Origin: Thermorudis peleae
Lineage (GTDB): Bacteria; Chloroflexota; Chloroflexia; Thermomicrobiales; Thermomicrobiaceae
Reading direction: 5' to 3'
DNA length: 64,000 nt
NCBI RefSeq assembly: GCF_000744775.1
Contig: NZ_JQMP01000003.1
Location: forward strand, 744,001-808,000
Position 1 is the stretch's first letter. Every line of letters begins with the position of its first letter. Of this stretch, positions 1 to 64,000 are shown piece after piece. The notes under the pieces were generated by a model. It was not told the DNA's origin, did not search any database, and was given only the letters and a program-made list of their open reading frames with translations. A program made the position numbers and the translations under genes.

Positions 1-551
1 ATGCGCAGGTTGATGACGAAGAGAAAGTCTCTGTCACAGATCTGCTCGTCAAGGCTTGTGCCTTGGCCTTGCGAGAACATCCGCGCCTGAATGCAAGCTA
101 TGCTGGGACGCAACTTCGTGTCTATCGGCGGATCGATATTGGCATCGCGGTTGCTCTTGAGGACGGCTTACTGACTCCCATTATCATTGATGCCGATCAC
201 AAGCCGCTTGGCGAGATTGCGCGGGTGAGCAAGGACCTGATTAACCGGGCTCGGACAGGTGAGCTACGGCCGGAGGAATACCAAGGCGGCACCTTCACCA
301 TTAGTAATCTCGGGATGTTCGGCCTGGTTGAGCACTTCACCGCTGTTATTAATCCACCCCAAGCGGCAATTCTTGCCGTTGGGAGTATTGTGCGTGAGCC
401 GGTCTATCATGGTGACGAGCTTGTCCCTGTCCAGCGTGTTCGCTTAACGCTGTCGATTGACCATCGCGTAGCCGATGGCGCAGAGGCTGCGCGGTTCCTG
501 AGCACAGTCAAGCATTTGCTTGAGCACCCCATGCTCTTGCTTGTTCGCTAG
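1..551 (+). CDS. 2-oxoacid dehydrogenase E2 acyltransferase, C-terminal part (5' end outside window)
   Basis: The reading frame is open from the window edge (codons start at base 3), so only the C-terminal 180 or so residues of the catalytic domain are present. This is the acyltransferase core of pyruvate/2-oxoglutarate/branched-chain dehydrogenase complexes, which moves an acyl group from lipoyl-lysine to CoA. The active-site signature DHRVADG is intact, with its His codon at 462-464, and the upstream SNLGMFG strand is typical of the family. The lipoyl and subunit-binding domains would lie to the left. A long perfect hairpin follows 6 bases after the stop. Which 2-oxoacid is used cannot be told from this fragment. 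Confidence 0.93.
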   Translation, partial: AQVDDEEKVSVTDLLVKACALALREHPRLNASYAGTQLRVYRRIDIGIAVALEDGLLTPIIIDADHKPLGEIARVSKDLINRARTGELRPEEYQGGTFTISNLGMFGLVEHFTAVINPPQAAILAVGSIVREPVYHGDELVPVQRVRLTLSIDHRVADGAEAARFLSTVKHLLEHPMLLLVR

Positions 552-557
552 GCTTCC

Positions 558-598
558 GGTAGGTCGACTTCGCTTACACGTGACGAAGTCGACCTACC
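558..598 (+). terminator. Perfect 15-bp inverted repeat after the E2 gene
   Basis: The arms 558-572 and 584-598 are exact reverse complements (GGTAGGTCGACTTCG and partner) around an 11-base loop. The sequence after it is only moderately T-rich (ATGTTTTAT). Its place directly after the E2 stop and ahead of the L25 promoter makes a transcription terminator the simplest reading. Confidence 0.75.
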
Positions 599-628
599 AT
601 GTTTTATCCGCCGAAGGCCAGATCCATG

Positions 629-658
629 TTGCCGAACCGGGGCGGAGCGTGCTACCCT
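629..658 (+). promoter_or_regulatory. Putative sigma-A promoter for L25
   Basis: TTGCCG (629-634) is followed after 18 bases by TACCCT (653-658), and a TGC just before the second box gives an extended -10. It sits between the E2 terminator and the L25 gene. The same TACCCT box appears upstream of the sugar ABC operon. Position and motif only; not proven. Confidence 0.4.
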
Positions 659-730
659 ACCCCTCTGGCTTGAGTGCGCGGTGCACGCGCGAAGATGGAG
701 AATGCGCAAGGGGTTTCCGGGAGGGAGCAC

Positions 731-1375
731 ATGGCAGAACATCCAACGCTGCAAGCAACAGTGCGGACCATTGTTGGCAAGAAGGTCAAGCGTCTTCGCC
801 GCCAAGGACAGACGCCAGCAGTGCTCTATGGCCCAGTCGTTGCACAGCCACTGCCGATCACGGTTGATGCACGAGCGTTTGCCCAGGTCTACCATCGGGC
901 CGGTACGACGTCGTTGGTTGATATTCTGCTTGATGGACAGGTGTATTCAGTCTTCATTCGTGAGGTTGCGGTCCATCCAGTTTCGCGCGAAGTCCAGAAT
1001 GTCGAATTCTATGCTCCTGACCTCCAGCGACCGGTCGTGGTGACGGTACCAGTGGTCGGTGTTGGGGCGCTGCCACCAGACGTTGTTGGTGTCGTTGCGT
1101 ATCCGCGAGCAGAGCTCGAGGTTCGGGCGCTTCCGCAAAATGTCCCAACCCAGATCGAAGTGGACTTGAGCGTATTGAATCCGGATCGGCTTGTCATCCA
1201 TGCTGGCGAAATTCCGCTGCCAGCTGGAGTTGAGCTTGTAACCGACCCAGACGAGGTCGTTGTTGTCGTCGAAGAGGAGACGGTTGAGGAAGCCGAGGTG
1301 CCAGGCGAGGAAGCGTTGGCGGAAGAGCTTGGCGATCGCCCGGCGGCGTCTCGCGCAGAAGAAGAGGAAGAATAA
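731..1375 (+). CDS. rplY: 50S ribosomal protein L25, CTC/TL5 type
   Basis: 214 residues. The N-terminal L25 domain (about 1-92) binds 5S rRNA in the large ribosomal subunit, and the second CTC/TL5 domain (about 95-182) is the extended form found in many bacteria and linked to general stress in Bacillus. The tail from about residue 185 is extremely acidic (runs of Glu), as in other CTC-type proteins. I chose ATG 731 because GGGAGGG lies 7 bases upstream and the protein then begins at the conserved L25 N terminus. An in-frame start 57 bases earlier lacks such a site. It appears monocistronic, between the hairpin at 558-598 and a convergent gene pair. Confidence 0.95.
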   Translation: MAEHPTLQATVRTIVGKKVKRLRRQGQTPAVLYGPVVAQPLPITVDARAFAQVYHRAGTTSLVDILLDGQVYSVFIREVAVHPVSREVQNVEFYAPDLQRPVVVTVPVVGVGALPPDVVGVVAYPRAELEVRALPQNVPTQIEVDLSVLNPDRLVIHAGEIPLPAGVELVTDPDEVVVVVEEETVEEAEVPGEEALAEELGDRPAASRAEEEEE

Positions 1376-1406
1376 CGCTCGTTGGTCAGCGGGATTGTGG
1401 TGGCCA

Positions 1407-1835
1407 CTATCCGTGTCGTTCTCCTCTTCCGGCACGGGTGAGGCCAAGCACTAGCAGCATCCCGGCGAGTCCGAGGGTGCGCCATCCCGGACGCCAACCG
1501 AGCAACGCCCGGTTGTTTGATTCAGGCGACTGGGCATGGTTCACGATAACTGTCTGACGCTCGTGAATTGTCACGTGTTGTCCCTGCCGATTGCGCATCG
1601 TCACGACGAGTTCATAGGAGCACGCAAGGGGCTGAGGTGACGGCGTTGTTGGATCAGTTGACCGGCGGTGGCGAACGTTTCTGCTGAGCCGCGCAAGCTC
1701 TGCAAGCGTGTTGAGCGCGTCAAGTGCTCGTGACGCGTATGGCAGGAACGATGATGCTGGTCGGGTAATATGGACCTGATCTGATGCGACTTCAGGAGCG
1801 TGTGGTTCGATCGGAACCGGTAGCCAGCGGCTCAT
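1407..1835 (-). CDS. Hypothetical single-span membrane protein, coupled to CpXC protein
   Basis: 142 residues with no family I recognise. The middle (about 70-110) looks like a small beta-rich domain (ELVVTMRNRQGQHV...). One hydrophobic segment near residues 118-135 is followed by a basic C terminus, suggesting a tail anchor. The start at 1835 was chosen because GGAAGGAG sits upstream and ATG overlaps the stop of the upstream gene as ATGA, so translation is probably coupled. A longer in-frame start at 1913 lies inside that gene and has no advantage. The partner is a CpXC zinc protein; the two probably act together, but the function is unknown. Confidence 0.7.
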   Translation of the reverse strand: MSRWLPVPIEPHAPEVASDQVHITRPASSFLPYASRALDALNTLAELARLSRNVRHRRSTDPTTPSPQPLACSYELVVTMRNRQGQHVTIHERQTVIVNHAQSPESNNRALLGWRPGWRTLGLAGMLLVLGLTRAGRGERHG

Positions 1836-2341
1836 TCTGTCTCCTTCCGGTCTGATGCTGTTTCCGGCGCGTTGGCTTCTTGTGCCTGTTGCCGCTTTGT
1901 GCGTGCTGCCCATTCACGCTTTGCTTCTTCGACAGCGGCCGCCCCACCGAGATACTTCTCAATCATCTCATCGAAGCCGAAGACAACATCAACTTTGACA
2001 TCGTAGTCCGCGTATTTCAAGACCAGATCTTCATAGCGCGCCCAATACCACTCCTCGCCGCCTCCAGCATGGATTTCCCAAGCTGGTCGTACTTGAACAA
2101 CGAGCTTTCGCTGTGGGTCATAATAGTCGAAAATCGTGTCGATCTCGCGCACGGTATGGCAACTTGGGCACACTGCCCGATGCATGGTTTTTAAGAGGAT
2201 GCCTAGGCGGGCGTCTGGATGAGTTGCCACATTAACGCGACGAGCAACCGGTGCTTGCCAGCTAATGTGGCATCGAGGACAGCGTAGGTCAATTTCGCTA
2301 AACTCTGTTGTAATCTCTGGAACAGTCGAATGTTCAGCCAT
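1832..2341 (-). CDS. CpXC domain zinc-binding protein
   Basis: 169 residues. The N-terminal part carries two Cys pairs, C21-P-R-C24 and C58-P-S-C61, the layout of the CpXC domain, a presumed zinc-binding module of unknown role. The centre (REIDTIFDYYDP, then alternating aromatic/charged stretches) fits the domain's predicted fold. The C-terminal 45 residues are charged and helical. ATG 2341 was chosen because it begins just ahead of the first Cys pair; the in-frame extension to 2410 is rich in Arg and runs towards the divergent gene. It overlaps the next gene by 4 bases (ATGA). Confidence 0.8.
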   Translation of the reverse strand: MAEHSTVPEITTEFSEIDLRCPRCHISWQAPVARRVNVATHPDARLGILLKTMHRAVCPSCHTVREIDTIFDYYDPQRKLVVQVRPAWEIHAGGGEEWYWARYEDLVLKYADYDVKVDVVFGFDEMIEKYLGGAAAVEEAKREWAARTKRQQAQEANAPETASDRKETE

Positions 2342-2456
2342 TGGCGTTGCCTTTCTTGCCCTGCTCCGGCGTACCGCCGTGATCATATTGTACGGAGTGT
2401 GATCCACCACTCACATGCCGCCTTTATATGGCCAGTAGCGGCGAAAGGAGAGTTAG

Positions 2457-2696
2457 ATGCCCACTGACACGGTGGAGAGGCTTATCGCGGTGCTCGAGCA
2501 ACACGGGTTTCGTCGTGGCTACGGTAGTAGCGCATTAGTTAGCTTGGTGCATCCCGATCTGCCCGGGTTGGAGGTTTGGATTGGGACACGAGATATCCGC
2601 GCCGAACGTGATGGGCGAGAGCTCTATCGTGCTGCTCTTGATCGCTTTGATCTCACGACTTTCTTTCGTCACATTGGGCTCAAGCAGCGCGAGTGA
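2457..2696 (+). CDS. Small conserved-looking hypothetical protein
   Basis: 79 residues, with a strong ribosome site (AAAGGAGAG) 5 bases before ATG. It looks like a compact alpha/beta fold: helix (VERLIAVLEQHGF), two strands (SLVHPDLPGLEVWIG) and a C-terminal helix (LDRFDLTTFFRHIGL). No catalytic motif or known family is recognised. It is divergent from the CpXC gene and just upstream of the molybdoenzyme gene, possibly in the same transcript. Confidence 0.65.
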   Translation: MPTDTVERLIAVLEQHGFRRGYGSSALVSLVHPDLPGLEVWIGTRDIRAERDGRELYRAALDRFDLTTFFRHIGLKQRE

Positions 2697-2773
2697 GCAT
2701 GCCAGGTGACGAACCAGGTGACGGGAGTCCGTCGTATAGCTATCAGGGACAGCGTTGTAGAGGACAGCGTGTG

Positions 2774-4285
2774 ATGACGAAACGGCAGCGATGGATACCC
2801 TTCTTGGTCGGTGCACTTGGCAGCATGATCGGTGCACTGGTCGTGATCGTGCTGGCTCAACTCTGGCAAACGCCGTCGCCGGCCCAGTTGCTTACGGATC
2901 GGATCACGGCACTTCTCCCGCTCTCAATTTTTGCAGCACTTCTTGGCGCGCTGGAAGCGGCGGCTAAACCCTTGGTCTTCTTGCTGATCCTGATTGGCTA
3001 TGGGCTTATCGGTGGTTTGGTTGCTCTCCTTGCCCAGCAGCTTCTCGCACGAAATGTGCGGCAAATCACGGTTGCTGTTGGGATGATGGCACTCTTTTGG
3101 CTTGCCCACGCAGTGGTTCTTGCTCCCCTGGGTGGTGTTGGGATCGTTGGCCGCAGTGCTCAAGCTGGGCCTCTTTGGACAAGCCTTGCGTTTCTTATTG
3201 GCGCATTGAGCTTTGCTGTCATTGTCATGAGTGGCGTGACTCCTGGCTCCGATCAGACAGTCTCGGTCTCCGAACGTCGTCGCTTTCTTCGGCTCGGTGC
3301 CTATGGACTGCTTGGCCTCGTAGCCGCTGGGTATGCGCTCCGATTTGCTGGACAACTCTTTGCACGTTCCAGCCGCGCTCCTGTGACTGACGCACAAGGG
3401 TTGACCCCAGCGCTCACTCCAACGGCGGATTTCTACGTTGTCTCAAAGAATTTCGTCGATCCCAAGGTCGATCCTTCCTCCTGGCAACTCACCGTTACTG
3501 GCCATGTTGCCCATCCTCTGACGCTTCACTATACCGAGCTCAAGGCAAGGCCAGCGCTATCCTTGACAACAACACTCGAATGCATTAGCAACGACGTTGG
3601 CGGTGACCTCATCAGTACTGGCCAGTGGACGGGGATTCGTCTTGCTGATCTCTTGCAGGAAGTCCAACCGTTGCCTGACGTTGTCGATGTCGTCTTTCAT
3701 GCGGCTGATGGCTACAGCGATTCGATTCCACTCATGAAAGCATTGCAGCCGACTACGCTTCTTGTCTATGCGCTGAATGGCGAACCGTTACCAACGGAGC
3801 ATGGTTTCCCTGCGCGGATCATCGTCCCAAATATTTATGGGATGAAGAACGTCAAGTGGCTCACAGCGATTGAACTCGTTCCGTATGACTTCAAGGGGTA
3901 CTGGCAAGAGCGTGGGTGGAGTGACAGTGCGATTGTCCAGACTATGTCACGGATTGATGTGCCTCATAATGGTGAACGTATTCCTCTTGGCGGCAAGGTG
4001 CTGATTGGCGGCATCGCGTTTGCCGGTGAACGAGGAATTTCGCGCGTTGAAGTCTCACTGGATGGTGGGGAAAGCTGGGCTCCTGCAATGCTTGAACCAC
4101 CGTTGTCACCGTTGACATGGGTGCGCTGGCGCATGTACTGGCAACCACGTACGGTTGGGGCGTATCGGATAGTTGTCCGGGCGTGGGATGGCACAGGATC
4201 CCCACAGGACGCGAAGCCTCGTCCGCCGCTCCCTGATGGGGCAACAGGCTTACATACCATCACTGTCCGGGTTGTGCAGTCATAA
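2774..4285 (+). CDS. Membrane-tethered sulfite-oxidase-like molybdopterin oxidoreductase
   Basis: 503 residues. The first 200 or so contain five hydrophobic segments (about 7-29, 46-88 as two spans, 100-120, 135-157, 178-196). The rest is a soluble sulfite-oxidase-type module: Mo-cofactor domain at about 225-390 with the molybdenum-ligand Cys in TLECISND (C270), then a dimerisation/Ig-like domain (about 405-503). Family members oxidise sulfite or reduce sulfoxides; here the substrate is unknown. No Tat signal is visible, so the membrane part likely fixes the catalytic module outside. ATG 2774 lies just before the first span; an earlier GTG at 2693 overlaps the upstream stop and cannot be excluded. 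The next gene, 25 bases away, may be co-transcribed. Confidence 0.88.
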   Translation: MTKRQRWIPFLVGALGSMIGALVVIVLAQLWQTPSPAQLLTDRITALLPLSIFAALLGALEAAAKPLVFLLILIGYGLIGGLVALLAQQLLARNVRQITVAVGMMALFWLAHAVVLAPLGGVGIVGRSAQAGPLWTSLAFLIGALSFAVIVMSGVTPGSDQTVSVSERRRFLRLGAYGLLGLVAAGYALRFAGQLFARSSRAPVTDAQGLTPALTPTADFYVVSKNFVDPKVDPSSWQLTVTGHVAHPLTLHYTELKARPALSLTTTLECISNDVGGDLISTGQWTGIRLADLLQEVQPLPDVVDVVFHAADGYSDSIPLMKALQPTTLLVYALNGEPLPTEHGFPARIIVPNIYGMKNVKWLTAIELVPYDFKGYWQERGWSDSAIVQTMSRIDVPHNGERIPLGGKVLIGGIAFAGERGISRVEVSLDGGESWAPAMLEPPLSPLTWVRWRMYWQPRTVGAYRIVVRAWDGTGSPQDAKPRPPLPDGATGLHTITVRVVQS

Positions 4286-4310
4286 CAGAATCGAAAGTAG
4301 TGGAAGAAAC

Positions 4311-5189
4311 ATGCAGGAAGAGCTTGTGCTTCATCCAATTGGTGTTGTTCATTCGCCAATTACCGATCGTCGCCTCATGCCAGCCGGTGGGGTACCAGCA
4401 GAAATTGAAATCTTTCCGGCGTATCGCGATGGTCTTCTGCATATCGAGGAGAATACCCACATTTGGGTGATCGGTTGGTTTACAGCATCTGACCGGCAAC
4501 GCCTGCAAGTTGTTCGCCCTGGATATGATCCTGAGCGTCGCCAGCGCGGGGTGTTCGGCCTCCGTTCCGTTGCGCGTCCCAATCCGCTTGCATTGACAGC
4601 CACCCGTCTGATTACAGTCCATGATGGCGTTTTGCACGTTGACCCGCTTGATCTGATTGACGGAACGCCGGTAGTTGATCTCAAGCGATACTCGCCAAGC
4701 ATCGACTGCATCTTTGCGGCACGAAGTTCCCGAGATCGCTTTTCATTTGACGTCATGACTCCTGAGTGGCTCAGTGAGTTTGAAGCTGAAGCGGCGAATT
4801 TCCATGGTGAACGCTGCCCAGCGGTCGTCGTTGCAGCGCGCCTCGTGCAGTATGTTGCAACATGCTGGCAGGTTCGTCCGAAAGACGAGCGCTTGCAGCT
4901 TGTTGTTGGCAATCAACCGGCGCTTGGGCACCTTGTAGATGCCCTCCAAGCCCTCACTGGGGCAACGTTCGGTTCAGGGCGTCTGATTGTTGACCCAGAG
5001 CAGCAGATTGCCTTTCGCTACGATGCACGGATGCTTAAGGCTGTGCCGCGGCCGCTACCGACTGCTGACCTTGCGTTGCTTCGTCGTTGTCCGCTCGAAA
5101 CCTTGGTTATGCTTGACGACAATGCAGCGTTACTCCCAACGGAAGGTGCGCACGGCACAGACCAGCGCGATTCCGCACCACAGCAGTAA
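4311..5189 (+). CDS. TrmO/TsaA domain fused to an FmdE-like domain
   Basis: 292 residues. Residues 1-140 match the TrmO (TsaA/YaeB) beta-barrel (HPIGVVHSP, FGLRSVARPNPLALT, LDLIDGTPVVDLK), in E. coli the SAM-dependent methyltransferase of t6A37 in tRNA-Thr. Residues about 150-265 resemble the formylmethanofuran dehydrogenase subunit E fold (FHGERCP near the start, VDALQALTGATFGSGRL, then AFRYD). The Cys ligands that FmdE uses later in the domain are not evident. ATG 4311 follows GGAAG and starts exactly at the TrmO N terminus. It lies directly downstream of a molybdoenzyme, so a role in metal or cofactor handling is possible. The last 60 bases overlap the convergent ABC permease gene. Confidence 0.75.
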   Translation: MQEELVLHPIGVVHSPITDRRLMPAGGVPAEIEIFPAYRDGLLHIEENTHIWVIGWFTASDRQRLQVVRPGYDPERRQRGVFGLRSVARPNPLALTATRLITVHDGVLHVDPLDLIDGTPVVDLKRYSPSIDCIFAARSSRDRFSFDVMTPEWLSEFEAEAANFHGERCPAVVVAARLVQYVATCWQVRPKDERLQLVVGNQPALGHLVDALQALTGATFGSGRLIVDPEQQIAFRYDARMLKAVPRPLPTADLALLRRCPLETLVMLDDNAALLPTEGAHGTDQRDSAPQQ

Positions 5190-5855
5190 GCTCACCAGGC
5201 CGAAGATTGGGGATGGACCACTGGCCCCCAAGCTTGCACGTAAAGCTGAGGCAAGGGCATTGGAGGGCAGAACAAGCCCGACCAGTTCGAGAGGACGGGG
5301 GAGTCGTTCCACCGGCCAGACAACTCCACCGACAAGGAGAAGAAGCAAGTAGAGGCCATTCGCTAAGGCGAGGGTCGTCTCGGCCCGCAGTGTACCAGCG
5401 AGCAGGAGCCCGATACTGCTGAATGTTGCTGTCCCAATCAGGAGTACCACAATGGCCCAAAGGGCTGAGCCGGCTGGACGCCAGTGATAGAGCCACGCTG
5501 CAACGAGGAGCAGCAGGGCGATCTCGACAACCTCAACGACGATTACAGACAACACCTTGGCAGCCAAGAGGCGGGGACGTCCAAGTGGCGTGCTCCCAAG
5601 ACGCTTTAATACCCCGTATGCTCGCTCATATGCTGTCCGAATGCTGAGGCTAACCAGACCTGCAGACATCACGGCAAGGGCAAGCATGCCCGGTAGAAGG
5701 AAATCGATTGGGCGGGCATAGCCTGGCGGTTTGACACCCAGGGCACCAAAGAACACGAGAAGCGCAAGAGGAACGACCATTGTGATTAAGACGGACTCTC
5801 CCTGGCGCAACAAAAGACGTAGTTCCATTTGGGTCTGGGCAAGGAGTGCGCGCAT
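5130..5855 (-). CDS. ABC-2 type transporter permease
   Basis: 241 residues with six hydrophobic segments (about 22-40, 52-74, 100-125, 132-155, 160-182, 215-235) in the ABC-2 arrangement, and the typical central GLLLAGTLRAE...N region. Such permeases export drugs, lipids or antibiotics with a separate ATPase. It starts 6 bases after the ATPase gene stop, so the two form an operon. The final 60 bases are antisense to the end of the TrmO/FmdE gene. Confidence 0.9.
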   Translation of the reverse strand: MRALLAQTQMELRLLLRQGESVLITMVVPLALLVFFGALGVKPPGYARPIDFLLPGMLALAVMSAGLVSLSIRTAYERAYGVLKRLGSTPLGRPRLLAAKVLSVIVVEVVEIALLLLVAAWLYHWRPAGSALWAIVVLLIGTATFSSIGLLLAGTLRAETTLALANGLYLLLLLVGGVVWPVERLPRPLELVGLVLPSNALASALRASLGASGPSPIFGLVSLLLWCGIALVCAVRTFRWE

Positions 5856-5861
5856 CGTCGT

Positions 5862-6821
5862 TTACTCCCGTAGCTCGTGGCCAGTGAGGCTGAGGAAGAC
5901 ATCTTCAAGCGAGGCATGACCGACGCGAAGTTCAGTGAGCAAGATAGCATGATCGCGCGCCCACGCGGTGAGCTCAGCAAGCAACGCTGCGGGATCAGAT
6001 GCTTGAGCGACATAATGTCCCGGTTCTTGCTCGATGACTGAGCGAACGGAGGGCAAGCGCTGAATCTGCTGGAGGTCAAGACCAGCCGGACCGCTAAATT
6101 GCACGGTGTCCGTGCTTGCCCGGGTTAATTCTGCCGGCGTTGCCAATGCAATGAGTTGCCCATGGTCAATAATGGCGACACGGTCGGCAAGTCGCTCAGC
6201 TTCCTCCATAAAGTGAGTAGTGAGCACTATCGTAATGCCGCGCTCGCGTAGCTCCGAGATAATGTTCCACGTCAGCCGGCGTGCTTGAGGGTCCATGCCA
6301 GTCGTCGGTTCGTCGAGGAAGAGCAACTCAGGTTTGCCAATCAAGGCAATCGCCAGTGCTAATCGTCGCTGCTGGCCGCCGGAAAGTTGCCGGAAACGCG
6401 TCCGTGCAACTTCTTCAAGACCAACAAGGCGAATGAGTTCCCAAGGATCTTCTGGATTACGATAGAAACTGTGGAAGAGCTGAAGCAGTTCAATCGGAGT
6501 CGCTCGGGGGTAAAGCCCTGATTCTTGGAGCATCACTCCAATACGCTGACGCAATTCAGCGCTGTCACGTTGTGGGTCAAGCCCGAGGACGCGAACCTCG
6601 CCGCCATCAGCAGCCCGATACCCTTCGAGGATTTCAATCGTCGTTGTCTTCCCTGCGCCATTCGGCCCAAGCAGAGCGAATACTTCCCCGCGCATGATAG
6701 TGAAGCTGAGCCGATTTACCGCAATGCGGTCACCATAGCGTTTCACAAGATCGCGTACAACAACGGCTGGCTCGGCTGTGGTGGAGTGCCGCGGTTGTGT
6801 GGTCGTCAACGTTCCCGTCAT
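5862..6821 (-). CDS. ABC transporter ATP-binding protein (drug/export type)
   Basis: 319 residues. Walker A GPNGAGKT is at residues 52-59, followed by the signature LSGGQQRR, Walker B LLFLDEPTTG and the His switch LTTHFMEEAE. A C-terminal extension of about 85 residues (VQFSGPAGLDL... to the SLEDVFLSLTG ending) is typical of the CcmA/DrrA export class. It energises the permease encoded immediately downstream. The product exported is not deducible. Confidence 0.95.
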   Translation of the reverse strand: MTGTLTTTQPRHSTTAEPAVVVRDLVKRYGDRIAVNRLSFTIMRGEVFALLGPNGAGKTTTIEILEGYRAADGGEVRVLGLDPQRDSAELRQRIGVMLQESGLYPRATPIELLQLFHSFYRNPEDPWELIRLVGLEEVARTRFRQLSGGQQRRLALAIALIGKPELLFLDEPTTGMDPQARRLTWNIISELRERGITIVLTTHFMEEAERLADRVAIIDHGQLIALATPAELTRASTDTVQFSGPAGLDLQQIQRLPSVRSVIEQEPGHYVAQASDPAALLAELTAWARDHAILLTELRVGHASLEDVFLSLTGHELRE

Positions 6822-6842
6822 TGCCTATCCTGCCTTTAACAC

Positions 6843-7262
6843 TTATAACCCATAAAGCATGACGTAAATGATCCAGCCAGTGACGGCGACGTAAAGCCAA
6901 ATCGGTAGCGTGAAGCGTGCAATGCGTCGGTGGCGACGAAACTGTCGCGTGAGGGCGCGATATGCGGTCACCAGCGCAAGTGGCCCGAGTGCCGCGGCGA
7001 GAATCGAGTGTGAGATCAAGATCACAAAGTAGACCACTCGGCTCAGACCATGTCCTGCATAATGGGCACCGCCATAGAGCGCTGCGCGCGTGAGATAGAC
7101 GAGGAGAAAGAGGGCAGCAAAGGTAAGCGCTGTCAACATCGCCCATTTGTGAGCTGTGATGTTACGGCGCCGGATACAGAAGTAGCCAGTGAGTGCCGCC
7201 AAACCACTGATTGCGATCAGCCCAGTATTCAGCGCAGGGAGCCACGTTGGCATTGTTTCCAT
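6843..7262 (-). CDS. DUF420 family membrane protein
   Basis: About 139 residues with four membrane spans (about 8-26, 38-60, 75-100, 115-137). Conserved His residues sit near the second and third spans (AHKWAM, SHSILAA). DUF420 (YozB-like) proteins often accompany haem-copper oxidase or Sco genes and may bind haem or copper, but none of those genes is visible here. The start is uncertain: ATG 7262 gives METMPTWLPALN, the usual N terminus, while an in-frame ATG at 7301 adds 13 residues without a better ribosome site. It lies 21 bases upstream of the ABC export pair and may be co-transcribed with it. Confidence 0.8.
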   Translation of the reverse strand: METMPTWLPALNTGLIAISGLAALTGYFCIRRRNITAHKWAMLTALTFAALFLLVYLTRAALYGGAHYAGHGLSRVVYFVILISHSILAAALGPLALVTAYRALTRQFRRHRRIARFTLPIWLYVAVTGWIIYVMLYGL

Positions 7263-7343
7263 ACTGCCACCATCACAGGCGGGTTCAGCCGCCAGTATCA
7301 TGATAGATGAAACAGCCGAGGAGTGTGGTCAGGAAAGTTCTGT

Positions 7344-8138
7344 ATGCCAGCACTGCAACGGGTATCGAACGTATCGCCTTTTGGGAACGTTACCGTCCGT
7401 TGTTATGCTGAGCTGAATGATTTTCTGCCAGTCGAGATGCGCCAACAGGCTATACCGGTTGCGCTGTCGTCACCAACAACGGTGAAAGATCTCTTGGAGG
7501 GGCTTGGCATTCCACATACAGAGGTTGATTTGATTCTTGTGAATGGCCAATCTGTAGACTTTTCCTATCGGCCAGGCGACGGAGACTATATTAGTGTTTA
7601 TCCTGTCTTTGAAACACTCGACATTTCCACGGTGACACGCTTACGGCCGAAACCACTGCGTGTCCCGCGCTTCGTTGCCGATGTCCATTTGGGACGAATG
7701 GTTGCCTATCTTCGCTTGTTAGGTTTTGACACTGCCTATCAGCGCGATAGTGATGATTCAACACTTGCAGCGCAAGCTGCAGCAGAGCATCGCATCTTGC
7801 TCACACGCGATCGTGAACTTCTCAAGCGACGGATAGTGACACATGGGTATTTTGTTCGATCGCAAGAGCCGCGTGAGCAAGTTCGCGAAGTTCTGCTTCG
7901 CTTTGACCTTTGGAACAGTGCGCAACCCTTTACCCGCTGTCTCCGTTGTAATGGCATGCTCCGTGAAATTCCAAAAGAGGCGGTAGGGCATCGCCTACCG
8001 CCACGATCACGCGCGTACGCCCATCAGTGCTGGCAGTGTATTCTGTGCGGCCATATCTACTGGGACGGTACGCACTACCAGCGTCTCACTGACCTCGTGA
8101 CGCAGCTACTCAGTTTCCAACAACCCAATACTCTTTAG
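7344..8138 (+). CDS. Ubiquitin-like plus Mut7-C RNase-fold protein
   Basis: 264 residues. The N-terminal 85 residues form a ubiquitin/MoaD-like domain (VTVRCYAELNDFLP, VNGQSVDFSYRPGDGDYISVYP), and the C-terminal 155 residues match Mut7-C, a PIN-like nuclease fold. This part includes RFVADVHLGRMVAYLRLLGFDT with its acidic residue, LLTRDRELLKR, and a closing zinc ribbon (CLRCNG...CWQCILCGHIYW). Mut7-C is predicted to be an RNase; the N-terminal partner is common in bacteria. ATG 7344 follows AGGAAAG by 6 bases; a GTG at 7323 is a weaker option. It diverges from the DUF420 gene and ends at a hairpin shared with tatA. Confidence 0.9.
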   Translation: MPALQRVSNVSPFGNVTVRCYAELNDFLPVEMRQQAIPVALSSPTTVKDLLEGLGIPHTEVDLILVNGQSVDFSYRPGDGDYISVYPVFETLDISTVTRLRPKPLRVPRFVADVHLGRMVAYLRLLGFDTAYQRDSDDSTLAAQAAAEHRILLTRDRELLKRRIVTHGYFVRSQEPREQVREVLLRFDLWNSAQPFTRCLRCNGMLREIPKEAVGHRLPPRSRAYAHQCWQCILCGHIYWDGTHYQRLTDLVTQLLSFQQPNTL

Positions 8139-8159
8139 ACCTGCTGAGGTGATACACAG

Positions 8160-8194
8160 CCCTTCCTGCTTGTGACATACGCGGGCAGGAAGGG
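8160..8194. terminator. Hairpin between convergent Mut7-C and tatA genes
   Basis: The 10-bp arms 8160-8169 (CCCTTCCTGC) and 8185-8194 are exact complements around a 15-base loop, extendable by wobble pairs. Because the flanking genes converge, it can stop transcription from both sides. There is no strong T-run on either strand. Confidence 0.75.
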
Positions 8195-8221
8195 TTAAGG
8201 ATAACGCTGCCCGCATGCAAA

Positions 8222-8434
8222 CTAGCGAACTTGAGCGTCCTGCGATTGCTCTGTTACCGTGACGTGGGCTTGTTGATTCGCGTCTCCGACTTCCTCGCGA
8301 ACGCTGTGGCGGAACTCCCGGATGCTGCGCCCAATCGCTGAGCCGATCTCGGGGAGCTTGCCCGGTCCGAAGAGAATGAGCACGATGATCAGGATCAGAA
8401 TCAGGTGCGCTGGCTGAAGCAATCCCTCAAACAT
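8222..8434 (-). CDS. tatA: Twin-arginine translocase subunit TatA/E
   Basis: 70 residues: a short outside segment, one membrane helix (about 9-22, LILILIIVLILFGP), the conserved FGPGKLPE hinge, an amphipathic helix (SAIGRSIREFRHSV) and a charged tail. TatA oligomers form the pore that lets folded Tat substrates cross the membrane. AGGAGG stands 10 bases before ATG. It is separated by 160 bases from the pentose-phosphate operon, so it probably has its own promoter. No tatC is in the window. The sugar-binding lipoprotein at 34158 carries a Tat motif and is a likely client. Confidence 0.95.
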   Translation of the reverse strand: MFEGLLQPAHLILILIIVLILFGPGKLPEIGSAIGRSIREFRHSVREEVGDANQQAHVTVTEQSQDAQVR

Positions 8435-8594
8435 GGTCTTTTGCCTCCTGGTTCGACCTTCACTCCCTTGCGCTCGTGATCAATCCTACTCCAAGAATGT
8501 GCTGCCAGGGTAGGGATTTTCTGGATAATTCTCTACGTAACAGACGCGGGCTCTCGCTCCAGCAGCATACGGCTTCCCAGAGCTTACAACGATG

Positions 8595-9335
8595 TCATTG
8601 CCCTTTCTGTAAGCGCTGCGCAGCTGCGCGATCAAGGAACCAGATCACGTCTCCTTGTGCTGCGCGGAGCAATTGTGCAGGAGTTGTCGTCCAGTCATCG
8701 TTCCCTTCAATTGCCCGCGCAACAGCCTCTGCTTTGTCCTGGCCACTCACCAGGATGAAGATCGTTCGAGCGGCCAGAAGGACGGGCACGGTCAACGTAA
8801 TGCGCTGAGTGTTAAGCTGGGGAACGGAATTTGCGATAACAAGCCGATCACGGACGGCTAGGGCCGTGGTATTGGGGAAAAGTGACGCAATGTGCCCATC
8901 GGCTCCAACGCCGAGCAGCAAAAGGTCAAAGCGTGGCACTGCCCCCGGCTGGAGCTGAAAGACGCGTTGCAGCTCACGCTCATAGGCTTCGGCAGCAGCC
9001 TCGGCGCCCTTTTCGGCAGGAATACGGTGAATGTTCTCAGAAGGAACCGGGACATGAGCAAGCATGGCCTCATATGCCATGCGGTAATTGCTGTCCGGAT
9101 GATCGGGGGGAACCGCCCGTTCGTCACCCCAAAACCAATGGACACGTGCCCAATCGATCTGCTCACGATATGGTGACTGAGCCAGCCGTTGATAAACCGG
9201 TCGAGGGGTTGATCCGCCCGAGAGTGCGACGGCACACCAGGGTTGCTCAGCAAGGCACTGGTGAATGGCATTGGCAATGCGTCGTGCAGCTTCTTCTGTC
9301 AGTGTTGTTGGATCGTCAAGCAAAACGATGTCCAC
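8595..9335 (-). CDS. pgl: 6-phosphogluconolactonase
   Basis: 246 residues of the DevB/SOL type of the NagB fold: ALSGGSTPRPVYQ near the N terminus, HWFWGDERAVP in the middle and LLLGVGADGHIASLFP, the family's active-site signature. It hydrolyses 6-phosphogluconolactone to 6-phosphogluconate in the oxidative pentose-phosphate pathway. It is the last gene of the five-gene operon and begins 18 bases after opcA. Full length. Confidence 0.96.
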   Translation of the reverse strand: MDIVLLDDPTTLTEEAARRIANAIHQCLAEQPWCAVALSGGSTPRPVYQRLAQSPYREQIDWARVHWFWGDERAVPPDHPDSNYRMAYEAMLAHVPVPSENIHRIPAEKGAEAAAEAYERELQRVFQLQPGAVPRFDLLLLGVGADGHIASLFPNTTALAVRDRLVIANSVPQLNTQRITLTVPVLLAARTIFILVSGQDKAEAVARAIEGNDDWTTTPAQLLRAAQGDVIWFLDRAAAQRLQKGQ

Positions 9336-9353
9336 AGCTCCTCCTTCTTCCAG

Positions 9354-10538
9354 CTAATTGAGCCAGCGTTGGAGGGCACGAGCGAACTGTTCTGCTTCAT
9401 GCACTGCCTCGGCATAGAGTGGATCTGGGCTAAAGCTCTGTAGCTCACGAAGGAGCAGGCGTTGGGGGTCAAGGTGTGCGTGGTGAAATGCGTAGTGCAT
9501 TTCTTGTTGCCGGTGATCGATTAAATGAAGCTTGACCATCGTTTGGCGCTCTTCGCTGCGTGTAATCGCGAAGCGAATCTGTTCACCTCGTTGTTGTGCT
9601 CGGAATTGAACGGTCAAGAGGTGTCCGCTCATCGCTTGCTCGCAGCGCGTGCAGAGGAGCTCCCAGTGGATTGGCCGATCGTCTGGCCCACGTACTTCAA
9701 GCGTCCAGCGGTCCTCTGTTCCACTGGCCTCGGTGAGTTGCCAGTTGAGGCGGTTACTGAGCCATCCGAGGTAGAGGATAGCTTGCAGGGGATTTGCTGG
9801 CTTTTCGGGTGTATGGCCAATCGTTACTTGGACATCGGTTAATGCGTCAAGGGCCCACTGGTACTGCGGGAGGTCGAAGGTTCGGGCTGTCATTTCCTGC
9901 CATGGCGCTAAGCGTGACCAATTGAGGTCGGAGAGAACGGTCTCTCGTCGGCTGAGCTCTGGCAGAACAGCACTCAGGGCGAGGAAGTCAGCTAGCGGTT
10001 GCCCAAAGTTTACTGAGTCGAGAATGACCCGATCAACAGCCTGACAGACGCGACGAAATGCTCGGTCACGGACAGGCGGCGAGGCATACCACCAGAGGAA
10101 TGAGGGCAGATCGGGTAGTGCAAGCGGAATGATGATACTCGAAAGTGCTTCAAGACTCGTTTGGTTCAGGGTAATGGTAATCTGTTCCCAGCAGGGGGCA
10201 AAGCGCTCGCCGCCTTCGAGATGGCACTGAATGCTGACCTGTGCGTCTTGCTCAGTTTCGATTTCGCTACCTTCAGGCATGATCAACAGGACGACACGCG
10301 ATGGATGCTGGGTCGAGAGTTGGCTGATCCATTCGCGCGCCTCAGCGGCTTGCGTGTCTCCAGTAACGAACACGAAGAGTGTTAGTACACTGGTGCGACT
10401 CAGCGTCACTGCCGCGCCGCGTGCATCGAAAGCACTTGGCGTTTGCCATAGCTCAGCAAGTTCCCGTTCGATCGTCTCTACATCGATGAATGGCCCATGG
10501 CCTCGCGGCAGAGGTCGACTTGTCTCAATCTTGGCCAT
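9354..10538 (-). CDS. opcA: Glucose-6-phosphate dehydrogenase assembly protein OpcA
   Basis: 394 residues, the usual OpcA size. It contains the family core ALPDLPSFLWWYASPP followed by the helical region around FGQPLADFLALS and LNWSRLAPWQEMTAR. OpcA binds Zwf in cyanobacteria and actinobacteria and tunes its assembly and redox-dependent activity. Its position between zwf (21 bases upstream) and pgl supports this role. No catalytic motif is expected. Confidence 0.92.
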   Translation of the reverse strand: MAKIETSRPLPRGHGPFIDVETIERELAELWQTPSAFDARGAAVTLSRTSVLTLFVFVTGDTQAAEAREWISQLSTQHPSRVVLLIMPEGSEIETEQDAQVSIQCHLEGGERFAPCWEQITITLNQTSLEALSSIIIPLALPDLPSFLWWYASPPVRDRAFRRVCQAVDRVILDSVNFGQPLADFLALSAVLPELSRRETVLSDLNWSRLAPWQEMTARTFDLPQYQWALDALTDVQVTIGHTPEKPANPLQAILYLGWLSNRLNWQLTEASGTEDRWTLEVRGPDDRPIHWELLCTRCEQAMSGHLLTVQFRAQQRGEQIRFAITRSEERQTMVKLHLIDHRQQEMHYAFHHAHLDPQRLLLRELQSFSPDPLYAEAVHEAEQFARALQRWLN

Positions 10539-10559
10539 CGCTGCCCGCCTTTCGCTATT

Positions 10560-12101
10560 CTACGGGCGGCGCCATCGGCGACCGTCGCGCGCGATAAACT
10601 CGTCGGCTTCCGGCGGCCCCCAGGTACCAGCGTCATAATTGGGGAACTCCGGTGAAGGCATCTCTGCCCACCCTTTCAAGATTTGGGTGATTGGCAGCCA
10701 AGCCGCTTCGGTTTCGTCACGCCGTGTAAAGAGCGTCGAATCACCGAGCATACAGTCGAGTAACAGGCGTTCGTACGCGTCAGGCGCCTGGACAAGGAAG
10801 CTCGTTCCATAGAGGAATCCCATGTTCACCGTGCGAACACGCACCTGTGGCCCTGGGACCTTCGCTGCAATGTTCAGTGCGATACCCTCATCTGGCTGGA
10901 TGCGGATAATCAACACGTTCGGCTCGACGCCAGCTTGAGCGATGCCTTTGAAGAGCGGATGAGGCACACGCTTAAACTGAATGGCGATCTCGGTAACACG
11001 GCGTGGGAGCCGTTTGCCTGTGCGGAGATAAAATGGCACGTCAACCCATCGCCAGTTGTCGATAAAAAGCTTGAGAGCGACATACGTCTCAGTAACTGAG
11101 TGCGGGTTGACGCGTGGCTCTTGCCGATATCCTGGAACTGGCCGGCCGCCAATAAAGCCAGGACCATATTGCCCACGGACTGTTTGCTCGGCAACGTCTT
11201 CTGGACGAATTGGCCGGATTGCCCGTAGCGCCTTAACCTTTTCATCGCGGATCGGGTCGGCTTCAAAGGCAATGGGTGGCTCCATCGCGATAATACTCAG
11301 GAGCTGCATCATATGGTTCTGCACCATATCGCGCAGCGCCCCAGCGCGATCGTAGTAACCACCACGCCCCTCGATGCCAATGCTTTCAGCAACGGTGATC
11401 TGGACGTGGTCAATATAGTTGCGATTCCAAATCGGCTCGAAAATGCCATTTGCGAAGCGAAAGACCAGGATATTTTGAACGGTTTCCTTACCGAGATAAT
11501 GGTCAATGCGAAAGATCTGCTCCTCACGAAAGTACTGCAAGAGGAAGTTGTTGAGCTTTACGGCACTTTCAAGATCGTGCCCGAAGGGCTTCTCGACGAC
11601 AAGCCGTACCCATGCTGAGGCGTTTGTTGGTTGGTTCAGTCCGGCTTCGGCAAGCTGCTCAACAATCAGCTCATAGCTGTCCGGAGGGACTGCGAGGTAG
11701 AAGATCCGGTTACCCCCGGTACCGCGCTCGCGATCGAGTGTTGCAAGCAGGTCGCCGAGCTTTGGGAAAGCTGACCGATTAGTAAAATCGGCAGCGAAGT
11801 AGCGGATGCCTTGCGCAAAACTCTCCCACACATCTTCGTCAATTGGCTTACGACGAGAAAACCGCTCGACTGAGGCGCGAAGGTCAGCTCGAAATTCCTC
11901 GTCGCTCATTGGTCGTCGGGCAAAGCCAACGATGCTGAATCCAGGTGGCAGTAAGCCGTCATACGCTAAGTTGTAGAGTGCAGGAACGAGCTTTCGGTGG
12001 GTAAGGTCGCCGGATGCGCCAAAGATAACCATGACGCAAGGATCAGGAATCCGTTCAAGTCGCAGCCCTTCGCGCAGCGGATTGGTTGCAAGTGCAGTCA
12101 T
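10560..12101 (-). CDS. zwf: Glucose-6-phosphate 1-dehydrogenase
   Basis: 513 residues. The NADP-binding start is VIFGASGDLTHRKLVPALY, the substrate/catalytic motif is RIDHYLGKETVQN, and PFYLRTGKRLPRR belongs to the C-terminal domain. It oxidises glucose-6-phosphate to the lactone with NAD(P). ATG 12101 was chosen because GGGAGGA lies 8 bases upstream; a start 23 codons earlier would run into the gnd end. A short stretch of this gene around 10964-11000 recurs as a relic at 16414-16450. Confidence 0.97.
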   Translation of the reverse strand: MTALATNPLREGLRLERIPDPCVMVIFGASGDLTHRKLVPALYNLAYDGLLPPGFSIVGFARRPMSDEEFRADLRASVERFSRRKPIDEDVWESFAQGIRYFAADFTNRSAFPKLGDLLATLDRERGTGGNRIFYLAVPPDSYELIVEQLAEAGLNQPTNASAWVRLVVEKPFGHDLESAVKLNNFLLQYFREEQIFRIDHYLGKETVQNILVFRFANGIFEPIWNRNYIDHVQITVAESIGIEGRGGYYDRAGALRDMVQNHMMQLLSIIAMEPPIAFEADPIRDEKVKALRAIRPIRPEDVAEQTVRGQYGPGFIGGRPVPGYRQEPRVNPHSVTETYVALKLFIDNWRWVDVPFYLRTGKRLPRRVTEIAIQFKRVPHPLFKGIAQAGVEPNVLIIRIQPDEGIALNIAAKVPGPQVRVRTVNMGFLYGTSFLVQAPDAYERLLLDCMLGDSTLFTRRDETEAAWLPITQILKGWAEMPSPEFPNYDAGTWGPPEADEFIARDGRRWRRP

Positions 12102-12120
12102 CGTCGCTGTCCTCCCGGGC

Positions 12121-13038
12121 CTACGTTTCCGCTTGTGACGAAGATTCCTTCTGAACTGCGTGACCACCAAATTCGTGCCGGAGCGCGGCGATCACTTTTG
12201 CTGCAAAGGAATCGTCTTGCCGTGAGCGGAAGCGCATCTGCAAGGAGAGCGTAATCACTGGCGCCGGCACATCTTCTTCGATGGCAGTTAACACAGTCCA
12301 TCGCCCTTCACCTGAATCTTCGACATACCCTCGGATCGTGCTGAGTTCAGGGTCGTTCTGGAAGGCGCGCTCGGCAAGCTCAAGGAGCCATGAGCGGATC
12401 ACACTACCATGGTTCCAGAGCTTAGCGAGTGCTGCCAGGTCGTACTGGTATGGCGAGGCCTTCAAAATTTCGAACCCTTCGCCATACGCTTGGAGCATCC
12501 CGTACTCGATGCCGTTATGGACCATCTTGGCGAAATGCCCAGCGCCGCTTGGCCCTACGTAGCGGTAACCGTCTTGTGGAGCCAGGGTCTGAAAGGCTGG
12601 CTCAACGAGCTTGAAGGCTTCTTCGTCACCACCAATCATGAGACAATAGCCGTATTCCAGGCCCCAAATCCCGCCGCTTGTGCCCACGTCGAGGAAGCGG
12701 ATGCCATCCTGGCGTAAGCGCTCAGCGCGGCGAACGGAGTCCTTCCAGTAAGAGTTTCCGCCATCGATGAGAATATCTCCTGGACTAAGCAAGGGCCGGA
12801 ATGTCTCAATCATATGCTCGGTTGGATCTCCGGCCGGCACCATGATCCAAATGACGCGTGGTGGCTGCAGATGATGGACGACCTCTTCGGGGGTATATGC
12901 CCCAATTGCGCCTGCCGCTTCGGCTTCACGAATTGGCTCAGGGCTGCGGTTGTGGGCGATGACACGGTGTCCGCCCTGGAGAAGCCGCCGAACCATATTG
13001 CCACCCATTCGCCCTAGTCCAACAATTGCGAGTTCCAT
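12121..13038 (-). CDS. gnd: 6-phosphogluconate dehydrogenase (decarboxylating), short form
   Basis: 305 residues, the short (YqeC/GndA-like) form rather than the 470-residue enzyme. Rossmann start LAIVGLGRMGGNMVRRL, then VPAGDPTEHMI, DGGNSYWKDSVRRA, and the substrate motif GTSGGIWGLEYGYCLMIGG with catalytic Lys in AKMVHNGIEYGM. It converts 6-phosphogluconate to ribulose-5-phosphate. ATG 13038 follows AGGAGA. The cofactor of short forms is often NAD, but that cannot be settled by reading. It lies 28 bases after tal-pgi and 19 before zwf. Confidence 0.96.
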   Translation of the reverse strand: MELAIVGLGRMGGNMVRRLLQGGHRVIAHNRSPEPIREAEAAGAIGAYTPEEVVHHLQPPRVIWIMVPAGDPTEHMIETFRPLLSPGDILIDGGNSYWKDSVRRAERLRQDGIRFLDVGTSGGIWGLEYGYCLMIGGDEEAFKLVEPAFQTLAPQDGYRYVGPSGAGHFAKMVHNGIEYGMLQAYGEGFEILKASPYQYDLAALAKLWNHGSVIRSWLLELAERAFQNDPELSTIRGYVEDSGEGRWTVLTAIEEDVPAPVITLSLQMRFRSRQDDSFAAKVIAALRHEFGGHAVQKESSSQAET

Positions 13039-13066
13039 GATGTGTTCTCCTGTTCTGTCCTCAGAT

Positions 13067-15895
13067 TTAACGTGTTCCAGCAACGGCCAGTTGCTGGAGC
13101 AGCCAGTCCAAGCCACGTTCTGCTTCATCGGCCGGGATGTGGAGCAGGAGCACAGGGCGTTTCCGGCTAATCAGCGCAGCGTAATCGCCAAAGGCCTGGG
13201 CTTTGAAGAGCGTCTTGAACGTGTAGGGTGAGCCAGGGATCGGAAGATCGTGCGCGGGCTCAATGAGCACCATAAGGAACGCCCCATTTGGTGTCCCGCC
13301 CTTATAGAACTGCCCGATCGAGTGGAGGTAGCGTGGTCCATAGCCAAGTGTCGTTGCTACTCCGAGGCGCTGGAGCAGTCGGCGAGTTTCCTGGAGTCGC
13401 CAGCTTATTTCTGGACGCGTGTCCGTGAAGGCGAGTAACGCAAGGTAATCCCCCAGGTGGACACTGCTGCAGAAAGCCGCAACGGCTGCTTCCGCACTGG
13501 TCGTATCAAACTCGCCGTATATTCGTATGCCGTTTGCAGTTGCAAGGACTGGTGGCTCAGGAAGCTCACCCGTCTTGGTGAAGGTTTTGAGGAGTGCGTT
13601 TGTCCGATCTTTGCTTTCTTGCACGTTTGGCTCATCAAAAGGATTAATCCCGAGAATAGCCCCTGCGACGGCCGTTGCAACTTCCCAACGGAGGAATTCT
13701 GCTCCAAGGTCCCACGTGTTCCAGAGGCGGCAGCGCACGACAGGGTGCCCGAGTGTCTCAAGCGCTAAGAGCAGTGCGTCACTCTCGACATGTGGTTGCA
13801 GTGCAAGGTCAATACCGACAAAGAGCCGATCTGTCCCGTACTGATTCGGTGCTTGGTGCGGTTCATGAATAACCGGCAGCAGGCCTGTACCGTCCTTGCC
13901 GGTGCTTTCCGCTAGCAGCTGCTCAAGCCAGTCACCAAGACTCGTAATCGCTGGCTCGGTGAGCATCGTCACTTTGTCCCGGCCAGCGGTACCCAATGCC
14001 CCAAGGGCAGCCCCAAGCCACAAGCCGGGATTCTCCACACTATTTCGCTGCAACTGCTCGGCCATTCGAGCGGCTGGCTCAAGTAACGCTTTGAGTGGCA
14101 GCCCGATGGCTGCTCCTGGCACCAGCCCAAAGAACGACAAGGCGGAGTAACGGCCGCCAATATCGGGAGGATTGAGGAAAACTCTGCGAAACTGGTGGTC
14201 TCGTGCAAGCCGTTCAAGTGGTGTTCCTGGATCGGTAATGGCGATGAACTGATCTCCGGCTGCAGCGCCACGCCGTGACCGTATGATCTCGTACCAGTAT
14301 GCGTATTGGCTGAGTGTTTCGACAGTGGTTCCTGACTTTGAACTCACGATGAAGAGTGTCTTGTCTAGATCAACTTCATCCTGAAGTCGGGCAATAATGT
14401 CAGGATGTGTGGTATCGAGAACGCGCAGCTCCGGGAACCCTTCGGCATTCCCGAAGACGCGTTGCAGCACTTCTGGAGCGAGGCTACTCCCACCCATGCC
14501 AAGCAGAACAGCGTGCTGGAACCCCGCAGATTGAATGTCGCTGGCCACTGCCTCAAGCTCGTGTAGGCTGGCGAGCATGGTCTCATGAACGGTTAGCCAC
14601 CCAAGGCGTTGAGCAATCTTGGCCTGTGTTGCTGGATCAGCGCTCCACAAGCTTGGATCCTTGGCCCAAAGTCGCTCGATAAACCGTTCGTTGACCAGCC
14701 GCTCAGCTTGAGCCGTGACCGTTGGTTCAAAAGGGCCAAGCTGACCGGCCCTCCTTTCAATCACTGCAGCAAGGGTACGCCGCTTTTCATCGATCCGCTT
14801 GAGGACATCGTTATAGGACTGCTGGAAGAGTTCGACCCCTTGGCGTTGCAGTAGGTTGGTTACCTCAGTGTAGTCAATGCCAACGTCCGCTAAGGTGCGC
14901 AAAACTTGCTCCGCTTCCTCAACGCCCTCTTCGACCGTTGCCCGCACGCGACCATGGTCGCGGAACGCCTCAACCGTGACAGGAGCCATGGTTTGGACGG
15001 TATACGGCCCAATCAAGGTCTCAACATAGAGCACATCGCTGTACGCAGGGTTCTTCGTGCTGGTGCTTGCCCAGAGGACACGCTGGATGCGCGCTCCCTG
15101 CTTTTGAAGCCGAGCAAAACGTTCACCATTGAGGAAAACACGCTTGAAGCGCTGATAGGCAAGCTTCGCGTTCGCGACAGCCACTTTGCCCTTCAGCCAG
15201 CCGAGTTTTTCACGCCGTTCAGGATCCGTCTCTTGCTTGAGTAGCTCGTCAATGCGGCGGTCAACTTCTGTGTCGATACGGCTAACAAAGAAGCTCGCGA
15301 CTGAGGCGATGTGGTCGACTGCCAGGCCAGCTTCAAGCCGGCGTTCAATGCCGCGGAGATATGCTTCCATCACCTGCTCGTAGTTCTCAAGGCTGAAGAG
15401 CAGGGTAATGTTGACATTGACGCCTTCGGCAATAAGTTGTTCGATGGCTGGAATGCCTTCCGGTGTTCCCGGCACTTTAATCATGACATTGGGACGGTCA
15501 ATTTTCGCAAACAGTCGTTTTGCTTCGGCAATTGAGCGCTCGGTGTCATATGCCAGGTCTGGCGGGAGCTCAAGGGAGACGAACCCATCTTCCCCGCCGG
15601 AAGCTTCATACACGAGACGGAAGAGGTCGCAGGCCTTTTGTACGTCGTGCACCGCGAGTTCTTCAAAGATTGCAGCACTCGAGAGCCCTTTTGCAGCGAG
15701 TTCTGCAATCTCGTCGTCGTATTCTTCGCTACTCGAAATCGCCTTATCAAAGATTGTTGGATTGGATGTAACGCCGCGTAGTCCATCCTCTTCGATAAGG
15801 CGGGCGAGTTCTCCAGAGGTAATGAGTGAACGACTCAGGAAGTCGAGCCAGAAGCTTTGGCCATACGTGCTGAGCTCTCGTAAGGGGTTCGACAT
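13067..15895 (-). CDS. Bifunctional transaldolase / glucose-6-phosphate isomerase
   Basis: 942 residues. The N-terminal third (about 1-365) is transaldolase: GVTSNPTIFDKAI, then NVMIKVPGTPEG with the predicted Schiff-base Lys at 140. The remainder (about 390-942) is phosphoglucose isomerase with the signature FIVSSKSGTTVETLS and a C-terminal His/Glu-rich half. The fusion couples non-oxidative pentose-phosphate rearrangement to fructose-6-P/glucose-6-P interconversion, so product can re-enter the G6P pool used by Zwf. ATG 15895 follows GGGAGGG; an in-frame extension of 21 codons is unlikely. First gene of the pentose-phosphate operon; transketolase is not nearby. Confidence 0.96.
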   Translation of the reverse strand: MSNPLRELSTYGQSFWLDFLSRSLITSGELARLIEEDGLRGVTSNPTIFDKAISSSEEYDDEIAELAAKGLSSAAIFEELAVHDVQKACDLFRLVYEASGGEDGFVSLELPPDLAYDTERSIAEAKRLFAKIDRPNVMIKVPGTPEGIPAIEQLIAEGVNVNITLLFSLENYEQVMEAYLRGIERRLEAGLAVDHIASVASFFVSRIDTEVDRRIDELLKQETDPERREKLGWLKGKVAVANAKLAYQRFKRVFLNGERFARLQKQGARIQRVLWASTSTKNPAYSDVLYVETLIGPYTVQTMAPVTVEAFRDHGRVRATVEEGVEEAEQVLRTLADVGIDYTEVTNLLQRQGVELFQQSYNDVLKRIDEKRRTLAAVIERRAGQLGPFEPTVTAQAERLVNERFIERLWAKDPSLWSADPATQAKIAQRLGWLTVHETMLASLHELEAVASDIQSAGFQHAVLLGMGGSSLAPEVLQRVFGNAEGFPELRVLDTTHPDIIARLQDEVDLDKTLFIVSSKSGTTVETLSQYAYWYEIIRSRRGAAAGDQFIAITDPGTPLERLARDHQFRRVFLNPPDIGGRYSALSFFGLVPGAAIGLPLKALLEPAARMAEQLQRNSVENPGLWLGAALGALGTAGRDKVTMLTEPAITSLGDWLEQLLAESTGKDGTGLLPVIHEPHQAPNQYGTDRLFVGIDLALQPHVESDALLLALETLGHPVVRCRLWNTWDLGAEFLRWEVATAVAGAILGINPFDEPNVQESKDRTNALLKTFTKTGELPEPPVLATANGIRIYGEFDTTSAEAAVAAFCSSVHLGDYLALLAFTDTRPEISWRLQETRRLLQRLGVATTLGYGPRYLHSIGQFYKGGTPNGAFLMVLIEPAHDLPIPGSPYTFKTLFKAQAFGDYAALISRKRPVLLLHIPADEAERGLDWLLQQLAVAGTR

Positions 15896-16079
15896 GATGG
15901 TTACCCTCCCGTCTGCCGTGCCTGACCGTCTCGTGATCATGGTGGCAGGCACTTGCACGACATCTGCTCGCCGGCAACTGGAAGCCGGCTCTCAATGATA
16001 GCGTACGTCACTAGCATGGGGTTGTCGTAGGCGTACAGCCCAACAGCCGAAGAGCATGTTGGGTCGCCAGATAGAAGGA

Positions 16080-16117
16080 CTCGCGCCGAGCGATTAAGAG
16101 TAACCGCTCGGCGCGAG
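16080..16117 (-). terminator. 13-bp perfect hairpin upstream of tal-pgi
   Basis: The arms 16080-16092 (CTCGCGCCGAGCG) and 16105-16117 pair exactly around a 12-base loop. On the minus strand it is followed by TCCTTCTATCT, a weak pyrimidine tract, so it may end transcripts coming from the LuxR gene before the pentose-phosphate operon begins. Confidence 0.6.
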
Positions 16118-16247
16118 CGCGGTATAGGGAGTGACGGGATGGTGTGTGCACCGTTATGGACGTATCTCTTTTGCGTGGCAGCGTACTGTACTGCCTTCAC
16201 TTCTAGTCATAGATCACGACGGTCAGGCCGGGAAGAGGGTGCAGGGA

Positions 16248-16283
16248 GGAATTTTTGTCAACCGTGGGTGGGAATTTTTGTCA
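16248..16283. repeat. Tandem-spaced direct repeat GGAATTTTTGTCA
   Basis: The 13-base unit occurs exactly at 16248-16260 and 16271-16283, 23 bases apart, in gene-free DNA. Repeated terminal motifs of this general look occur at ends of IS21-like elements, but no transposase or second end is present. Treat as an unexplained repeat, possibly an insertion-sequence scar. Confidence 0.45.
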
Positions 16284-16413
16284 CCCCTCAGGTTTTGGGG
16301 CAGCTTGATCATGAAAGCGAGCCAGTGGGGCTGCTCAACAGGCGAACCCTTTTCGCCTGTTTGCCTTACAGTCACTACGCTGGTATAGATGCAGGCAGGC
16401 ACGTAGCGTCGGG

Positions 16414-16450
16414 ATGTGGCACACGCTTAAACTGAATGGCAATCTCGGTG
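16414..16450 (-). pseudogene. zwf-like relic fragment
   Basis: Bases 16414-16450 match 10964-11000 inside zwf with only a few differences. Read on the minus strand they encode TEIAIQFKRVPHP, identical to the Zwf segment, after which the frame diverges and stops. It is far too short to function. It is either a scar of a lost second zwf copy or of a local duplication. Confidence 0.5.
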
Positions 16451-16565
16451 CTGCGTATTGGTCTGACAACGGAAGTGAGGCAGGGGACAATGTCACCGGA
16501 CTGATTGATCGAAGCACAAGTCGGCAACGAGCAAACACACCCTCCGGGCGCTTCTGGTGCTGTCT

Positions 16566-17531
16566 TCAGCGGTTTTCCAATGGTATTTCCGGCTGCTCAA
16601 TACGAGGTACCATTGGTGCAATAAGTATCGGTTGTTCTGGATGCAGAATCCCTCGACGCCGTGCCGCTGCAACGACCTCGTCACGGGTACGTTCCGAGCC
16701 AAGCTTCTCGGCAATGCGTCGAACGTGGGTCTTTACTGTATGCACCGAGACTGGTGGATCAAGCTGCGACGCAATATCCGCATACGTGAGCTTTGGCTCC
16801 GCAAGAAGAACAAGGACCTCAAGCTCGCGATCAGTTAACCAGCAGACTGCCCGTCGATCAGCGAGGAGCGGTTCTTTGGCATCCCCAGAAGAAGGAGCGA
16901 CTGCGTGATCCTCTGAAATCTTCTCCGACGCAGGGACAAGCGTTGCAAGCGGTCGACGTAGTCCCCGGGCAATCAAGCCGAACGTTGTTCCGGCGACGGC
17001 CAGCGTGACCAGACTTCCAGCAAGAAATGGGAAAAGCCGGTTCCAGGGAACATCATGGATCAGCCAAATGTGGAGTGCACAGACAAGGAGAACGAGCCCA
17101 CTGGCAAATGTTGCTCCAAGTGCGCCAAAGGTGCATGAACGGAGGCTGGTTACTCCGATGAGGAGGATAAAGAGTGTTGTGCCAATTGTCAGTGAGGCGT
17201 CAAAGAGCAGGAGCGCGAAGCAGGCGCCAAGCCAATCAATGCAAATTGCCAGCGTGCGTCCAATTTTCCAGTCTTGGAAGGTCTTCGGTGGGGCAATGAG
17301 CGCGTGAACAATACCATTGCCGATCCCATAGTAGGCCGCGAGCAAGAGTGGCCAGATCCAGTGCACTGTTGGTCTGAGGAGTAAGAGCGAAAGGCTTGAG
17401 ACAACGGTTACCCATCGTGCCTGTACCAACAGCCGCTCAATCCACCATTCGCCGACAGGAATTCCCAACTTCCAAACTTGCGGAAGTTCATCCTCGGCGT
17501 TTCGTTGCTCCCATTCTCGATCTAGGAACAT
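16566..17531 (-). CDS. Membrane-bound LuxR-family transcriptional regulator
   Basis: 321 residues. The first 195 hold about six hydrophobic segments (37-75, 88-110, 114-135, 138-157, 168-190), and the C-terminal 65 residues (about 231-295) form a LuxR/GerE helix-turn-helix (LTDRELEVLVLL, YADIASQL, VSVHTVKTHVRRIAEKLG). A DNA-binding domain joined to a polytopic membrane part suggests sensing of a membrane or external signal; no receiver domain is present. It is downstream of the acyl-CoA synthetase gene, separated by a hairpin. Target genes are unknown. Confidence 0.85.
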   Translation of the reverse strand: MFLDREWEQRNAEDELPQVWKLGIPVGEWWIERLLVQARWVTVVSSLSLLLLRPTVHWIWPLLLAAYYGIGNGIVHALIAPPKTFQDWKIGRTLAICIDWLGACFALLLFDASLTIGTTLFILLIGVTSLRSCTFGALGATFASGLVLLVCALHIWLIHDVPWNRLFPFLAGSLVTLAVAGTTFGLIARGLRRPLATLVPASEKISEDHAVAPSSGDAKEPLLADRRAVCWLTDRELEVLVLLAEPKLTYADIASQLDPPVSVHTVKTHVRRIAEKLGSERTRDEVVAAARRRGILHPEQPILIAPMVPRIEQPEIPLENR

Positions 17532-17614
17532 ACGAAGGCATCTATCCCTACACCGCTGCCTCTGTCAGTGTAGCGAATGTAATAGAGCCCTGGCAACACC
17601 TGCATCCCAGCGAA

Positions 17615-17655
17615 CGCCAGAGCCATTGCTCTGGCAAAATGCAATGGCTCTGGCG
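17615..17655 (-). terminator. 15-bp perfect hairpin after the acyl-CoA synthetase gene
   Basis: The arms 17615-17629 (CGCCAGAGCCATTGC) and 17641-17655 are exact complements with an 11-base loop, the same geometry as the element at 558-598. It lies 22 bases past the synthetase stop and ahead of the LuxR gene, so it likely ends the synthetase transcript. No T-run follows on the minus strand. Confidence 0.7.
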
Positions 17656-17677
17656 ACGCATCACATTCACTGCGCGG

Positions 17678-19654
17678 CTACGAACGTGTTCCGTTTCGTG
17701 CAGCCTCGGCAATGGCCTGAACAGCTGCTGGATTCTCAAGTGCTGAGAGATCGCCAGGATCGCGGCCAAGATAGGCAGCCCGAATGACCCGTCGCATAAG
17801 CTTTGCGTTACGCGTCCGCGGCAAATCAGGGACGAAGAGGACGCGCTCTGGTCGTAATGGTCGCCCCAGCCGCGCAGCGATAGTATCCTGGATCTCGGCA
17901 GCTAAGGACGGATTTGCCGGTATTCCTGGGCGAAGCATGGCGAAGACAACAATGGCTTCGCCTTTGACCGGGTCTGGCACGCCAATGGCAGCCGCTTCTT
18001 GAACAGCTGGGTGTGCAACCGCGGCGGATTCCACTTCCGCTGGCCCAATGCGCTTGCCCGCCGCTTTGATCGTGTCATCGGAGCGTCCGAGGATGTACCA
18101 GAAGCCGTCTTCGTCAATCAGTGCCCAGTCTCCATGGTCCCAGAGATCAGGCCAGCGCGACCAGTATGTCGCAAGGTAGCGGTCAGGATCGCGCCAGAAT
18201 CCTTGTGTCATCCCCACCCAAGGCTGCCGAATAACAAGTTCGCCGACGGATCCGCGAACGGGATTACCTTGTTCATCAACGACGTCAGCCGCCATGCCTG
18301 GTACTGGACCACTAAAGGCGCAGGGTTTCTGCGGCTCAATCATGGTGCAGCCGAGAATGCCGCCACTAATCTCAGTTCCACCCGAATAGTTGAGAATTGG
18401 TCGGCGCTCCTGGCCAACAACCCGGAAAAGCCACTCCCAGGGGGCAGGATTCCACGGTTCGCCGGTTGATCCAAACGCTCGGAGTGAGGGCATCGCATGC
18501 TGCTGGGGCCAGTGATCCCCGTGAGGCATCAAGGCACGGACGACCGTTGGAGTTAAGCCGAGGACGCTGATGGCATGGCGTGATACCAGCCGCCACACGC
18601 GGTCAGGCTGCGGCCAATCCGGTGTCCCTTCGTAGATGACGAGTGTGGCCCCAAGCAGGAGCGTGCCAGCAATGGCCCAGGGCCCCATCATCCAGCCAAG
18701 ATCGGTCAACCAGCAGAGACGATCGTCTGGCTGAATATCGAAGCACACGGCCATATCGTGTGCCGCCTTAACAGGGAAGCCAGCATGCACGTGAACGGTG
18801 CCCTTTGGTTTCCCAGTTGTTCCCGACGTGTAGATGATCATGTACGGAGTATCGGCATTGGTTGGCTCAACGGGACATGTGGAATCAGCATCAGCAACCA
18901 GGTCATGCCACCAGTGATCACGCCCAGTCGTCCAGGGAATTGATTCGCCAGTTCGTTGCACGACAATGCAGTGGCGTACAGTTGGGACCTCAGCACAGGC
19001 CTCATCGGCCGTTGCCTTGAGGCTAATTGTCCGACCGCGACGGAGAAAACCATCAGCCGTAATGAGCGCAACAGCTTCGCCATCGCGGAGGCGTGTTGCG
19101 ACGGCTTCAGATCCAAAACCAGAGAAGAGTGGGATGAAGATCGCGCCAATGCGACTGCAGGCGAGTGTCGCAATGACGGTTTCCGGAAGCATTGGCAGGA
19201 AGATGCCGATCCGGTCGCCTGGCCCAATTCCAAGATGACGCAAGGCTGAGGCAAGGCGATTAACCTGCTCAGCAAGTGCGCGAAATGTCAGCGTCCGTGT
19301 TGCTCCATCATCGCCTTCCCAGATAACTGCTGGCCGCTCTGCTGCATTGCTCCTTGCGTGTTTGTCCACTGCATCGATGACGTAGTTGTATTGGGCGTCA
19401 ACAAACCATTGTGCCCAGGGTTTGCCACGACGCAGGTCGAGAATTTGATCATACGGCCGTAGCCATGTCAGCTCGAGATGCTTGACCATCGCCTCCCAGT
19501 ACCAGACAGGATCAACGGCAGCTCGTTCGCGAAGAGTGGTGATATCAGCGATCTGCTGCTCTTTCATGAAGCGGACGAGCCGACTACGCGCGTACTCGGC
19601 TTCGCTTGGTCGCCAGACAATGTGCTGCGCGTGCAATGTCTGTTGCTCTGACAT
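17678..19654 (-). CDS. Acetyl/acyl-CoA synthetase-like AMP-forming ligase
   Basis: 658 residues with the acetyl-CoA synthetase layout. The N-terminal ACAS segment runs to about residue 100, then comes the AMP-binding core with YTSGTTGKPKG, NYSGGTEISGG and the YWSRWPDLWDHGD hinge. The C-terminal lid carries GRSDDTIKAAGKRIGPAEVE and the acylation Lys region RTRNAKLMRR. It activates a carboxylate with ATP and CoA; acetate, propionate or acetoacetate are candidates. ATG 19654 follows GGAGG by 8 bases. The gene diverges from the DEAD-box helicase, with overlapping promoter elements around 19735. Confidence 0.9.
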   Translation of the reverse strand: MSEQQTLHAQHIVWRPSEAEYARSRLVRFMKEQQIADITTLRERAAVDPVWYWEAMVKHLELTWLRPYDQILDLRRGKPWAQWFVDAQYNYVIDAVDKHARSNAAERPAVIWEGDDGATRTLTFRALAEQVNRLASALRHLGIGPGDRIGIFLPMLPETVIATLACSRIGAIFIPLFSGFGSEAVATRLRDGEAVALITADGFLRRGRTISLKATADEACAEVPTVRHCIVVQRTGESIPWTTGRDHWWHDLVADADSTCPVEPTNADTPYMIIYTSGTTGKPKGTVHVHAGFPVKAAHDMAVCFDIQPDDRLCWLTDLGWMMGPWAIAGTLLLGATLVIYEGTPDWPQPDRVWRLVSRHAISVLGLTPTVVRALMPHGDHWPQQHAMPSLRAFGSTGEPWNPAPWEWLFRVVGQERRPILNYSGGTEISGGILGCTMIEPQKPCAFSGPVPGMAADVVDEQGNPVRGSVGELVIRQPWVGMTQGFWRDPDRYLATYWSRWPDLWDHGDWALIDEDGFWYILGRSDDTIKAAGKRIGPAEVESAAVAHPAVQEAAAIGVPDPVKGEAIVVFAMLRPGIPANPSLAAEIQDTIAARLGRPLRPERVLFVPDLPRTRNAKLMRRVIRAAYLGRDPGDLSALENPAAVQAIAEAARNGTRS

Positions 19655-19734
19655 CCGGTATTCCTCCATTTCCCTGTGGCTAGCTTGATTGTGCGCCTGC
19701 ATCGTCTCCAGCGCAAGCATGCGCTCGACTGTGG

Positions 19735-19781
19735 TATAGTCAATGGGTGCGGCGGTCGCTGAAAGCCGGCTGCAGCGACCG
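19735..19781 (+). promoter_or_regulatory. Promoter and terminator-like leader of the DEAD-box helicase gene
   Basis: TATAGT at 19735-19740, preceded by TGG, gives an extended -10. The predicted transcript then begins almost directly with a hairpin: CGGTCGCTG (19753-19761) pairs with CAGCGACCG (19773-19781) and is followed by TCTTTTCTTG. That is an intrinsic-terminator shape inside the leader, about 50 bases before the start codon at 19830. On the other strand, TTGACT at 19743-19738 could be the -35 of the synthetase gene. Function as an attenuator is inference. Confidence 0.45.
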
Positions 19782-19829
19782 TCTTTTCTTGTGTTTCAGC
19801 CGGGTGGTAGATATTGGGGTTCCTCATTG

Positions 19830-21527
19830 ATGGCAATCGCAGTGATCGCTGATCAAACAACAACAGCGAAGGTCGAAGAGCTGACTTTTGCTGACCTTGG
19901 CCTCTCACCTGAATTACTTCGTGCGGTGCAGGAAGCCGGCTTTTCTGCACCAATGCCCGTCCAAGCACGGGTTATTCCGATTGTTTTGTCTGGTCGCGAT
20001 GTGATCGTGCAGGCGCAGACCGGGACAGGTAAGACGGCAGCGTTTGCGCTGCCAATCCTGCACCAACGTCATCCGCTTGAGCATAGGGTACAAGCACTTA
20101 TCCTCACGCCGACGCGAGAACTGGCACTGCAGGTCACGGCAGTGTTCCAACAGCTTGGACGTTACACAGGGGCACGGGTGGTTCCGGTATATGGTGGTCA
20201 GCCTATTGAGCGACAAATTCGTGCCCTTCGGGATGGCGCTGACATCGTCGTTGGTACTCCGGGACGCATTATTGATCATCTGCGACGCGAGACTCTGCAG
20301 CTCGAGGACGTGCGCATGGTGATCCTCGATGAGGCCGATGAGATGCTCAATATGGGCTTTATCGAGGACGTCGAATGGATTCTCGACCAAACACCAGCCA
20401 CACGGCAAACCGGATTGTTTTCCGCAACGATCCCTGAGCGGGTTGCTCAACTTGCTCATCGCTATCTCCATGATCCTGTTCGGGTAACCATTGCCCCAGA
20501 GCACATTACTGTCCCGCACATTCGCCAGATCGTCTATGAAGTGCCTGAATCGGCTAAGCTGGCAGCGCTTCAGCGCGTGCTGGCTTTTGAGCAACCGACG
20601 TCGGCGATCATTTTCTGTCGCACGAAGAGCGGGGCGGATACGCTTGCGCAGGCGTTACAGGCACGCGGTGAAGACGCTGAGGCGATTCATGGGGATCTGA
20701 CACAAGCGCAGCGTGATCGTGTCATGGCGCGTTTCCGTGCTGGTAAGGCGGTACTCCTTGTCGCTACGGATCTTGCGGCACGCGGGCTCGATATTCCGCA
20801 GGTCACTCACGTTATCAACTACGATATTCCGCAAGATCCTGAGAGCTATGTCCATCGGATCGGCCGGACTGGTCGGGCTGGTGCTCCTGGGACAGCGATC
20901 ACGCTCGTCACGCCACGCGAGCGCCGAATGATTCGAGAGATTGAGCGGACGATTAGCCAATCGCTCGAGCGAGGGCGCGTGCCGAGCCGTACGCAAGTGA
21001 TTGAACGGCAGTGGGCCAAGCTTCGGGAAGCGCTTGAGTCAGTGCTTGCATCTGGTCCTGATGCCAGTGCCTATTCGTTCATTGCGAGCGTGCAAGGGAA
21101 GGCTAATCCCGAAACGCTCGCTGCTGCTGCCGTTCAACTCCTTATGAATGAGCGTGAGCGTGACCTTGGCGGGGATGCAATTGACGACGCCCAATTCATG
21201 GTGCCTGTTGAGCGGTCAGCTGTTAACCGGCGTTCGCCACGCACAGCGAATGAGCGAGCAATACCAATGGTGCGCCTTGTACTCGCTGTTGGCCGTCGTG
21301 ATGGCGTTGCCCCTGGCGATATTGTTGGGGCAATTGCGAACGAGGCGCGAATTCCTGGGCGGGTAATCGGGCGTATTCAGATCGATGAGCAACAGAGCAC
21401 AGTCGACGTGCCAGCTGATGTTGCAGAGCAGGTCTTACGAGCACTTGAGCATACTCGACTACGCGGTAAGCTAGTTCGACCATCCCGTGCTGATGGGCTT
21501 CGCTCTCGTGGGCGTTTCTCTCACTAA
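19830..21527 (+). CDS. DEAD-box RNA helicase with DbpA-like RNA-binding tail
   Basis: 565 residues. Q-motif FADLGLSPELLRAVQEAGF, motif I AQTGTGKT, motif Ib TPGRIID, motif II DEADEML, motif III FSATIPE and motif VI HRIGRTGRAG are all intact. A linker of about 75 residues and a C-terminal 75-residue domain of DbpA/CsdA type (MVRLVLAVGRRDGVAPGDIVGAIANE region) follow. Such helicases unwind RNA during ribosome assembly and at low temperature. ATG 19830 was chosen because it begins just ahead of the helicase core. The leader carries a terminator-like hairpin, which hints at attenuation or autoregulation. Confidence 0.93.
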   Translation: MAIAVIADQTTTAKVEELTFADLGLSPELLRAVQEAGFSAPMPVQARVIPIVLSGRDVIVQAQTGTGKTAAFALPILHQRHPLEHRVQALILTPTRELALQVTAVFQQLGRYTGARVVPVYGGQPIERQIRALRDGADIVVGTPGRIIDHLRRETLQLEDVRMVILDEADEMLNMGFIEDVEWILDQTPATRQTGLFSATIPERVAQLAHRYLHDPVRVTIAPEHITVPHIRQIVYEVPESAKLAALQRVLAFEQPTSAIIFCRTKSGADTLAQALQARGEDAEAIHGDLTQAQRDRVMARFRAGKAVLLVATDLAARGLDIPQVTHVINYDIPQDPESYVHRIGRTGRAGAPGTAITLVTPRERRMIREIERTISQSLERGRVPSRTQVIERQWAKLREALESVLASGPDASAYSFIASVQGKANPETLAAAAVQLLMNERERDLGGDAIDDAQFMVPVERSAVNRRSPRTANERAIPMVRLVLAVGRRDGVAPGDIVGAIANEARIPGRVIGRIQIDEQQSTVDVPADVAEQVLRALEHTRLRGKLVRPSRADGLRSRGRFSH

Positions 21528-21712
21528 GCCATGCGGTGCACACACGTGCGAGTGTAAACACGACTACAATTATTCCTGATAATGTCGTGAAGGTGCTCTG
21601 CAGGAGTAACCTTCCCCCTGGCGTGACCATGTAGGGGCGCCATCGTGAATGACCTTGTGCTGGCGATTCCTGTGGAGCAATGCGACAGTGCACGAAGAAG
21701 GAGTGGAGCGCT

Positions 21713-22459
21713 ATGGCAGGGCATTCAAAGTGGGCGCAAATTAAACGGCAGAAGGCAGTTGCTGATTTCCGGAAAGGGCAGATCTTCAGCAAGCTCTCGC
21801 GTGAAATTCAAGTCGCGGTCCGTGAAGGTGGGCCGAATCCCGATGCGAATCCCCGGCTGCGCATGGCGATTGAGCGTGCCAGGCGAGAGGGGATGCCAAA
21901 AGAGAACATCGAAAACGCGATTGCGAAGGCAACTGGCGCTGCCGGCGGTGGGAACCAGTACGAGACGATCGTCTACGAAGGGTATGGTCCGGGTGGCATT
22001 GCCATTATGGCCATCGCGCTGACTGACAACCGCAACCGGACGGCATCGGAAGTTCGCCATACCTTTTCACGGTATGGTGGCTCCCTGGGTGAGACAGGCA
22101 GTGTTGCGTGGCAATTTGACACAGTTGGTCAGATTGTTGTTCCGCTTGATGGACGTGATCCAGATGAGGTTGGCTTGCTGGCAATCGATGCTGGTGCGCG
22201 CGACGTTGAGGTTGAGGATGAGACACTGATCATTACGACCGATCCCGAGGTGCTCAGCGACGTTGTTGAGAAGTTGCAGGCTGCTGGATTGACGATCCGG
22301 CAGGCTGATATCCAACGCGTACCACAGACGACGGTCGAGTTAGAAGGCGCGCAAGCTCAAAGCGCGCTGAAGTTGCTTGAGGCACTTGAAGATCTCGATG
22401 ATATTCAAGAGGTCTACACAAACGCCAGCTTCCCAGCTGAGGTACCGACGGCTTCGTAA
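21713..22459 (+). CDS. yebC: YebC/PmpR family protein
   Basis: 248 residues, the usual length, starting with the family hallmark MAGHSKWAQIKRQKAVAD. Also present are NPRLRMAIERARREGMPKENIENAI, YEGYGPGG and ALTDNRNRTASEVRH. Recent work ties YebC proteins to translation of proline-rich stretches and older work to transcription control. AAGGAG precedes the ATG by 8 bases. Separated by 185 bases from the helicase gene and followed by two hairpins. Confidence 0.95.
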   Translation: MAGHSKWAQIKRQKAVADFRKGQIFSKLSREIQVAVREGGPNPDANPRLRMAIERARREGMPKENIENAIAKATGAAGGGNQYETIVYEGYGPGGIAIMAIALTDNRNRTASEVRHTFSRYGGSLGETGSVAWQFDTVGQIVVPLDGRDPDEVGLLAIDAGARDVEVEDETLIITTDPEVLSDVVEKLQAAGLTIRQADIQRVPQTTVELEGAQAQSALKLLEALEDLDDIQEVYTNASFPAEVPTAS

Positions 22460-22562
22460 CCAGCACTGTTCTTTGAGAACCTGGCTCGACCAACTCGGGG
22501 GTAGTCCAAAGCACTTGGTGTTTGAGTCCTGTTCTGTTGCGGCAAAGGCAGGAGAAAGGATT

Positions 22563-22588
22563 ACTGAGGCGGGATATCCCGCCTCAGT
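22563..22588. terminator. 26-bp perfect palindrome downstream of yebC
   Basis: ACTGAGGCGGGAT and its exact complement meet with no loop, centred on GATATC. In single-stranded form it would need to open a few central pairs. It lies about 100 bases after yebC between convergent genes, so a terminator is likely, though a protein-binding palindrome cannot be excluded. Confidence 0.6.
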
Positions 22589-22616
22589 TCCTCCATCGAA
22601 CTCAGTTCTATTCTGC

Positions 22617-22637
22617 GCCGGACGGTCGCCGTCCGGC
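22617..22637. terminator. 9-bp GC-rich hairpin with 3-base loop
   Basis: GCCGGACGG (22617-22625) pairs with CCGTCCGGC (22629-22637) around TCG. It follows the palindrome at 22563 by 28 bases and sits at the 3' end of a possible minus-strand small ORF (22646-22885), so it may stop that transcript as well as readthrough from yebC. Confidence 0.6.
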
Positions 22638-22645
22638 CAGCTGCT

Positions 22646-22885
22646 CTAGGCAACTCGCCCATTGCCCCCCGAAGTGTGGTTCCAGCACTGGAGCGGGCTT
22701 TCCGTAGCCCGGCAGCGGTGGTAGTCCTCATCTGTGGCGATGGCATAACCAAGTGCACATCGCATGGTAACGAGTTGACGCCCTTTCATTACAACAGTCG
22801 ATCGGCGTAGCATTGGGCACCCAAATCGCAGCTGGCCATCGGGCTCGGCATCCGACGCTTGCTCCGACGTTGACAGTCGCAACAT
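22646..22885 (-). CDS. Possible small Cys-containing protein
   Basis: 79 residues with three Cys residues after an initial one (CPMLRRST..., MRCALGY, HRCRATE, QCWNH). The spacing resembles short metal-binding or disulfide-bearing proteins, but no family is recognised. A GAGGCGG precedes the ATG and the ORF ends next to a hairpin, both in favour of a real gene. Short length and the surrounding gene-poor region argue for caution. Confidence 0.35.
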   Translation of the reverse strand: MLRLSTSEQASDAEPDGQLRFGCPMLRRSTVVMKGRQLVTMRCALGYAIATDEDYHRCRATESPLQCWNHTSGGNGRVA

Positions 22886-23025
22886 AGCGCCGCCTCGTTT
22901 TTCTTCTGTGCCGTTCCCTCAGGCCGCACAAGGCTCATAACGATATGCTCTGGCGTCTGCCAGCTCGCACTCGTCACGAGCGCTGCGCCGCTTACCCCTT
23001 AGTATACATTCCTGTTACCTGCGGA

Positions 23026-24030
23026 TCAGAGTTCCTCAAGGCTGTCGCGGATGACGTCGAAATACTCCAGGGCCAGACCAGTGCCAATGGCAACACAGCT
23101 CATCGGATCGTCTGCAACATAGCAGGGCACCCCTGTAACCTCGGTGAGGAGACGGTCAAGATTGCGGAGGAGCGCCCCACCACCGGTGAGTACCATGCCC
23201 TTATCGATAATGTCTGAGGCAAGCTCGGGCGGGGTCTTCTCAAGCACTGAGCGGACTGCCCCAATAATCGCTTCGAGTGGCTCAGTAATCGCCTCCACGA
23301 TTTCGTTCGCGTGAATCGGGATCGTACGTGGTAACCCGGCTACCTCGTCGCGTCCGCGTACCTCGATCGAGAGATCCTCTTCAACTGGGAGGGCTGAGCC
23401 AATCGCAATCTTGATTTCCTCAGCGGTTCGCTCGCCGATGCGCAGGTTGTGCTTCCGCTTGATGTACGCCGCGATGGCGTCATCAAAATGGTTTCCACCG
23501 ATGCGAATTGATTCTGCAACGACAATGCCGTTGAGGGAAATGACAGCAACTTCAGTTGTGCCACCGCCAATATTGATGACCATGTTCCCGCTAGGGTCGG
23601 CAACAGGGACTTTTGCTCCGATAGCAGCGGCTAACGGCTCACTAATGAGGTATGCTCGCCGGGCTCCAGCGTTTAAGGCGGCGTCACGGACTGCTCGACG
23701 TTCGACGCTTGTGACGCCAGCCGGAACAGAAATCATGACCTCGGGCCGAACAAGCGAGAAGCGACCTACTGTCTTATTAATAAAGTAGCGGAGCATTTCT
23801 TGCGTAACGACATAATCGGCGATGACACCGTTCCGCATTGGCCGCACCACTTCGATCGTGTCGCGCGGCTCACGGCCAAGCATGTTACGGGCTTCAATGC
23901 CAACCGCTTTGACTTTTCCATCCTTCGCCGAAATGGCAACGACTGATGGCTCGTTAATCACGATCCCACGGCCACGGACATAGACAAGGACGTTTGCCGT
24001 GCCCAGGTCGATGCCAAGTTGCTTCGCCAC
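23026..24030 (-). CDS. mreB: Rod shape-determining protein MreB
   Basis: 334 residues of the actin-like MreB/Mrl family: phosphate-1 loop [32 protein letters not shown], the nucleotide motif [14 protein letters not shown] and [11 protein letters not shown]. It forms membrane-bound filaments that guide side-wall growth. GTG 24030 was chosen because it begins right at the family's N terminus after GAGGGCAGG; an ATG 19 codons upstream adds an unlikely leader. The usual mreC/mreD are not adjacent, but rodA is 3 kb away. Confidence 0.95.
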
Positions 24031-24076
24031 TGTGCCTGCCCTCACCAACTCGCAGATACTCGTGCACAGCAACAAT

Positions 24077-24098
24077 CCCGTGGCCATGTGGACACGGG
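24077..24098 (-). promoter_or_regulatory. Small hairpin in the mreB upstream region
   Basis: CCCGTG (24077-24082) and CACGGG (24093-24098) enclose a further CCA/TGG pairing. It lies between the end of the 24139-24993 gene and the mreB start, both on the minus strand, so it could be a weak terminator for the former or a leader structure of mreB. Confidence 0.4.
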
Positions 24099-24138
24099 CG
24101 TTCCATTCGGATTGTACACAGTGTAAGGGCAGTACGCG

Positions 24139-24993
24139 TTAGTTCTCAAGGGTGACGCCTTTGGCTTGTAATGCTGCGATATCCGTTTCAATTTCACGAA
24201 GTTGACGCTCAATAATTGGCAGCCGATCTCGTGTCCGTGCCATGTCGGATAATACGGCATCGCGCTCTTTCCGTAACCGCCGAAGTTCACTGACCAACTG
24301 CTGCCGATGCCGTTCACGCGTTAGGCAAGTTGGGCAGTGATCGTGGAGATCACGCCATCCTCCACAGACCGGGCAAGGCCGGACCAGCGATGACAGCGTT
24401 GGGAGATCGATGGGCTGCTGCTCGCGGATGGCTTGCAGCACTGCAGTTGCCAGCAAATCAAGACTTGTGAGCAGTCGTTCGCTCAGTGTTGTGCGCTGAT
24501 CTTCGGTGAGATCCGTTGGAAACAGCGGCGAGAGATCGACCTCATCACGGACGAGTTGGGCTGGCGCGAGCTGGTGACCACGCTCTGCCCAGTCAATCGC
24601 CTCGTGCCACGTACATGGTATTGTGCCAATCACGAGTGTGAGCGTTGCCGGCGCTGTCGTGTCACATGCAATCAGCTGAATCGGCACGGGCGGTAACTCG
24701 GGCGGAGGAGAAGGTGCACGTTGGGGCTGGTCCCACTGCTTGATATCAGCTTCGACTTGGGCGATCGCTGCTTCAAGTTCAGCAGCGCGCACTGTCCACC
24801 GATTCGATGGTTTCTGTGCTTCAAGCGCTTGCTCACGATCGTACTGTAGCTCTGCCTGCTGCTGGAGCAGCCGGCGCAGCCGACGGCGCTCTGCTTCGCG
24901 GATATATGCTTGCTCAGCATCACCATCGTGAGATGGCGATGGTCGTTGGTCTGGTTGTGTTGGCTCATGGCGACGACGGAACCAGCGAAGCAT
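24139..24993 (-). CDS. Coiled-coil protein with zinc ribbon, unknown function
   Basis: 284 residues. An Arg-rich start (MLRWFRRRHEP) leads to a helical coiled-coil region (about 28-85, REAERRRLRRLLQQQAELQ), then a globular middle (about 105-200). A zinc knuckle CPVCGGWRDLHDHCPTC follows near residue 210, and a second coiled coil runs to the C terminus (about 225-280). No enzyme motif is seen. AAGGAG precedes ATG 24993 by 9 bases. It is upstream of mreB on the same strand with a hairpin between, so a role in cell shape or as a scaffold is only a guess. Confidence 0.7.
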   Translation of the reverse strand: MLRWFRRRHEPTQPDQRPSPSHDGDAEQAYIREAERRRLRRLLQQQAELQYDREQALEAQKPSNRWTVRAAELEAAIAQVEADIKQWDQPQRAPSPPPELPPVPIQLIACDTTAPATLTLVIGTIPCTWHEAIDWAERGHQLAPAQLVRDEVDLSPLFPTDLTEDQRTTLSERLLTSLDLLATAVLQAIREQQPIDLPTLSSLVRPCPVCGGWRDLHDHCPTCLTRERHRQQLVSELRRLRKERDAVLSDMARTRDRLPIIERQLREIETDIAALQAKGVTLEN

Positions 24994-25115
24994 CCAATGA
25001 CTCCTTGCACTTCCCATTCTCGATTCAAGTGTTGCCTGATGATACTGAAGCCGACAACGCACGGTAGACTCTCAACGAAAGCGTGAGTGCTGAGCTAGAA
25101 GGGACGAAGGAAAGC

Positions 25116-26189
25116 GTGACGGACGTGATTGACCTGCGCGGTGACTGGGCTGCACCGCCAACGCCAGCAATGCGGCGGGCGATGGCAGAGGCTGAAGTGG
25201 GCGATGACAACTCGCATGAAGATCCCACGGTCATTCGGCTTGAGGAGCGCGCGGCTGAGATCCTTGGCAAGGAAGCCGCGCTCTTCGTACCAAGTGGCAC
25301 AATGGGAAATCTTGTGAGCATTCTTGCCTTGACCGAATACGGTACTGAGATCATCCTTGGTGATCGCTCGCATGCTTATGTCTACGAGGTTGGTAGCGCC
25401 GCTGTTATCGGTGGCCATCCGTACCGGCCAGTACCCAATGATCGTTTCGGGGGTCTCAATCCTCGTGACGTTGAATCTGCTATACGTCCGCCGAATATTC
25501 ATTTTCCGCGTACTGGCCTCCTGATGCTTGAGAATACGCATAACCTCTGTGGTGGAACAGTGCTCTCCGTCGAGTTAACTCGACAACTCTGTGCCCTTGC
25601 GCATGCGCATGGCATCCCCGTTCATCTTGATGGCTCGCGCATCTTTAACGCGGCTGCTGCCCTTGGCGTCCCTGCAGCAGAGCTTGCACAGGATGCTGAT
25701 ACTGTCATGTTTTGTCTTTCAAAAGGGCTTGCCGTCCCAGTCGGTTCAATGGTCTGCGGATCTGCAGAGGTGATCGAGCGTGCACGGCAAAAACGCAAGC
25801 TGCTTGGGGGCGCCATGCGGCAAGCGGGTGTTCTTGCAGCTGCTGGTCTCGTTGCCCTTGAGCAGATGATCGATCGATTGCCGGAAGACCATGCGACAGC
25901 GCGATACCTCGCTGAGGGGCTCGCACTGCTCCCGGGCTTTGTTGTTGATCTTGAAACGGTGCAGACCAATATCGTCTTCTGTACCCTTGAGCCGCCGCTG
26001 TCGGCTGAGGCCGTTGCTGCAGCTCTACGCGATGCGGGCATCCGGTGTAGTGTCTTTGGCGCGCAGCAGATTCGTTTCGTTACGCACTACGCCATTACAC
26101 GCGCCCATATTGATCGCGTTCTAAGTGCTCTACAGCAGATTGTGTGTGAGCTGGGCGGAACGCGCTTGGCGGTAGGCCCCAATGGCTGA
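25116..26189 (+). CDS. ltaE: Low-specificity L-threonine aldolase
   Basis: 357 residues of the PLP fold-type I aldolase family. IDLRGDWAAPPTPAMRRAM opens the protein, then GDDNSHEDPTVIRLEE and FVPSGTMGNL, and the PLP Lys lies in MFCLSKGLAVPVG. It cleaves threonine or allo-threonine to glycine and acetaldehyde. GTG 25116 was chosen because AAGGA stands 5 bases ahead and the protein then starts at the family N terminus; GTG 25083 has no ribosome site. Its end overlaps the next gene by 8 bases, so glycine made here may feed the FAD amine oxidase. Confidence 0.9.
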   Translation: MTDVIDLRGDWAAPPTPAMRRAMAEAEVGDDNSHEDPTVIRLEERAAEILGKEAALFVPSGTMGNLVSILALTEYGTEIILGDRSHAYVYEVGSAAVIGGHPYRPVPNDRFGGLNPRDVESAIRPPNIHFPRTGLLMLENTHNLCGGTVLSVELTRQLCALAHAHGIPVHLDGSRIFNAAAALGVPAAELAQDADTVMFCLSKGLAVPVGSMVCGSAEVIERARQKRKLLGGAMRQAGVLAAAGLVALEQMIDRLPEDHATARYLAEGLALLPGFVVDLETVQTNIVFCTLEPPLSAEAVAAALRDAGIRCSVFGAQQIRFVTHYAITRAHIDRVLSALQQIVCELGGTRLAVGPNG

Positions 26190-27306
26190 AGCATTACCCC
26201 GTGCCGTCGATGTTGTCGTCATCGGTGGTGGGATCATTGGCTGTGCAATTGCGTATGAACTGGCGCGCTCGGGCGTCGATACCCTTTTGCTTGAAGCAGG
26301 GACGCTTGCCCGTGGAGCATCTGGGGCAAGCGCTGGTGGTGTGCGCCAGCAAGGCCGTGATCCCCGCGAGTTGCCTTTGGCAAGGCAGGCAGTTGCGCGT
26401 TGGCCGTCGCTTGCTGAAGAGTTGGGATATCCAACAGGATTTTCCCGCTGCGGTCATCTTACTCTCGCTGAGTCGTCACAAGAACTTGCGATACTCGCTG
26501 AGCGCTGTGAGCGCGAGCGAATGGATGGCATCGACGCTCGCTTGGTCGACGCAGCTGACGTCCAGACCCTTGCGCCAGGGGTTGCTCCGCATGTCGTCGG
26601 TGGAAGTTGGACGCCTGATGATGGACAGGCTGTGCCCGCGTTGGCGACGGTTGCATTCGCGCAGGCTGCTCGCCGTTTGGGCGCTCGCATCATCGTTGGC
26701 TGTCGGGTCACGGGTATTCGGCAAGTAGCCAGCCGCGTTGTTGGTGTTGACACTCCATTCGGGTCGCTCGCTTGCAACTGGATTATCAATGCTGCGGGAG
26801 CTTGGAGTGCACACCTTGCCAGGCTTGCCGGGCGGGTACTCAATGTTGCCCCGCGCGCGTTGCAAATGCTCGTGACTTTTCCTGCGCCCCAGCGCCCGTT
26901 ACCGGTGTTAGGTGCGTTGAACCGGCGTCTTAGCTTTAAGCAGCTTGCTGATGGATCCTATCTCATTGGCGGAGGCTGGCCTGGCCTCGTCGTAGGGTCT
27001 CGAAGTGTCCTCTTGCCAGCAAGCCTTCAGGGTAGTGCGCGAGACGCTTGCGCAATCTACCCGCCAGTTGCTCAGATACCGCTTCGTCGTGCATGGGCTG
27101 GTATTGAAGGATTTACTCCTGATGGGGTGCCGGTGGTGGGCCCCGATCCCAACGTGGCAGGTTTCGTTTATGCCTGTGGTTTCTGTGGTCATGGTTTTGC
27201 TTTGGCTCCGGCTGTTGGTGAAGCAGTCGCTCGCTTTGTTCGCACAGGTCAGCTTGATCCAGCAATCCTCCCATTCCGCCCGGATCGATTTGGCGCTATG
27301 ACCTAG
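26182..27306 (+). CDS. FAD-dependent amine oxidase (DadA/glycine oxidase type)
   Basis: 374 residues. FAD-binding start VVVIGGGIIGCAIAYELARSG, then GASGASAGGVRQQ, and the C-terminal FAD-contact GFTPDGVPVVGPDP with CGFCGHGFALAPAVGE. This is the DAO family that oxidises glycine, sarcosine, D-amino acids or similar secondary amines. Translational overlap with the threonine aldolase suggests linked glycine metabolism, an inference from context. No covalent-flavin motif is obvious. Confidence 0.88.
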   Translation: MAEALPRAVDVVVIGGGIIGCAIAYELARSGVDTLLLEAGTLARGASGASAGGVRQQGRDPRELPLARQAVARWPSLAEELGYPTGFSRCGHLTLAESSQELAILAERCERERMDGIDARLVDAADVQTLAPGVAPHVVGGSWTPDDGQAVPALATVAFAQAARRLGARIIVGCRVTGIRQVASRVVGVDTPFGSLACNWIINAAGAWSAHLARLAGRVLNVAPRALQMLVTFPAPQRPLPVLGALNRRLSFKQLADGSYLIGGGWPGLVVGSRSVLLPASLQGSARDACAIYPPVAQIPLRRAWAGIEGFTPDGVPVVGPDPNVAGFVYACGFCGHGFALAPAVGEAVARFVRTGQLDPAILPFRPDRFGAMT

Positions 27307-27309
27307 TCT

Positions 27310-28512
27310 GTGCCACAACTGAGTAGTGGATACGGTCTTGCACCCTGGTACCGGAAAGGGAGCCAATTGGACGCGATTTGGATTGGGCAAAACGGGCAAC
27401 GTGCTGCGCGACGTTGGGCGGGGCTGGATCTTTATCTTCTCGTGACAACGGCAGTCCTGGTTGGCTTCGGGATTGTCGTTATCTGGAGTGCTGAAGGAGC
27501 TGGTCCACTGCGGCTTGGCAGTCTGGCCGTCCGTCAAGCGCTCTACGCACTGGTTGGCTTGCCACTTTTACTTGGTCTGACCTGGCTTGATTACCGCTAC
27601 ATTAAATCGCTGGCCTGGGTGATTTATGCAGTGTCTCTTTTCTTGTTAGCACTTGTTGACTTTATCGGCACGAACATCGGTGGTTCAGTTCGTTGGATTG
27701 ATATTGGGCCGGTTAGTCTTCAACCGTCTGAGCCAGCCAAACTTGGGGTTTTGATTGCGCTTGCAACGCTCTTGGCTGATCACTGGGAGGAGATGCACCG
27801 GTTCACCTGGTTTGTCCTCTCCGGTGTGCTCGTTGCGATTCCAATGGGGCTTGTCTACCAGCAGCCTGACCTCGGCACGGCCGGTGTTTTTGCAGCGATC
27901 TGGCTTGCCCTTATTTTGGTCTCACCGGTGCGCAAGCGATATGTATTTGCGCTTCTCCTTGCCTCTCCTGCCGTTGCACTGTTTGCCTGGCGCTACGTTT
28001 TGCATGACTACATGCGGCAGCGACTCCTCATTTCATTCCACCCTGAACGCGATTACTTTGGTGCTGGGTTCAATATCATTCAAGCGCAAATTACGATTGG
28101 GACGGGCGGACTGCTCGGGAATGGATTGGCTGGCAGCATGCAGAGCCAGCTCGGGTTGCTACGTGTTCGAACAACAGATTTCATCTTCGCCCACGCCATG
28201 GGTATGTTCGGTTTTGTTGGTGCACTGGCCTTGATTGTGGCCTATGGTTTGCTGCTTTGGCGGCTGATTCATGTCGCTGAAGTTGCCGCTGATCGCTTCG
28301 CGCACCTCCTGGCGATTGGCGTGACAGTCATGATCTTTTTCCAGGCATTTGTCAATATGGGAATGAATGTTGGTATTATGCCGGTGACTGGCCTACCCCT
28401 GCCGTTTGTTAGCTATGGTGGCAGCTCACTCTGGACGCTATTTGCTAGCCTTGGCATCATGCAAAGCATTCTGGTGCACCGTCGCCGGATCGGCTTTCGT
28501 GCTTTTGGGTGA
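27310..28512 (+). CDS. rodA: Rod shape-determining SEDS protein RodA
   Basis: 400 residues with ten or so membrane helices and the SEDS landmarks. These are RWIDIGPVSLQPSEPAKLG, VYQQPDLGTAGVF, a large loop with GAGFNIIQAQITIGTGGLLGNG, and the C-terminal GMNVGIMPVTGLPLPFVSYGGSS. RodA polymerises glycan strands from lipid II with a class B PBP during elongation. The start is uncertain: GTG 27310 gives a 19-residue leader, while TTG 27367 directly follows GGGAG. It begins 3 bases after the amine oxidase gene. Works with MreB in the same window. Confidence 0.94.
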   Translation: MPQLSSGYGLAPWYRKGSQLDAIWIGQNGQRAARRWAGLDLYLLVTTAVLVGFGIVVIWSAEGAGPLRLGSLAVRQALYALVGLPLLLGLTWLDYRYIKSLAWVIYAVSLFLLALVDFIGTNIGGSVRWIDIGPVSLQPSEPAKLGVLIALATLLADHWEEMHRFTWFVLSGVLVAIPMGLVYQQPDLGTAGVFAAIWLALILVSPVRKRYVFALLLASPAVALFAWRYVLHDYMRQRLLISFHPERDYFGAGFNIIQAQITIGTGGLLGNGLAGSMQSQLGLLRVRTTDFIFAHAMGMFGFVGALALIVAYGLLLWRLIHVAEVAADRFAHLLAIGVTVMIFFQAFVNMGMNVGIMPVTGLPLPFVSYGGSSLWTLFASLGIMQSILVHRRRIGFRAFG

Positions 28513-28613
28513 TAACCTCCGATAGTCCGCATGGCTTCCACGTTGTTCGTCTTTCACGATCTCTAACTGGTGTTTGTATGCAATCGAGGTGTGTTCTGTA
28601 CAACATGGGAAAG

Positions 28614-28647
28614 CACAAGGGCCGGTGCAACGTCGCCGGCCCTTGTG
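28614..28647. terminator. 12-bp hairpin between convergent rodA and pdxT
   Basis: CACAAGGGCCGG (28614-28625) pairs exactly with 28636-28647 around a 10-base loop. It lies midway in the 169-base gap between two convergent genes, so it probably serves both. No clear T-run. Confidence 0.75.
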
Positions 28648-28681
28648 GCTGGAGGGGGTGAGAAGGATAAAGCGGGTGGTG

Positions 28682-29305
28682 CTATAGGGTCGTTGCTGGT
28701 TCAGTGCGCGCAACGAAAGCTCGCGCGAGTGCGCAGAACCAGGCATGGAATCGATCATCTTCGGCAAGCTCAGGATGGAACGCGGTGCCGATGATATTGC
28801 CTTGCCGTACGGCAACAACTGTACCGTCAGCGAGTTGCGCTAATGGCTCAACATTTGGCCCAATCCATGAGACGATTGGGGCGCGAATGAAGACCGCCCG
28901 GAACGGTTGGGGACCAAGGACAGGGATAGCAAGGTCGACCTCGAAACTCTCGGGTTGTGGTCCAAAGGCATTGCGTCGGACCACGATGTCGAGCACGCCA
29001 AGCAGCGGCTGCGTGCGGGCACGTGTTTCAGCATCAACGTCGCGGGCCAGGACGATCATGCCAGCGCATGTGCCCCAGACCGGCATGCCGCTCTGAATAC
29101 ACTCGAGCAGCTTGTCACGCAGAGCAAAGCGCTCGATGAGCCGACCGATTGTTGTGCTTTCACCGCCAGGGATGATAAGTCCAGCGAGACCATCAAGATG
29201 GTGCGGGAGTCTCACCTCTCGAGCTGCGACACCAAGCCGCTCGAGTACCGCAAGGTGTTCCTTGAAGTCGCCCTGCAACGCAAGAACCCCGATGGTTGGT
29301 TCCAT
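28682..29305 (-). CDS. pdxT: Pyridoxal 5'-phosphate synthase glutaminase subunit
   Basis: 207 residues. Class I glutaminase fold: GVLALQGDFKEH, IIPGGESTTIGRL, nucleophile Cys in WGTCAGMIVLA and the His/Glu of TAFHPELAEDDR. It releases ammonia from glutamine for PdxS, and the two make a 12+12 complex. Starts 12 bases after pdxS. Full length and intact. Confidence 0.97.
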   Translation of the reverse strand: MEPTIGVLALQGDFKEHLAVLERLGVAAREVRLPHHLDGLAGLIIPGGESTTIGRLIERFALRDKLLECIQSGMPVWGTCAGMIVLARDVDAETRARTQPLLGVLDIVVRRNAFGPQPESFEVDLAIPVLGPQPFRAVFIRAPIVSWIGPNVEPLAQLADGTVVAVRQGNIIGTAFHPELAEDDRFHAWFCALARAFVARTEPATTL

Positions 29306-29317
29306 CGCTGTACTCCT

Positions 29318-30223
29318 TTACCAGCCTCGCGGTGCAAGACGTTGCTCGGCAGGGATCGCGGCGAGATCGACGCCACGCATTGGCTCGCCTAAGCCTCGGC
29401 TCACTTCGGCAAGAATCTTGGGATCGCGATAGTGCGTGACGGCCTCAACGATCGCTCGGGCGCGCTTGAAGGGATTCTCTGACTTGAAGATGCCCGATCC
29501 GACGAAGACCCCTTCAGCTCCAAGTTGCATCACAAGTGCGGCATCGGCAGGAGTTGCGACACCGCCGGCGCAGAAAAGTGGCACTGGTAACCAGCCAGTC
29601 TCCGCTACTTCGCGAACGATTTCGTAGGGGGCGCCGAGTTCTTTGGAAGCTGTCATGAGCTCCTCATGAGGCATTGCCTGCAAGCGGCGGATACCGTCAA
29701 TAATTTCGCGCAGGTGACGTACCGCTTCGACAATATTGCCCGTGCCAGCCTCTCCCTTGCTCCGAATCATCGCGGCACCTTCACCAATGCGGCGCAGGGC
29801 TTCACCTAAGTCTCGGGCACCGCAAACGAATGGTGTGCGGAACGGGTGCTTATCAATGTGGTAACGGTCGTCGGCTGGAGTCAGCACTTCGCTTTCGTCG
29901 ATGAAGTCGATCCCCAGCGCCTCAAGGATTTGAGCCTCGACGAAGTGGCCAATGCGCACCTTGGCCATGACTGGGATCGTTACCGCTTCTTTAATGCGCA
30001 AAATCAATTCGGGATCACTCATCCGTGCAACGCCGCCTTCACGGCGAATGTCAGCTGGCACTCGCTCCAAGGCCATGACGGCAACTGCGCCAGCTTCTTC
30101 GGCAAGCTTGGCCTGATCAGGCGTGACCACATCCATAATCACGCCACCTTTGAGCATTTGGGCAAGGCCAACCTTTGTCTTCCAGGTTGCCTTTTCACCG
30201 TGGCCATTTGGTGTCACGCTCAT
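29318..30223 (-). CDS. pdxS: Pyridoxal 5'-phosphate synthase lyase subunit
   Basis: 301 residues, a beta/alpha barrel. Visible catalytic stretches are [23 protein letters not shown] with the Lys that binds ribose-5-P, and [12 protein letters not shown] with the second Lys. It makes PLP from ribose-5-phosphate, glyceraldehyde-3-phosphate and ammonia, so it draws on the pentose-phosphate pathway encoded at 8595-15895. Begins 36 bases after the pdxR stop. Confidence 0.98.
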
Positions 30224-30259
30224 GCTGTCTTCCTCCTTTCTGCACTGTTCTTGCCTCTC

Positions 30260-31762
30260 CTAAACCAGTGGTCGAGCGAGCACGGCCGTGCGATCGCGTC
30301 CGAATCGGTTCGCGCGTAACGTGTGAATGGCCTGAGCAAGTCGTTTGATGCCTTCCTCTATCTGATCTGGATTGGGATAGGTGAAGTTCAGCCGGAGGAA
30401 CTCGGCGCCTCCTCCATCGGGAAAGCAACTTTCTCCCGGTGTGAATGCAACCCCGTGTCGCGCCGCCTCTGGGAGGAGGTCGCGCGCTCGCAACCCGTCC
30501 TGCAGCTGACACCAAAGGTAAAGTCCACCTCCAGGCCGTTCCCAGGCCAAGACGTCAGCGGCATATGCCTCCAGCGCGCTGAGCATACGATCTCGCCGTA
30601 CTGGGTAGGTTTGGCGGAGACGCTCGATATGCTGGTCGAGCAGACCACGAGTGAGGAAAGCCCAAACAGCCCATTGGGCGAGCGCGTTGGTGTCAAGGTC
30701 GACGAGTTGTTTCAAGGTGCTGAGGCGTTCAATGACCGGCTGTGGACCAACAACCCAGCCGATACGAAAACCCGGGAAGAGCACCTTTGAGACAGTACTG
30801 AGGTAGATCACAATGCCAGCGGTATCAAGAGAGAGCAGTGATGGCAGTGCTGGTCCCTCGTAGCGCAGCATGCTGTAGGGATCATCCTCGATGATGGGAA
30901 TCTGATACCGAATAGCTATATCAAGGAGCCGTTGCCGTCGCTCGAGGGAAAGGGTTGTACCAGTCGGATTTTGGAACGTTGGAAGGGTGTAGATGAGCTT
31001 AGGACGACGACGCTGCACCATATCTTCGAGCACGCTGACATGCATCCCGTGGCGGTCCACAGGTATTGGCAAGAAGCGTGCACCAATTGCTCGGAAGACG
31101 TGGAGGGCGCCGAGATAGGTCGGCGATTCAACAGCAACGACGTCGCCAGGTTCGAGCAAGGCGCGGGCGAGTAAGTAGAGCCCTTGCTGCGAGCCCGAGA
31201 CGACGAGGACGTGCGCGGCGGTCGTTCTGGCACCATGCTGACGCAGGTATTGCGCGATAGCTTCACGGAGTGGCGGGTATCCCTCAGTAGGACAGTACTG
31301 GAGGAGTGATTGGCCCTCGTGGTGCAATGCCTCGTCGAGCAGGGCACGAACGGTCTCCACTGGGTAGAACTCAGGAGCAGGAGCGCCGGTAGCAAAGCTG
31401 ATGACATCCGGTCGGGCCGATACAACCATCGTGTCATAGAGCAATGGATCACGCATAACTGTCGTAATTGGCGTAAAAAATTGAGCCCAGGCAACCGACG
31501 AGCCAAGTGGTTGTGGCGAAGGCTGTGGTTCAGCAACGATCGTGCCGCGGCCAACGTGGCCGACAATCAAGCCTTCAGCCGCGAGTTCGCGATAGGCACT
31601 CACGACCGTAGTCCGGTTGACGCCGAGCATTGCCGCTAAACGGCGCTCTGGAGGGAGCCGTGTGCCCGGTGGGAGTTCGCCGGAACGAATCTGCTCGCGA
31701 AGTTGCTCGGCAATCTGCCGGTAAAACGGAATAGAGCTTGTGCGATCAAGCGTCAGTCGCAT
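30260..31762 (-). CDS. pdxR: MocR-family PLP-binding regulator, likely PdxR
   Basis: 500 residues. An N-terminal GntR winged helix (about 1-75: IPFYRQIAEQLREQIRSGELPPGTRLPPERRLA) is joined by a linker to a fold-type I aminotransferase-like domain (about 115-490) with the PLP Lys in YLSTVSKVLFPGFRIGW. MocR/PdxR proteins sense PLP and control pdxST; the operon context pdxR > pdxS > pdxT makes this reading strong. ATG 31762 follows a near-perfect AAAGGAGG. Repeated ATCCAAT half-sites surround its start and its upstream region, suggesting autoregulation. Confidence 0.92.
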   Translation of the reverse strand: MRLTLDRTSSIPFYRQIAEQLREQIRSGELPPGTRLPPERRLAAMLGVNRTTVVSAYRELAAEGLIVGHVGRGTIVAEPQPSPQPLGSSVAWAQFFTPITTVMRDPLLYDTMVVSARPDVISFATGAPAPEFYPVETVRALLDEALHHEGQSLLQYCPTEGYPPLREAIAQYLRQHGARTTAAHVLVVSGSQQGLYLLARALLEPGDVVAVESPTYLGALHVFRAIGARFLPIPVDRHGMHVSVLEDMVQRRRPKLIYTLPTFQNPTGTTLSLERRQRLLDIAIRYQIPIIEDDPYSMLRYEGPALPSLLSLDTAGIVIYLSTVSKVLFPGFRIGWVVGPQPVIERLSTLKQLVDLDTNALAQWAVWAFLTRGLLDQHIERLRQTYPVRRDRMLSALEAYAADVLAWERPGGGLYLWCQLQDGLRARDLLPEAARHGVAFTPGESCFPDGGGAEFLRLNFTYPNPDQIEEGIKRLAQAIHTLRANRFGRDRTAVLARPLV

Positions 31763-31780
31763 CCAATCCTCCTTTGGATG
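31760..31780. promoter_or_regulatory. pdxR: Putative PdxR operator over the pdxR start codon
   Basis: CATCCAA (31760-31766) and TTGGATG (31774-31780) form an inverted repeat with a 7-base spacer that covers the ribosome site and start codon of pdxR. The same half-site recurs at 31847-31880. Binding here could block translation initiation or elongation by roadblock. Confidence 0.5.
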
Positions 31781-31846
31781 CCCCATTTACTTAGCGTAGT
31801 CTCACGCTACCAGGCAAGAAAAGAGCCAATTCTGGCGATCCCCTCA

Positions 31847-31880
31847 CCATCCAATCATGCCATTTTTCATAATTGGATGG
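31847..31880. promoter_or_regulatory. Putative PdxR operator between divergent pdxR and PucR-type gene
   Basis: CCATCCAAT (31847-31855) and ATTGGATGG (31872-31880) are exact complements, 16 bases apart, sharing the ATCCAAT core with the site at the pdxR start. The right half overlaps a possible -35 (TTGGAT 31873-31878) that is 16 bases from TATACT (31895-31900), the likely -10 of the PucR-type gene. Both divergent genes could therefore respond to one regulator. Confidence 0.55.
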
Positions 31881-31942
31881 TAATGCTTGCTTAGTATACT
31901 TCCCTGCAAAAGAAAGCCGGCGCGATGGCCAAGGGGTGAGAC

Positions 31943-33490
31943 GTGTCGGACATCTTGATACGCGATCTTTGCCGCTGGGATCGGCGGCTTCAGCTTGTTG
32001 TTCCACGTGATCAACCAGTTGACCCAGTGCTCGATCGCCCAATTTCGTGGGCAGTCGCTGTTCGTGCTGTCCCACCACACCTGCCGCCCTTGCGTGGCGA
32101 CGAGTTGGTTATTCTTTCCCAGCGTGTATTGACAGAGATTGAATCCGCTGGTGCGACAAGTCGCGATGCATTGGTGCGTGCGCTTGAACGTGCGCCGATC
32201 GCAGCGCTCGTCACCGAGGCCGGGTTACGCGAACAGCTCGTGGTAACGTTCCCGCTTCTGCTCTTCCCTGGTCCCCTCCCGTTCGACTTCGATGCCACCC
32301 TGAACCGTCTGCTTACTGAGCAACGTAGTGCACTCTTTCGGCTTTCAAGCCAACTGTCACGTGATCTCTCCCGTGTCGCTGTGAGCGGTGACATTGCAGC
32401 AGTCCTGCGGGCAGCATCGAGCGCGAGCGGCCGCAGCCTCCTACTCCAGGATGCTGAAGGGCAGGTTGTGGCACAGAGCGGCGGATTGCTCGAGCCATTG
32501 CCAGCGCATCAGTTGTTGCGGATTCATCCATACCCAGCAGTAACGCGGCTGGGATTGTCAGAAGGAGAAGCGGTTGCCACAACCATATTGCCGGATCGTC
32601 GCCCGCTCTATCTCATCCTCGCCTCACCTGAGGCGACAACGGAACAAGATCGCCTCACGCTTTCGCTCACGGCTGGGGTGTGTACGAGTTTGCTTGCTCG
32701 TGTTGCTACCCGCGATGCGCGCGCAGTGCCGGGACTTCGGGAATTGCTTGAAGGCAAAGTGCATGGCGAGCAAGCACTTGCAGCTGTTGCCCAGCGACTC
32801 AGACTTGATGTCGATCGCTCAATTATCGTTGGCCTCGCTGCTGGAACTGCCGGCCTGCATGACGTCGAGCATGTGTTGTTGCGCCAGGTGGGAGAAGATC
32901 GACTGGTACGGTTTGAGCAAAGCGTTGCGTTCGTCAGTGAAGCTGGTGTGGTGGATGACCTTGCGAGCGCACTTCGTCGTGTCCCTCACCGTGATGGAGC
33001 ACGCTGGGCAGTTGCGTTGAGTGAACCTGTTGCTTCACTGCGTGATGTGGCAGCAGGATTGCGTCAAGCACAGTATCTCCTTGCCCTCTGGCACTCAGGC
33101 GCTTTGCCTGGGGGTGTCTTGCGCTTCCATGTTGTCGAGGAGACAGGCCTCTACAGCTTGCTCTATGCCCTGTGGGGCCATCCGGCTGCAGAGCGTTTTC
33201 GCCAAGCAGTACTTGGACGCTTGGCTGTGCGCGGGAATCGCAACGCCGAGTTACTCGAAACACTCGAAGCCTATCTTACTTACGGCAGCGCAGGCGAAGT
33301 TGCGGCACGCCTTGGCGTGCATCGCAACACTGTCGGCTATCGCTTACATCGTATTACTGAGTTGACTGGTCGGTCTGTCGACCAGCCGCATGACCGGCTG
33401 CTGCTTCATGTCGCTGTGCTTTTGGGCCATCTCCCACCTCCTAATCGGCGCGTCGAGATTCAAGGTCGCTCGCCTGTTGGCGAAGGATGA
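31943..33490 (+). CDS. PucR-family transcriptional regulator
   Basis: 515 residues. The N-terminal purine-catabolism-regulator-like domain covers about 1-125, a GGDEF-like/cyclase-like linker lies at about 250-390, and the C-terminal PucR helix-turn-helix at about 430-495 (YLTYGSAGEVAARLGVHRNTVGYRLHRITELTG). Family members control purine, amino-acid or other catabolic operons. GTG 31943 follows AAGGGGTGAG. Divergent from pdxR with shared operator sites. Its last 50 bases overlap the convergent hypothetical gene. Confidence 0.9.
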   Translation: MSDILIRDLCRWDRRLQLVVPRDQPVDPVLDRPISWAVAVRAVPPHLPPLRGDELVILSQRVLTEIESAGATSRDALVRALERAPIAALVTEAGLREQLVVTFPLLLFPGPLPFDFDATLNRLLTEQRSALFRLSSQLSRDLSRVAVSGDIAAVLRAASSASGRSLLLQDAEGQVVAQSGGLLEPLPAHQLLRIHPYPAVTRLGLSEGEAVATTILPDRRPLYLILASPEATTEQDRLTLSLTAGVCTSLLARVATRDARAVPGLRELLEGKVHGEQALAAVAQRLRLDVDRSIIVGLAAGTAGLHDVEHVLLRQVGEDRLVRFEQSVAFVSEAGVVDDLASALRRVPHRDGARWAVALSEPVASLRDVAAGLRQAQYLLALWHSGALPGGVLRFHVVEETGLYSLLYALWGHPAAERFRQAVLGRLAVRGNRNAELLETLEAYLTYGSAGEVAARLGVHRNTVGYRLHRITELTGRSVDQPHDRLLLHVAVLLGHLPPPNRRVEIQGRSPVGEG

Positions 33491-33851
33491 CGCGTTCAAG
33501 GGTAACAGTGAGCACGTCGTCGATTGAAAAGCGACACCAGCCGATCGGAACGGGCAGCTTTCCTACCCAAAACGCTCCTGCAACCAAGGGTTCAGCTTCA
33601 TCTGGTATTGTCCCGAAGGCATATCGTGGCGTTTGCGTTGTTGGGCCTGGGTTACCGAGTGGCGAGGTTGGCATCGGGCCGAGGAGTTCGCCAGAAATCA
33701 TGCTTGCAGGCGACGACCGAGGCGCCTGTGTTGCAACGCGTTGAACTGGTTGAGCTGAACCTGGCTCGAGGCGCCGTACTGTGCCAAGATAGCGGCCGTC
33801 ACGCGTGTAAACGTCCATGCCGACGCGAATGTCCCGCGTATCAAATGTCAT
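33441..33851 (-). CDS. PRC-barrel/DUF2171-like hypothetical protein
   Basis: 136 residues. The first 25 residues (IRVGMDVYTRDGRYLGTVRRLE) look like the first strands of a PRC-barrel or DUF2171 domain. A low-complexity Pro/Ser/Thr linker follows, and the second part (GAFWVGKLPVPIGWCRFSIDDVL) completes a short beta region. This suggests a barrel split by an insertion. Such domains occur in RNA-processing and stress proteins. The 3' 50 bases are antisense to the PucR gene. Alternative ATG at 33854. Confidence 0.65.
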   Translation of the reverse strand: MTFDTRDIRVGMDVYTRDGRYLGTVRRLEPGSAQPVQRVATQAPRSSPASMISGELLGPMPTSPLGNPGPTTQTPRYAFGTIPDEAEPLVAGAFWVGKLPVPIGWCRFSIDDVLTVTLERVILRQQASDLESRRAD

Positions 33852-33854
33852 CAC

Positions 33855-34157
33855 GTCTCTCCTTTGTCGAGTGCCAGTGTGCGTGCTTTCTCCTCGCGTA
33901 TAGAGCTGGCAGGTTCCTGTATGATCGCCTGAGGGCTTGACAATCTCATGGCATTGCGCTTACCCTACCGCTGTCGCATCGTGAGGGTGGGGAGAGCAGC
34001 CAATGGTAGCAATCATGCAGTTGCCCCACTGTATCTATACCGAAAACGACCGAAAGGGGGCAAAATCGACGAAAGGACGCTGAGAGCGGCAGCAAACCGT
34101 GCAATACAGTGGTTTTGGCTCACGATGATTACGATGAGAGGTGGATGAGGAGGAGCT
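33855..34157 (+). promoter_or_regulatory. Upstream region of the sugar ABC operon
   Basis: About 300 bases without a credible gene. A consensus -35 TTGACA (33937-33942) is followed after 18 bases by TACCCT (33961-33966), matching the box type seen ahead of L25. Closer to the gene, CGACCGAAAGG and CGACGAAAGGA form an imperfect direct repeat (about 34046-34076) that might be a regulator site. A short ORF here (33948-34148) looks spurious. Confidence 0.4.
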
Positions 34158-35636
34158 ATGGCGAAACAAGAGCAGCGTGGATGGTGGTCTGGGCAACCAG
34201 CACAGCTTTCACGGCGTCAGTTGCTACGTCGGGCTGCGGCACTTGGCCTTTCAGCTCCGGCGTTGAGTGCATTGCTTGCAGCCTGTGGCGGTGGAAGCGC
34301 GACGCCAACGTCAGCGCCAGCTGCGGCTCCCTCGCCGACAGCGGCAGCGACAAAGGCAAGCGGCGCTGCGAGCCCAACTGCTGCTGCCACGAGCCAAGCT
34401 GCAGCGGCAACGCCAACTAGTGCGCCAGCAGTGCTGAAGGGAACGAAGCTGAGCATCCTTCAGGCATCCTACTTTGTTCCGGCTGGGCAAGATCTCTTCA
34501 AGAACCAACTGCAACAATGGGGGAAAGAGAATAACGTTGAGGTTTCGGTTGACTTCGTGAACTGGCCTGATCTCCAGCCGAAAATCAGCGCGGCCGTTCA
34601 GGCCGGTGCAGGACCTGATATCGTCCACCTGTGGCCGACCTGGCCCTCGCTCTATGCCAATAGCCTAGTTGATGTGCATGACTTCGCTGATAAGCTTGGC
34701 AAGAGTCAGGGAGGATACTTCGATTGGGTATTGAAGAGCGCGAGCGTTGATGGCCGATGGCTGAGTGTGCCGATCGGTACCTCCACGAGCGCGCAGGTGT
34801 ATCGGATCTCTCTCTTCAAACAAGCAGGGATTGATGACCCGGTGAATAACTTCCCGGATACATGGGAGGATCTGTTCAAGGTTGGCAAGAAACTCAAGGC
34901 AATGGGCAAGCCCTTAGGGCAGGCCTTTGGCCATAGTCCTGGTGATCCGCCATCGTTCTGCTATCCCTTCATGTGGGCGTATGGGGCGATGGAAGTCAAA
35001 GAAGATGGCAAAACGGTTGCCTTCAATGTCCCCCAGTTTGTCGATGGGATGAAGTTGCTTATCCAGGCGTGGAAAGACGCATTTGATGAATCTGGCCTTT
35101 CCTGGGACGACTCGACGAATAACCGCGCCTTTTTGGCTGGCCAAATTTCGTGGACCTTTAATGGAAGCAGTATTTACCTGGCAGCGTTGAAAGATAATCC
35201 GTCACTCGCCCAGGATATTAACCATTGGATTTACCCAAAGGGACCGGCTGGGCGATTTAATAACCTTGGTAGCCAATCAATGGGGATTATGAAGTACTCC
35301 AAGAATATTGAAGGGGCAAAAGCGTTTCTTGAATGGTGGATGCAGCCTGAGCAGTTCCGTGCCTGGCTTGCTGCCCAGCAGGGCTATAACCTTGCGCCAA
35401 CGCCGCTGTATATTAACGATCCCTACTACACTTCAGATCCCAAACTGAAGGCGTATGCCGAAGTCGGGAAGTATGGGCGAAATCTCGGTTACGCGGGCTG
35501 GGGTAATCAGAAAGCGGCCGAGGTCTCAGCTCGGTATATCGTTATTGATACCTTTGCCCGAGCGATTCAATCCGGCGACGCCGCGAGTGCAATCAAGTGG
35601 GGAGCTGACCAACTCCAGCGTATTTATGGGCAATAG
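34158..35636 (+). CDS. Sugar ABC transporter substrate-binding lipoprotein, Tat type
   Basis: 492 residues. The signal has a twin-arginine motif (LSRRQLLRRAA) ahead of a hydrophobic stretch and a lipobox ending LLAAC at about residue 43. An Ala/Pro/Thr-rich linker (about 45-95) tethers it to the cell surface. The body is an extracellular solute-binding family 1 fold (GPDIVHLWPTWPSLYANSLV, FLAGQISWTFNGSS, EGAKAFLEWWM). It delivers a carbohydrate, perhaps an oligosaccharide or glycerol-phosphate-like solute, to the two permeases downstream. It is exported folded, consistent with TatA in the window. First gene of the operon. Confidence 0.94.
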   Translation: MAKQEQRGWWSGQPAQLSRRQLLRRAAALGLSAPALSALLAACGGGSATPTSAPAAAPSPTAAATKASGAASPTAAATSQAAAATPTSAPAVLKGTKLSILQASYFVPAGQDLFKNQLQQWGKENNVEVSVDFVNWPDLQPKISAAVQAGAGPDIVHLWPTWPSLYANSLVDVHDFADKLGKSQGGYFDWVLKSASVDGRWLSVPIGTSTSAQVYRISLFKQAGIDDPVNNFPDTWEDLFKVGKKLKAMGKPLGQAFGHSPGDPPSFCYPFMWAYGAMEVKEDGKTVAFNVPQFVDGMKLLIQAWKDAFDESGLSWDDSTNNRAFLAGQISWTFNGSSIYLAALKDNPSLAQDINHWIYPKGPAGRFNNLGSQSMGIMKYSKNIEGAKAFLEWWMQPEQFRAWLAAQQGYNLAPTPLYINDPYYTSDPKLKAYAEVGKYGRNLGYAGWGNQKAAEVSARYIVIDTFARAIQSGDAASAIKWGADQLQRIYGQ

Positions 35637-35644
35637 AACACTAG

Positions 35645-35676
35645 TGGGCAGAGAGGGAGTTTCCCCTCTCTGCCCA
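35645..35676 (+). terminator. 13-bp hairpin inside the sugar ABC operon
   Basis: The arms 35645-35657 (TGGGCAGAGAGGG) and 35664-35676 pair exactly with a 6-base loop, 9 bases after the binding-protein stop. Placed inside an operon it probably acts as partial terminator or RNA stabiliser, giving more binding protein than permease, a common pattern in such operons. Confidence 0.7.
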
Positions 35677-35718
35677 GTTCTCATACCAGCGAGAAGGGTG
35701 ACGAGAGGAGTTTGAAGC

Positions 35719-36099
35719 TTGGCAAGGAGCCAGGCAGCGAGTGAGCAATGTCCAGTCGTCTACGGGCACCCTGTTGACAATCAAACGCGATGTGTCCACT
35801 ATCATGGGCCGACAGATGTTGTGGCGATTAAGTTCCCCTGCTGTGGGCGTTTCTATCCATGCTTTTTTTGTCACGAGGAGACTGCAGATCATCCTGCACT
35901 GCGCTGGCCCGTTGAGGCTCTTGATGAGCCAGCCATTCTCTGTGGCGTCTGCTATCATGTGTTGACGATTCGTTGCTATCTTCAGAGCAAGTACCATTGT
36001 CCATTCTGTGGAGCCGCATTTAATCCAGGCTGTGCCCATCATGCGCATTTCTATTTTGCGTTTGATCCTCACGTTGTTCTTCAGGGAGGTGAGGCATGA
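35719..36099 (+). CDS. CHY zinc-finger protein embedded in the ABC operon
   Basis: 126 residues. The CHY-type arrangement of Cys/His is clear: VYGHPVDNQTRCVHYHG, FPCCGRFYPCFFCHEE, ILCGVCYHVLTI, then KYHCPFCGAAFNPGCAHH. Standalone bacterial CHY proteins probably bind three zincs; their role is unknown. The start is TTG 35719, 8 bases after GAGAGGAG. Its stop overlaps the permease start as ATGA, so it is translated together with the transporter. Why a zinc-finger protein is coupled to a carbohydrate importer is unexplained. Confidence 0.85.
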   Translation: MARSQAASEQCPVVYGHPVDNQTRCVHYHGPTDVVAIKFPCCGRFYPCFFCHEETADHPALRWPVEALDEPAILCGVCYHVLTIRCYLQSKYHCPFCGAAFNPGCAHHAHFYFAFDPHVVLQGGEA

Positions 36100-37037
36100 C
36101 CACTGCTCCGGCTCGGTCGCTTGCCCGTGCTGCGCCACTATCATTCCGCGCTAGGGTCCGGATGTGGCTCGAGCGTGAACCTGTTCTGGCCTATCTCTTC
36201 ATGAGCCCTGGATGGCTTATCCTCTTGCTTTTCATGAGCTATCCCTTCTTCTTGGGGCTCTGGATCTCGTTGACCGACCGCATGGTTGGTCTCCCAGGTG
36301 GTAGTTTTGTTGGCTTGCAAAACTACCGAGACCTGCTCCACGATAGCGTTTTTCATTTGACCGTCTTGAATACTTTCATCTACGGATTTATTACCGTGCC
36401 GTTTAAGTTGCTGCTCGGGCTCCTGCTTGCGCTCCTGCTGAACCAGTCGTTTCGCTTGCGCAATGTACTACGCGCGGCACTCCTGCTGCCCTGGATTGTT
36501 CCAACGGCACTGAGCAGCCTGGCGTGGTTGATGCTGTATGACCCTGTATTCAGCCCGTTCTCGTGGGTGCTGAAGCATCTGGGGCTTATTCACGCAAACA
36601 TTAACTTTCTTGGATCGCATTGGAGCGCGCTTGCTTCGCTCTGTGTTGCAAATATCTGGCGCGGTATTCCGTTCTTCGCTGTGGCAATTTTGGCAGGTCT
36701 CCAGGCGGTGCCACAGGAGTTGCATGAGGCTGCTGCAATTGAGGGTGCTGGCACGCTTCAGCGTTTCTTTGCTGTCACGTTGCCGGTGATCCGTGGTGTC
36801 ATCGTGATTACAACTCTATTCTCCATCATCTGGACGTTCGGTGACTTCCAGCTGATTTACGTGCTCACCAAGGGTGGCCCTGCGAACTCAACGCATGTCT
36901 TTGGGACGTATACCTGGCAAATCGGTATTTCGGCAGGGCAACTTGGACAAGGTGCAGCGGTTTCGCTGTACATGTTCCCCATTCTCGTTGTGCTATCGGC
37001 GCTGTTGCTCCGCTATGTCCGTTCTGAGGAGGCGTAA
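36096..37037 (+). CDS. Carbohydrate ABC permease, MalF/UgpA type
   Basis: 313 residues with six membrane helices (first at about 32-55) and the EAA loop ELHEAAAIEGAGTLQRFFAVTLP that docks onto the ATPase. It forms the channel with the next gene product. Coupled to the CHY gene by a 4-base overlap and 2 bases from the second permease. Confidence 0.95.
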   Translation: MTTAPARSLARAAPLSFRARVRMWLEREPVLAYLFMSPGWLILLLFMSYPFFLGLWISLTDRMVGLPGGSFVGLQNYRDLLHDSVFHLTVLNTFIYGFITVPFKLLLGLLLALLLNQSFRLRNVLRAALLLPWIVPTALSSLAWLMLYDPVFSPFSWVLKHLGLIHANINFLGSHWSALASLCVANIWRGIPFFAVAILAGLQAVPQELHEAAAIEGAGTLQRFFAVTLPVIRGVIVITTLFSIIWTFGDFQLIYVLTKGGPANSTHVFGTYTWQIGISAGQLGQGAAVSLYMFPILVVLSALLLRYVRSEEA

Positions 37038-37039
37038 GC

Positions 37040-37885
37040 GTGGTTGGGAGTAACCGCTTCTCACAGCGATTGCTCTTCTTGTACGTTCCACTTCTTCTGT
37101 TCACGGTTTTTTTGCTTTTTCCGTTCTACTGGATGCTCGTCGTATCACTAAAACCTGACAGTCAGCTCTTCAACACCGACTTAAATCCGTTTTTCCTCAC
37201 GAAGGCAACGCTCAGTCATTATCGCTATCTCTTTGAGCAGACGGCGTTCCCCAGGTGGGCATGGAACACGATTGTCGTGACCTTTGGCGCAACCTTTATC
37301 TCGCTTGTTTCAAGTATTTTGATGGGCTACGCGCTTGGCCGTTTCCGTTTCCGTGGTGGCAATTTCTTTGGGACAGCGGTCTTCTTGGCGTATCTAATTC
37401 CACCAACGTTGCTCTTTATCCCGTTGAGCCAGGTAGTAGCCCGATTTGGCTTGTATAACCGCTACTGGGCGCTGATCCTTACCTACCCGACATTTCTCAT
37501 CCCCTTTGCCAGCTGGTTGTTGATGGGCTATTTCCGCACGATTCCACGGGAGCTAGAGGAATGCGCTATGATCGATGGAGCCAGCCGTTTTCAAGCCATG
37601 TGGCGCGTGATCTTGCCGCTCGCATTGCCTGGGGTGCTCTCGGCGGGCATTTTCTCCTTTACGCTTTCGTGGAATGAGTTTCTCTATGCACTCGTTTTCA
37701 TGGGGAGCGGGAATATGAAGACCATCCCGGTCGGTACAGTTAGTGACCTCATCCGCTCGGATGTCTTCTTCTGGGGGCCGCTTATGGCATCGGCGATTCT
37801 CGGATCGGTGCCAGTTGCGATTGTGTATATGTTCTTCGTCGACAACTATATCTCGGGGTTGACTGCTGGAGCTGTGAAAGGGTGA
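37040..37885 (+). CDS. Carbohydrate ABC permease, MalG/UgpE type
   Basis: 281 residues and six membrane helices, with EAA loop ELEECAMIDGASRFQAMWRVILP. GTG start at 37040, 2 bases after the stop of the first permease gene. The C terminus (YISGLTAGAVKG) is the usual MalG-type ending. Substrate not deducible beyond carbohydrate-like. Confidence 0.95.
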   Translation: MVGSNRFSQRLLFLYVPLLLFTVFLLFPFYWMLVVSLKPDSQLFNTDLNPFFLTKATLSHYRYLFEQTAFPRWAWNTIVVTFGATFISLVSSILMGYALGRFRFRGGNFFGTAVFLAYLIPPTLLFIPLSQVVARFGLYNRYWALILTYPTFLIPFASWLLMGYFRTIPRELEECAMIDGASRFQAMWRVILPLALPGVLSAGIFSFTLSWNEFLYALVFMGSGNMKTIPVGTVSDLIRSDVFFWGPLMASAILGSVPVAIVYMFFVDNYISGLTAGAVKG

Positions 37886-37898
37886 TATGGTGACAGCC

Positions 37899-37952
37899 TT
37901 GACAGACTCTGGCATACTAGGTCTTGACAGTTTTCAGGGGATCAGGGATAAC
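37899..37952 (+). promoter_or_regulatory. Internal promoter ahead of the ABC ATPase gene
   Basis: TTGACA (37924-37929), 17 bases, then GATAAC (37947-37952) make a good sigma-A promoter in the 100-base gap. A second exact TTGACAG lies 25 bases upstream (37899-37905), either a spare -35 or a repeat bound by a regulator. Separate expression would suit an ATPase that serves more than one importer. Confidence 0.5.
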
Positions 37953-37985
37953 ACAGGTGACAGGTTCCAGGTGGAGGGCTGATAC

Positions 37986-39092
<1,107 letters not shown>

Positions 39093-39119
39093 CGCGCTGT
39101 ATATCGTCTATCGGCGATG

Positions 39120-39149
39120 TATCCAGTCCTAGACGTCTAGGACTGGATA
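39120..39149. terminator. 30-bp perfect palindrome after the ABC operon
   Basis: TATCCAGTCCTAGAC and its complement run from 39120 to 39149 with no loop, and are followed by TTTTGCTGTT on the plus strand. It lies between the convergent ATPase and YetF-like genes. The T-rich tail supports termination of the ABC operon. Confidence 0.8.
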
Positions 39150-39160
39150 TTTTGCTGTTA

Positions 39161-39676
39161 TTAGGGGTGACGGCGATAACGGCGTCGTCGACGTTGGCTT
39201 GTGTAGACTGTTGCATCCTTTGGAACAACACTGATTGAGCCGTCTGGTTCAAGGACCACGAGTTGTGTCTCGCTGACGTCACTCAGCTCGTGTTCGCGGA
39301 TGGCCATCTCAGCTTCTTCCTGATCGATGCCTTCTCGTGCTAAGGCACTTGGGATCCATTTGCCATTTTGCGCGAGGATGGTTGGCGTTGGTTCCAAAAC
39401 ATGGCGAAGCGGTGGGGCGAGGAACAGGAGGCGACTGACAACCCAATTTGCCAGAAGCAACACCGCAATGATGATGAGCCCGCCAGTCAGTGAGCTGTCC
39501 GGGCCAGTCATTGCTGGTTGCACAGCGTTTGCTACAAGCAACACAAGGGCAAGGTCAAAAAGTGTGAACTGCCCGACTTGCCGTTTACCGAAGAGACGCA
39601 ATCCAAGAAGGAGCGCAAAGTAGATCAAAAGACTACGAACAGCGATCTCCCAAGCCGGAATCTGTAGGTGCCACAT
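39161..39676 (-). CDS. DUF421 (YetF-like) membrane protein
   Basis: 171 residues. Three N-terminal membrane helices (about 8-28, 35-52, 58-78) include the family motif RLFGKRQVGQFTLFDLALVLLVANAVQPAM. The soluble C-terminal domain (about 90-160: ILAQNGKWIPSALAREGID, LVVLEPDGSISVVPK) is the small alpha/beta part exposed to the cytoplasm. In Bacillus, YetF relatives respond to germinant or stress conditions; the role here is unknown. ATG 39676 follows AAGGAGGAG. Confidence 0.88.
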   Translation of the reverse strand: MWHLQIPAWEIAVRSLLIYFALLLGLRLFGKRQVGQFTLFDLALVLLVANAVQPAMTGPDSSLTGGLIIIAVLLLANWVVSRLLFLAPPLRHVLEPTPTILAQNGKWIPSALAREGIDQEEAEMAIREHELSDVSETQLVVLEPDGSISVVPKDATVYTSQRRRRRYRRHP

Positions 39677-39852
39677 CGTCTCCTCCTTATCACCGTACAA
39701 GCAACGTAGCTGACTCACAGCGTCTGCGTATTTCCAAGGTCAAATCCTACTGCGAACATGAGCATGCCTCGGAAACGCTTCTGGCGTTATGGCAGCGTTG
39801 TGGAAAAGACAATCGAGGAGAAGTGTTGAAGCAGAATGGGAGCATTTGCGTG

Positions 39853-39881
39853 TTGAGCAACCAGGGCGTGCCGCCTATGCT
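39853..39881 (+). promoter_or_regulatory. Putative promoter of the cyclase gene
   Basis: TTGAGC (39853-39858), a 17-base spacer and TATGCT (39876-39881), with the start codon 33 bases further on. No operator-like palindrome is seen between it and the divergent YetF-like gene. Confidence 0.5.
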
Positions 39882-39914
39882 ACGGTGTAGTGCGGGGAAA
39901 TGAAGGGGGATACG

Positions 39915-40592
39915 ATGCCGCGACGCATTGTCGATTTATCTCATCCGATTGACTCGTCGATCCCGATGTTTCCAGGCTTACCAGCTCCGGAAATTACGGC
40001 CTTGCTTTCTCGTGAAGAATCTGCCTCGCGGTATGCTCCTGGCGTCAGCTTCCTCATCAGCCGGTATGTCTTGGCTGGCAATACCGGGACCTATCTTGAT
40101 GCGCCGTTCCATCGCTATGCTGACGGCGCTGATTTGGCAACATTACCGTTGGATCGAGCAGTTGACTTACCTGGTGTTGTTGTCGATGTTCGCGGGCGGT
40201 GTGCTGGGAGCCAGCGTGCAATTGATGCAGAAGTATTTGCCGAATATGACCTTGTCGGTTGCGCTGTGCTCATTCTTACAGGGTGGGATACGCGGTGGGG
40301 AAAGTCTGACTATCTCGAACCTGGGCCTTTTCTGACGGCTGAGGCGGCACAAGCCCTCGTGTCAGCTGGTGCTGTCCTGGTTGGCATTGATACGTGGAAC
40401 ATCGATGATGTCAAGGATCCAAGCCGACCCGCCCATAGTATCCTGCTTGCTGCCTCAATCCCGATTGTTGAAAACCTCTGCCATATCGATCAATTGCCGC
40501 AACGCGGATTTCGCTTCCATGCAGCGCCGTTGCCGATTGTCGCCGGAACAGCGACACCAGTGCGCGCGTATGCTGTCTTAGTTGAACGCTAA
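39915..40592 (+). CDS. Cyclase / kynurenine-formamidase-like metal hydrolase
   Basis: 225 residues of the cyclase family: VDLSHPIDSSIPMFPG at the start, GNTGTYLDAPFHRYADGADLA in the metal site and VGIDTWNIDD later. The family's HxGTHxDxPxH motif is altered, with Tyr instead of the second His and Asn in place of the first, as in a known subgroup. The hydrolysed substrate (N-formylkynurenine or other) is not deducible. ATG 39915 follows AGGGGG; ATG 39900 is less likely. It overlaps the convergent small gene by 4 bases. Confidence 0.88.
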   Translation: MPRRIVDLSHPIDSSIPMFPGLPAPEITALLSREESASRYAPGVSFLISRYVLAGNTGTYLDAPFHRYADGADLATLPLDRAVDLPGVVVDVRGRCAGSQRAIDAEVFAEYDLVGCAVLILTGWDTRWGKSDYLEPGPFLTAEAAQALVSAGAVLVGIDTWNIDDVKDPSRPAHSILLAASIPIVENLCHIDQLPQRGFRFHAAPLPIVAGTATPVRAYAVLVER

Positions 40593-40852
40593 CGGTGAGG
40601 AACTGAGGGCGCACTCGTGCCATTCTTTGATGTGATTCCAGTTGTTTGCCGGAATTGCTCCCACAATTCCCGTTCAGTTTGCGCTTCCGCTTCTCGCGCT
40701 GCTTGCTGAGCTTCTTGCCAACGCTGGCGGAGGCGCTGCTCAAGCTCACGCGCGCGTTCCGAGGAGAGTGCTGCCGCGACGGCTGCTCCGGCTGCGATGC
40801 CAAGTACGCTGCTAACCAATGTCTTGACAACTCGCGCTGCGCTCAGGGCCAT
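40589..40852 (-). CDS. Small YtxH-like membrane-anchored protein
   Basis: 87 residues: an N-terminal hydrophobic helix (about 8-28, LVSSVLGIAAGAAVAAALSS) followed by a long charged amphipathic helix (ERARELEQRLRQRWQEAQ...). That matches the look of YtxH/gas-vesicle-like stress proteins, without a specific function. It begins 3 bases downstream of its operon partner and its stop overlaps the cyclase stop (CTAA). Confidence 0.65.
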   Translation of the reverse strand: MALSAARVVKTLVSSVLGIAAGAAVAAALSSERARELEQRLRQRWQEAQQAAREAEAQTERELWEQFRQTTGITSKNGTSAPSVPHR

Positions 40853-40855
40853 TTC

Positions 40856-41374
40856 CTACCCTTCCTGTCCACGGATCAGACGAAGAAGTGCACTGGCTAA
40901 CGTAAGCCCAATGCCAAATGCTGCACCAAGAATCGCGGCACTGCTTGGTGTCAACGTAGCTGTCACTGGTCCGTCTGACCGGCCAATAAACCAGAATATG
41001 CGTCCACCCTCAATTTGCGCATGATCAGCCTTGACAAGGATCGCTTGGCTTTTGACCAAGCGCACGCTGCCCGCACTTGCGGCCAGGATGCGACTATGTT
41101 CGGCAACGGCTCGCTCGGCATCAAGCCGCTGAACAGCGCTTTGTGAGAGTTGTGCACTGCGTGCCTCAACTGTACTGAACGCCGACTGCTCAGCCGTTAG
41201 TCGCTCGGAGGTAACAAGCCCGGCTGTACTCTGGTGCAGAACGACGGTCTGCCCTTCGACACGGTCTACACGCGTGCGAACAGCTTCAGTTGCTTCGGTC
41301 GGTTCATAGCCACCGGGCTGCTTATACGTCGTCTGGTGAACGCCAGTGGCGAGGGGATCGTGATGTTCGCTCAT
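40856..41374 (-). CDS. Hypothetical protein with repetitive beta-like region and C-terminal membrane helix
   Basis: 172 residues. From about residue 30 to 135 short hydrophobic/polar repeats (VEGQTVVLHQSTAGLVTSERLTAEQSAFSTVEAR) recall a polymer-like or pectin-lyase-like beta helix. A hydrophobic segment (about 143-163) with Arg after it anchors the C terminus. No known family. The next gene starts 3 bases later, so the two small proteins probably act together at the membrane. Confidence 0.65.
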   Translation of the reverse strand: MSEHHDPLATGVHQTTYKQPGGYEPTEATEAVRTRVDRVEGQTVVLHQSTAGLVTSERLTAEQSAFSTVEARSAQLSQSAVQRLDAERAVAEHSRILAASAGSVRLVKSQAILVKADHAQIEGGRIFWFIGRSDGPVTATLTPSSAAILGAAFGIGLTLASALLRLIRGQEG

Positions 41375-41413
41375 GATAGCTCCTTCTCGCTGTCTACTTC
41401 GGTATACGCTGTA

Positions 41414-42016
41414 TTAGGCTACACGCAACTTGGCTGACTTCGCAATTTCGGCGAGATCCTCGATCAGGTAGCGGGTCCACCGGTCAAACTGTTCATCGCG
41501 CCATGCAGCAATATGCGCTTTGACTGCTTGGCGTGTTTCTTCTGGCATGCGATCGATCATCCGGTTTGCTCCGGGGAGATCTGGATGTTCGGCCAAAAAG
41601 CGCCGCGTTTCTTCTGTCATTTCCTGGGTTGCTCGCTCTGGACGCTCGAGCAATGCGCCCAGTTCTTGAAATTCAGCGTCGAGCAGGATAAAGACGGGAA
41701 TGGGTTGATAGCCATCCTTGCGCTGGTACTGCTCTGCAAGATCCTTGTGCTCGTCACGCCGCAAAATGCGAACCTCAACAGTCGGAACGAGCTGGGAGAG
41801 CCGTATGACCATTGGGACGAATTGTGCCGAGTCACTGCACCAATCTTCAGTAAGCACGAGAATGTGGAGAGGTTCTTGGCCAAAAGCTGCCCAGTCACCA
41901 GGCATAATACGCGTCCGTGTGATGTTTGCCTCGAAGCGCTCGCGATTCTTTGTCATCTGCTGGAGATATTCGTCCGGGGTCATCGCCTCATTCCACAGCT
42001 CTGCTGCACGTACCAT
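41414..42016 (-). CDS. Thioredoxin-fold protein with CxxS motif
   Basis: 200 residues. The thioredoxin core carries VLTEDWCSDSAQF, so the second Cys of the usual CxxC is Ser; the partner PIPVFILLD holds the cis-Pro. This resembles the Thioredoxin_9 group. A CxxS site can bind or isomerise thiols but is poor at oxidising. The C-terminal 60 residues are helical. It lies in a run of minus-strand genes, 50 bases downstream of the LLM oxidoreductase. Confidence 0.82.
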   Translation of the reverse strand: MVRAAELWNEAMTPDEYLQQMTKNRERFEANITRTRIMPGDWAAFGQEPLHILVLTEDWCSDSAQFVPMVIRLSQLVPTVEVRILRRDEHKDLAEQYQRKDGYQPIPVFILLDAEFQELGALLERPERATQEMTEETRRFLAEHPDLPGANRMIDRMPEETRQAVKAHIAAWRDEQFDRWTRYLIEDLAEIAKSAKLRVA

Positions 42017-42066
42017 GTGCCCAATTCCCCCTTCATGCTTTCCCGAACGAAGTATGCCACGGCGCT

Positions 42067-42933
42067 CTATCGCTGCTGTTGTCGAGCAGCACGCTCGCGC
42101 AGCAACGGGATGATGTCACGGGCACAACGCTCAAGAATAGGCCAGTGTTCTTCTGGCGGCATTGGGAAGATGATGTCAGTGAATCCAGCGTTCAGGTAGG
42201 CCTGAGCAACCTGAGTAAACTGTTCGACAGAAGCAAATGCCGGGCGCCAAGCAAAGAGCGAGAAGCGGAGCGTTGCTGGATCACGGCCGACGTCGTGCAG
42301 CGCAGCGCGCATGGCCGCAGCAAGCGCTGGGGCTTCCTCAGGCTCCGCGCGTGTATTCCATGTGTCAGCGTAGCGCGCTGCAAGCCGAAGCATCCGAGGC
42401 TTAAATGCGCCGATAGTCAGAGGGATCCGTGGCTGTTGAATTGGTTTCGGCCAGCACGGGGCATCCTCGAAGTGATAGAACATCCCATGGAAGGTCGTTC
42501 GTGGCTTGGTCATAAGACTGTCAATGACTTGTATTGCTTCTTCAAGCATGGCGATGCGTTCAGCTGTACTTGGGAAAGGAAAGCTGTAGGCCCGGTGCTC
42601 GCGTTCCCACCAGCCGCTGCCCAGACCAAGCTCCAGGCGACCATTGCTTGCATGATCAATCGTAATCGCCATTTTGGCAAGTAAGCCGGGATTACGATAG
42701 GTGTTTCCGCTTACCATCACACCGAAACGCACCCGCTGGGTATGCATCGACAAAGCAGCGATCAGTGTCCATGCCTCATAATAAGGCGTATCTTCGTTAT
42801 CACCAGCCATAAAATGATCAACAACCCAGAGGGAGTCAAATCCGAGTGCTTCGAGCCATTGCCATTGTTGAACTAATTCAGGAAACGGACGGCGGTTCCC
42901 AGTGCCAATACCAAAACGCACCGGAAAACTCAT
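42067..42933 (-). CDS. LLM-class (F420-dependent-type) flavin oxidoreductase
   Basis: 288 residues. Luciferase-like barrel with FGIGTGNRRPFPELVQQW, LEALGFDSLWVVDHF, VSGNTYRNPGLLAKMAITIDHASNGRLELGLGSGWWE and RIPLTIGAFKPRMLRLAARYAD. The SNGRLELGLGSGW stretch is typical of F420-binding members, though FMN use cannot be excluded. Start 42933 has AAGGAGG 9 bases ahead; ATG 42939 is too close to it. Substrate unknown. Confidence 0.9.
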   Translation of the reverse strand: MSFPVRFGIGTGNRRPFPELVQQWQWLEALGFDSLWVVDHFMAGDNEDTPYYEAWTLIAALSMHTQRVRFGVMVSGNTYRNPGLLAKMAITIDHASNGRLELGLGSGWWEREHRAYSFPFPSTAERIAMLEEAIQVIDSLMTKPRTTFHGMFYHFEDAPCWPKPIQQPRIPLTIGAFKPRMLRLAARYADTWNTRAEPEEAPALAAAMRAALHDVGRDPATLRFSLFAWRPAFASVEQFTQVAQAYLNAGFTDIIFPMPPEEHWPILERCARDIIPLLRERAARQQQR

Positions 42934-43078
42934 CGTCATCCTCCTCCTTACTCATCGCTTTCCTGGTTGGCAGTGTACCACCCAGTGCTTGGAGCGACAG
43001 CGATGCGGAATCGGCGTATGATCGTGCAAAGACGGGAGAGGTCACGAGTAGATAGGTAGCAGGAGTAAAAAGGAGTAT

Positions 43079-43882
43079 GTGCAGTCGATGACGACGTCAC
43101 GCGCACTGAGTTTCCGTGCAATTGCATCAGCTCAAACAGACCGATTCTGGGAAGTTGATGTACTGCGGGGAATTGCACTCTGTCTGATGCTTTTTTATCA
43201 CTTCATGTATGACTTGCGCTATTTTGTGCATATTCCGTACAAGGTTGGGGAGGGCCGCTGGGCGGTTTTTGCCGACCTGATTGCTACGATGTTTGTTGGA
43301 CTTGCTGGCCTGTCATTGACGCTCAGCCGCGCGCGCTGGCTTCAGCGGCATACGGGGAGCTACTGGCCGCATCTGATCAGACGCGGTATGCGCATTCTCG
43401 GATATGGAATGCTCGTGACTGTGGCAACATGGTTCGTTGATCCAGCCGAAACCGTGCACTTTGGCATCTTGCATCTCATCGGGGTGTCGATCATGTTGGC
43501 TGGGCCGTTTTTGCCGTTACGTTGGCTCAATGTCGTGTTTGCGGTGCTCGCTATGCTGTTGGGACGTTGGCTCAGCCAGCAGATTGTGCCTGCGCATCTC
43601 TACTGGGGATTACCCTTTGGCTTCGTGCCTGAGGGATACACGTCCTTTGATTATCGGCCGCTCTTCCCATGGTTTGGCGTGATGTTGCTCGGCATTGCGC
43701 TTGGGAATACTCTGTATCCTCATGGACAGCGTCGTTGGCCATTGCCCGCTCTTGAAGGGAAGCACTGGGTTCGTGCCCTGGCCTGGCTTGGCCGGCATAC
43801 CTTGGTCATCTATCTTGTGCACCAACCGGTGTTCTTCCTCGGCTTCTTGATCACTGGCTTTGCTCACCTTCGGTTGCTTTAA
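43079..43882 (+). CDS. DUF1624 heparan-alpha-glucosaminide acetyltransferase-like membrane protein
   Basis: 267 residues with about seven membrane helices. The family opening RFWEVDVLRGIALCLMLFYHFMYDLRYF carries the conserved Arg and His, and RRGMRILGYGMLVTVATWF and FGILHLIGVSIML follow. These proteins are thought to transfer acyl groups across the membrane to sugars; the bacterial substrate is unknown. The GTG at 43079 follows AAAGGAG closely; ATG 43088 is possible. Its last 4 bases overlap the convergent sensor gene. Confidence 0.88.
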   Translation: MQSMTTSRALSFRAIASAQTDRFWEVDVLRGIALCLMLFYHFMYDLRYFVHIPYKVGEGRWAVFADLIATMFVGLAGLSLTLSRARWLQRHTGSYWPHLIRRGMRILGYGMLVTVATWFVDPAETVHFGILHLIGVSIMLAGPFLPLRWLNVVFAVLAMLLGRWLSQQIVPAHLYWGLPFGFVPEGYTSFDYRPLFPWFGVMLLGIALGNTLYPHGQRRWPLPALEGKHWVRALAWLGRHTLVIYLVHQPVFFLGFLITGFAHLRLL

Positions 43883-46800
43883 CGATGGGAAGGGTGCTGC
43901 TCACGTGTCGTTGTCGCAAGTCGTGCGACGAGGGGTCCAACCCGCCGACCAATTGTTGCAAGGATCGCTGCATCCTGATCCGTGAAGGGCTCGGGGGTTG
44001 TGCGGACAACCGTGATGACACCGATCGGTTGTTCGCTATCAAGCAATGGCGCAGCAAGCATGGTCTTGGTATTCGGCAAGAATCGCACGACGCGCGGGTC
44101 ATGTTCAGCGTCATTGACGACGACTGGCTGACGTGTCGTAAATGCCTGCCAACTCATGCCGTGCTTGCGGGGAAGTACAATCTGACCAACTTGCTCCGGA
44201 GCTGCTCGTGAATAGCGAAGAACAAGGGCATCAGCTAGCTGGTCATAGAGAAAGATATTGACAGCGTTTCCACTTAACGACGTTGAAAGGCTTTCGTCGA
44301 TAATGCGGGCGAGACTGTGAAAGTCTCGGACATCCTCAAGGCGCTCACCAATCGTATGCAGCACCGTGAGCTCAGATAGTGACACGAGCGAGTGTGGAGG
44401 GGTCGGTACAGCTTCTCCTTCACTAACCAGAGAGCGTTCAGTAAAGACTTGGAGGAATGCAGCAACAACACGCGGATGGAATTGGGTGCCACTGCAGCGG
44501 CGAATTTCGGCGATTGCCTCTTCTACGGGCATCGCTTTGCGATAGGGGCGATCACTGGTCATTGTGTCGAAGGCATCGGCTAGACCGATAATCGCTGCGC
44601 CGAGTGGAATGTCTTCGCCTTTGAGGCCATCCGGATAGCCATGGCCGTCCCAGCGCTCATGGTGATGCCGAACGAGCGGCACAATTGGGGCAAGTGCTGG
44701 GTGGGTTGCGAGAATAACTGCTCCCCGTTCTGCATGAGTCTGCATTACCGCCCATTCTTCCGGTGTCAATTTGCCCGGCTTCGTCAGGAGGTGGTCAGGA
44801 ATGCCAATTTTGCCAATGTCATGGAGTAAGCCGGCAAGTTCAATCTGCTCAACTTCATCAGGGCTGCACCCAAGTGTTTCTGCGATCATCCGTGCATAGC
44901 GAGCAACATTGCGCGAGTGGTTGTGCGTGTAGGGATCTTTGGCGTCGACTGTAGCAGCCAGTGCTTGGACTGAGGACAAGTAGAGTTGTCGCTCACGTTC
45001 CCGTTGCTGCGCTTCGCGCAAGGCAAGTGCGGCTTGGTTGGCAAAGAGTTGGAAGAGCGTGAATTCGTAAGAGTTGAATTGATTGCGCCCTGGACGACCA
45101 ATGAGTAACACGCCGAGGAGTTCGTCATCGGCGACCAGCGGTCCAACCATTAAACTCAAGGTGAGGTCTGGCTCAGTTTCTGGTGGGAAAAGCACGCGCG
45201 GATCGTTGCGAGCGTCGTTGACAAGTTCAGCCCGATGAGTGAGGGCGACGAGCCCAGTGATGCCGCTGCCATAGGGGATCGTTGGCGTTTGGGCGAACAG
45301 CGACTCATAGTGATGAGAATATCGCCAGGGACGTAACTGTTGCGCTTCTGGTTCAGCAATATAGACGATGAAGCGGTCGTAGGGCAGAACCCGCTGCAGT
45401 TCGGTTGTAATCGCTTCGAGCGCGTCGGCAAGACGAAATTGGCGCATCAATGCCTGTGAAGTACGCAGTAACGCATCGCGCGCTTGCTCAGATTGCCAGC
45501 GGTCAAGCGCGGTACTGAGACGATCGGCAGCGGTTCGAAGCAAGCGGCTCAGCGTCAGGGTGACGTCTGGTCCCGCCGCTGTGCAAAAGCTCATGAGTAA
45601 GCCAACTTGATGGTCTTGTTGGCGTAATGGCACTCCAATCAGCAGTTCAGCACCAGCCGCCTCCAAAAGCTGTTCAACCAGTGGTTGCAATGCTGCTGAC
45701 ACAGTAGTGGCACCGCGACGCAGGATGGCTGTTCCTTCAGTATCGCTGAGGAGGATCCGAAGCGTCTTGAGATCAAGCTGGTGAAGAATCTCGTGGACGA
45801 CTTGACTCCGGTGAGGGTCAGCATGAGCGCTGTAGAGTTGCTCAATATTCCCGTTCGCCGGACTCCAGAGGTAACAAGCGACAGCTTCACCGAGTACTCC
45901 CGCCGCGCGCCGTACTGCTGCAGGCAAGAAAGTGGCTGGATCGCGGTATTGGAGTAACAGTTCACCAAGTTCGGCGAGAAACCGTTGCGCTCGTTCGCGT
46001 TGCTCGAGCCCTGCGCGTGCTTTCAGGAGCGCTAAAGCTGTGCTCGCCTCTTGAGCTAGCACGGCAAAGAGTCGTGCTTCTTCCGAAGAAAACGGTTGAG
46101 GTTCACTCCTTCCAATACCAAAGATGCCAACAACTGTGCCTTCCTCAAGCAGTGGTTCAATGAGTACCGCATGGAGTTTGAAGCCACCTTCACCAGCGTA
46201 TGTCCGTGGATCAGCGTGTGCATCAGCAACATTGACGGCTTTTCCTGTTCGATACACTTGCCCAGCCAGACTGTGTGCAATGGGAATCGTTCTCCCGAGA
46301 CGGCCTCTCTCCGGGCGAGCGCTAACTCCCCATGCCCAGGTGACGCGAAGAAACTCTTTCTGCTCAATATCTGGCTCAGCGACAATGGCGGCATCGAAGG
46401 AGATAAAGCGCCGAATCACCGTTGCCACGAGGTCCAGCGCCTCGCTCATACTCGTACTGCCATGGATCGTTTGACTGAGCGCCCAAAGGGCTTCAAGCTC
46501 AGCTACGTGTTGCTCGGTGCGTTCCTGGAGGCGCGCTCGCGTAATTGCTCCGGCGACTGTCCGAACGATAGCTTCAGCAGTAGCCACGGCACTCGGTGCA
46601 AAGCCCGTCTCGTCCCGGTAACGCCAGGCGAAGAAGATGCCAAGGTGCATTTCACGATCGACCACCGGCAGCATCAAAATGCGCGATGTTTCAAGCGCGT
46701 GCGCTCGCTGGAGGATGGCATGATTGGGCCCAAGAATGTTTGCCAACGTCTCAAGTGTGATTTCGCTGTGAGCAGTTGACGGGAAAAGATCCCGTGGCAG

Positions 46801-47589
46801 GGTCCGAATTGGGTGCTGCTGAAGGGCTTGTTGGATTAGGACTGCGCCTTCATCAGTTAGGCCTTCACTGTGATAATCAAGGAGCCGAAAGCCAACTTCA
46901 TCGTAAATTGCGAGGATGGCTGCATCAGCACTGAGCGTTCGCTTCAGGGCATGCGTAACCACCGGGAGGATGCTCTCGAGGCTTCCCATGCCTGCGACAA
47001 CTTGGCTAATTTCGAGGAGGGTGTGGAGTTGTTCTCGCTGAATCCGTTCTGCGTCGTAGAGTCGGTTGAATTGGATAGCGACGATGGCAAGTTGCGCTAA
47101 CTCTTCAGCCAGTGCCTGCTCCTCCGGCGTAAACGGCTTGGGCGGATCCCATCGCCAGAGATACACGACGCCGATGACGGTGTCTTCCCAAAGCAGCGGG
47201 ACGGCGAGGCTGGTCAGCGCTCCTTCACGACCAAGCCGACGAAGGACTGGATTCACCGGTGGGTAACGGTCGTAATCTTCAGGCGTCGTGCAGTGCAATG
47301 GACGTTTGGTTTGTCGAATCTCAATCTCCGCCTTGACATCTTCCGGAGCGAATTCGACGAATGCCCGCCGCGGGAGCACGATGTTCTCTGGATGGACGCC
47401 GGCCCAAGCGGCGTAGATCGTGCGTTGGCCACTCTCGTCGTAGACAAAGAAGCTTGCCATGTTGACATGGACAGTTTCTACCAGCCGCTCAGCAACGAGC
47501 TCAAGGAGTTGTTGTGCCGGGGTAAGCGATTCTGGCTCTCCTGATTCTTGGGCTGGAGGGTACTCTGATGACACATTGGGCGACCCCAT
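43879..47589 (-). CDS. Multi-GAF sensor with HD-GYP cyclic-di-GMP phosphodiesterase domain
   Basis: 1236 residues, no membrane helix. Five GAF-like domains run in series (about 25-178, 190-350, 365-520, 530-690, 715-870), then HD-GYP (about 875-1060) and a sixth GAF (about 1085-1230). The HD-GYP motifs are intact: HNHSRN near 889, LLHDIGKIGIP with the HD at 923-924, HHERWDGHGYPDG with GYP at 984-986 and LADAFDTMTSDRPYR. It should hydrolyse cyclic-di-GMP, gated by small ligands or redox/light signals at the GAF domains. No GGDEF or EAL is present. Divergent from the aminotransferase gene. Confidence 0.92.
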   Translation of the reverse strand: MGSPNVSSEYPPAQESGEPESLTPAQQLLELVAERLVETVHVNMASFFVYDESGQRTIYAAWAGVHPENIVLPRRAFVEFAPEDVKAEIEIRQTKRPLHCTTPEDYDRYPPVNPVLRRLGREGALTSLAVPLLWEDTVIGVVYLWRWDPPKPFTPEEQALAEELAQLAIVAIQFNRLYDAERIQREQLHTLLEISQVVAGMGSLESILPVVTHALKRTLSADAAILAIYDEVGFRLLDYHSEGLTDEGAVLIQQALQQHPIRTLPRDLFPSTAHSEITLETLANILGPNHAILQRAHALETSRILMLPVVDREMHLGIFFAWRYRDETGFAPSAVATAEAIVRTVAGAITRARLQERTEQHVAELEALWALSQTIHGSTSMSEALDLVATVIRRFISFDAAIVAEPDIEQKEFLRVTWAWGVSARPERGRLGRTIPIAHSLAGQVYRTGKAVNVADAHADPRTYAGEGGFKLHAVLIEPLLEEGTVVGIFGIGRSEPQPFSSEEARLFAVLAQEASTALALLKARAGLEQRERAQRFLAELGELLLQYRDPATFLPAAVRRAAGVLGEAVACYLWSPANGNIEQLYSAHADPHRSQVVHEILHQLDLKTLRILLSDTEGTAILRRGATTVSAALQPLVEQLLEAAGAELLIGVPLRQQDHQVGLLMSFCTAAGPDVTLTLSRLLRTAADRLSTALDRWQSEQARDALLRTSQALMRQFRLADALEAITTELQRVLPYDRFIVYIAEPEAQQLRPWRYSHHYESLFAQTPTIPYGSGITGLVALTHRAELVNDARNDPRVLFPPETEPDLTLSLMVGPLVADDELLGVLLIGRPGRNQFNSYEFTLFQLFANQAALALREAQQRERERQLYLSSVQALAATVDAKDPYTHNHSRNVARYARMIAETLGCSPDEVEQIELAGLLHDIGKIGIPDHLLTKPGKLTPEEWAVMQTHAERGAVILATHPALAPIVPLVRHHHERWDGHGYPDGLKGEDIPLGAAIIGLADAFDTMTSDRPYRKAMPVEEAIAEIRRCSGTQFHPRVVAAFLQVFTERSLVSEGEAVPTPPHSLVSLSELTVLHTIGERLEDVRDFHSLARIIDESLSTSLSGNAVNIFLYDQLADALVLRYSRAAPEQVGQIVLPRKHGMSWQAFTTRQPVVVNDAEHDPRVVRFLPNTKTMLAAPLLDSEQPIGVITVVRTTPEPFTDQDAAILATIGRRVGPLVARLATTTREQHPSHR

Positions 47590-47825
47590 TGCCGTTTCCC
47601 CTGTCGTCTCCTGGGCCTACCCAGATGATTGCCGTAGCGGATTACCTGCTGTCTGGTACATGGTGTCTAGTCTAGATCATAGCATGGACATGGCAGTGAT
47701 GCCTATCCCCTCTTTGTCCTTTCGACAGCAAGCCGTTTTTCCTAGAGGTGTCCTTCGTCTCCTCTCGACATCTGGCGAGAAATCCGCCACAATCCATCGA
47801 GGATTGGTTGGACGAGGAGGCTTTC

Positions 47826-49187
47826 ATGGCAATACAAACGTGGAATGCGGCCGAACTGATCCGCAAGGATCAGGCATATCATCTCCATCCTGTATCGAAT
47901 TTACACCAGATTCGTCATTATGGCCCACTGGTGCTTGTGCGTGGTGAAGGAGCCTGGGTGTGGGATGCGGAAGGAAAGCGGTATCTCGACGGATTTGCTG
48001 GGCTGTGGAATGTGAATATTGGTCATGGGCGGCGTGAACTTGCGGAGGCTGCCAAGGCGCAGATGGAACAAATCGCTTTCGTCCCAACCTTCTTTGGCTT
48101 GGCAAGTCCTCCGACGATTGAGCTAGCTGCCCGGCTGGCAGAACTTTTCCCCGACCCCATCAATCATTTTCAGTTCACCTCAGGCGGTGCCGAGTCGAAT
48201 GAGACCGCTATCAAGATCGCTCGCTACTACTGGTGGCTCCGTGGTAAGCCAGAGAAGATAAAGATTCTTAGCCGCCAAATGGCCTATCACGGTATTGCAA
48301 TGGGGGCGCTCTCGGCTACTGGCGTACCAGCCTATTGGGAGGGGTTCGGGCCACGGCCCCCGGGCTTTATTCATTTAACCGCTCCCTATGCGTACCGCTT
48401 TGCTCACGGTATGAGCGACGAGGATTTTGTCCAATCGCTTGTCCGTGAGCTTGAAGAAACCATCGCCCGTGAAGGAGCTGAGACGATTGCCGCATTCATC
48501 GGTGAACCGGTACAAGGGGCTGGCGGTGTGGTTGTCCCGCCTGAAGGGTATTGGCCAGCTATTGCGGAGGTGTTGCGGCGACACGATATCTTGCTCATCT
48601 ACGATGAGGTCATTACCGGGTTTGGGCGTACCGGAACACTCTTTGGGATGCAACAGTACGGAGTGATCCCTGACATTGTCTCATTCGCGAAAGGGATTAC
48701 CTCTGGCTATGTGCCGCTTGGCGGAGTTGGGGTTACGGATGCCATCTTCGATGTCTTGTCAAGCCCTGATCGTATGTTCATGCATGGCTTCACCTATTCT
48801 GGCCATCCCGTTGCGTGTGCCGTAGCGCTTCGTAATATTGACATTCTTCTCAATGAGCGTCTGCCCGAAAACGCCGGAGAGATCGGCCGGTATCTTCTTG
48901 AGCAGTTTGGCACGTTACTTGATCGGCCATATGTTGGGAATGTTCGTGGCAAAGGACTTATGCTGCTGATTGAATTGGTAGCTGATAAGGAGACGAAGGC
49001 GAAGTTTCCAGCTGATTTCCGCCTCGGCGATAAGCTCCAGGAGGCAACCCGCAAGCGGGGCGTCATCGTTCGCTGCACTGGCGATGGCGTGGTCATGGCG
49101 CCGCCGCTGACGTTGACACGTGAAGAAGCGGATTTCTTGCTGAACGCGGTTAGCGAAGCAATCGATGAGGTTTGTAACGGACAATAA
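47826..49187 (+). CDS. Class III (omega) aminotransferase
   Basis: 453 residues of the PLP fold-type I class III family: FAGLWNVNIGHGRRELAEAA, FTSGGAESNETAIKIARYYW, IYDEVITGFGRTG and the PLP Lys in VSFAKGITSGYVPLGGV. Close relatives transaminate omega-amino acids, putrescine or beta-alanine with pyruvate. ATG 47826 follows GAGGAGG by 5 bases; an in-frame start 26 codons earlier lacks such a site. It is 38 bases ahead of the DMT exporter gene. Confidence 0.92.
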   Translation: MAIQTWNAAELIRKDQAYHLHPVSNLHQIRHYGPLVLVRGEGAWVWDAEGKRYLDGFAGLWNVNIGHGRRELAEAAKAQMEQIAFVPTFFGLASPPTIELAARLAELFPDPINHFQFTSGGAESNETAIKIARYYWWLRGKPEKIKILSRQMAYHGIAMGALSATGVPAYWEGFGPRPPGFIHLTAPYAYRFAHGMSDEDFVQSLVRELEETIAREGAETIAAFIGEPVQGAGGVVVPPEGYWPAIAEVLRRHDILLIYDEVITGFGRTGTLFGMQQYGVIPDIVSFAKGITSGYVPLGGVGVTDAIFDVLSSPDRMFMHGFTYSGHPVACAVALRNIDILLNERLPENAGEIGRYLLEQFGTLLDRPYVGNVRGKGLMLLIELVADKETKAKFPADFRLGDKLQEATRKRGVIVRCTGDGVVMAPPLTLTREEADFLLNAVSEAIDEVCNGQ

Positions 49188-49225
49188 GGGCGGAAGCCGA
49201 GCATTCCGGGTTGAGGCGTGGCGTG

Positions 49226-50221
49226 GTGAAAAGCGCGGCACGAATGCAAGAGAGCGTGAGTAGACAATCGCTTAGCATTCATGCCGCGCTGCTCCTGGTT
49301 ATCGCGAGTTGGGGCGCAAACTTTGTTGCTGTGAAAACGCTTGTCCAATTGGTAACGCCGGTAGAGATGACCGCGCTGCGCCTTGTTCTCGCAGCATGTT
49401 GTTTCCTGGTTCTCCTGATGATTCGTCGCGAACGTCCAATGATTGCTCGCTCTGATTGGCCACGGCTTGTGCTTGTGAGTTTGCTGGGCTTACCAGCGAA
49501 CACGCTCGCGTTAGCAATGGGATCACGGCTGATTCCGGCAGCGGTAGCAAGCCTCATCGTCTCGCTGAATCCGATCTTCACCGCCGTTGTCTCTCGCCTG
49601 CTCATTGGGGAGGCGATTACGTGGCCAAAGCGACTTGGGATTGGCATTGCTTTCCTAGGATTTCTGATTATCCTCCGTTTCGGTAGCCCAGGCGCCCACT
49701 TCAACGGCGCGAACGTCTATGGCGCCCTCCTCACGCTTCTTGCTCCACTCTCTTGGGCGTTTTATACCGTGCTCAGCAAACCGCTTGTGGCGCGCTATGC
49801 TCCGCTCGAATTAACCGCGAGTGTGGTCATGCTTGGTGCACTTCCGCTTGCTCCAGTTGTTCTCGTTAGTCGACACCTGCACTATGCTCTCCGCGCATTT
49901 CCGGCCGTTGGTTGGTTGGCGCTTTTCATCAGTGCCGTGCTAGCGCTTGCGCTCGCATTTACCCTGTGGTATCGAGCGCTCCGCATCCTGACACCTGTAC
50001 AGCTGGCTGTATACATTTATCTTACCCCGTTCTTCGGGGTTCTCAGTGCACGACTCGTGCTCGGCGAACAGCTGACGCCTTTCGTGCTGCTTGGTGGTCT
50101 CCTGATCCTGCTTGGTGTGATGGTTACCAACACGAGTCAGCTTGGTAAACTGGTCTATGCCTATCCACGTTTACGCCGAGCGAATACCCATCTTCATCGA
50201 GAAGAGGCGAGCGATGAGTGA
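49226..50221 (+). CDS. EamA/DMT family transporter
   Basis: About 331 residues with ten membrane helices arranged as two EamA repeats; [11 protein letters not shown] and [12 protein letters not shown] are the usual first-repeat landmarks, and [22 protein letters not shown] closes the second. Members export amino acids and other metabolites. The start is uncertain: GTG 49226, ATG 49244 and TTG 49211 are all in frame; I favour GTG with GAGG 9 bases ahead. It overlaps moaC by 8 bases, an unexpected pairing. Confidence 0.88.
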
Positions 50222-50711
50222 CTTGACGCATCTTGATGAACGCGGCAATGCACGGATGGTCGACATCGGTGCAAAAGATGAAACTCACCGGATTGCGATC
50301 GCGTCCGCTGCTGTATACATGCAGCCCGAAACCCTCCAGCGCATTGCTGATGGCACTGTGCCGAAAGGTGATGTTCTTGGAGTTGCCCGCGTGGCTGGCA
50401 TTATGGCAGCCAAGCGCACCGCCGAACTGATCCCGCTCTGCCACCCCTTGATGCTAACAAAGGTTGCTGTTGATTTTGAGCTTGATCCCGAGCGTAATGC
50501 TGTGCGCATTCAGGCGCACGTTGAGACGGTAGGAAAAACTGGCGTTGAAATGGAAGCCCTGACTGCAGTCAGTATTGCGGCGTTGACCATCTACGATATG
50601 CTGAAGGCCGTTGATCGTGGCATGGTCATCAGCGATATTCAGCTTGAAGAGAAGCGCGGTGGAAAGAGCGGCGACTGGCGTCGCGCTGCTCGTGGACAGT
50701 CCATAGCCTAG
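50214..50711 (+). CDS. moaC: Cyclic pyranopterin monophosphate synthase MoaC
   Basis: 165 residues. [63 protein letters not shown] and the C-terminal GGKSG are the family hallmarks. MoaC acts with MoaA on GTP in the first step of molybdenum cofactor synthesis, which would supply the sulfite-oxidase-like enzyme at 2774. ATG 50214 follows AGAGGCG, in the end of the transporter gene. The last 83 bases are antisense to the mnmA end. No other moa gene is nearby. Confidence 0.96.
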
Positions 50712-51804
50712 CCTGCGGCGACAAGGGCATTGCGTCGACCAGGTCTTTCACGCGGACAACCTCGGCTGCAGTGCCCCCGCCAAGGACACGGTCTCCATCG
50801 TAGAGAACAACAGCCTGCCCACGGGCAAGCGGCGGAGCCGGCTCCAAGAAGCGTACCCAGGTTCCATCACAGGTCGCAGGATAGCGCGGAGCCTGGTATC
50901 GGATGCGTGCCTCAACCTGTTCGGGCAAGGGGTCATGCCAAATCGGATCGGCGAGGCGGACAGCGACAGTCAGTAAGCGCGTCCGTGGTGCGACTCGCGC
51001 CAGCTTGCGCTGTGGGTCAATCTCGGCGATGTATTGGCGTTCTGGCGTTTGCTCATACCAGCGAAGGCCCCGCCGCTGACCAACTGTCAGGAACGCGGTG
51101 CCGGGATGCTCCCCAACAATGCGTCCCTGTTCGTCGACCACGGGACCTGGCTCTCCGGCTTCAGGATAGGTCGCGGCAACGAGCTGACCGATCCCACCAT
51201 AGGTCTTGGCAAAGCAAAGATCGACCGATGAGCGCTTTTCTGCAACGTACAGCCCTGCTTCGCGCGCGATGTTGCGAACAGTCTCTTTGTCAAGTTCGCC
51301 CATTGGGAATTCCAGTCGCGCGAGTTGCTCAGGCGTAAGCCGGTAGAGCACGTAAGACTGATCGCGCTGTGGATCACGGGCTTCGGCCAAGCGCCAGCCA
51401 TTTCCGTACCAAATCTTGCGCACATAGTGTCCGGTTGCAACTGCGGGAATATCGAGCTGTTCTGCAAGCTCGAGTAGCGCTGGGATCCGGACCTGATGGT
51501 TGCAGAGAACACAAGGGTTGGGAGTCTCAGCGCGAGCGTAATATGCAAGTGTTGGCGCAACAACATGTTCAGCGAACCGATCCCGCAAATCACGCACGTA
51601 GAATGGAATACCGAGCTGAGCAGCAACCATTCGGGCATCTGCTGCCGCAAGATCACCGCAGCAAACGCCTTCTTCAAGTGAATCGGGATTGGTCTCATAT
51701 AAGCGCAGGTGTATACCAATCGGCTCCCACCCAGCACGCTTGAGGAGCAGAGCCGTAACCGCGCTATCGACGCCACCTGAAAGAGCAACCAGAATCTTCG
51801 CCAT
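50629..51804 (-). CDS. mnmA: tRNA-specific 2-thiouridylase MnmA
   Basis: 391 residues. PP-loop [17 protein letters not shown] at the start, nucleophile Cys in TPNPCVLCN, the second Cys in [10 protein letters not shown] and [16 protein letters not shown]-type central part. It thiolates U34 of Glu, Gln and Lys tRNAs. The normal end ([15 protein letters not shown]) is followed by a tail of about 45 extra residues that overlaps moaC on the other strand. ATG 51804 follows GGAGA. The GNAT gene diverges from it. Confidence 0.95.
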
Positions 51805-51906
51805 TGTTCTCCACACAACAAGCGCCGGGCAACTCCCGGCGGCTGTTTCCAAGCCGTAGTATGCTGCATCAAGTATAGCGAACGCTCAGGTATGGGAGGA
51901 ACGGTG

Positions 51907-52509
51907 ATGCACGAATCTCCAGAGGTGATTGTGCCAGGTCAGCGGGTTTATCTCGGTCCAATGCGCCCTGAGCACGCGCAGGTCTTTGCGCGTTGGCTCA
52001 ATGACCTTGCGGTCTCGATAACCTTGTCAAACGTGCGACGTATTCCTTTCATGGTTCAAGATGAAGCGGAATGGATTGAGCACATACGCCGCGATCCGAA
52101 TCATGTCGTCTTTGCGGTCTATACCCGTGAAGGCGACCAGCCGATTGGCACCGTTGGGCTGCACGACATAAACTGGCCCGATCGCAATGCTGAACTTGGT
52201 GTCATGATTGGCGAACGAACAGAGTGGGGACAGGGCTATGCAACGGAGGCGATTAGCCTCCTTCTTGACTACGCGTTCACGATTCTCGGTCTGCGCATGG
52301 TCTTCTTACGTTGCATCGCCTATAACGAGCGAGCCTATCGGCTTTATGAACGCCTTGGCTTTCGTCCAGTGGGACGTTTGCGCCAGTCGCACCGTATTGG
52401 GCAGCGGTACTACGACGTGATTTATATGGACATTCTTGCTGAAGAGTTTGTCAGCCCTGTGCTCGCATCCTGGCTTCACTTGCCACATGAAGGTGCTGAT
52501 GTTCCATAG
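51907..52509 (+). CDS. GNAT-family N-acetyltransferase, RimJ-like
   Basis: 200 residues: YLGPMRPEHAQVFARWLND, IGTVGLHDINWPDRNAELGVMIGE, then the acetyl-CoA loop WGQGYATEAISLLLDYAF and LRCIAYNERAYRLYERLGF. This is the RimJ/SpeG-like subgroup that acetylates ribosomal proteins, polyamines or small amines; the target is unknown. ATG 51907 follows GGGAGGA by 6 bases, better than ATG 51892. Confidence 0.9.
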   Translation: MHESPEVIVPGQRVYLGPMRPEHAQVFARWLNDLAVSITLSNVRRIPFMVQDEAEWIEHIRRDPNHVVFAVYTREGDQPIGTVGLHDINWPDRNAELGVMIGERTEWGQGYATEAISLLLDYAFTILGLRMVFLRCIAYNERAYRLYERLGFRPVGRLRQSHRIGQRYYDVIYMDILAEEFVSPVLASWLHLPHEGADVP

Positions 52510-52576
52510 CGAGCTCGTCATTTCTGTGTGAAGATACCCTGTTGGCAAGTGTGTTTATTGGGGTGAGGAAAGCCGT

Positions 52577-55500
52577 ATGCAAGAAACGCATCCGATCACA
52601 GCCCTGACACGGGCATTGCAACCGCGGTTAATTGGGCCCCATCGGGGTGGCCGTGTCGTTGCTGTCGCTGGCCATCCGTTTGATCCCATGACGTTTTACT
52701 TTGGGGCTTGCGCGGGTGGCGTTTGGAAGACGACGAACGGTGGCATGCTATGGGAATGTATCTCTGATGGCTACTTCCAGCGCGCATCGGTCGGCGCGCT
52801 TGCCGTAAGCCACGCTGATCCAAATGTGATCTACGTTGGCACAGGCGAAGCATGTATCCGCGGTAACGTCTCCCCTGGCAATGGTGTGTATAAGAGTACG
52901 GACGGCGGCCGGACATGGCAGCATAGTGGTCTTGAGGATAGCCGGCATATTGCCAAAATTCGTGTTCATCCAACAAATCCCGATCTTGTCTACGTCGCTG
53001 CGTTTGGGCATGCGCATGGACCAAATCCTGAGCGCGGTATTTTCCGGTCACGTGATGGTGGCCAGTCGTGGGAACGCGTGCTTTTTCGCGATGAACACAC
53101 CGGAGCGATTGATCTCGTTATGGATCCACAGAACCCACGGATTCTCTATGCAGCCTTGTGGCAAGCGATTCGGCGTCCCTGGGAACTCGTCAGTGGTGGC
53201 CCTGGCAGCGGCATCTTTCGTTCGACCGATGGTGGTACGACCTGGGAGGAACTTACGCGCCGTCCCGGTTTGCCCAAAGGTATGCTCGGACGAATCGGGC
53301 TAGCGACTTCAGCGCAGCCAGGGCGACTGTGGGCGTTGATCGAGGCCGAGGACGGCGCGCTATTTCGCTCTGAAGACTATGGGGAGACGTGGCACCGGGT
53401 CTGTGAGAAGGGCGACTTACGTTGGCGTGCCTGGTACTTTCACCATCTGTGTGCTGATCCACAGGATCCAGATACGCTCTGGGTGCTCGGTCTCAAACTC
53501 TGGAAGTCCATCGATGGTGGCGTCACCTTTGTTGAAATGCCAACCCCCCATGGCGACCACCATGATCACTGGATCGATCCCCGTAACCCATTGCGCATGA
53601 TAAACGGTAACGATGGAGGCGCGTGTATTAGCTTCGATGGTGGACGGACATGGTCAACCCAGATGAACCAACCGACCGCACAACTCTATCGGATTGCCGT
53701 TGATACACGCTTCCCTTACTGGATCTATGGATCGCAACAAGATAATACGGCTATTGCTCTACCGAGTCGTTCGATTATCGGGGCAATTACGCCAACCGAG
53801 TGGTTTGAGCCCGGTGGTGGCGAAAGCGGTGCGCTCGCAGTCAAGCCTGACGATCCCGATATTGTCGTCGGTGGTGCTATTGGCAGTGGTGAAGGGAATG
53901 GCCGGCTGATTCGCTACAATCGCCGCACCGGTGAGCAGCGGAACATCACGGTGTGGCCTGAAGAAATGGGCATGGCTGAAGGCGCCGAGAGCCTCAAATA
54001 TCGGTTTCAGTGGACGTTCCCGATCTGCTTTTCAACTCATAATCCTACTGTGCTTTACGTCTGCTCGAACGTTGTCCATCGATCACGTGATCTCGGCTAT
54101 ACCTGGGATATCATAAGTCCTGACCTTACCCGTAATGACCCCGAAAAGCTCAAGCCCTCTGGTGGCCCGATTACCAAGGACAATACCGGAGCAGAAGTCT
54201 ACTGCACGATCTTTGCCTTCGCGGAGTCGCCCCATGATCCACAGGTGCTTTGGGCTGGTTCTGACGACGGGTTGGTGCATGTCTCGCGTGATGGTGGCGT
54301 AACGTGGCAAAACGTGACACCACCGGATCTGCCCGAATGGGCAACCGTGAGTTGCTTAGAACCTTCGCCGCATGACCCAGCAACCTGTTATCTTGTCGCT
54401 CACCGCTATCGTCTCGACGATGTTCGGCCACTGCTGTTCGTCACACAGGATTTCGGGCAGACGTGGTTGTCCATCAACGGTGACTTGCCCACTGATGAGA
54501 TCACACGCGTTCTGCGGGTTGATCTAAAGCGTTCCGACGTACTCTACCTTGGCACTGAAACAGGAGTCTGGGTTTCGCTCGATGGTGGAGGGCACTGGAC
54601 TCGTCTCGGTGGGCTGCCCGTTGTGCCGGTCTATGATCTCCTGGTTGTCGATGACGAGCTCGTCATCGCGACGCATGGACGGAGCATCTGGATTCTTGAT
54701 GACCTCGAGCCGCTTCGGCAGTTTGACCCGCAACGCTATGCGACGGAACCAGCCTCCCTCTTCCGTCCCAAAGCGACCGTTCGACTCAAGACATACACAG
54801 GCTTTGGCGACGCAGTTGCTGGGAAGGTGAGTTATCTCTGGGCTGGTCCCTGGATCTTCGCTGTGCGGACAGCTGAACTGCCAACTGGCGTGAAGCAGGT
54901 GATACCTCTCGATGCAGGACAGAATCCGCCGGATGGTGTGCGCTTTGTCTACTTCTTGCGGGAAGAGCCAGCGGCTCCGGTCGAATTTACTATCCTGGAT
55001 GAAGCCGGAAACGTTTTACGGCGATTCTCCAGTGAGCTAGCTCCAGATCCACTTCCTGATCTTCCAGCCGAGAAAAAGCCGACGCCTGAAGTGCGCCTTG
55101 AGAAGACGCCAGGGTTCCATACGTTTGTCTGGGATCTCCGCGTTGAGGGCGCTCGCCGTGCTCTCGGCGATAAGGAGATCGAGGGCTATCTTCGTGGTCC
55201 GCGTGTTTTACCTGGGACATATACCGCGAAATTAACGATTGGTGAGCGGAGTTGGACACAGCCGTTTGTTATCCGAAAAGATCCTCGTCTCACGGTATCT
55301 GATGCTGACCTTGCCGAGCAGTTCCAGCTCTTGCTTCACGTGCGTGACAAGGTTTCACAGGCCCACGATGCGGTGAACATGATCCGCAATCTTCGGCGTC
55401 AGCTAGCCGAATGGCGGAGCCGTGCAGTGCAGCGTGAGGAACTGCACGAGGTCGCGACGGAACTTGCGCGGCAGGATGCCCAGCTCCGATCCATCGAAGA

Positions 55501-55783
55501 GGCGCTTATCGAACCTCACCTCGATGATCCACGGCAACGTCCTTGGAAGCTCAATGCTCGTCTCGCTGCCCTGACCAGCTTTATTGAAAGCGCCGATGAT
55601 CGGCCGACGGCTGCTGAGCGTGCAGTTTATGAGGAACTTGCGCGTCAGATCGATGCCGAGTGCGCTCGTCTTCGGTTCTGGATCGAGCAAGTGCTTCCGC
55701 AACTCAACCGCTTGCTCACTGAAGCTGGGCTGGTGGCACTGCAACCCTCCGCCTCACTTGCACCACTGCTCCGCGAGCAGTAG
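52577..55783 (+). CDS. Large Asp-box (VPS10/sortilin-like) beta-propeller protein
   Basis: 1068 residues. Some eleven Asp-box motifs of the S-x-D-x-G-x-T-W kind (such as STDGGRTW, SRDGGQSW, SEDYGETW, SRDLGYTW, SRDGGVTW) fill residues 45-700, enough for two propellers as in sortilin/xyloglucanase-type proteins. The last 350 residues hold a beta domain (about 790-890) and a charged helical tail (about 910-1060). Relatives are often called glycosyl hydrolases, but no catalytic pair can be assigned here. No signal peptide is visible (the protein begins MQETHPITALTRALQ), so it may be cytoplasmic. A hairpin follows. Confidence 0.85.
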   Translation: MQETHPITALTRALQPRLIGPHRGGRVVAVAGHPFDPMTFYFGACAGGVWKTTNGGMLWECISDGYFQRASVGALAVSHADPNVIYVGTGEACIRGNVSPGNGVYKSTDGGRTWQHSGLEDSRHIAKIRVHPTNPDLVYVAAFGHAHGPNPERGIFRSRDGGQSWERVLFRDEHTGAIDLVMDPQNPRILYAALWQAIRRPWELVSGGPGSGIFRSTDGGTTWEELTRRPGLPKGMLGRIGLATSAQPGRLWALIEAEDGALFRSEDYGETWHRVCEKGDLRWRAWYFHHLCADPQDPDTLWVLGLKLWKSIDGGVTFVEMPTPHGDHHDHWIDPRNPLRMINGNDGGACISFDGGRTWSTQMNQPTAQLYRIAVDTRFPYWIYGSQQDNTAIALPSRSIIGAITPTEWFEPGGGESGALAVKPDDPDIVVGGAIGSGEGNGRLIRYNRRTGEQRNITVWPEEMGMAEGAESLKYRFQWTFPICFSTHNPTVLYVCSNVVHRSRDLGYTWDIISPDLTRNDPEKLKPSGGPITKDNTGAEVYCTIFAFAESPHDPQVLWAGSDDGLVHVSRDGGVTWQNVTPPDLPEWATVSCLEPSPHDPATCYLVAHRYRLDDVRPLLFVTQDFGQTWLSINGDLPTDEITRVLRVDLKRSDVLYLGTETGVWVSLDGGGHWTRLGGLPVVPVYDLLVVDDELVIATHGRSIWILDDLEPLRQFDPQRYATEPASLFRPKATVRLKTYTGFGDAVAGKVSYLWAGPWIFAVRTAELPTGVKQVIPLDAGQNPPDGVRFVYFLREEPAAPVEFTILDEAGNVLRRFSSELAPDPLPDLPAEKKPTPEVRLEKTPGFHTFVWDLRVEGARRALGDKEIEGYLRGPRVLPGTYTAKLTIGERSWTQPFVIRKDPRLTVSDADLAEQFQLLLHVRDKVSQAHDAVNMIRNLRRQLAEWRSRAVQREELHEVATELARQDAQLRSIEEALIEPHLDDPRQRPWKLNARLAALTSFIESADDRPTAAERAVYEELARQIDAECARLRFWIEQVLPQLNRLLTEAGLVALQPSASLAPLLREQ

Positions 55784-55820
55784 CTGTCTACGGACAAGGG
55801 AAACACCGTCGAATTTCATT

Positions 55821-55854
55821 GCCCGTGGCTGTTCCCAAGTGGAGAGCCACGGGC
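55821..55854. terminator. 10-bp hairpin after the Asp-box protein gene
   Basis: GCCCGTGGCT (55821-55830) pairs exactly with 55845-55854 around a 14-base loop. Located 37 bases after the stop and before the convergent WYL regulator. The remaining 170 bases up to 56028 show no gene. Confidence 0.72.
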
Positions 55855-56028
55855 AGTGTCTTGATGGCACGATAACGGCGCTAGTGGCCACCACAGGAGA
55901 ACCCCATCCTTCTCGTTGTCATTGTGCTGATTGTCTCGTTGGCACAACGCACGATGAGGGTTTTGCCGGTCTGAACCGCGCGCTGACATGCGTTGATTAA
56001 TCAGTTGTCGCCAGGATGTACCTGATCA

Positions 56029-57057
56029 CTAGGACACGCGAGCAGCACGCGATGGAGAGAGAAGGAGCTCTCGCTGGGGGAGCGACGGTGCGTGGTAGCG
56101 TGCAAGGATCCCTTGGGCTTGCTCAATAATCCACTGGCGGAGTTCTTCGGGAGCAACAACTTCAACCTCTGTTCCGTAGTGAAATACCCAGCGGCAGAAA
56201 TCAGGAGTGATCGGCACTGTGACGGTGAAACGGAGTCGTCCATCGGGTAAGCGCTGGCACTGCTGCGTGTGGTGCCAGTGCTCTTCCTCAACCCAAGGCG
56301 CTGCTTGCTGGGAGAAGATGAGCTCGACATGGTGTTTCGGCTGATTACGTCCCTCCATGATGCCCCACATGCTTCGCAAGTATTCCCCGACGTCGATTGT
56401 TGGTGGACGACTCAATGGCTCGCGTGTCACGACCAGCCGCTTCATCCGATCGAGCTTAAAGGTACGAACGGCGTTGCGCGTATGGCACCAGCCAATGAGA
56501 TGCCATGAGCGGTAATGTGGTACAAGCGCGTAGGGATCAACTTTACGTCGGGTTACGGTACCCTGCCGTGATGCAGCCGCATACTCGAGCTCAACCACCC
56601 AGCCATTGAGAATCGCTCCTTCAATCTGCCGGAGCAGTTGCTCACGGCGTGCCACATTTTCGGCCGTGCTGGCGAGTGTGGTGAACATCGTGCTTTCGAC
56701 AACTCGCCCGAGAGGGGTTGGTAGTAAGCTTACAAGACGCTCCAATGCTCGACGGAGTGGTTCACTCGGCATCCCAAGGGAACGAAGAGCAATCTTCGTT
56801 GCAAGGATCAGTGCAAGCGCTTCATCGGCTGGCAGCGAGATCGCTTGTAAAGCTGGTGGCCGTTTCACGCGGTATCCCTCGCGCGTGTGCTCGATCTCGA
56901 GCCATTGCCGGAGCATCAAGATATCGTTCTGAATTTGACGCTCGCTGACCCCAAAGTGCTCTGCGAGTTCGGCACGCTTCCAACGACGCTGCATGAGCCG
57001 AAATGCCATTTCGAGAAGCCGCTTGACTCGTTGTTCTTCAGGTGGTCGCTTCGTCAT
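56029..57057 (-). CDS. WYL-domain transcriptional regulator
   Basis: 342 residues. An N-terminal winged helix (about 8-65: VKRLLEMAFRLMQRRWKRAELAEHFGVSERQIQNDI) precedes a WYL domain (about 150-230: VVELEYAAASRQGTVTRRKVDPYALVPHYRSWHLIGWCHTR) and the WCX extension (about 250-335). WYL proteins sense nucleic acids or nucleotides in DNA damage and phage response; the ligand here is unknown. ATG 57057 follows GAAGGG. It diverges from the three-gene sugar operon and may control it. Confidence 0.9.
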   Translation of the reverse strand: MTKRPPEEQRVKRLLEMAFRLMQRRWKRAELAEHFGVSERQIQNDILMLRQWLEIEHTREGYRVKRPPALQAISLPADEALALILATKIALRSLGMPSEPLRRALERLVSLLPTPLGRVVESTMFTTLASTAENVARREQLLRQIEGAILNGWVVELEYAAASRQGTVTRRKVDPYALVPHYRSWHLIGWCHTRNAVRTFKLDRMKRLVVTREPLSRPPTIDVGEYLRSMWGIMEGRNQPKHHVELIFSQQAAPWVEEEHWHHTQQCQRLPDGRLRFTVTVPITPDFCRWVFHYGTEVEVVAPEELRQWIIEQAQGILARYHAPSLPQRELLLSPSRAARVS

Positions 57058-57246
57058 CGTAGTCCCTTCCCCTGGGGAAATGTGTCGAGTGTGTGCGTTG
57101 TCCTTCGTCTTGGAGATATGGCAGGACAACCAGGCAATGTTGCGAGCCTGCCGTACCTTCGGCGAGTCCATAACGGTATCCTATCACGCTGAGAGTGTCC
57201 CGTCGAGCCGCGTCGTTCTGGGGCGTTGCGGCGGAAGAGGTCATAC

Positions 57247-58062
57247 ATGCCATCAGCGTGCAATTGGTACTTGGACAGGGGAGATCGTCTTCGGCCGGCA
57301 GCCGTTATCCTTGGCCTTCCAGTCCATGACGTCCTTGTCGATGATGTCGTGCGGCTCACTCGCTACTGGCTTCACGAGGAGGCTGACCGTCTGCATCACA
57401 TTGTGACCCTGAATCCTGAGATGGTCATGACTGCTCGGCGTTTCCCCGACTTCCGCAGCGTGGTCCGTCATGCTGATCTTGTCACACCGGATGGGATTGG
57501 CATTCTGTTGGCAGCTCGCTTGCTTGGTACTCCATTGCGTGGGCGTGCAACAGGAGTTGAGATAACGCAAGCATTGGCGCGGGCGAGCGAGCCGCGACTT
57601 CGCCTCTTTCTCCTAGGGGCCGCTCCAGGCGTCGCTGACCGTGCAGCACAGGTGCTCCGGCAGCGTTTCCCGACCTGCCAGGTCGTTGGCTGTTTTGCAG
57701 GTTCGCCAGCAGATGCTGATGCGCCAGCTGCGCTCGAGATGATTGCGCGTATGCGCCCGACTGTGCTGCTTGTAGCGTATGGCGCTCCAGCACAAGAGCG
57801 CTGGATCGCGCGTCATCGTGCGTTGTTAGAGGCCTATGGTGTTGTTGTTGCCCTTGGCGTTGGTGGAACATTCGACTACCTTGCTGGTGTTGTGCCGTTG
57901 CCGCCTGCTTTTGTCCGACAATTCGGCTTTGAATGGCTCTATCGCCTCTTGCGCCAGCCATGGCGTTGGCGTCGCCAACTTGCCCTACCTCGCTTTGCCA
58001 CACTTGTGCTTGTTGAAGCGGCACGACGCCGCGTGCTGAAGAAGGGAATGTTACCTGAATGA
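57247..58062 (+). CDS. WecG/TagA/CpsF family glycosyltransferase
   Basis: 271 residues of GT26. LGLPVHDVLVDDVVR, HHIVTLNPEMVMTARRFPDF, ADLVTPDGIGILLAARLLG with the probable catalytic Asp, LFLLGAAPGVAD and VALGVGGTFDYLAG are all present. Such enzymes add ManNAc(A)-type sugars to lipid-linked carriers for cell-wall or surface glycan. ATG 57247 follows GGAAGAGG by 7 bases; a TTG 7 codons upstream is weaker. First gene of a three-gene operon joined by ATGA overlaps. Confidence 0.93.
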   Translation: MPSACNWYLDRGDRLRPAAVILGLPVHDVLVDDVVRLTRYWLHEEADRLHHIVTLNPEMVMTARRFPDFRSVVRHADLVTPDGIGILLAARLLGTPLRGRATGVEITQALARASEPRLRLFLLGAAPGVADRAAQVLRQRFPTCQVVGCFAGSPADADAPAALEMIARMRPTVLLVAYGAPAQERWIARHRALLEAYGVVVALGVGGTFDYLAGVVPLPPAFVRQFGFEWLYRLLRQPWRWRRQLALPRFATLVLVEAARRRVLKKGMLPE

Positions 58063-58580
58063 CTGGTATTGAAGAGCGGCCGTGCGCTCGGCACCCTGAT
58101 GTCCTGACGACTTTGCGCTGTAACCGCTGCGGGAAGCCAATTTGTCCTCGTTGTATGGTTGAAACACCGGTAGGTTATCGCTGCCCGGAGTGTGCTGGTG
58201 TGCGGCTCGGTACCTTCGCAAGGCGAGAGTTCGGCTATGACCTGCGCGCCATACTTGTTGGCGTGCTGGTTGCCCTGCTCGCTGGCTTTATCTGGGGGCG
58301 TTTCCCCGACTGGGGGTTCTACTGTGCCCTCTTGCTCGGCTTTGGGGTTGCCGAAGCGATTGCCTGGGTGACCGATGAGGGACGTGGACGTGATCTTCTG
58401 ACCATTGGGATCGGTTGTGTGTTGCTCGGTGTGGCGTTTTCCCGGATCGTTTTAGCCTATCGTCTTGGTGTCTTCATACGAGACGATCCTGGTCTGCTTA
58501 GCATTCTGCGGCTTCAGCCAATTCCTGACCTCGTCTTTGTTGCCCTTGCAGTGCTGATTCCATACGTGCGCTTTCGATGA
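58059..58580 (+). CDS. Zinc-finger (B-box-like) membrane protein
   Basis: 173 residues. The N-terminal 45 residues hold a double zinc-binding pattern (CARHPDVLTTLRCNRCGKPICPRC, then YRCPEC), like the finger ahead of some rhomboid proteases. Four membrane helices follow (about 64-82, 88-105, 115-132, 150-168), without the rhomboid GxSx motif. It overlaps the genes on both sides by 4 bases (ATGA), so it is made together with the glycosyltransferase and kinase. A scaffold or assembly role at the membrane is a guess. Confidence 0.8.
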   Translation: MTGIEERPCARHPDVLTTLRCNRCGKPICPRCMVETPVGYRCPECAGVRLGTFARREFGYDLRAILVGVLVALLAGFIWGRFPDWGFYCALLLGFGVAEAIAWVTDEGRGRDLLTIGIGCVLLGVAFSRIVLAYRLGVFIRDDPGLLSILRLQPIPDLVFVALAVLIPYVRFR

Positions 58581-59590
58581 GGGGAGCAATGGTCAGCTGG
58601 CAGGTATTGCTTGAACGGATTCGTACTCTTCGCATTCTCGTCGTTGGTGATCTCTGTCTGGATGTCTATCTGTTTGGTGAGCCAACGCGGGTATCACGGG
58701 AAGCCCCGATTCTCGTCCTCGAAGAGCGTCGACAGGAGGTCCGTCCAGGAGGAGGTGCCGCACCTGCTCTTGCGCTAGCTGCCCTTGGCGTGAAGACATG
58801 GCAGGTTGGCGTCGTTGGCAATGATGATGCTGGTCGACAACTTGTGCAGTTGCTCGCTGATCGTGGCGTCGATCCAAGTGGTGTCCTTGTTGATCCTGAT
58901 CGTCCAACAACGTGCAAGACGCGCGTTGTTGCCGAGGGACCATATAACGTGTTCCCCCAGCAAATTGCTCGTATTGACCGTCAGGATCGACGCCCCGTGC
59001 CCCCTCACATTACACAGCAGATGATCGATGTTATTGCTCAGCACGGCCCTATGGTTGATGCCATCTTGCTTTCGGACTACCGGAGTGGCGTGATTGAGCC
59101 CGCCATCGTCGAAGCTGCGCGTGCTGCAAACCAGGTCGTCACGGTTGACTCGCAAGGGCGGCTTGACCAATTTCACGGATGCACGGTTGTCAAGTGTAAT
59201 CAAGCAGAGGCGGAGCATTACCTTGGCGTTGCGCTCAGTACACCATCGCTCCGCGAGGTTCATCTGCACGCTCTGCGCGAGAATCTCAACTGCGCTTTGC
59301 TGGTTGTCACGCTTGGGCCAGCTGGAGCTGCCTTGGTCACGAGCGATGGACGCTATCTTGAGCAGCCGCCAAGAGTCCGTCGACAGGTCTTTGATGTGAC
59401 TGGCGCTGGCGACACCGTGATTGCCGTGTTCACTGCTGCCCTTACTGCTGGGGCCGACCCGGTTGCAGCGCTTGCCCTTTCGCAAGTTGCCGCTGGCATT
59501 GTGGTGAGTAAGTGGGGCAATGCCCAAGCGACCACCGACGAACTGCGTGAGGCGTTGGCTGACGATCCTCCCGACTGTCTGACAGGCTAG
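58577..59590 (+). CDS. HldE/RfaE1-like PfkB-family sugar kinase
   Basis: 337 residues. ILVVGDLCLDVYLFGEPTRVSREAPILVLEE and VRPGGGAAPALALAALG match the heptose-7-phosphate kinase half of HldE, and GAGDTVIAVF with the catalytic Asp is intact. It lacks the nucleotidyltransferase half, so it would be a kinase only. Heptose kinases make ADP-heptose for LPS or S-layer glycans; without LPS in Chloroflexota a surface glycan is more likely. ATG 58577 overlaps the upstream stop; ATG 58589 is an alternative. Confidence 0.9.
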   Translation: MRGAMVSWQVLLERIRTLRILVVGDLCLDVYLFGEPTRVSREAPILVLEERRQEVRPGGGAAPALALAALGVKTWQVGVVGNDDAGRQLVQLLADRGVDPSGVLVDPDRPTTCKTRVVAEGPYNVFPQQIARIDRQDRRPVPPHITQQMIDVIAQHGPMVDAILLSDYRSGVIEPAIVEAARAANQVVTVDSQGRLDQFHGCTVVKCNQAEAEHYLGVALSTPSLREVHLHALRENLNCALLVVTLGPAGAALVTSDGRYLEQPPRVRRQVFDVTGAGDTVIAVFTAALTAGADPVAALALSQVAAGIVVSKWGNAQATTDELREALADDPPDCLTG

Positions 59591-59636
59591 TGCTGTCTCT
59601 CGCTGGTGTTGCCCTTCCGTTCTACTGACGGCTTCG

Positions 59637-60998
59637 TCATATCGAGCCCTTGTTTCCCTGGCAAGCTGGCAATGGCGGTAAGGCGCTGAGATCGACGATG
59701 TGTGGGATGTCCGATGGGCCAGGCACGGGAATGCCAAGGAGCGGATCCGTGCTGCCTGGCTTCGTTGCCGTCGTCGTTGCGAAGGTCGCAATCAGAACGC
59801 GGTTATTTTCGAGTCCAGCCGCCCAGCCGTTCAACTGCGTCGCGCTGCCACTTCGCGTGTCAAAGATCATCGGCGGAGGGGAAGGCGGCGTCCATGCGAT
59901 CAGTGGTCCAGCAATCGTCAGGAACTGAATGGCATGGCTGTTGGTCGGTTCAGGTTGCCGATAGACTGCTTGTGCCTCAGCATCGCCCGGGTGCCAAATC
60001 CAGAGTGTATGGGTATCCGTCCAGGCAAGGAGCGTTGGGCTGGCTGCAAGGTAAGCGATTTCCTGTTGGTGGGCGATGAGTGGTGCTGGCGGTGGTTCGA
60101 GTTCCCCGGTTAGCGCATCAGCCATTGCGATCTTGGCCCGCCGATTTTCGGGTGACTGGAGGGAAAATTGTTCCCATTCCATCCAGAGTAACTCGTTGCC
60201 CCAGAATACCACTGGGTAAATCGCGCGCATCGTTGGGAGCACGTGATCGACACGGGCGGAAAGGTCGTAGAGGTGCAAGGTCGAATGAAACGTTTGGTTA
60301 CTCTCTGGAGATGTGGTGGTGAGTCCGCCTTGCACCCAGGCTATCTTGTCTTTAGATAAGGCTGGAAGGATCAGCCATCCGGGAATGGTATCTCCTGGTT
60401 GGTTATGGCTGAGTTCAAGGAGCTGGTTGTTCTGGGCATCCCAGGCAAACAAGCGCCACTCTCCCCAAGTGGCATCCTTCGCCCAGCTGAAGATGAGCCA
60501 CCGCTCGTTCGCGACAAGGATGCCAAGCTCCTCTACTGACGAACCAATCTGATAAATTCGGTGATAACTCGATTCGCCAACGCGTCCAGTCACCAGCCCC
60601 GACCAGTCAGTGCTTTTGAGTGTGCCAAACCAGCGGTGCCCGTCGCTGCTCAACAGACCGAAGCGGAAGTGGGGCCCAGGTGCGTCACGAGTGACCTCGG
60701 CGGGGAGTGTCAGCGTACCTTTGTCAATCACGGTATCCCATGTTGTTGGTCGCGCGACCTGGCATCCAAGCATGCTCCCCTGGCTGGCCTGTGTTGGGGG
60801 TGTGACTGGGGAAAGAGTAGGCAGGGTAGTTGTGGTGGCCAGTGTTGGAAGAGCAACTGATGGTGTTGCAATGAGCCTGGTTTGCGACGGCGGTGGTGTC
60901 GGTGATGCTAGTTGCGTTGATGAACGTGCGCCCCAACATCCAACGAGCAAGCTAAGCAATCCGAACAGCCAGAGCCAATGGAATACCTTACCAAACAT
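59637..60998 (-). CDS. Surface lipoprotein with beta-propeller-like repeats
   Basis: 453 residues. A signal (FHWLWLFGLLSLLVGC) ends in a lipobox Cys at about residue 21, followed by a long Pro/Thr/Ser linker (about 28-70). The rest has repeated strand pairs ending in Trp-rich motifs (RWLIFSWAKD, NELLWMEWEQ, LLAWTDTHTLWIWHPGD, PLIAWTPP), the look of a TolB/WD-like propeller. No catalytic motif. Probably an extracellular binding or reporter protein. Ends 46 bases from the kinase stop, convergent. Confidence 0.82.
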   Translation of the reverse strand: MFGKVFHWLWLFGLLSLLVGCWGARSSTQLASPTPPPSQTRLIATPSVALPTLATTTTLPTLSPVTPPTQASQGSMLGCQVARPTTWDTVIDKGTLTLPAEVTRDAPGPHFRFGLLSSDGHRWFGTLKSTDWSGLVTGRVGESSYHRIYQIGSSVEELGILVANERWLIFSWAKDATWGEWRLFAWDAQNNQLLELSHNQPGDTIPGWLILPALSKDKIAWVQGGLTTTSPESNQTFHSTLHLYDLSARVDHVLPTMRAIYPVVFWGNELLWMEWEQFSLQSPENRRAKIAMADALTGELEPPPAPLIAHQQEIAYLAASPTLLAWTDTHTLWIWHPGDAEAQAVYRQPEPTNSHAIQFLTIAGPLIAWTPPSPPPMIFDTRSGSATQLNGWAAGLENNRVLIATFATTTATKPGSTDPLLGIPVPGPSDIPHIVDLSALPPLPACQGNKGSI

Positions 60999-61374
60999 AT
61001 CCTCGTCCTCTGAGGATTACTACCAGTGTCGCGGTATCGATGCTATTGTAGGGCTGAACGCTTGGCCAGACCGTCGTCGCTGAATCCATGTAGAACGTTG
61101 TATTACCCCAGTCGCTACGTTTCCCTGACAGTAGCATCGAGGATCGTGCGGTGTCTCTTACGCATCACTGTACCTCCACTTCCTTCATTTGTTTCCTGCG
61201 ATTCAGTAGGCGTATAACGCAGAATTCATTAGCTGTCACGTGGGCAGGTGGCTGGGAGATGTACGGTGAAAGCGGTGGCTGTATGTTGTTGGTAGTTGAT
61301 AAAGGAAAGCAGCAATCCCTTGATTCCGTCGTGCAGTGCTGTGCTTCCCCCTGGATGCTCGTTCTTGCGGCCGT
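60999..61374. other. Gene-free stretch between the lipoprotein and gltX
   Basis: About 375 bases with no ORF of credible composition, no tRNA-like cloverleaf and no strong inverted repeat. It must hold the lipoprotein promoter near 61000-61080 on the minus strand, but I see no clear boxes. Confidence 0.5.
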
Positions 61375-61597
61375 TGACTTATCGAGCGTAGATCTGCTAG
61401 ACTTTGGTACAAACAGATTATTGTTTCATTATTAGTCTGCGTCTGCGATGCTCGCTCTGTCACGCCCTGCTGGGCAAAGAGCGTGGGAGATTCGTACACA
61501 GACGATGGGCGGTCCGGTTCTTGTCCGCCCCTGTGCCATACTTGATGAACGCAGGGCAGCACTTTGGCCCAGGCGACGAAACTGGAGCGTGCAAACG
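61375..61597 (+). promoter_or_regulatory. gltX: Promoter and long structured leader of gltX
   Basis: TTGACT (61375-61380), 18 bases, TAGACT (61399-61404) gives a good promoter. The predicted leader of about 187 bases contains nested stems: CGCTCT...AGAGCG enclosing GCCC/GGGC around 61453-61482, GGGCGG (61507-61512) with CCGCCC (61525-61530), and a long-range GCCCTGC (61464-61470) with GCAGGGC (61551-61557). The alternatives are mutually exclusive in part. The T-box core sequence is not present, so any regulation is of another kind. Confidence 0.4.
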
Positions 61598-63124
61598 ATG
61601 ACACAGACAGCGGTACGTGTGCGCTTTGCGCCGAGCCCGACCGGCGAGCTCCATGTCGGCGGTGCGCGGACGGCGCTCTTCAATTGGCTCTTTGCCCGCC
61701 AGCATGGCGGGGCATTCATCTTGCGGATTGAAGATACCGATCAAGCTCGTCTCGTCGGGCAAAGCATCGCTGGCATTCTTGAGTCGTTGCGCTGGCTCGG
61801 GCTTGAGTGGGATGAAGGCCCAGATGTCGGTGGGCCCTATGGCCCCTATATTCAGAGCCAGCGGCTGGAGCTGTATCAGCAGCATGCAAGGTGGCTCGTC
61901 GATCACGGCTATGCCTACTACTGCTTCTGCACACCTGAGCGTCTCGAACAGGTGCGGAAGGAGCGGTTAGCCCGCGGTGAGCCACCCGGGTATGACCGTC
62001 ACTGCCGTTGGCTTCCTCCTGAAGAGGTCGCTGAGCGCCTCGAACGTGGCGAGCAAGCCGTCATTCGCTTTAAGATGCCGCTCGAGGGCGAAACCGTTAT
62101 CGTCGATTTACTCCGTGGGGAAATTGCCTACGATAACCGCGTCTTGCAAGATCTCGTGCTCCTCAAGTCGGATGGTTTCCCAACCTATCACCTGGCAAAT
62201 GTCGTTGATGACCATTTCATGCAGATCACACATATTCTCCGGGCTGAGGAATGGATCCCAAGTGCGCCACTGCATGCACAGCTCTATCGCGCTTTTGGAT
62301 GGGAGATGCCGGTGCTCTGTCACTTGCCGGTAATCCTGAGTCCGGATGGCAAGGGCAAGCTCAGTAAGCGTCATGGCGCAACGAGCGTGCTTGAGTTTAA
62401 ACGGCAAGGATATCTGCCTGAGGCAATGGTGAATTATCTGGCATTGCTCGGGTGGGCGTATGATGACAAACAGGAAATCTTTAGTCGGGAGGAATTGCTT
62501 GAGAAGTTCCGGCTTGAAGATGTGAACCCACATCCAGCCCGCTTCAACTTCGAGAAGCTGGCCTGGATGAATCAGTACTACATTAATCACGTGCTGACAC
62601 TGGATGAGTTAACGGCACGATGCATTCCCTTCCTGCAGGAGGCGGGGTTGCTTCCGCCTGAGGCAAGCGATCCGGCAAGCCCTGCTTTTGCCTACGCACG
62701 TGAGGTCCTTGCCCTTGTGAAAGACCGGCTCAAGACACTGGCTGAGGCGCCGGACCTTACCCGTTTCTTCTTTACCGATGTAGAGGACTATGATCCATCA
62801 TTACTTGTTCCCAAGAAGACAGAGCCAGCTCAGGTACTCCAGGCACTCGAGCGGGCAATGGCCACGCTTGAAGGTGCCGATTTTACGAGTGAAACAGACC
62901 TTGAAGCGCGCCTGCGGGGATTAGCAGAGGAACTTGGCTTGAAGGCTGGCCAGCTCTTTATGCCTATCCGCGTTGCTGTTACTGGCCGCACGGTCTCACC
63001 CGGCTTGTTTGAGACGCTCCGCGTCCTTGGCCGTGAGCGCTCACTCGAGCGGCTTGCGGCAGCGCGTGAGAAGCTGGCGGCTTATCTTGGAACGCTAGCG
63101 TGGTCAACGCCATCTGGGCAATGA
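61598..63124 (+). CDS. gltX: Glutamyl-tRNA synthetase
   Basis: 508 residues. Class I signature VRFAPSPTGELHVGGARTALFNW (HIGH-type), a zinc-like region around YYCFCTPERLEQ, HLPVILSPDGKGKLSKRHGA (KMSKS-type) and the helical anticodon-binding part to the end. It charges tRNA-Glu (and often tRNA-Gln in bacteria lacking GlnRS). ATG 61598 was chosen because it begins at the family N terminus; the 50 codons upstream in frame are leader RNA. The stop is followed by a hairpin. Confidence 0.97.
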   Translation: MTQTAVRVRFAPSPTGELHVGGARTALFNWLFARQHGGAFILRIEDTDQARLVGQSIAGILESLRWLGLEWDEGPDVGGPYGPYIQSQRLELYQQHARWLVDHGYAYYCFCTPERLEQVRKERLARGEPPGYDRHCRWLPPEEVAERLERGEQAVIRFKMPLEGETVIVDLLRGEIAYDNRVLQDLVLLKSDGFPTYHLANVVDDHFMQITHILRAEEWIPSAPLHAQLYRAFGWEMPVLCHLPVILSPDGKGKLSKRHGATSVLEFKRQGYLPEAMVNYLALLGWAYDDKQEIFSREELLEKFRLEDVNPHPARFNFEKLAWMNQYYINHVLTLDELTARCIPFLQEAGLLPPEASDPASPAFAYAREVLALVKDRLKTLAEAPDLTRFFFTDVEDYDPSLLVPKKTEPAQVLQALERAMATLEGADFTSETDLEARLRGLAEELGLKAGQLFMPIRVAVTGRTVSPGLFETLRVLGRERSLERLAAAREKLAAYLGTLAWSTPSGQ

Positions 63125-63148
63125 AGCGCACCATCTGAGAAGCAAAGC

Positions 63149-63180
63149 AACGTGGGCTGTCTGAATTGGCAGCCCACGTT
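63149..63180. terminator. 11-bp hairpin between convergent gltX and the hydrolase gene
   Basis: AACGTGGGCTG (63149-63159) pairs with 63170-63180 around a 10-base loop. On the plus strand it is followed by TGTTTCG, a short U-tract, so it is a good terminator for gltX and may also serve the convergent gene. Confidence 0.8.
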
Positions 63181-63204
63181 TGTTTCGTCGATCGGTCGCA
63201 TGAT

Positions 63205-63885
63205 TCACGCTGTCTTCAGATGCTGGCGGAAGAATGCGAGCGTCCGACGCCACGCATCGATAGCTGCCTCGGGGCGGTAGCTGGCTCGGGTATCGTTGAA
63301 AAAGGCGTGCGGTGCGTTGGGATAGATGTGGAGTTCGAACTGTTTGCCGGCTTCCTGCAATGCTTGGCGGAGCCGCTCCACTTCAGTGGGCGGAATACCT
63401 TGATCCGCCTCTCCATACAAGCCGAGCAAGGGGCAGGTGAGCGAACGTACTTGCTCAATTGGATTAGGATTACGGCCGTAGAAAACCACCGCTGCCCCAA
63501 ACAGATCGCTGCGGCATGCGGAAAGAAGCGACAACCCACCACCCATACAAAAGCCAACCACGCCAACCTTGGGGCCGCGGACTTCGGCACGGCTCAAGAG
63601 ATAGCGGGCAGCAGCAATGATCTCAGCGACTGCCCGGTCATATTCAAGTTCCATCGCGAGTTTGCGCGCTTCATCCGGTTCGGTCGCAACTTTGCCGTGG
63701 TAGAGGTCAGGGGCGAGTGCGACAAAGCCTTCAGCGGCGAAGCGATCGGTCACATCCCGAATGTGTGGCTCAAGCCCCCACCACTCCTGGATAACAACGA
63801 TACCCGGCGCAGGCGTTGTGCTCGGCAACGCAAGATACCCGGGTGTTTCTCCACCATTGCTTGGGAACGTAATCATTGTGCCCAT
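63205..63885 (-). CDS. Dienelactone hydrolase family protein
   Basis: 226 residues, alpha/beta hydrolase. The triad is visible: nucleophile Cys in VGFCMGGGLSLL, Asp in GLYGEADQGIP and His in APHAFFND, as in carboxymethylenebutenolidase. The oxyanion Trp-rich loop VVIQEWWGLEPHI is also present. It opens lactone or ester bonds, substrate unknown. ATG 63885 follows AAAGGAG by 7 bases; the 26-codon extension to 63963 is unlikely. The gene-free 115 bases to the window end hold its promoter. Confidence 0.93.
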   Translation of the reverse strand: MGTMITFPSNGGETPGYLALPSTTPAPGIVVIQEWWGLEPHIRDVTDRFAAEGFVALAPDLYHGKVATEPDEARKLAMELEYDRAVAEIIAAARYLLSRAEVRGPKVGVVGFCMGGGLSLLSACRSDLFGAAVVFYGRNPNPIEQVRSLTCPLLGLYGEADQGIPPTEVERLRQALQEAGKQFELHIYPNAPHAFFNDTRASYRPEAAIDAWRRTLAFFRQHLKTA

Positions 63886-64000
63886 TGCGTGCTCCTTTTC
63901 CCAAGGTACCCCTTTGTCACGAGCATCGTAACACGGGGAATTATTCGGAGACTCTTCACCCAAGCAATATCACGCCCCGAGGTTCTCAAACACAAGGCGC

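Follow-up and report, generated by a model that had tools for sequence, protein, structure and literature searches.

A conserved multi-box candidate operator upstream of a MocR/PdxR-type regulator gene and pdxST in Thermorudis peleae

The stretch of Thermorudis peleae DNA analysed here (the window, 64,000 nucleotides) carries three genes in tandem on the minus strand and a divergent gene on the plus strand. The first of the three, mocR (30260-31762), encodes a MocR/PdxR-type regulator of 500 residues. Pfam matches to GntR (PF00392, 5.9e-21) and Aminotran_1_2 (PF00155, 8.9e-37) in one protein place it in the MocR subfamily, in which a GntR-type helix-turn-helix (HTH) is fused to a class I aminotransferase-like domain. 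It is followed after 36 bp by pdxS (29318-30223), encoding the lyase subunit of PLP synthase, and, 12 bp after pdxS, by pdxT (28682-29305), encoding the glutaminase subunit, so that the linkage to PLP genes typical of PdxR proteins is present. The divergent gene, pucR (31943-33490), encodes a PucR-type regulator of 515 residues with the C-terminal HTH_30 domain of PucR/CdaR-type proteins (2.2e-20) and no other Pfam domain at a threshold of 0.001. Although the list of open reading frames (ORFs) offers a longer mocR start at 31786, we placed the start at the ATG at 31762-31760 of the minus strand, because of a Shine-Dalgarno sequence, AGGAGG (31773-31768; CCTCCT on the plus strand), and the N-termini of orthologues.

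The MocR protein scored 396.7 bits against the NCBIfam PdxR model NF052282 (cut-off 320). The model was also passed by all ten MocR relatives tested, nine of them without a pdxS match in their locus, and the PdxR label therefore does not discriminate among these relatives. The nearest named relatives come from Thermalbibacter, Bacterium HR26, Thermomicrobiaceae metagenome-assembled genomes and Thermomicrobium. S325 and K326 were invariant among 17 MocR sequences of the family, and K326 is, by the fold, presumably the lysine that binds PLP. The C-terminal domain matched aminoadipate and multi-substrate aminotransferases (1x0m, 3aov, 2egy) with up to 332 bits, against 142 bits for GabR. Since its likeness to free aminotransferases exceeds that to GabR, the domain may, judging by these scores, have kept enzymatic activity or respond to a ligand different from PLP. 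GabR of Bacillus subtilis, as described in PMC5320631, has the same combination of HTH and aminotransferase-like domain and binds direct repeats; unlike the boxes described below, the sequence of its repeat is given as ATACCA (PMC4494728).

The original prediction had drawn attention to three exact copies of ATCCAAT/ATTGGAT between mocR and pucR, which lie at 31761-31767, 31849-31855 and 31872-31878, and to a near-match, TTTGGAT, at 31773-31779. It had grouped them into two inverted repeats. The one over the regulator's start codon (31760-31780) does cover the mocR ATG and has CCTCCT between its arms. The main repeat, on the pucR side, is longer than described, with perfect 10-bp arms, ACCATCCAAT-N16-ATTGGATGGT, at 31846-31881. 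Its plus-strand arm, box F (ATTGGATGGT, 31872-31881), overlaps the -35 element of a candidate pucR promoter (31873-31878). The other arm, box A (ATTGGATGGT on the minus strand, 31846-31855), is the inverted partner of F and at the same time the direct-repeat partner of box B (GAATTGGCTCTT on the minus strand, AAGAGCCAATTC as read on the plus strand, 31821-31832). Box B, which the prediction had missed, immediately precedes the presumed mocR -35 element; box A lies at a CCAA-to-TTGG distance of 22 from F and at a direct-repeat distance of 25 from B. Box C (CATCCAA, 31774-31780, minus strand) is inverted relative to A and B and lies in the presumed mocR leader, 52 bp from B and 77 bp from A. Together with box E (TTGGATG, 31760-31766, minus strand), which contains the start codon, it forms CATCCAA-N7-TTGGATG, and the Shine-Dalgarno sequence falls between these arms.

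The 7-mer ATCCAAT occurs nine times in the window against 6.7 expected, a count reached by 24 of 100 shuffles, and its clustering, three copies within 118 bp, never arose when the window was dinucleotide-shuffled 400 times. Perfect 10-bp-arm repeats with a 16-bp spacer stand at three positions in the window against 0.15 per shuffle (100 shuffles), and hence the form of the repeat alone is not unique. Its sequence, allowing up to three mismatches, was found at four places in the 21 genomes of the family (G000, G014, G016 and G020), all of them 69-119 bp upstream of a mocR match. The 200 bases upstream of mocR in the window hold four ATTGG/CCAAT pentamers, a modest excess reached by 0.74% of shuffles.

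A far larger excess was apparent across relatives. We compared 77 mocR upstream regions, namely that of the window and those of 76 of 80 named loci (L091, L093 and L109 were unusable because the start of the gene or the sequence before it is missing, and L100 because it contains a run of N). These contained 255 ATTGG/CCAAT pentamers, against a shuffle mean of 52.4 and maximum of 73, and 54 of the 77 regions held at least three, a count seen in at most seven regions after shuffling. Composite forms were likewise frequent: TTGG-N6-CCAA in 25 regions (shuffles at most 2), CCAATTGG in 19 (at most 3) and TTGG[ACT]TGG in 44 (at most 6). The pentamer was absent from 11 of the 77 regions (L102, L110, L113, L114, L129, L130, L094, L107, L112, L119 and L148), six of which are from Desulfosporosinus. 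Among the mocR orthologues of the family, every intact upstream region contained TTGG/CCAA boxes, although boxes of four bases are common by chance; L022, where the match starts inside the gene, and L023, with five bases, could not be judged.

We then learned a 12-bp motif de novo, with the expected number of sites per sequence fixed, from the upstream regions of 60 partly interdependent loci outside the family (the 80 without L074-L087, L091, L092, L093, L096, L100 and L109). This motif, nAATTGGnTGnT, was run over both strands of the 64 kb window, where its first, third and fourth best matches were 31870-31881 (box F), 31821-31832 (box B) and 31846-31857 (box A). The match over the start codon (31758-31769, box E) ranked 73rd and box C fell outside the first 400. 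The consensus of the boxes reads AATTGGMTGGT. A chance origin of the repeats was rejected on the clustering, the pentamer excess in relatives and these independent motif ranks. The prediction had named loss of the repeats from orthologous intergenic regions as the outcome that would count against it; the boxes proved to be conserved there, which lends good support, at the level of sequence, to its reading of a MocR/PdxR operator with autoregulation.

The boxes are also spaced in a preferred manner. Among the 60 non-family loci, direct repeats 24-25 bp apart formed 31 pairs (null mean 4.2, maximum 12), a third, inverted box at 50-52 bp formed 24 (null 2.6, maximum 8; peak at 50-51), and the distance from first to third box was 74-77 bp in 25 (null 1.2, maximum 7; peak at 74-75). 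The null came from 2000 randomisations in which boxes were placed at random within the span they occupied, and none of these reached the A-B, B-C or A-C counts. The spacings of the window, 25, 52 and 77, fit the preferred values within 1-3 bp. The F-A spacing (22-23 bp) showed no excess in the 60 loci (3 pairs against 3.1), and the C-E spacing (11-13 bp) a weak one (10 pairs against 5.7, with 124 of 2000 randomisations as high); C-E-like pairs are present in L088 and L095. The commonest arrangement outside the family is a direct repeat (A, B) joined by an inverted box (C) rather than the two inverted repeats first proposed, of which the F-A pair is nonetheless kept within part of the family, as follows.

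Comparison of layouts within the family covered the window and 15 loci (16 rows; L091 and L093 left out). The A-B-C core was kept in five rows, the window and four loci of the genus denoted g5, and F-A at 22-23 bp in ten of ten rows from the window's genus, g5 and Thermomicrobium (g6). Thermomicrobium kept F-A upstream of mocR at all five loci and had no box near the Shine-Dalgarno sequence. In g3 and g4 the layout differed, with TTGG-N6-CCAA near the Shine-Dalgarno sequence in six of six, and one g4 locus (L078) had an F-A-like pair at another place. The box is thus constant while its layout drifts between genera.

We assigned a candidate mocR promoter, TTTTCT-N18-TACGCT (31793-31822, minus strand), by eye from homology with relatives. 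It is poor by consensus and lies outside the three best minus-strand candidates of a lax search. Relatives with clear promoters (L097, L103, L088) have a box B that reads AATTGGcccTTGACA and abuts the -35 element, and a box C after the -10 element; counterparts of box B stand before TTGACA-like sequence in these same loci. Given its place in the presumed leader, the C-E repeat could alternatively act as RNA, folding into a hairpin whose loop holds the Shine-Dalgarno sequence and whose stem includes the AUG, and so controlling translation. A 66-nt stretch can indeed form 8 bp around AGGAGGA at -17.9 kcal/mol (z -2.11; matched by 6 of 200 shuffles), and in L095 AGGAG is surrounded by a comparable arrangement of 5 bp. 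However, the Shine-Dalgarno sequence lies outside the repeat in L135 and L147, the right arm is absent in L074-L077 though box C stays, no Rfam match was found at 28000-34200, and a hairpin would leave boxes A, B and F unexplained. We therefore hold this explanation to be very unlikely.

On the pucR side, the original prediction had one repeat overlap the presumed -35 element of pucR. A lax script search gave the candidate TTGGAT-N16-TATACT (31873-31900, plus strand), with box F on the TTGGAT; under a stricter consensus scan, 31700-31990 yielded no promoter at all. TTGG 16-17 bp before TATACT recurred in all four g5 loci (L074-L077) and in two of three g4 loci (L078 and L046), and a box thus covers a plausible pucR -35 element in seven of eight adjacent pairs from three genera (the window's, g5 and g4); in L044, the third g4 genome, TATACT is present and TTGG is not at that place. 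The arrangement was missing from the four g3 pairs examined (L080, L081, L082 and L092) and from two pairs outside the family (L086 and L089), and a fifth g3 pair (L079) had no TATACT. The overlap thus holds for some genera and fails in others.

It had further been proposed that the regulator controls this second regulator. In its dedicated form, box F would serve to place pucR under MocR/PdxR and thereby connect the supply of B6 with the targets of the PucR-type protein. The recurrent overlap in the window, g5 and g4 is what this would predict; divergent MocR-PucR pairs without a pdxS match (L086 and L089) would also fit, as would the other pucR-side candidates that the lax search gave in L080, L081, L092 and L089, where the -35 element touches a different box. 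Yet, besides the pairs from which the arrangement is missing, the boxes did not follow pucR where it has moved. In three Thermomicrobium genomes where mocR and pucR share a contig, they lie 26-35 kb apart, and none of six relocated pucR upstream regions (260 bases; L039-L043 and L049) contained ATTGG/CCAAT. As Thermomicrobium mocR keeps F-A while the relocated pucR is without boxes, the boxes belong to mocR. The pucR-facing box F is kept there with no recognisable gene start nearby: in L083, L084 and L096 no recognisable gene points away from mocR before dnaJ, which starts some 970-985 bp off, and four other ORFs of 109-254 residues in or reaching that stretch had no Pfam match (four longest ORFs per locus). 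We consider dedicated cross-control unlikely; to judge from these comparisons, pucR is probably a passive neighbour that shares promoter sequence, not a dedicated target. That the PucR-type protein itself binds the boxes is hardly credible. Its gene is the divergent neighbour of mocR at 11 of the 80 named loci and in four of the family's six genera, but boxes precede mocR at many loci without a pucR homologue (tblastn, 1e-8) and are absent at all six relocated pucR genes.

Searches for a wider regulon in the own genome (G000), with a 32-base pattern of the repeat with N16 and with a direct-repeat pattern, found no further target. The former gave one perfect place, the next best (two mismatches) being inside an ORF. 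The latter, TTGGMTGGN{9,16}RATTGG, had 18 places among the matches listed in 9 of the 21 family genomes, against three for the pattern reversed, and only two of the 18 were at mocR (G000 and G011). Of the three other G000 places, two are inside long ORFs and one lies between ORFs with facing 3' ends, and none of the three was taken as a target.

The genes beside mocR vary among relatives. A pdxS match was found in 19 of the 80 named loci, a number that short contigs may understate. Seventeen of these loci belong to the family, as judged from the title or from the presence of the same contig among the family genomes, and two are from Anaerolineae (L088 and L095). In a tree of the window and 45 of the 80 loci, chosen by hand, the window belongs to a group of 18 rows (100/98), of which 16 carry pdxST; the six loci in this tree whose upstream regions have no ATTGG/CCAAT pentamer fall in three separate parts. 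A survey of neighbours in other loci covered 20 proteins, one of them a PucR, and found AzlC (L094, L099, L128 and L132), aminotransferases (L104, L108, L120, L123 and L127), PhzF with an Asp/Glu racemase (L115), an ECF S component (L097), an ABC ATPase (L103), a GNAT acetyltransferase (L098) and others. In L104, L120 and L123 the aminotransferase ORF overlaps mocR, and its matched domain lies beyond the mocR end. Outside the family, divergent MocR-PucR pairs occur in L089 (4334-5818) and L086 (1-543), with no pdxS match in the stretch (4.1 kb for L086); MocR and PucR may have been paired before the pdxST linkage arose, or independently of it.

According to PMC5320631, PdxR proteins of several species, in the apo form, switch on pdxST and repress pdxR from the intergenic region that the two share. 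PLP counteracts this, and the apo-protein favours direct repeats while the PLP form favours inverted ones. The locus resembles the PdxR-pdxST systems described there (Corynebacterium, Listeria, Bacillus clausii and Streptococcus) in its MocR-type protein, its pdxST linkage, the direct and/or inverted boxes near promoters and the autoregulation, which is here predicted. It differs in gene order. The usual, though not universal, divergon, with pdxR and pdxST on either side of a common intergenic region (PMC5320631), is not found, since mocR and pdxS share a strand both in the window and in the other pdxS-bearing loci; mocR, pdxS and pdxT form a presumed operon and the divergent gene is of PucR type. 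The order direct, direct, inverted corresponds to the most frequent of the three-box classes of Suvorova and Rodionov 2016, with 245 regulons (PMC5320631, Table 2), and most MocR motifs contain TGT or TGG (PMC5320631); the arrangement in the window fits these published classes with direct and inverted boxes. 'Chloroflex', 'Thermomicrob', 'Sphaerobacter' and 'PucR' are absent from the main text of PMC5320631, whose supplements may include this group, and among the titles and abstract openings listed from the open-licence literature, supplements aside, none describes this operator.

Taken together, these results make it quite probable that the repeats are a multi-box operator of the adjacent MocR/PdxR-type protein, which would autoregulate the presumed mocR-pdxS-pdxT operon. 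By the comparisons made here, the operator is real and conserved and belongs to a known kind; the order of the genes around it is unusual. Its core would be A-B, a direct repeat that reaches as far as the presumed mocR -35 element; the inverted box C, with E, would lie just downstream of the presumed transcription start, over the Shine-Dalgarno sequence and start codon; and the inverted box F would complete the 10-bp-arm palindrome with A. We infer that the aminotransferase-like domain lets the protein sense PLP and that its binding to the boxes switches the operon; mocR-pdxST would be repressed when PLP is plentiful, as feedback on the whole operon. Opposite control of mocR and pdxST would be impossible in the usual way, because one promoter would serve both. 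Binding at F would also hinder pucR, through shared promoter sequence and not by a dedicated link, since F lies on the -35 element of a plausible divergent promoter in this genus and two others. A fuller scheme, which we regard as rather speculative, is a two-state PLP switch: the apo-protein on A-B would drive mocR-pdxST, and the PLP form would prefer F-A and C-E, covering the pucR -35 element and the mocR start, with the box and much of the spacing grammar kept in several phyla as adjacent genes were exchanged.

The locus provides a concrete candidate operator for control of B6 synthesis in Thermomicrobiaceae. A MocR box and spacing are common to several phyla (Chloroflexota with Thermomicrobiota, Bacillota, Acidobacteriota, Calditrichota and others) despite differing adjacent genes. 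The pucR side carries a warning, in that a gene's position on the same intergenic region as an operator says little about whether that operator controls it.

Two further observations concern pucR. The relocated genes in L039, L041, L042 and L049 carry GCTGGCAAYGGCGCCAGC some 35-50 bp before the start, and four of its five exact matches in the 21 family genomes are upstream of relocated pucR; at up to two mismatches this palindrome did not exceed its reversed control, with 76 matches in the 21 genomes against 91. In the window, a gene for a protein of 137 residues (33441-33854, minus strand), without a Pfam or NCBIfam match, is convergent to pucR. Relatives of this protein were found at 17 of 19 pucR loci of four other genera, including Thermomicrobium with its relocated pucR; the two loci without one (L078 and L045) are a single contig that ends with pucR. 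The two genes seem to travel as a pair.
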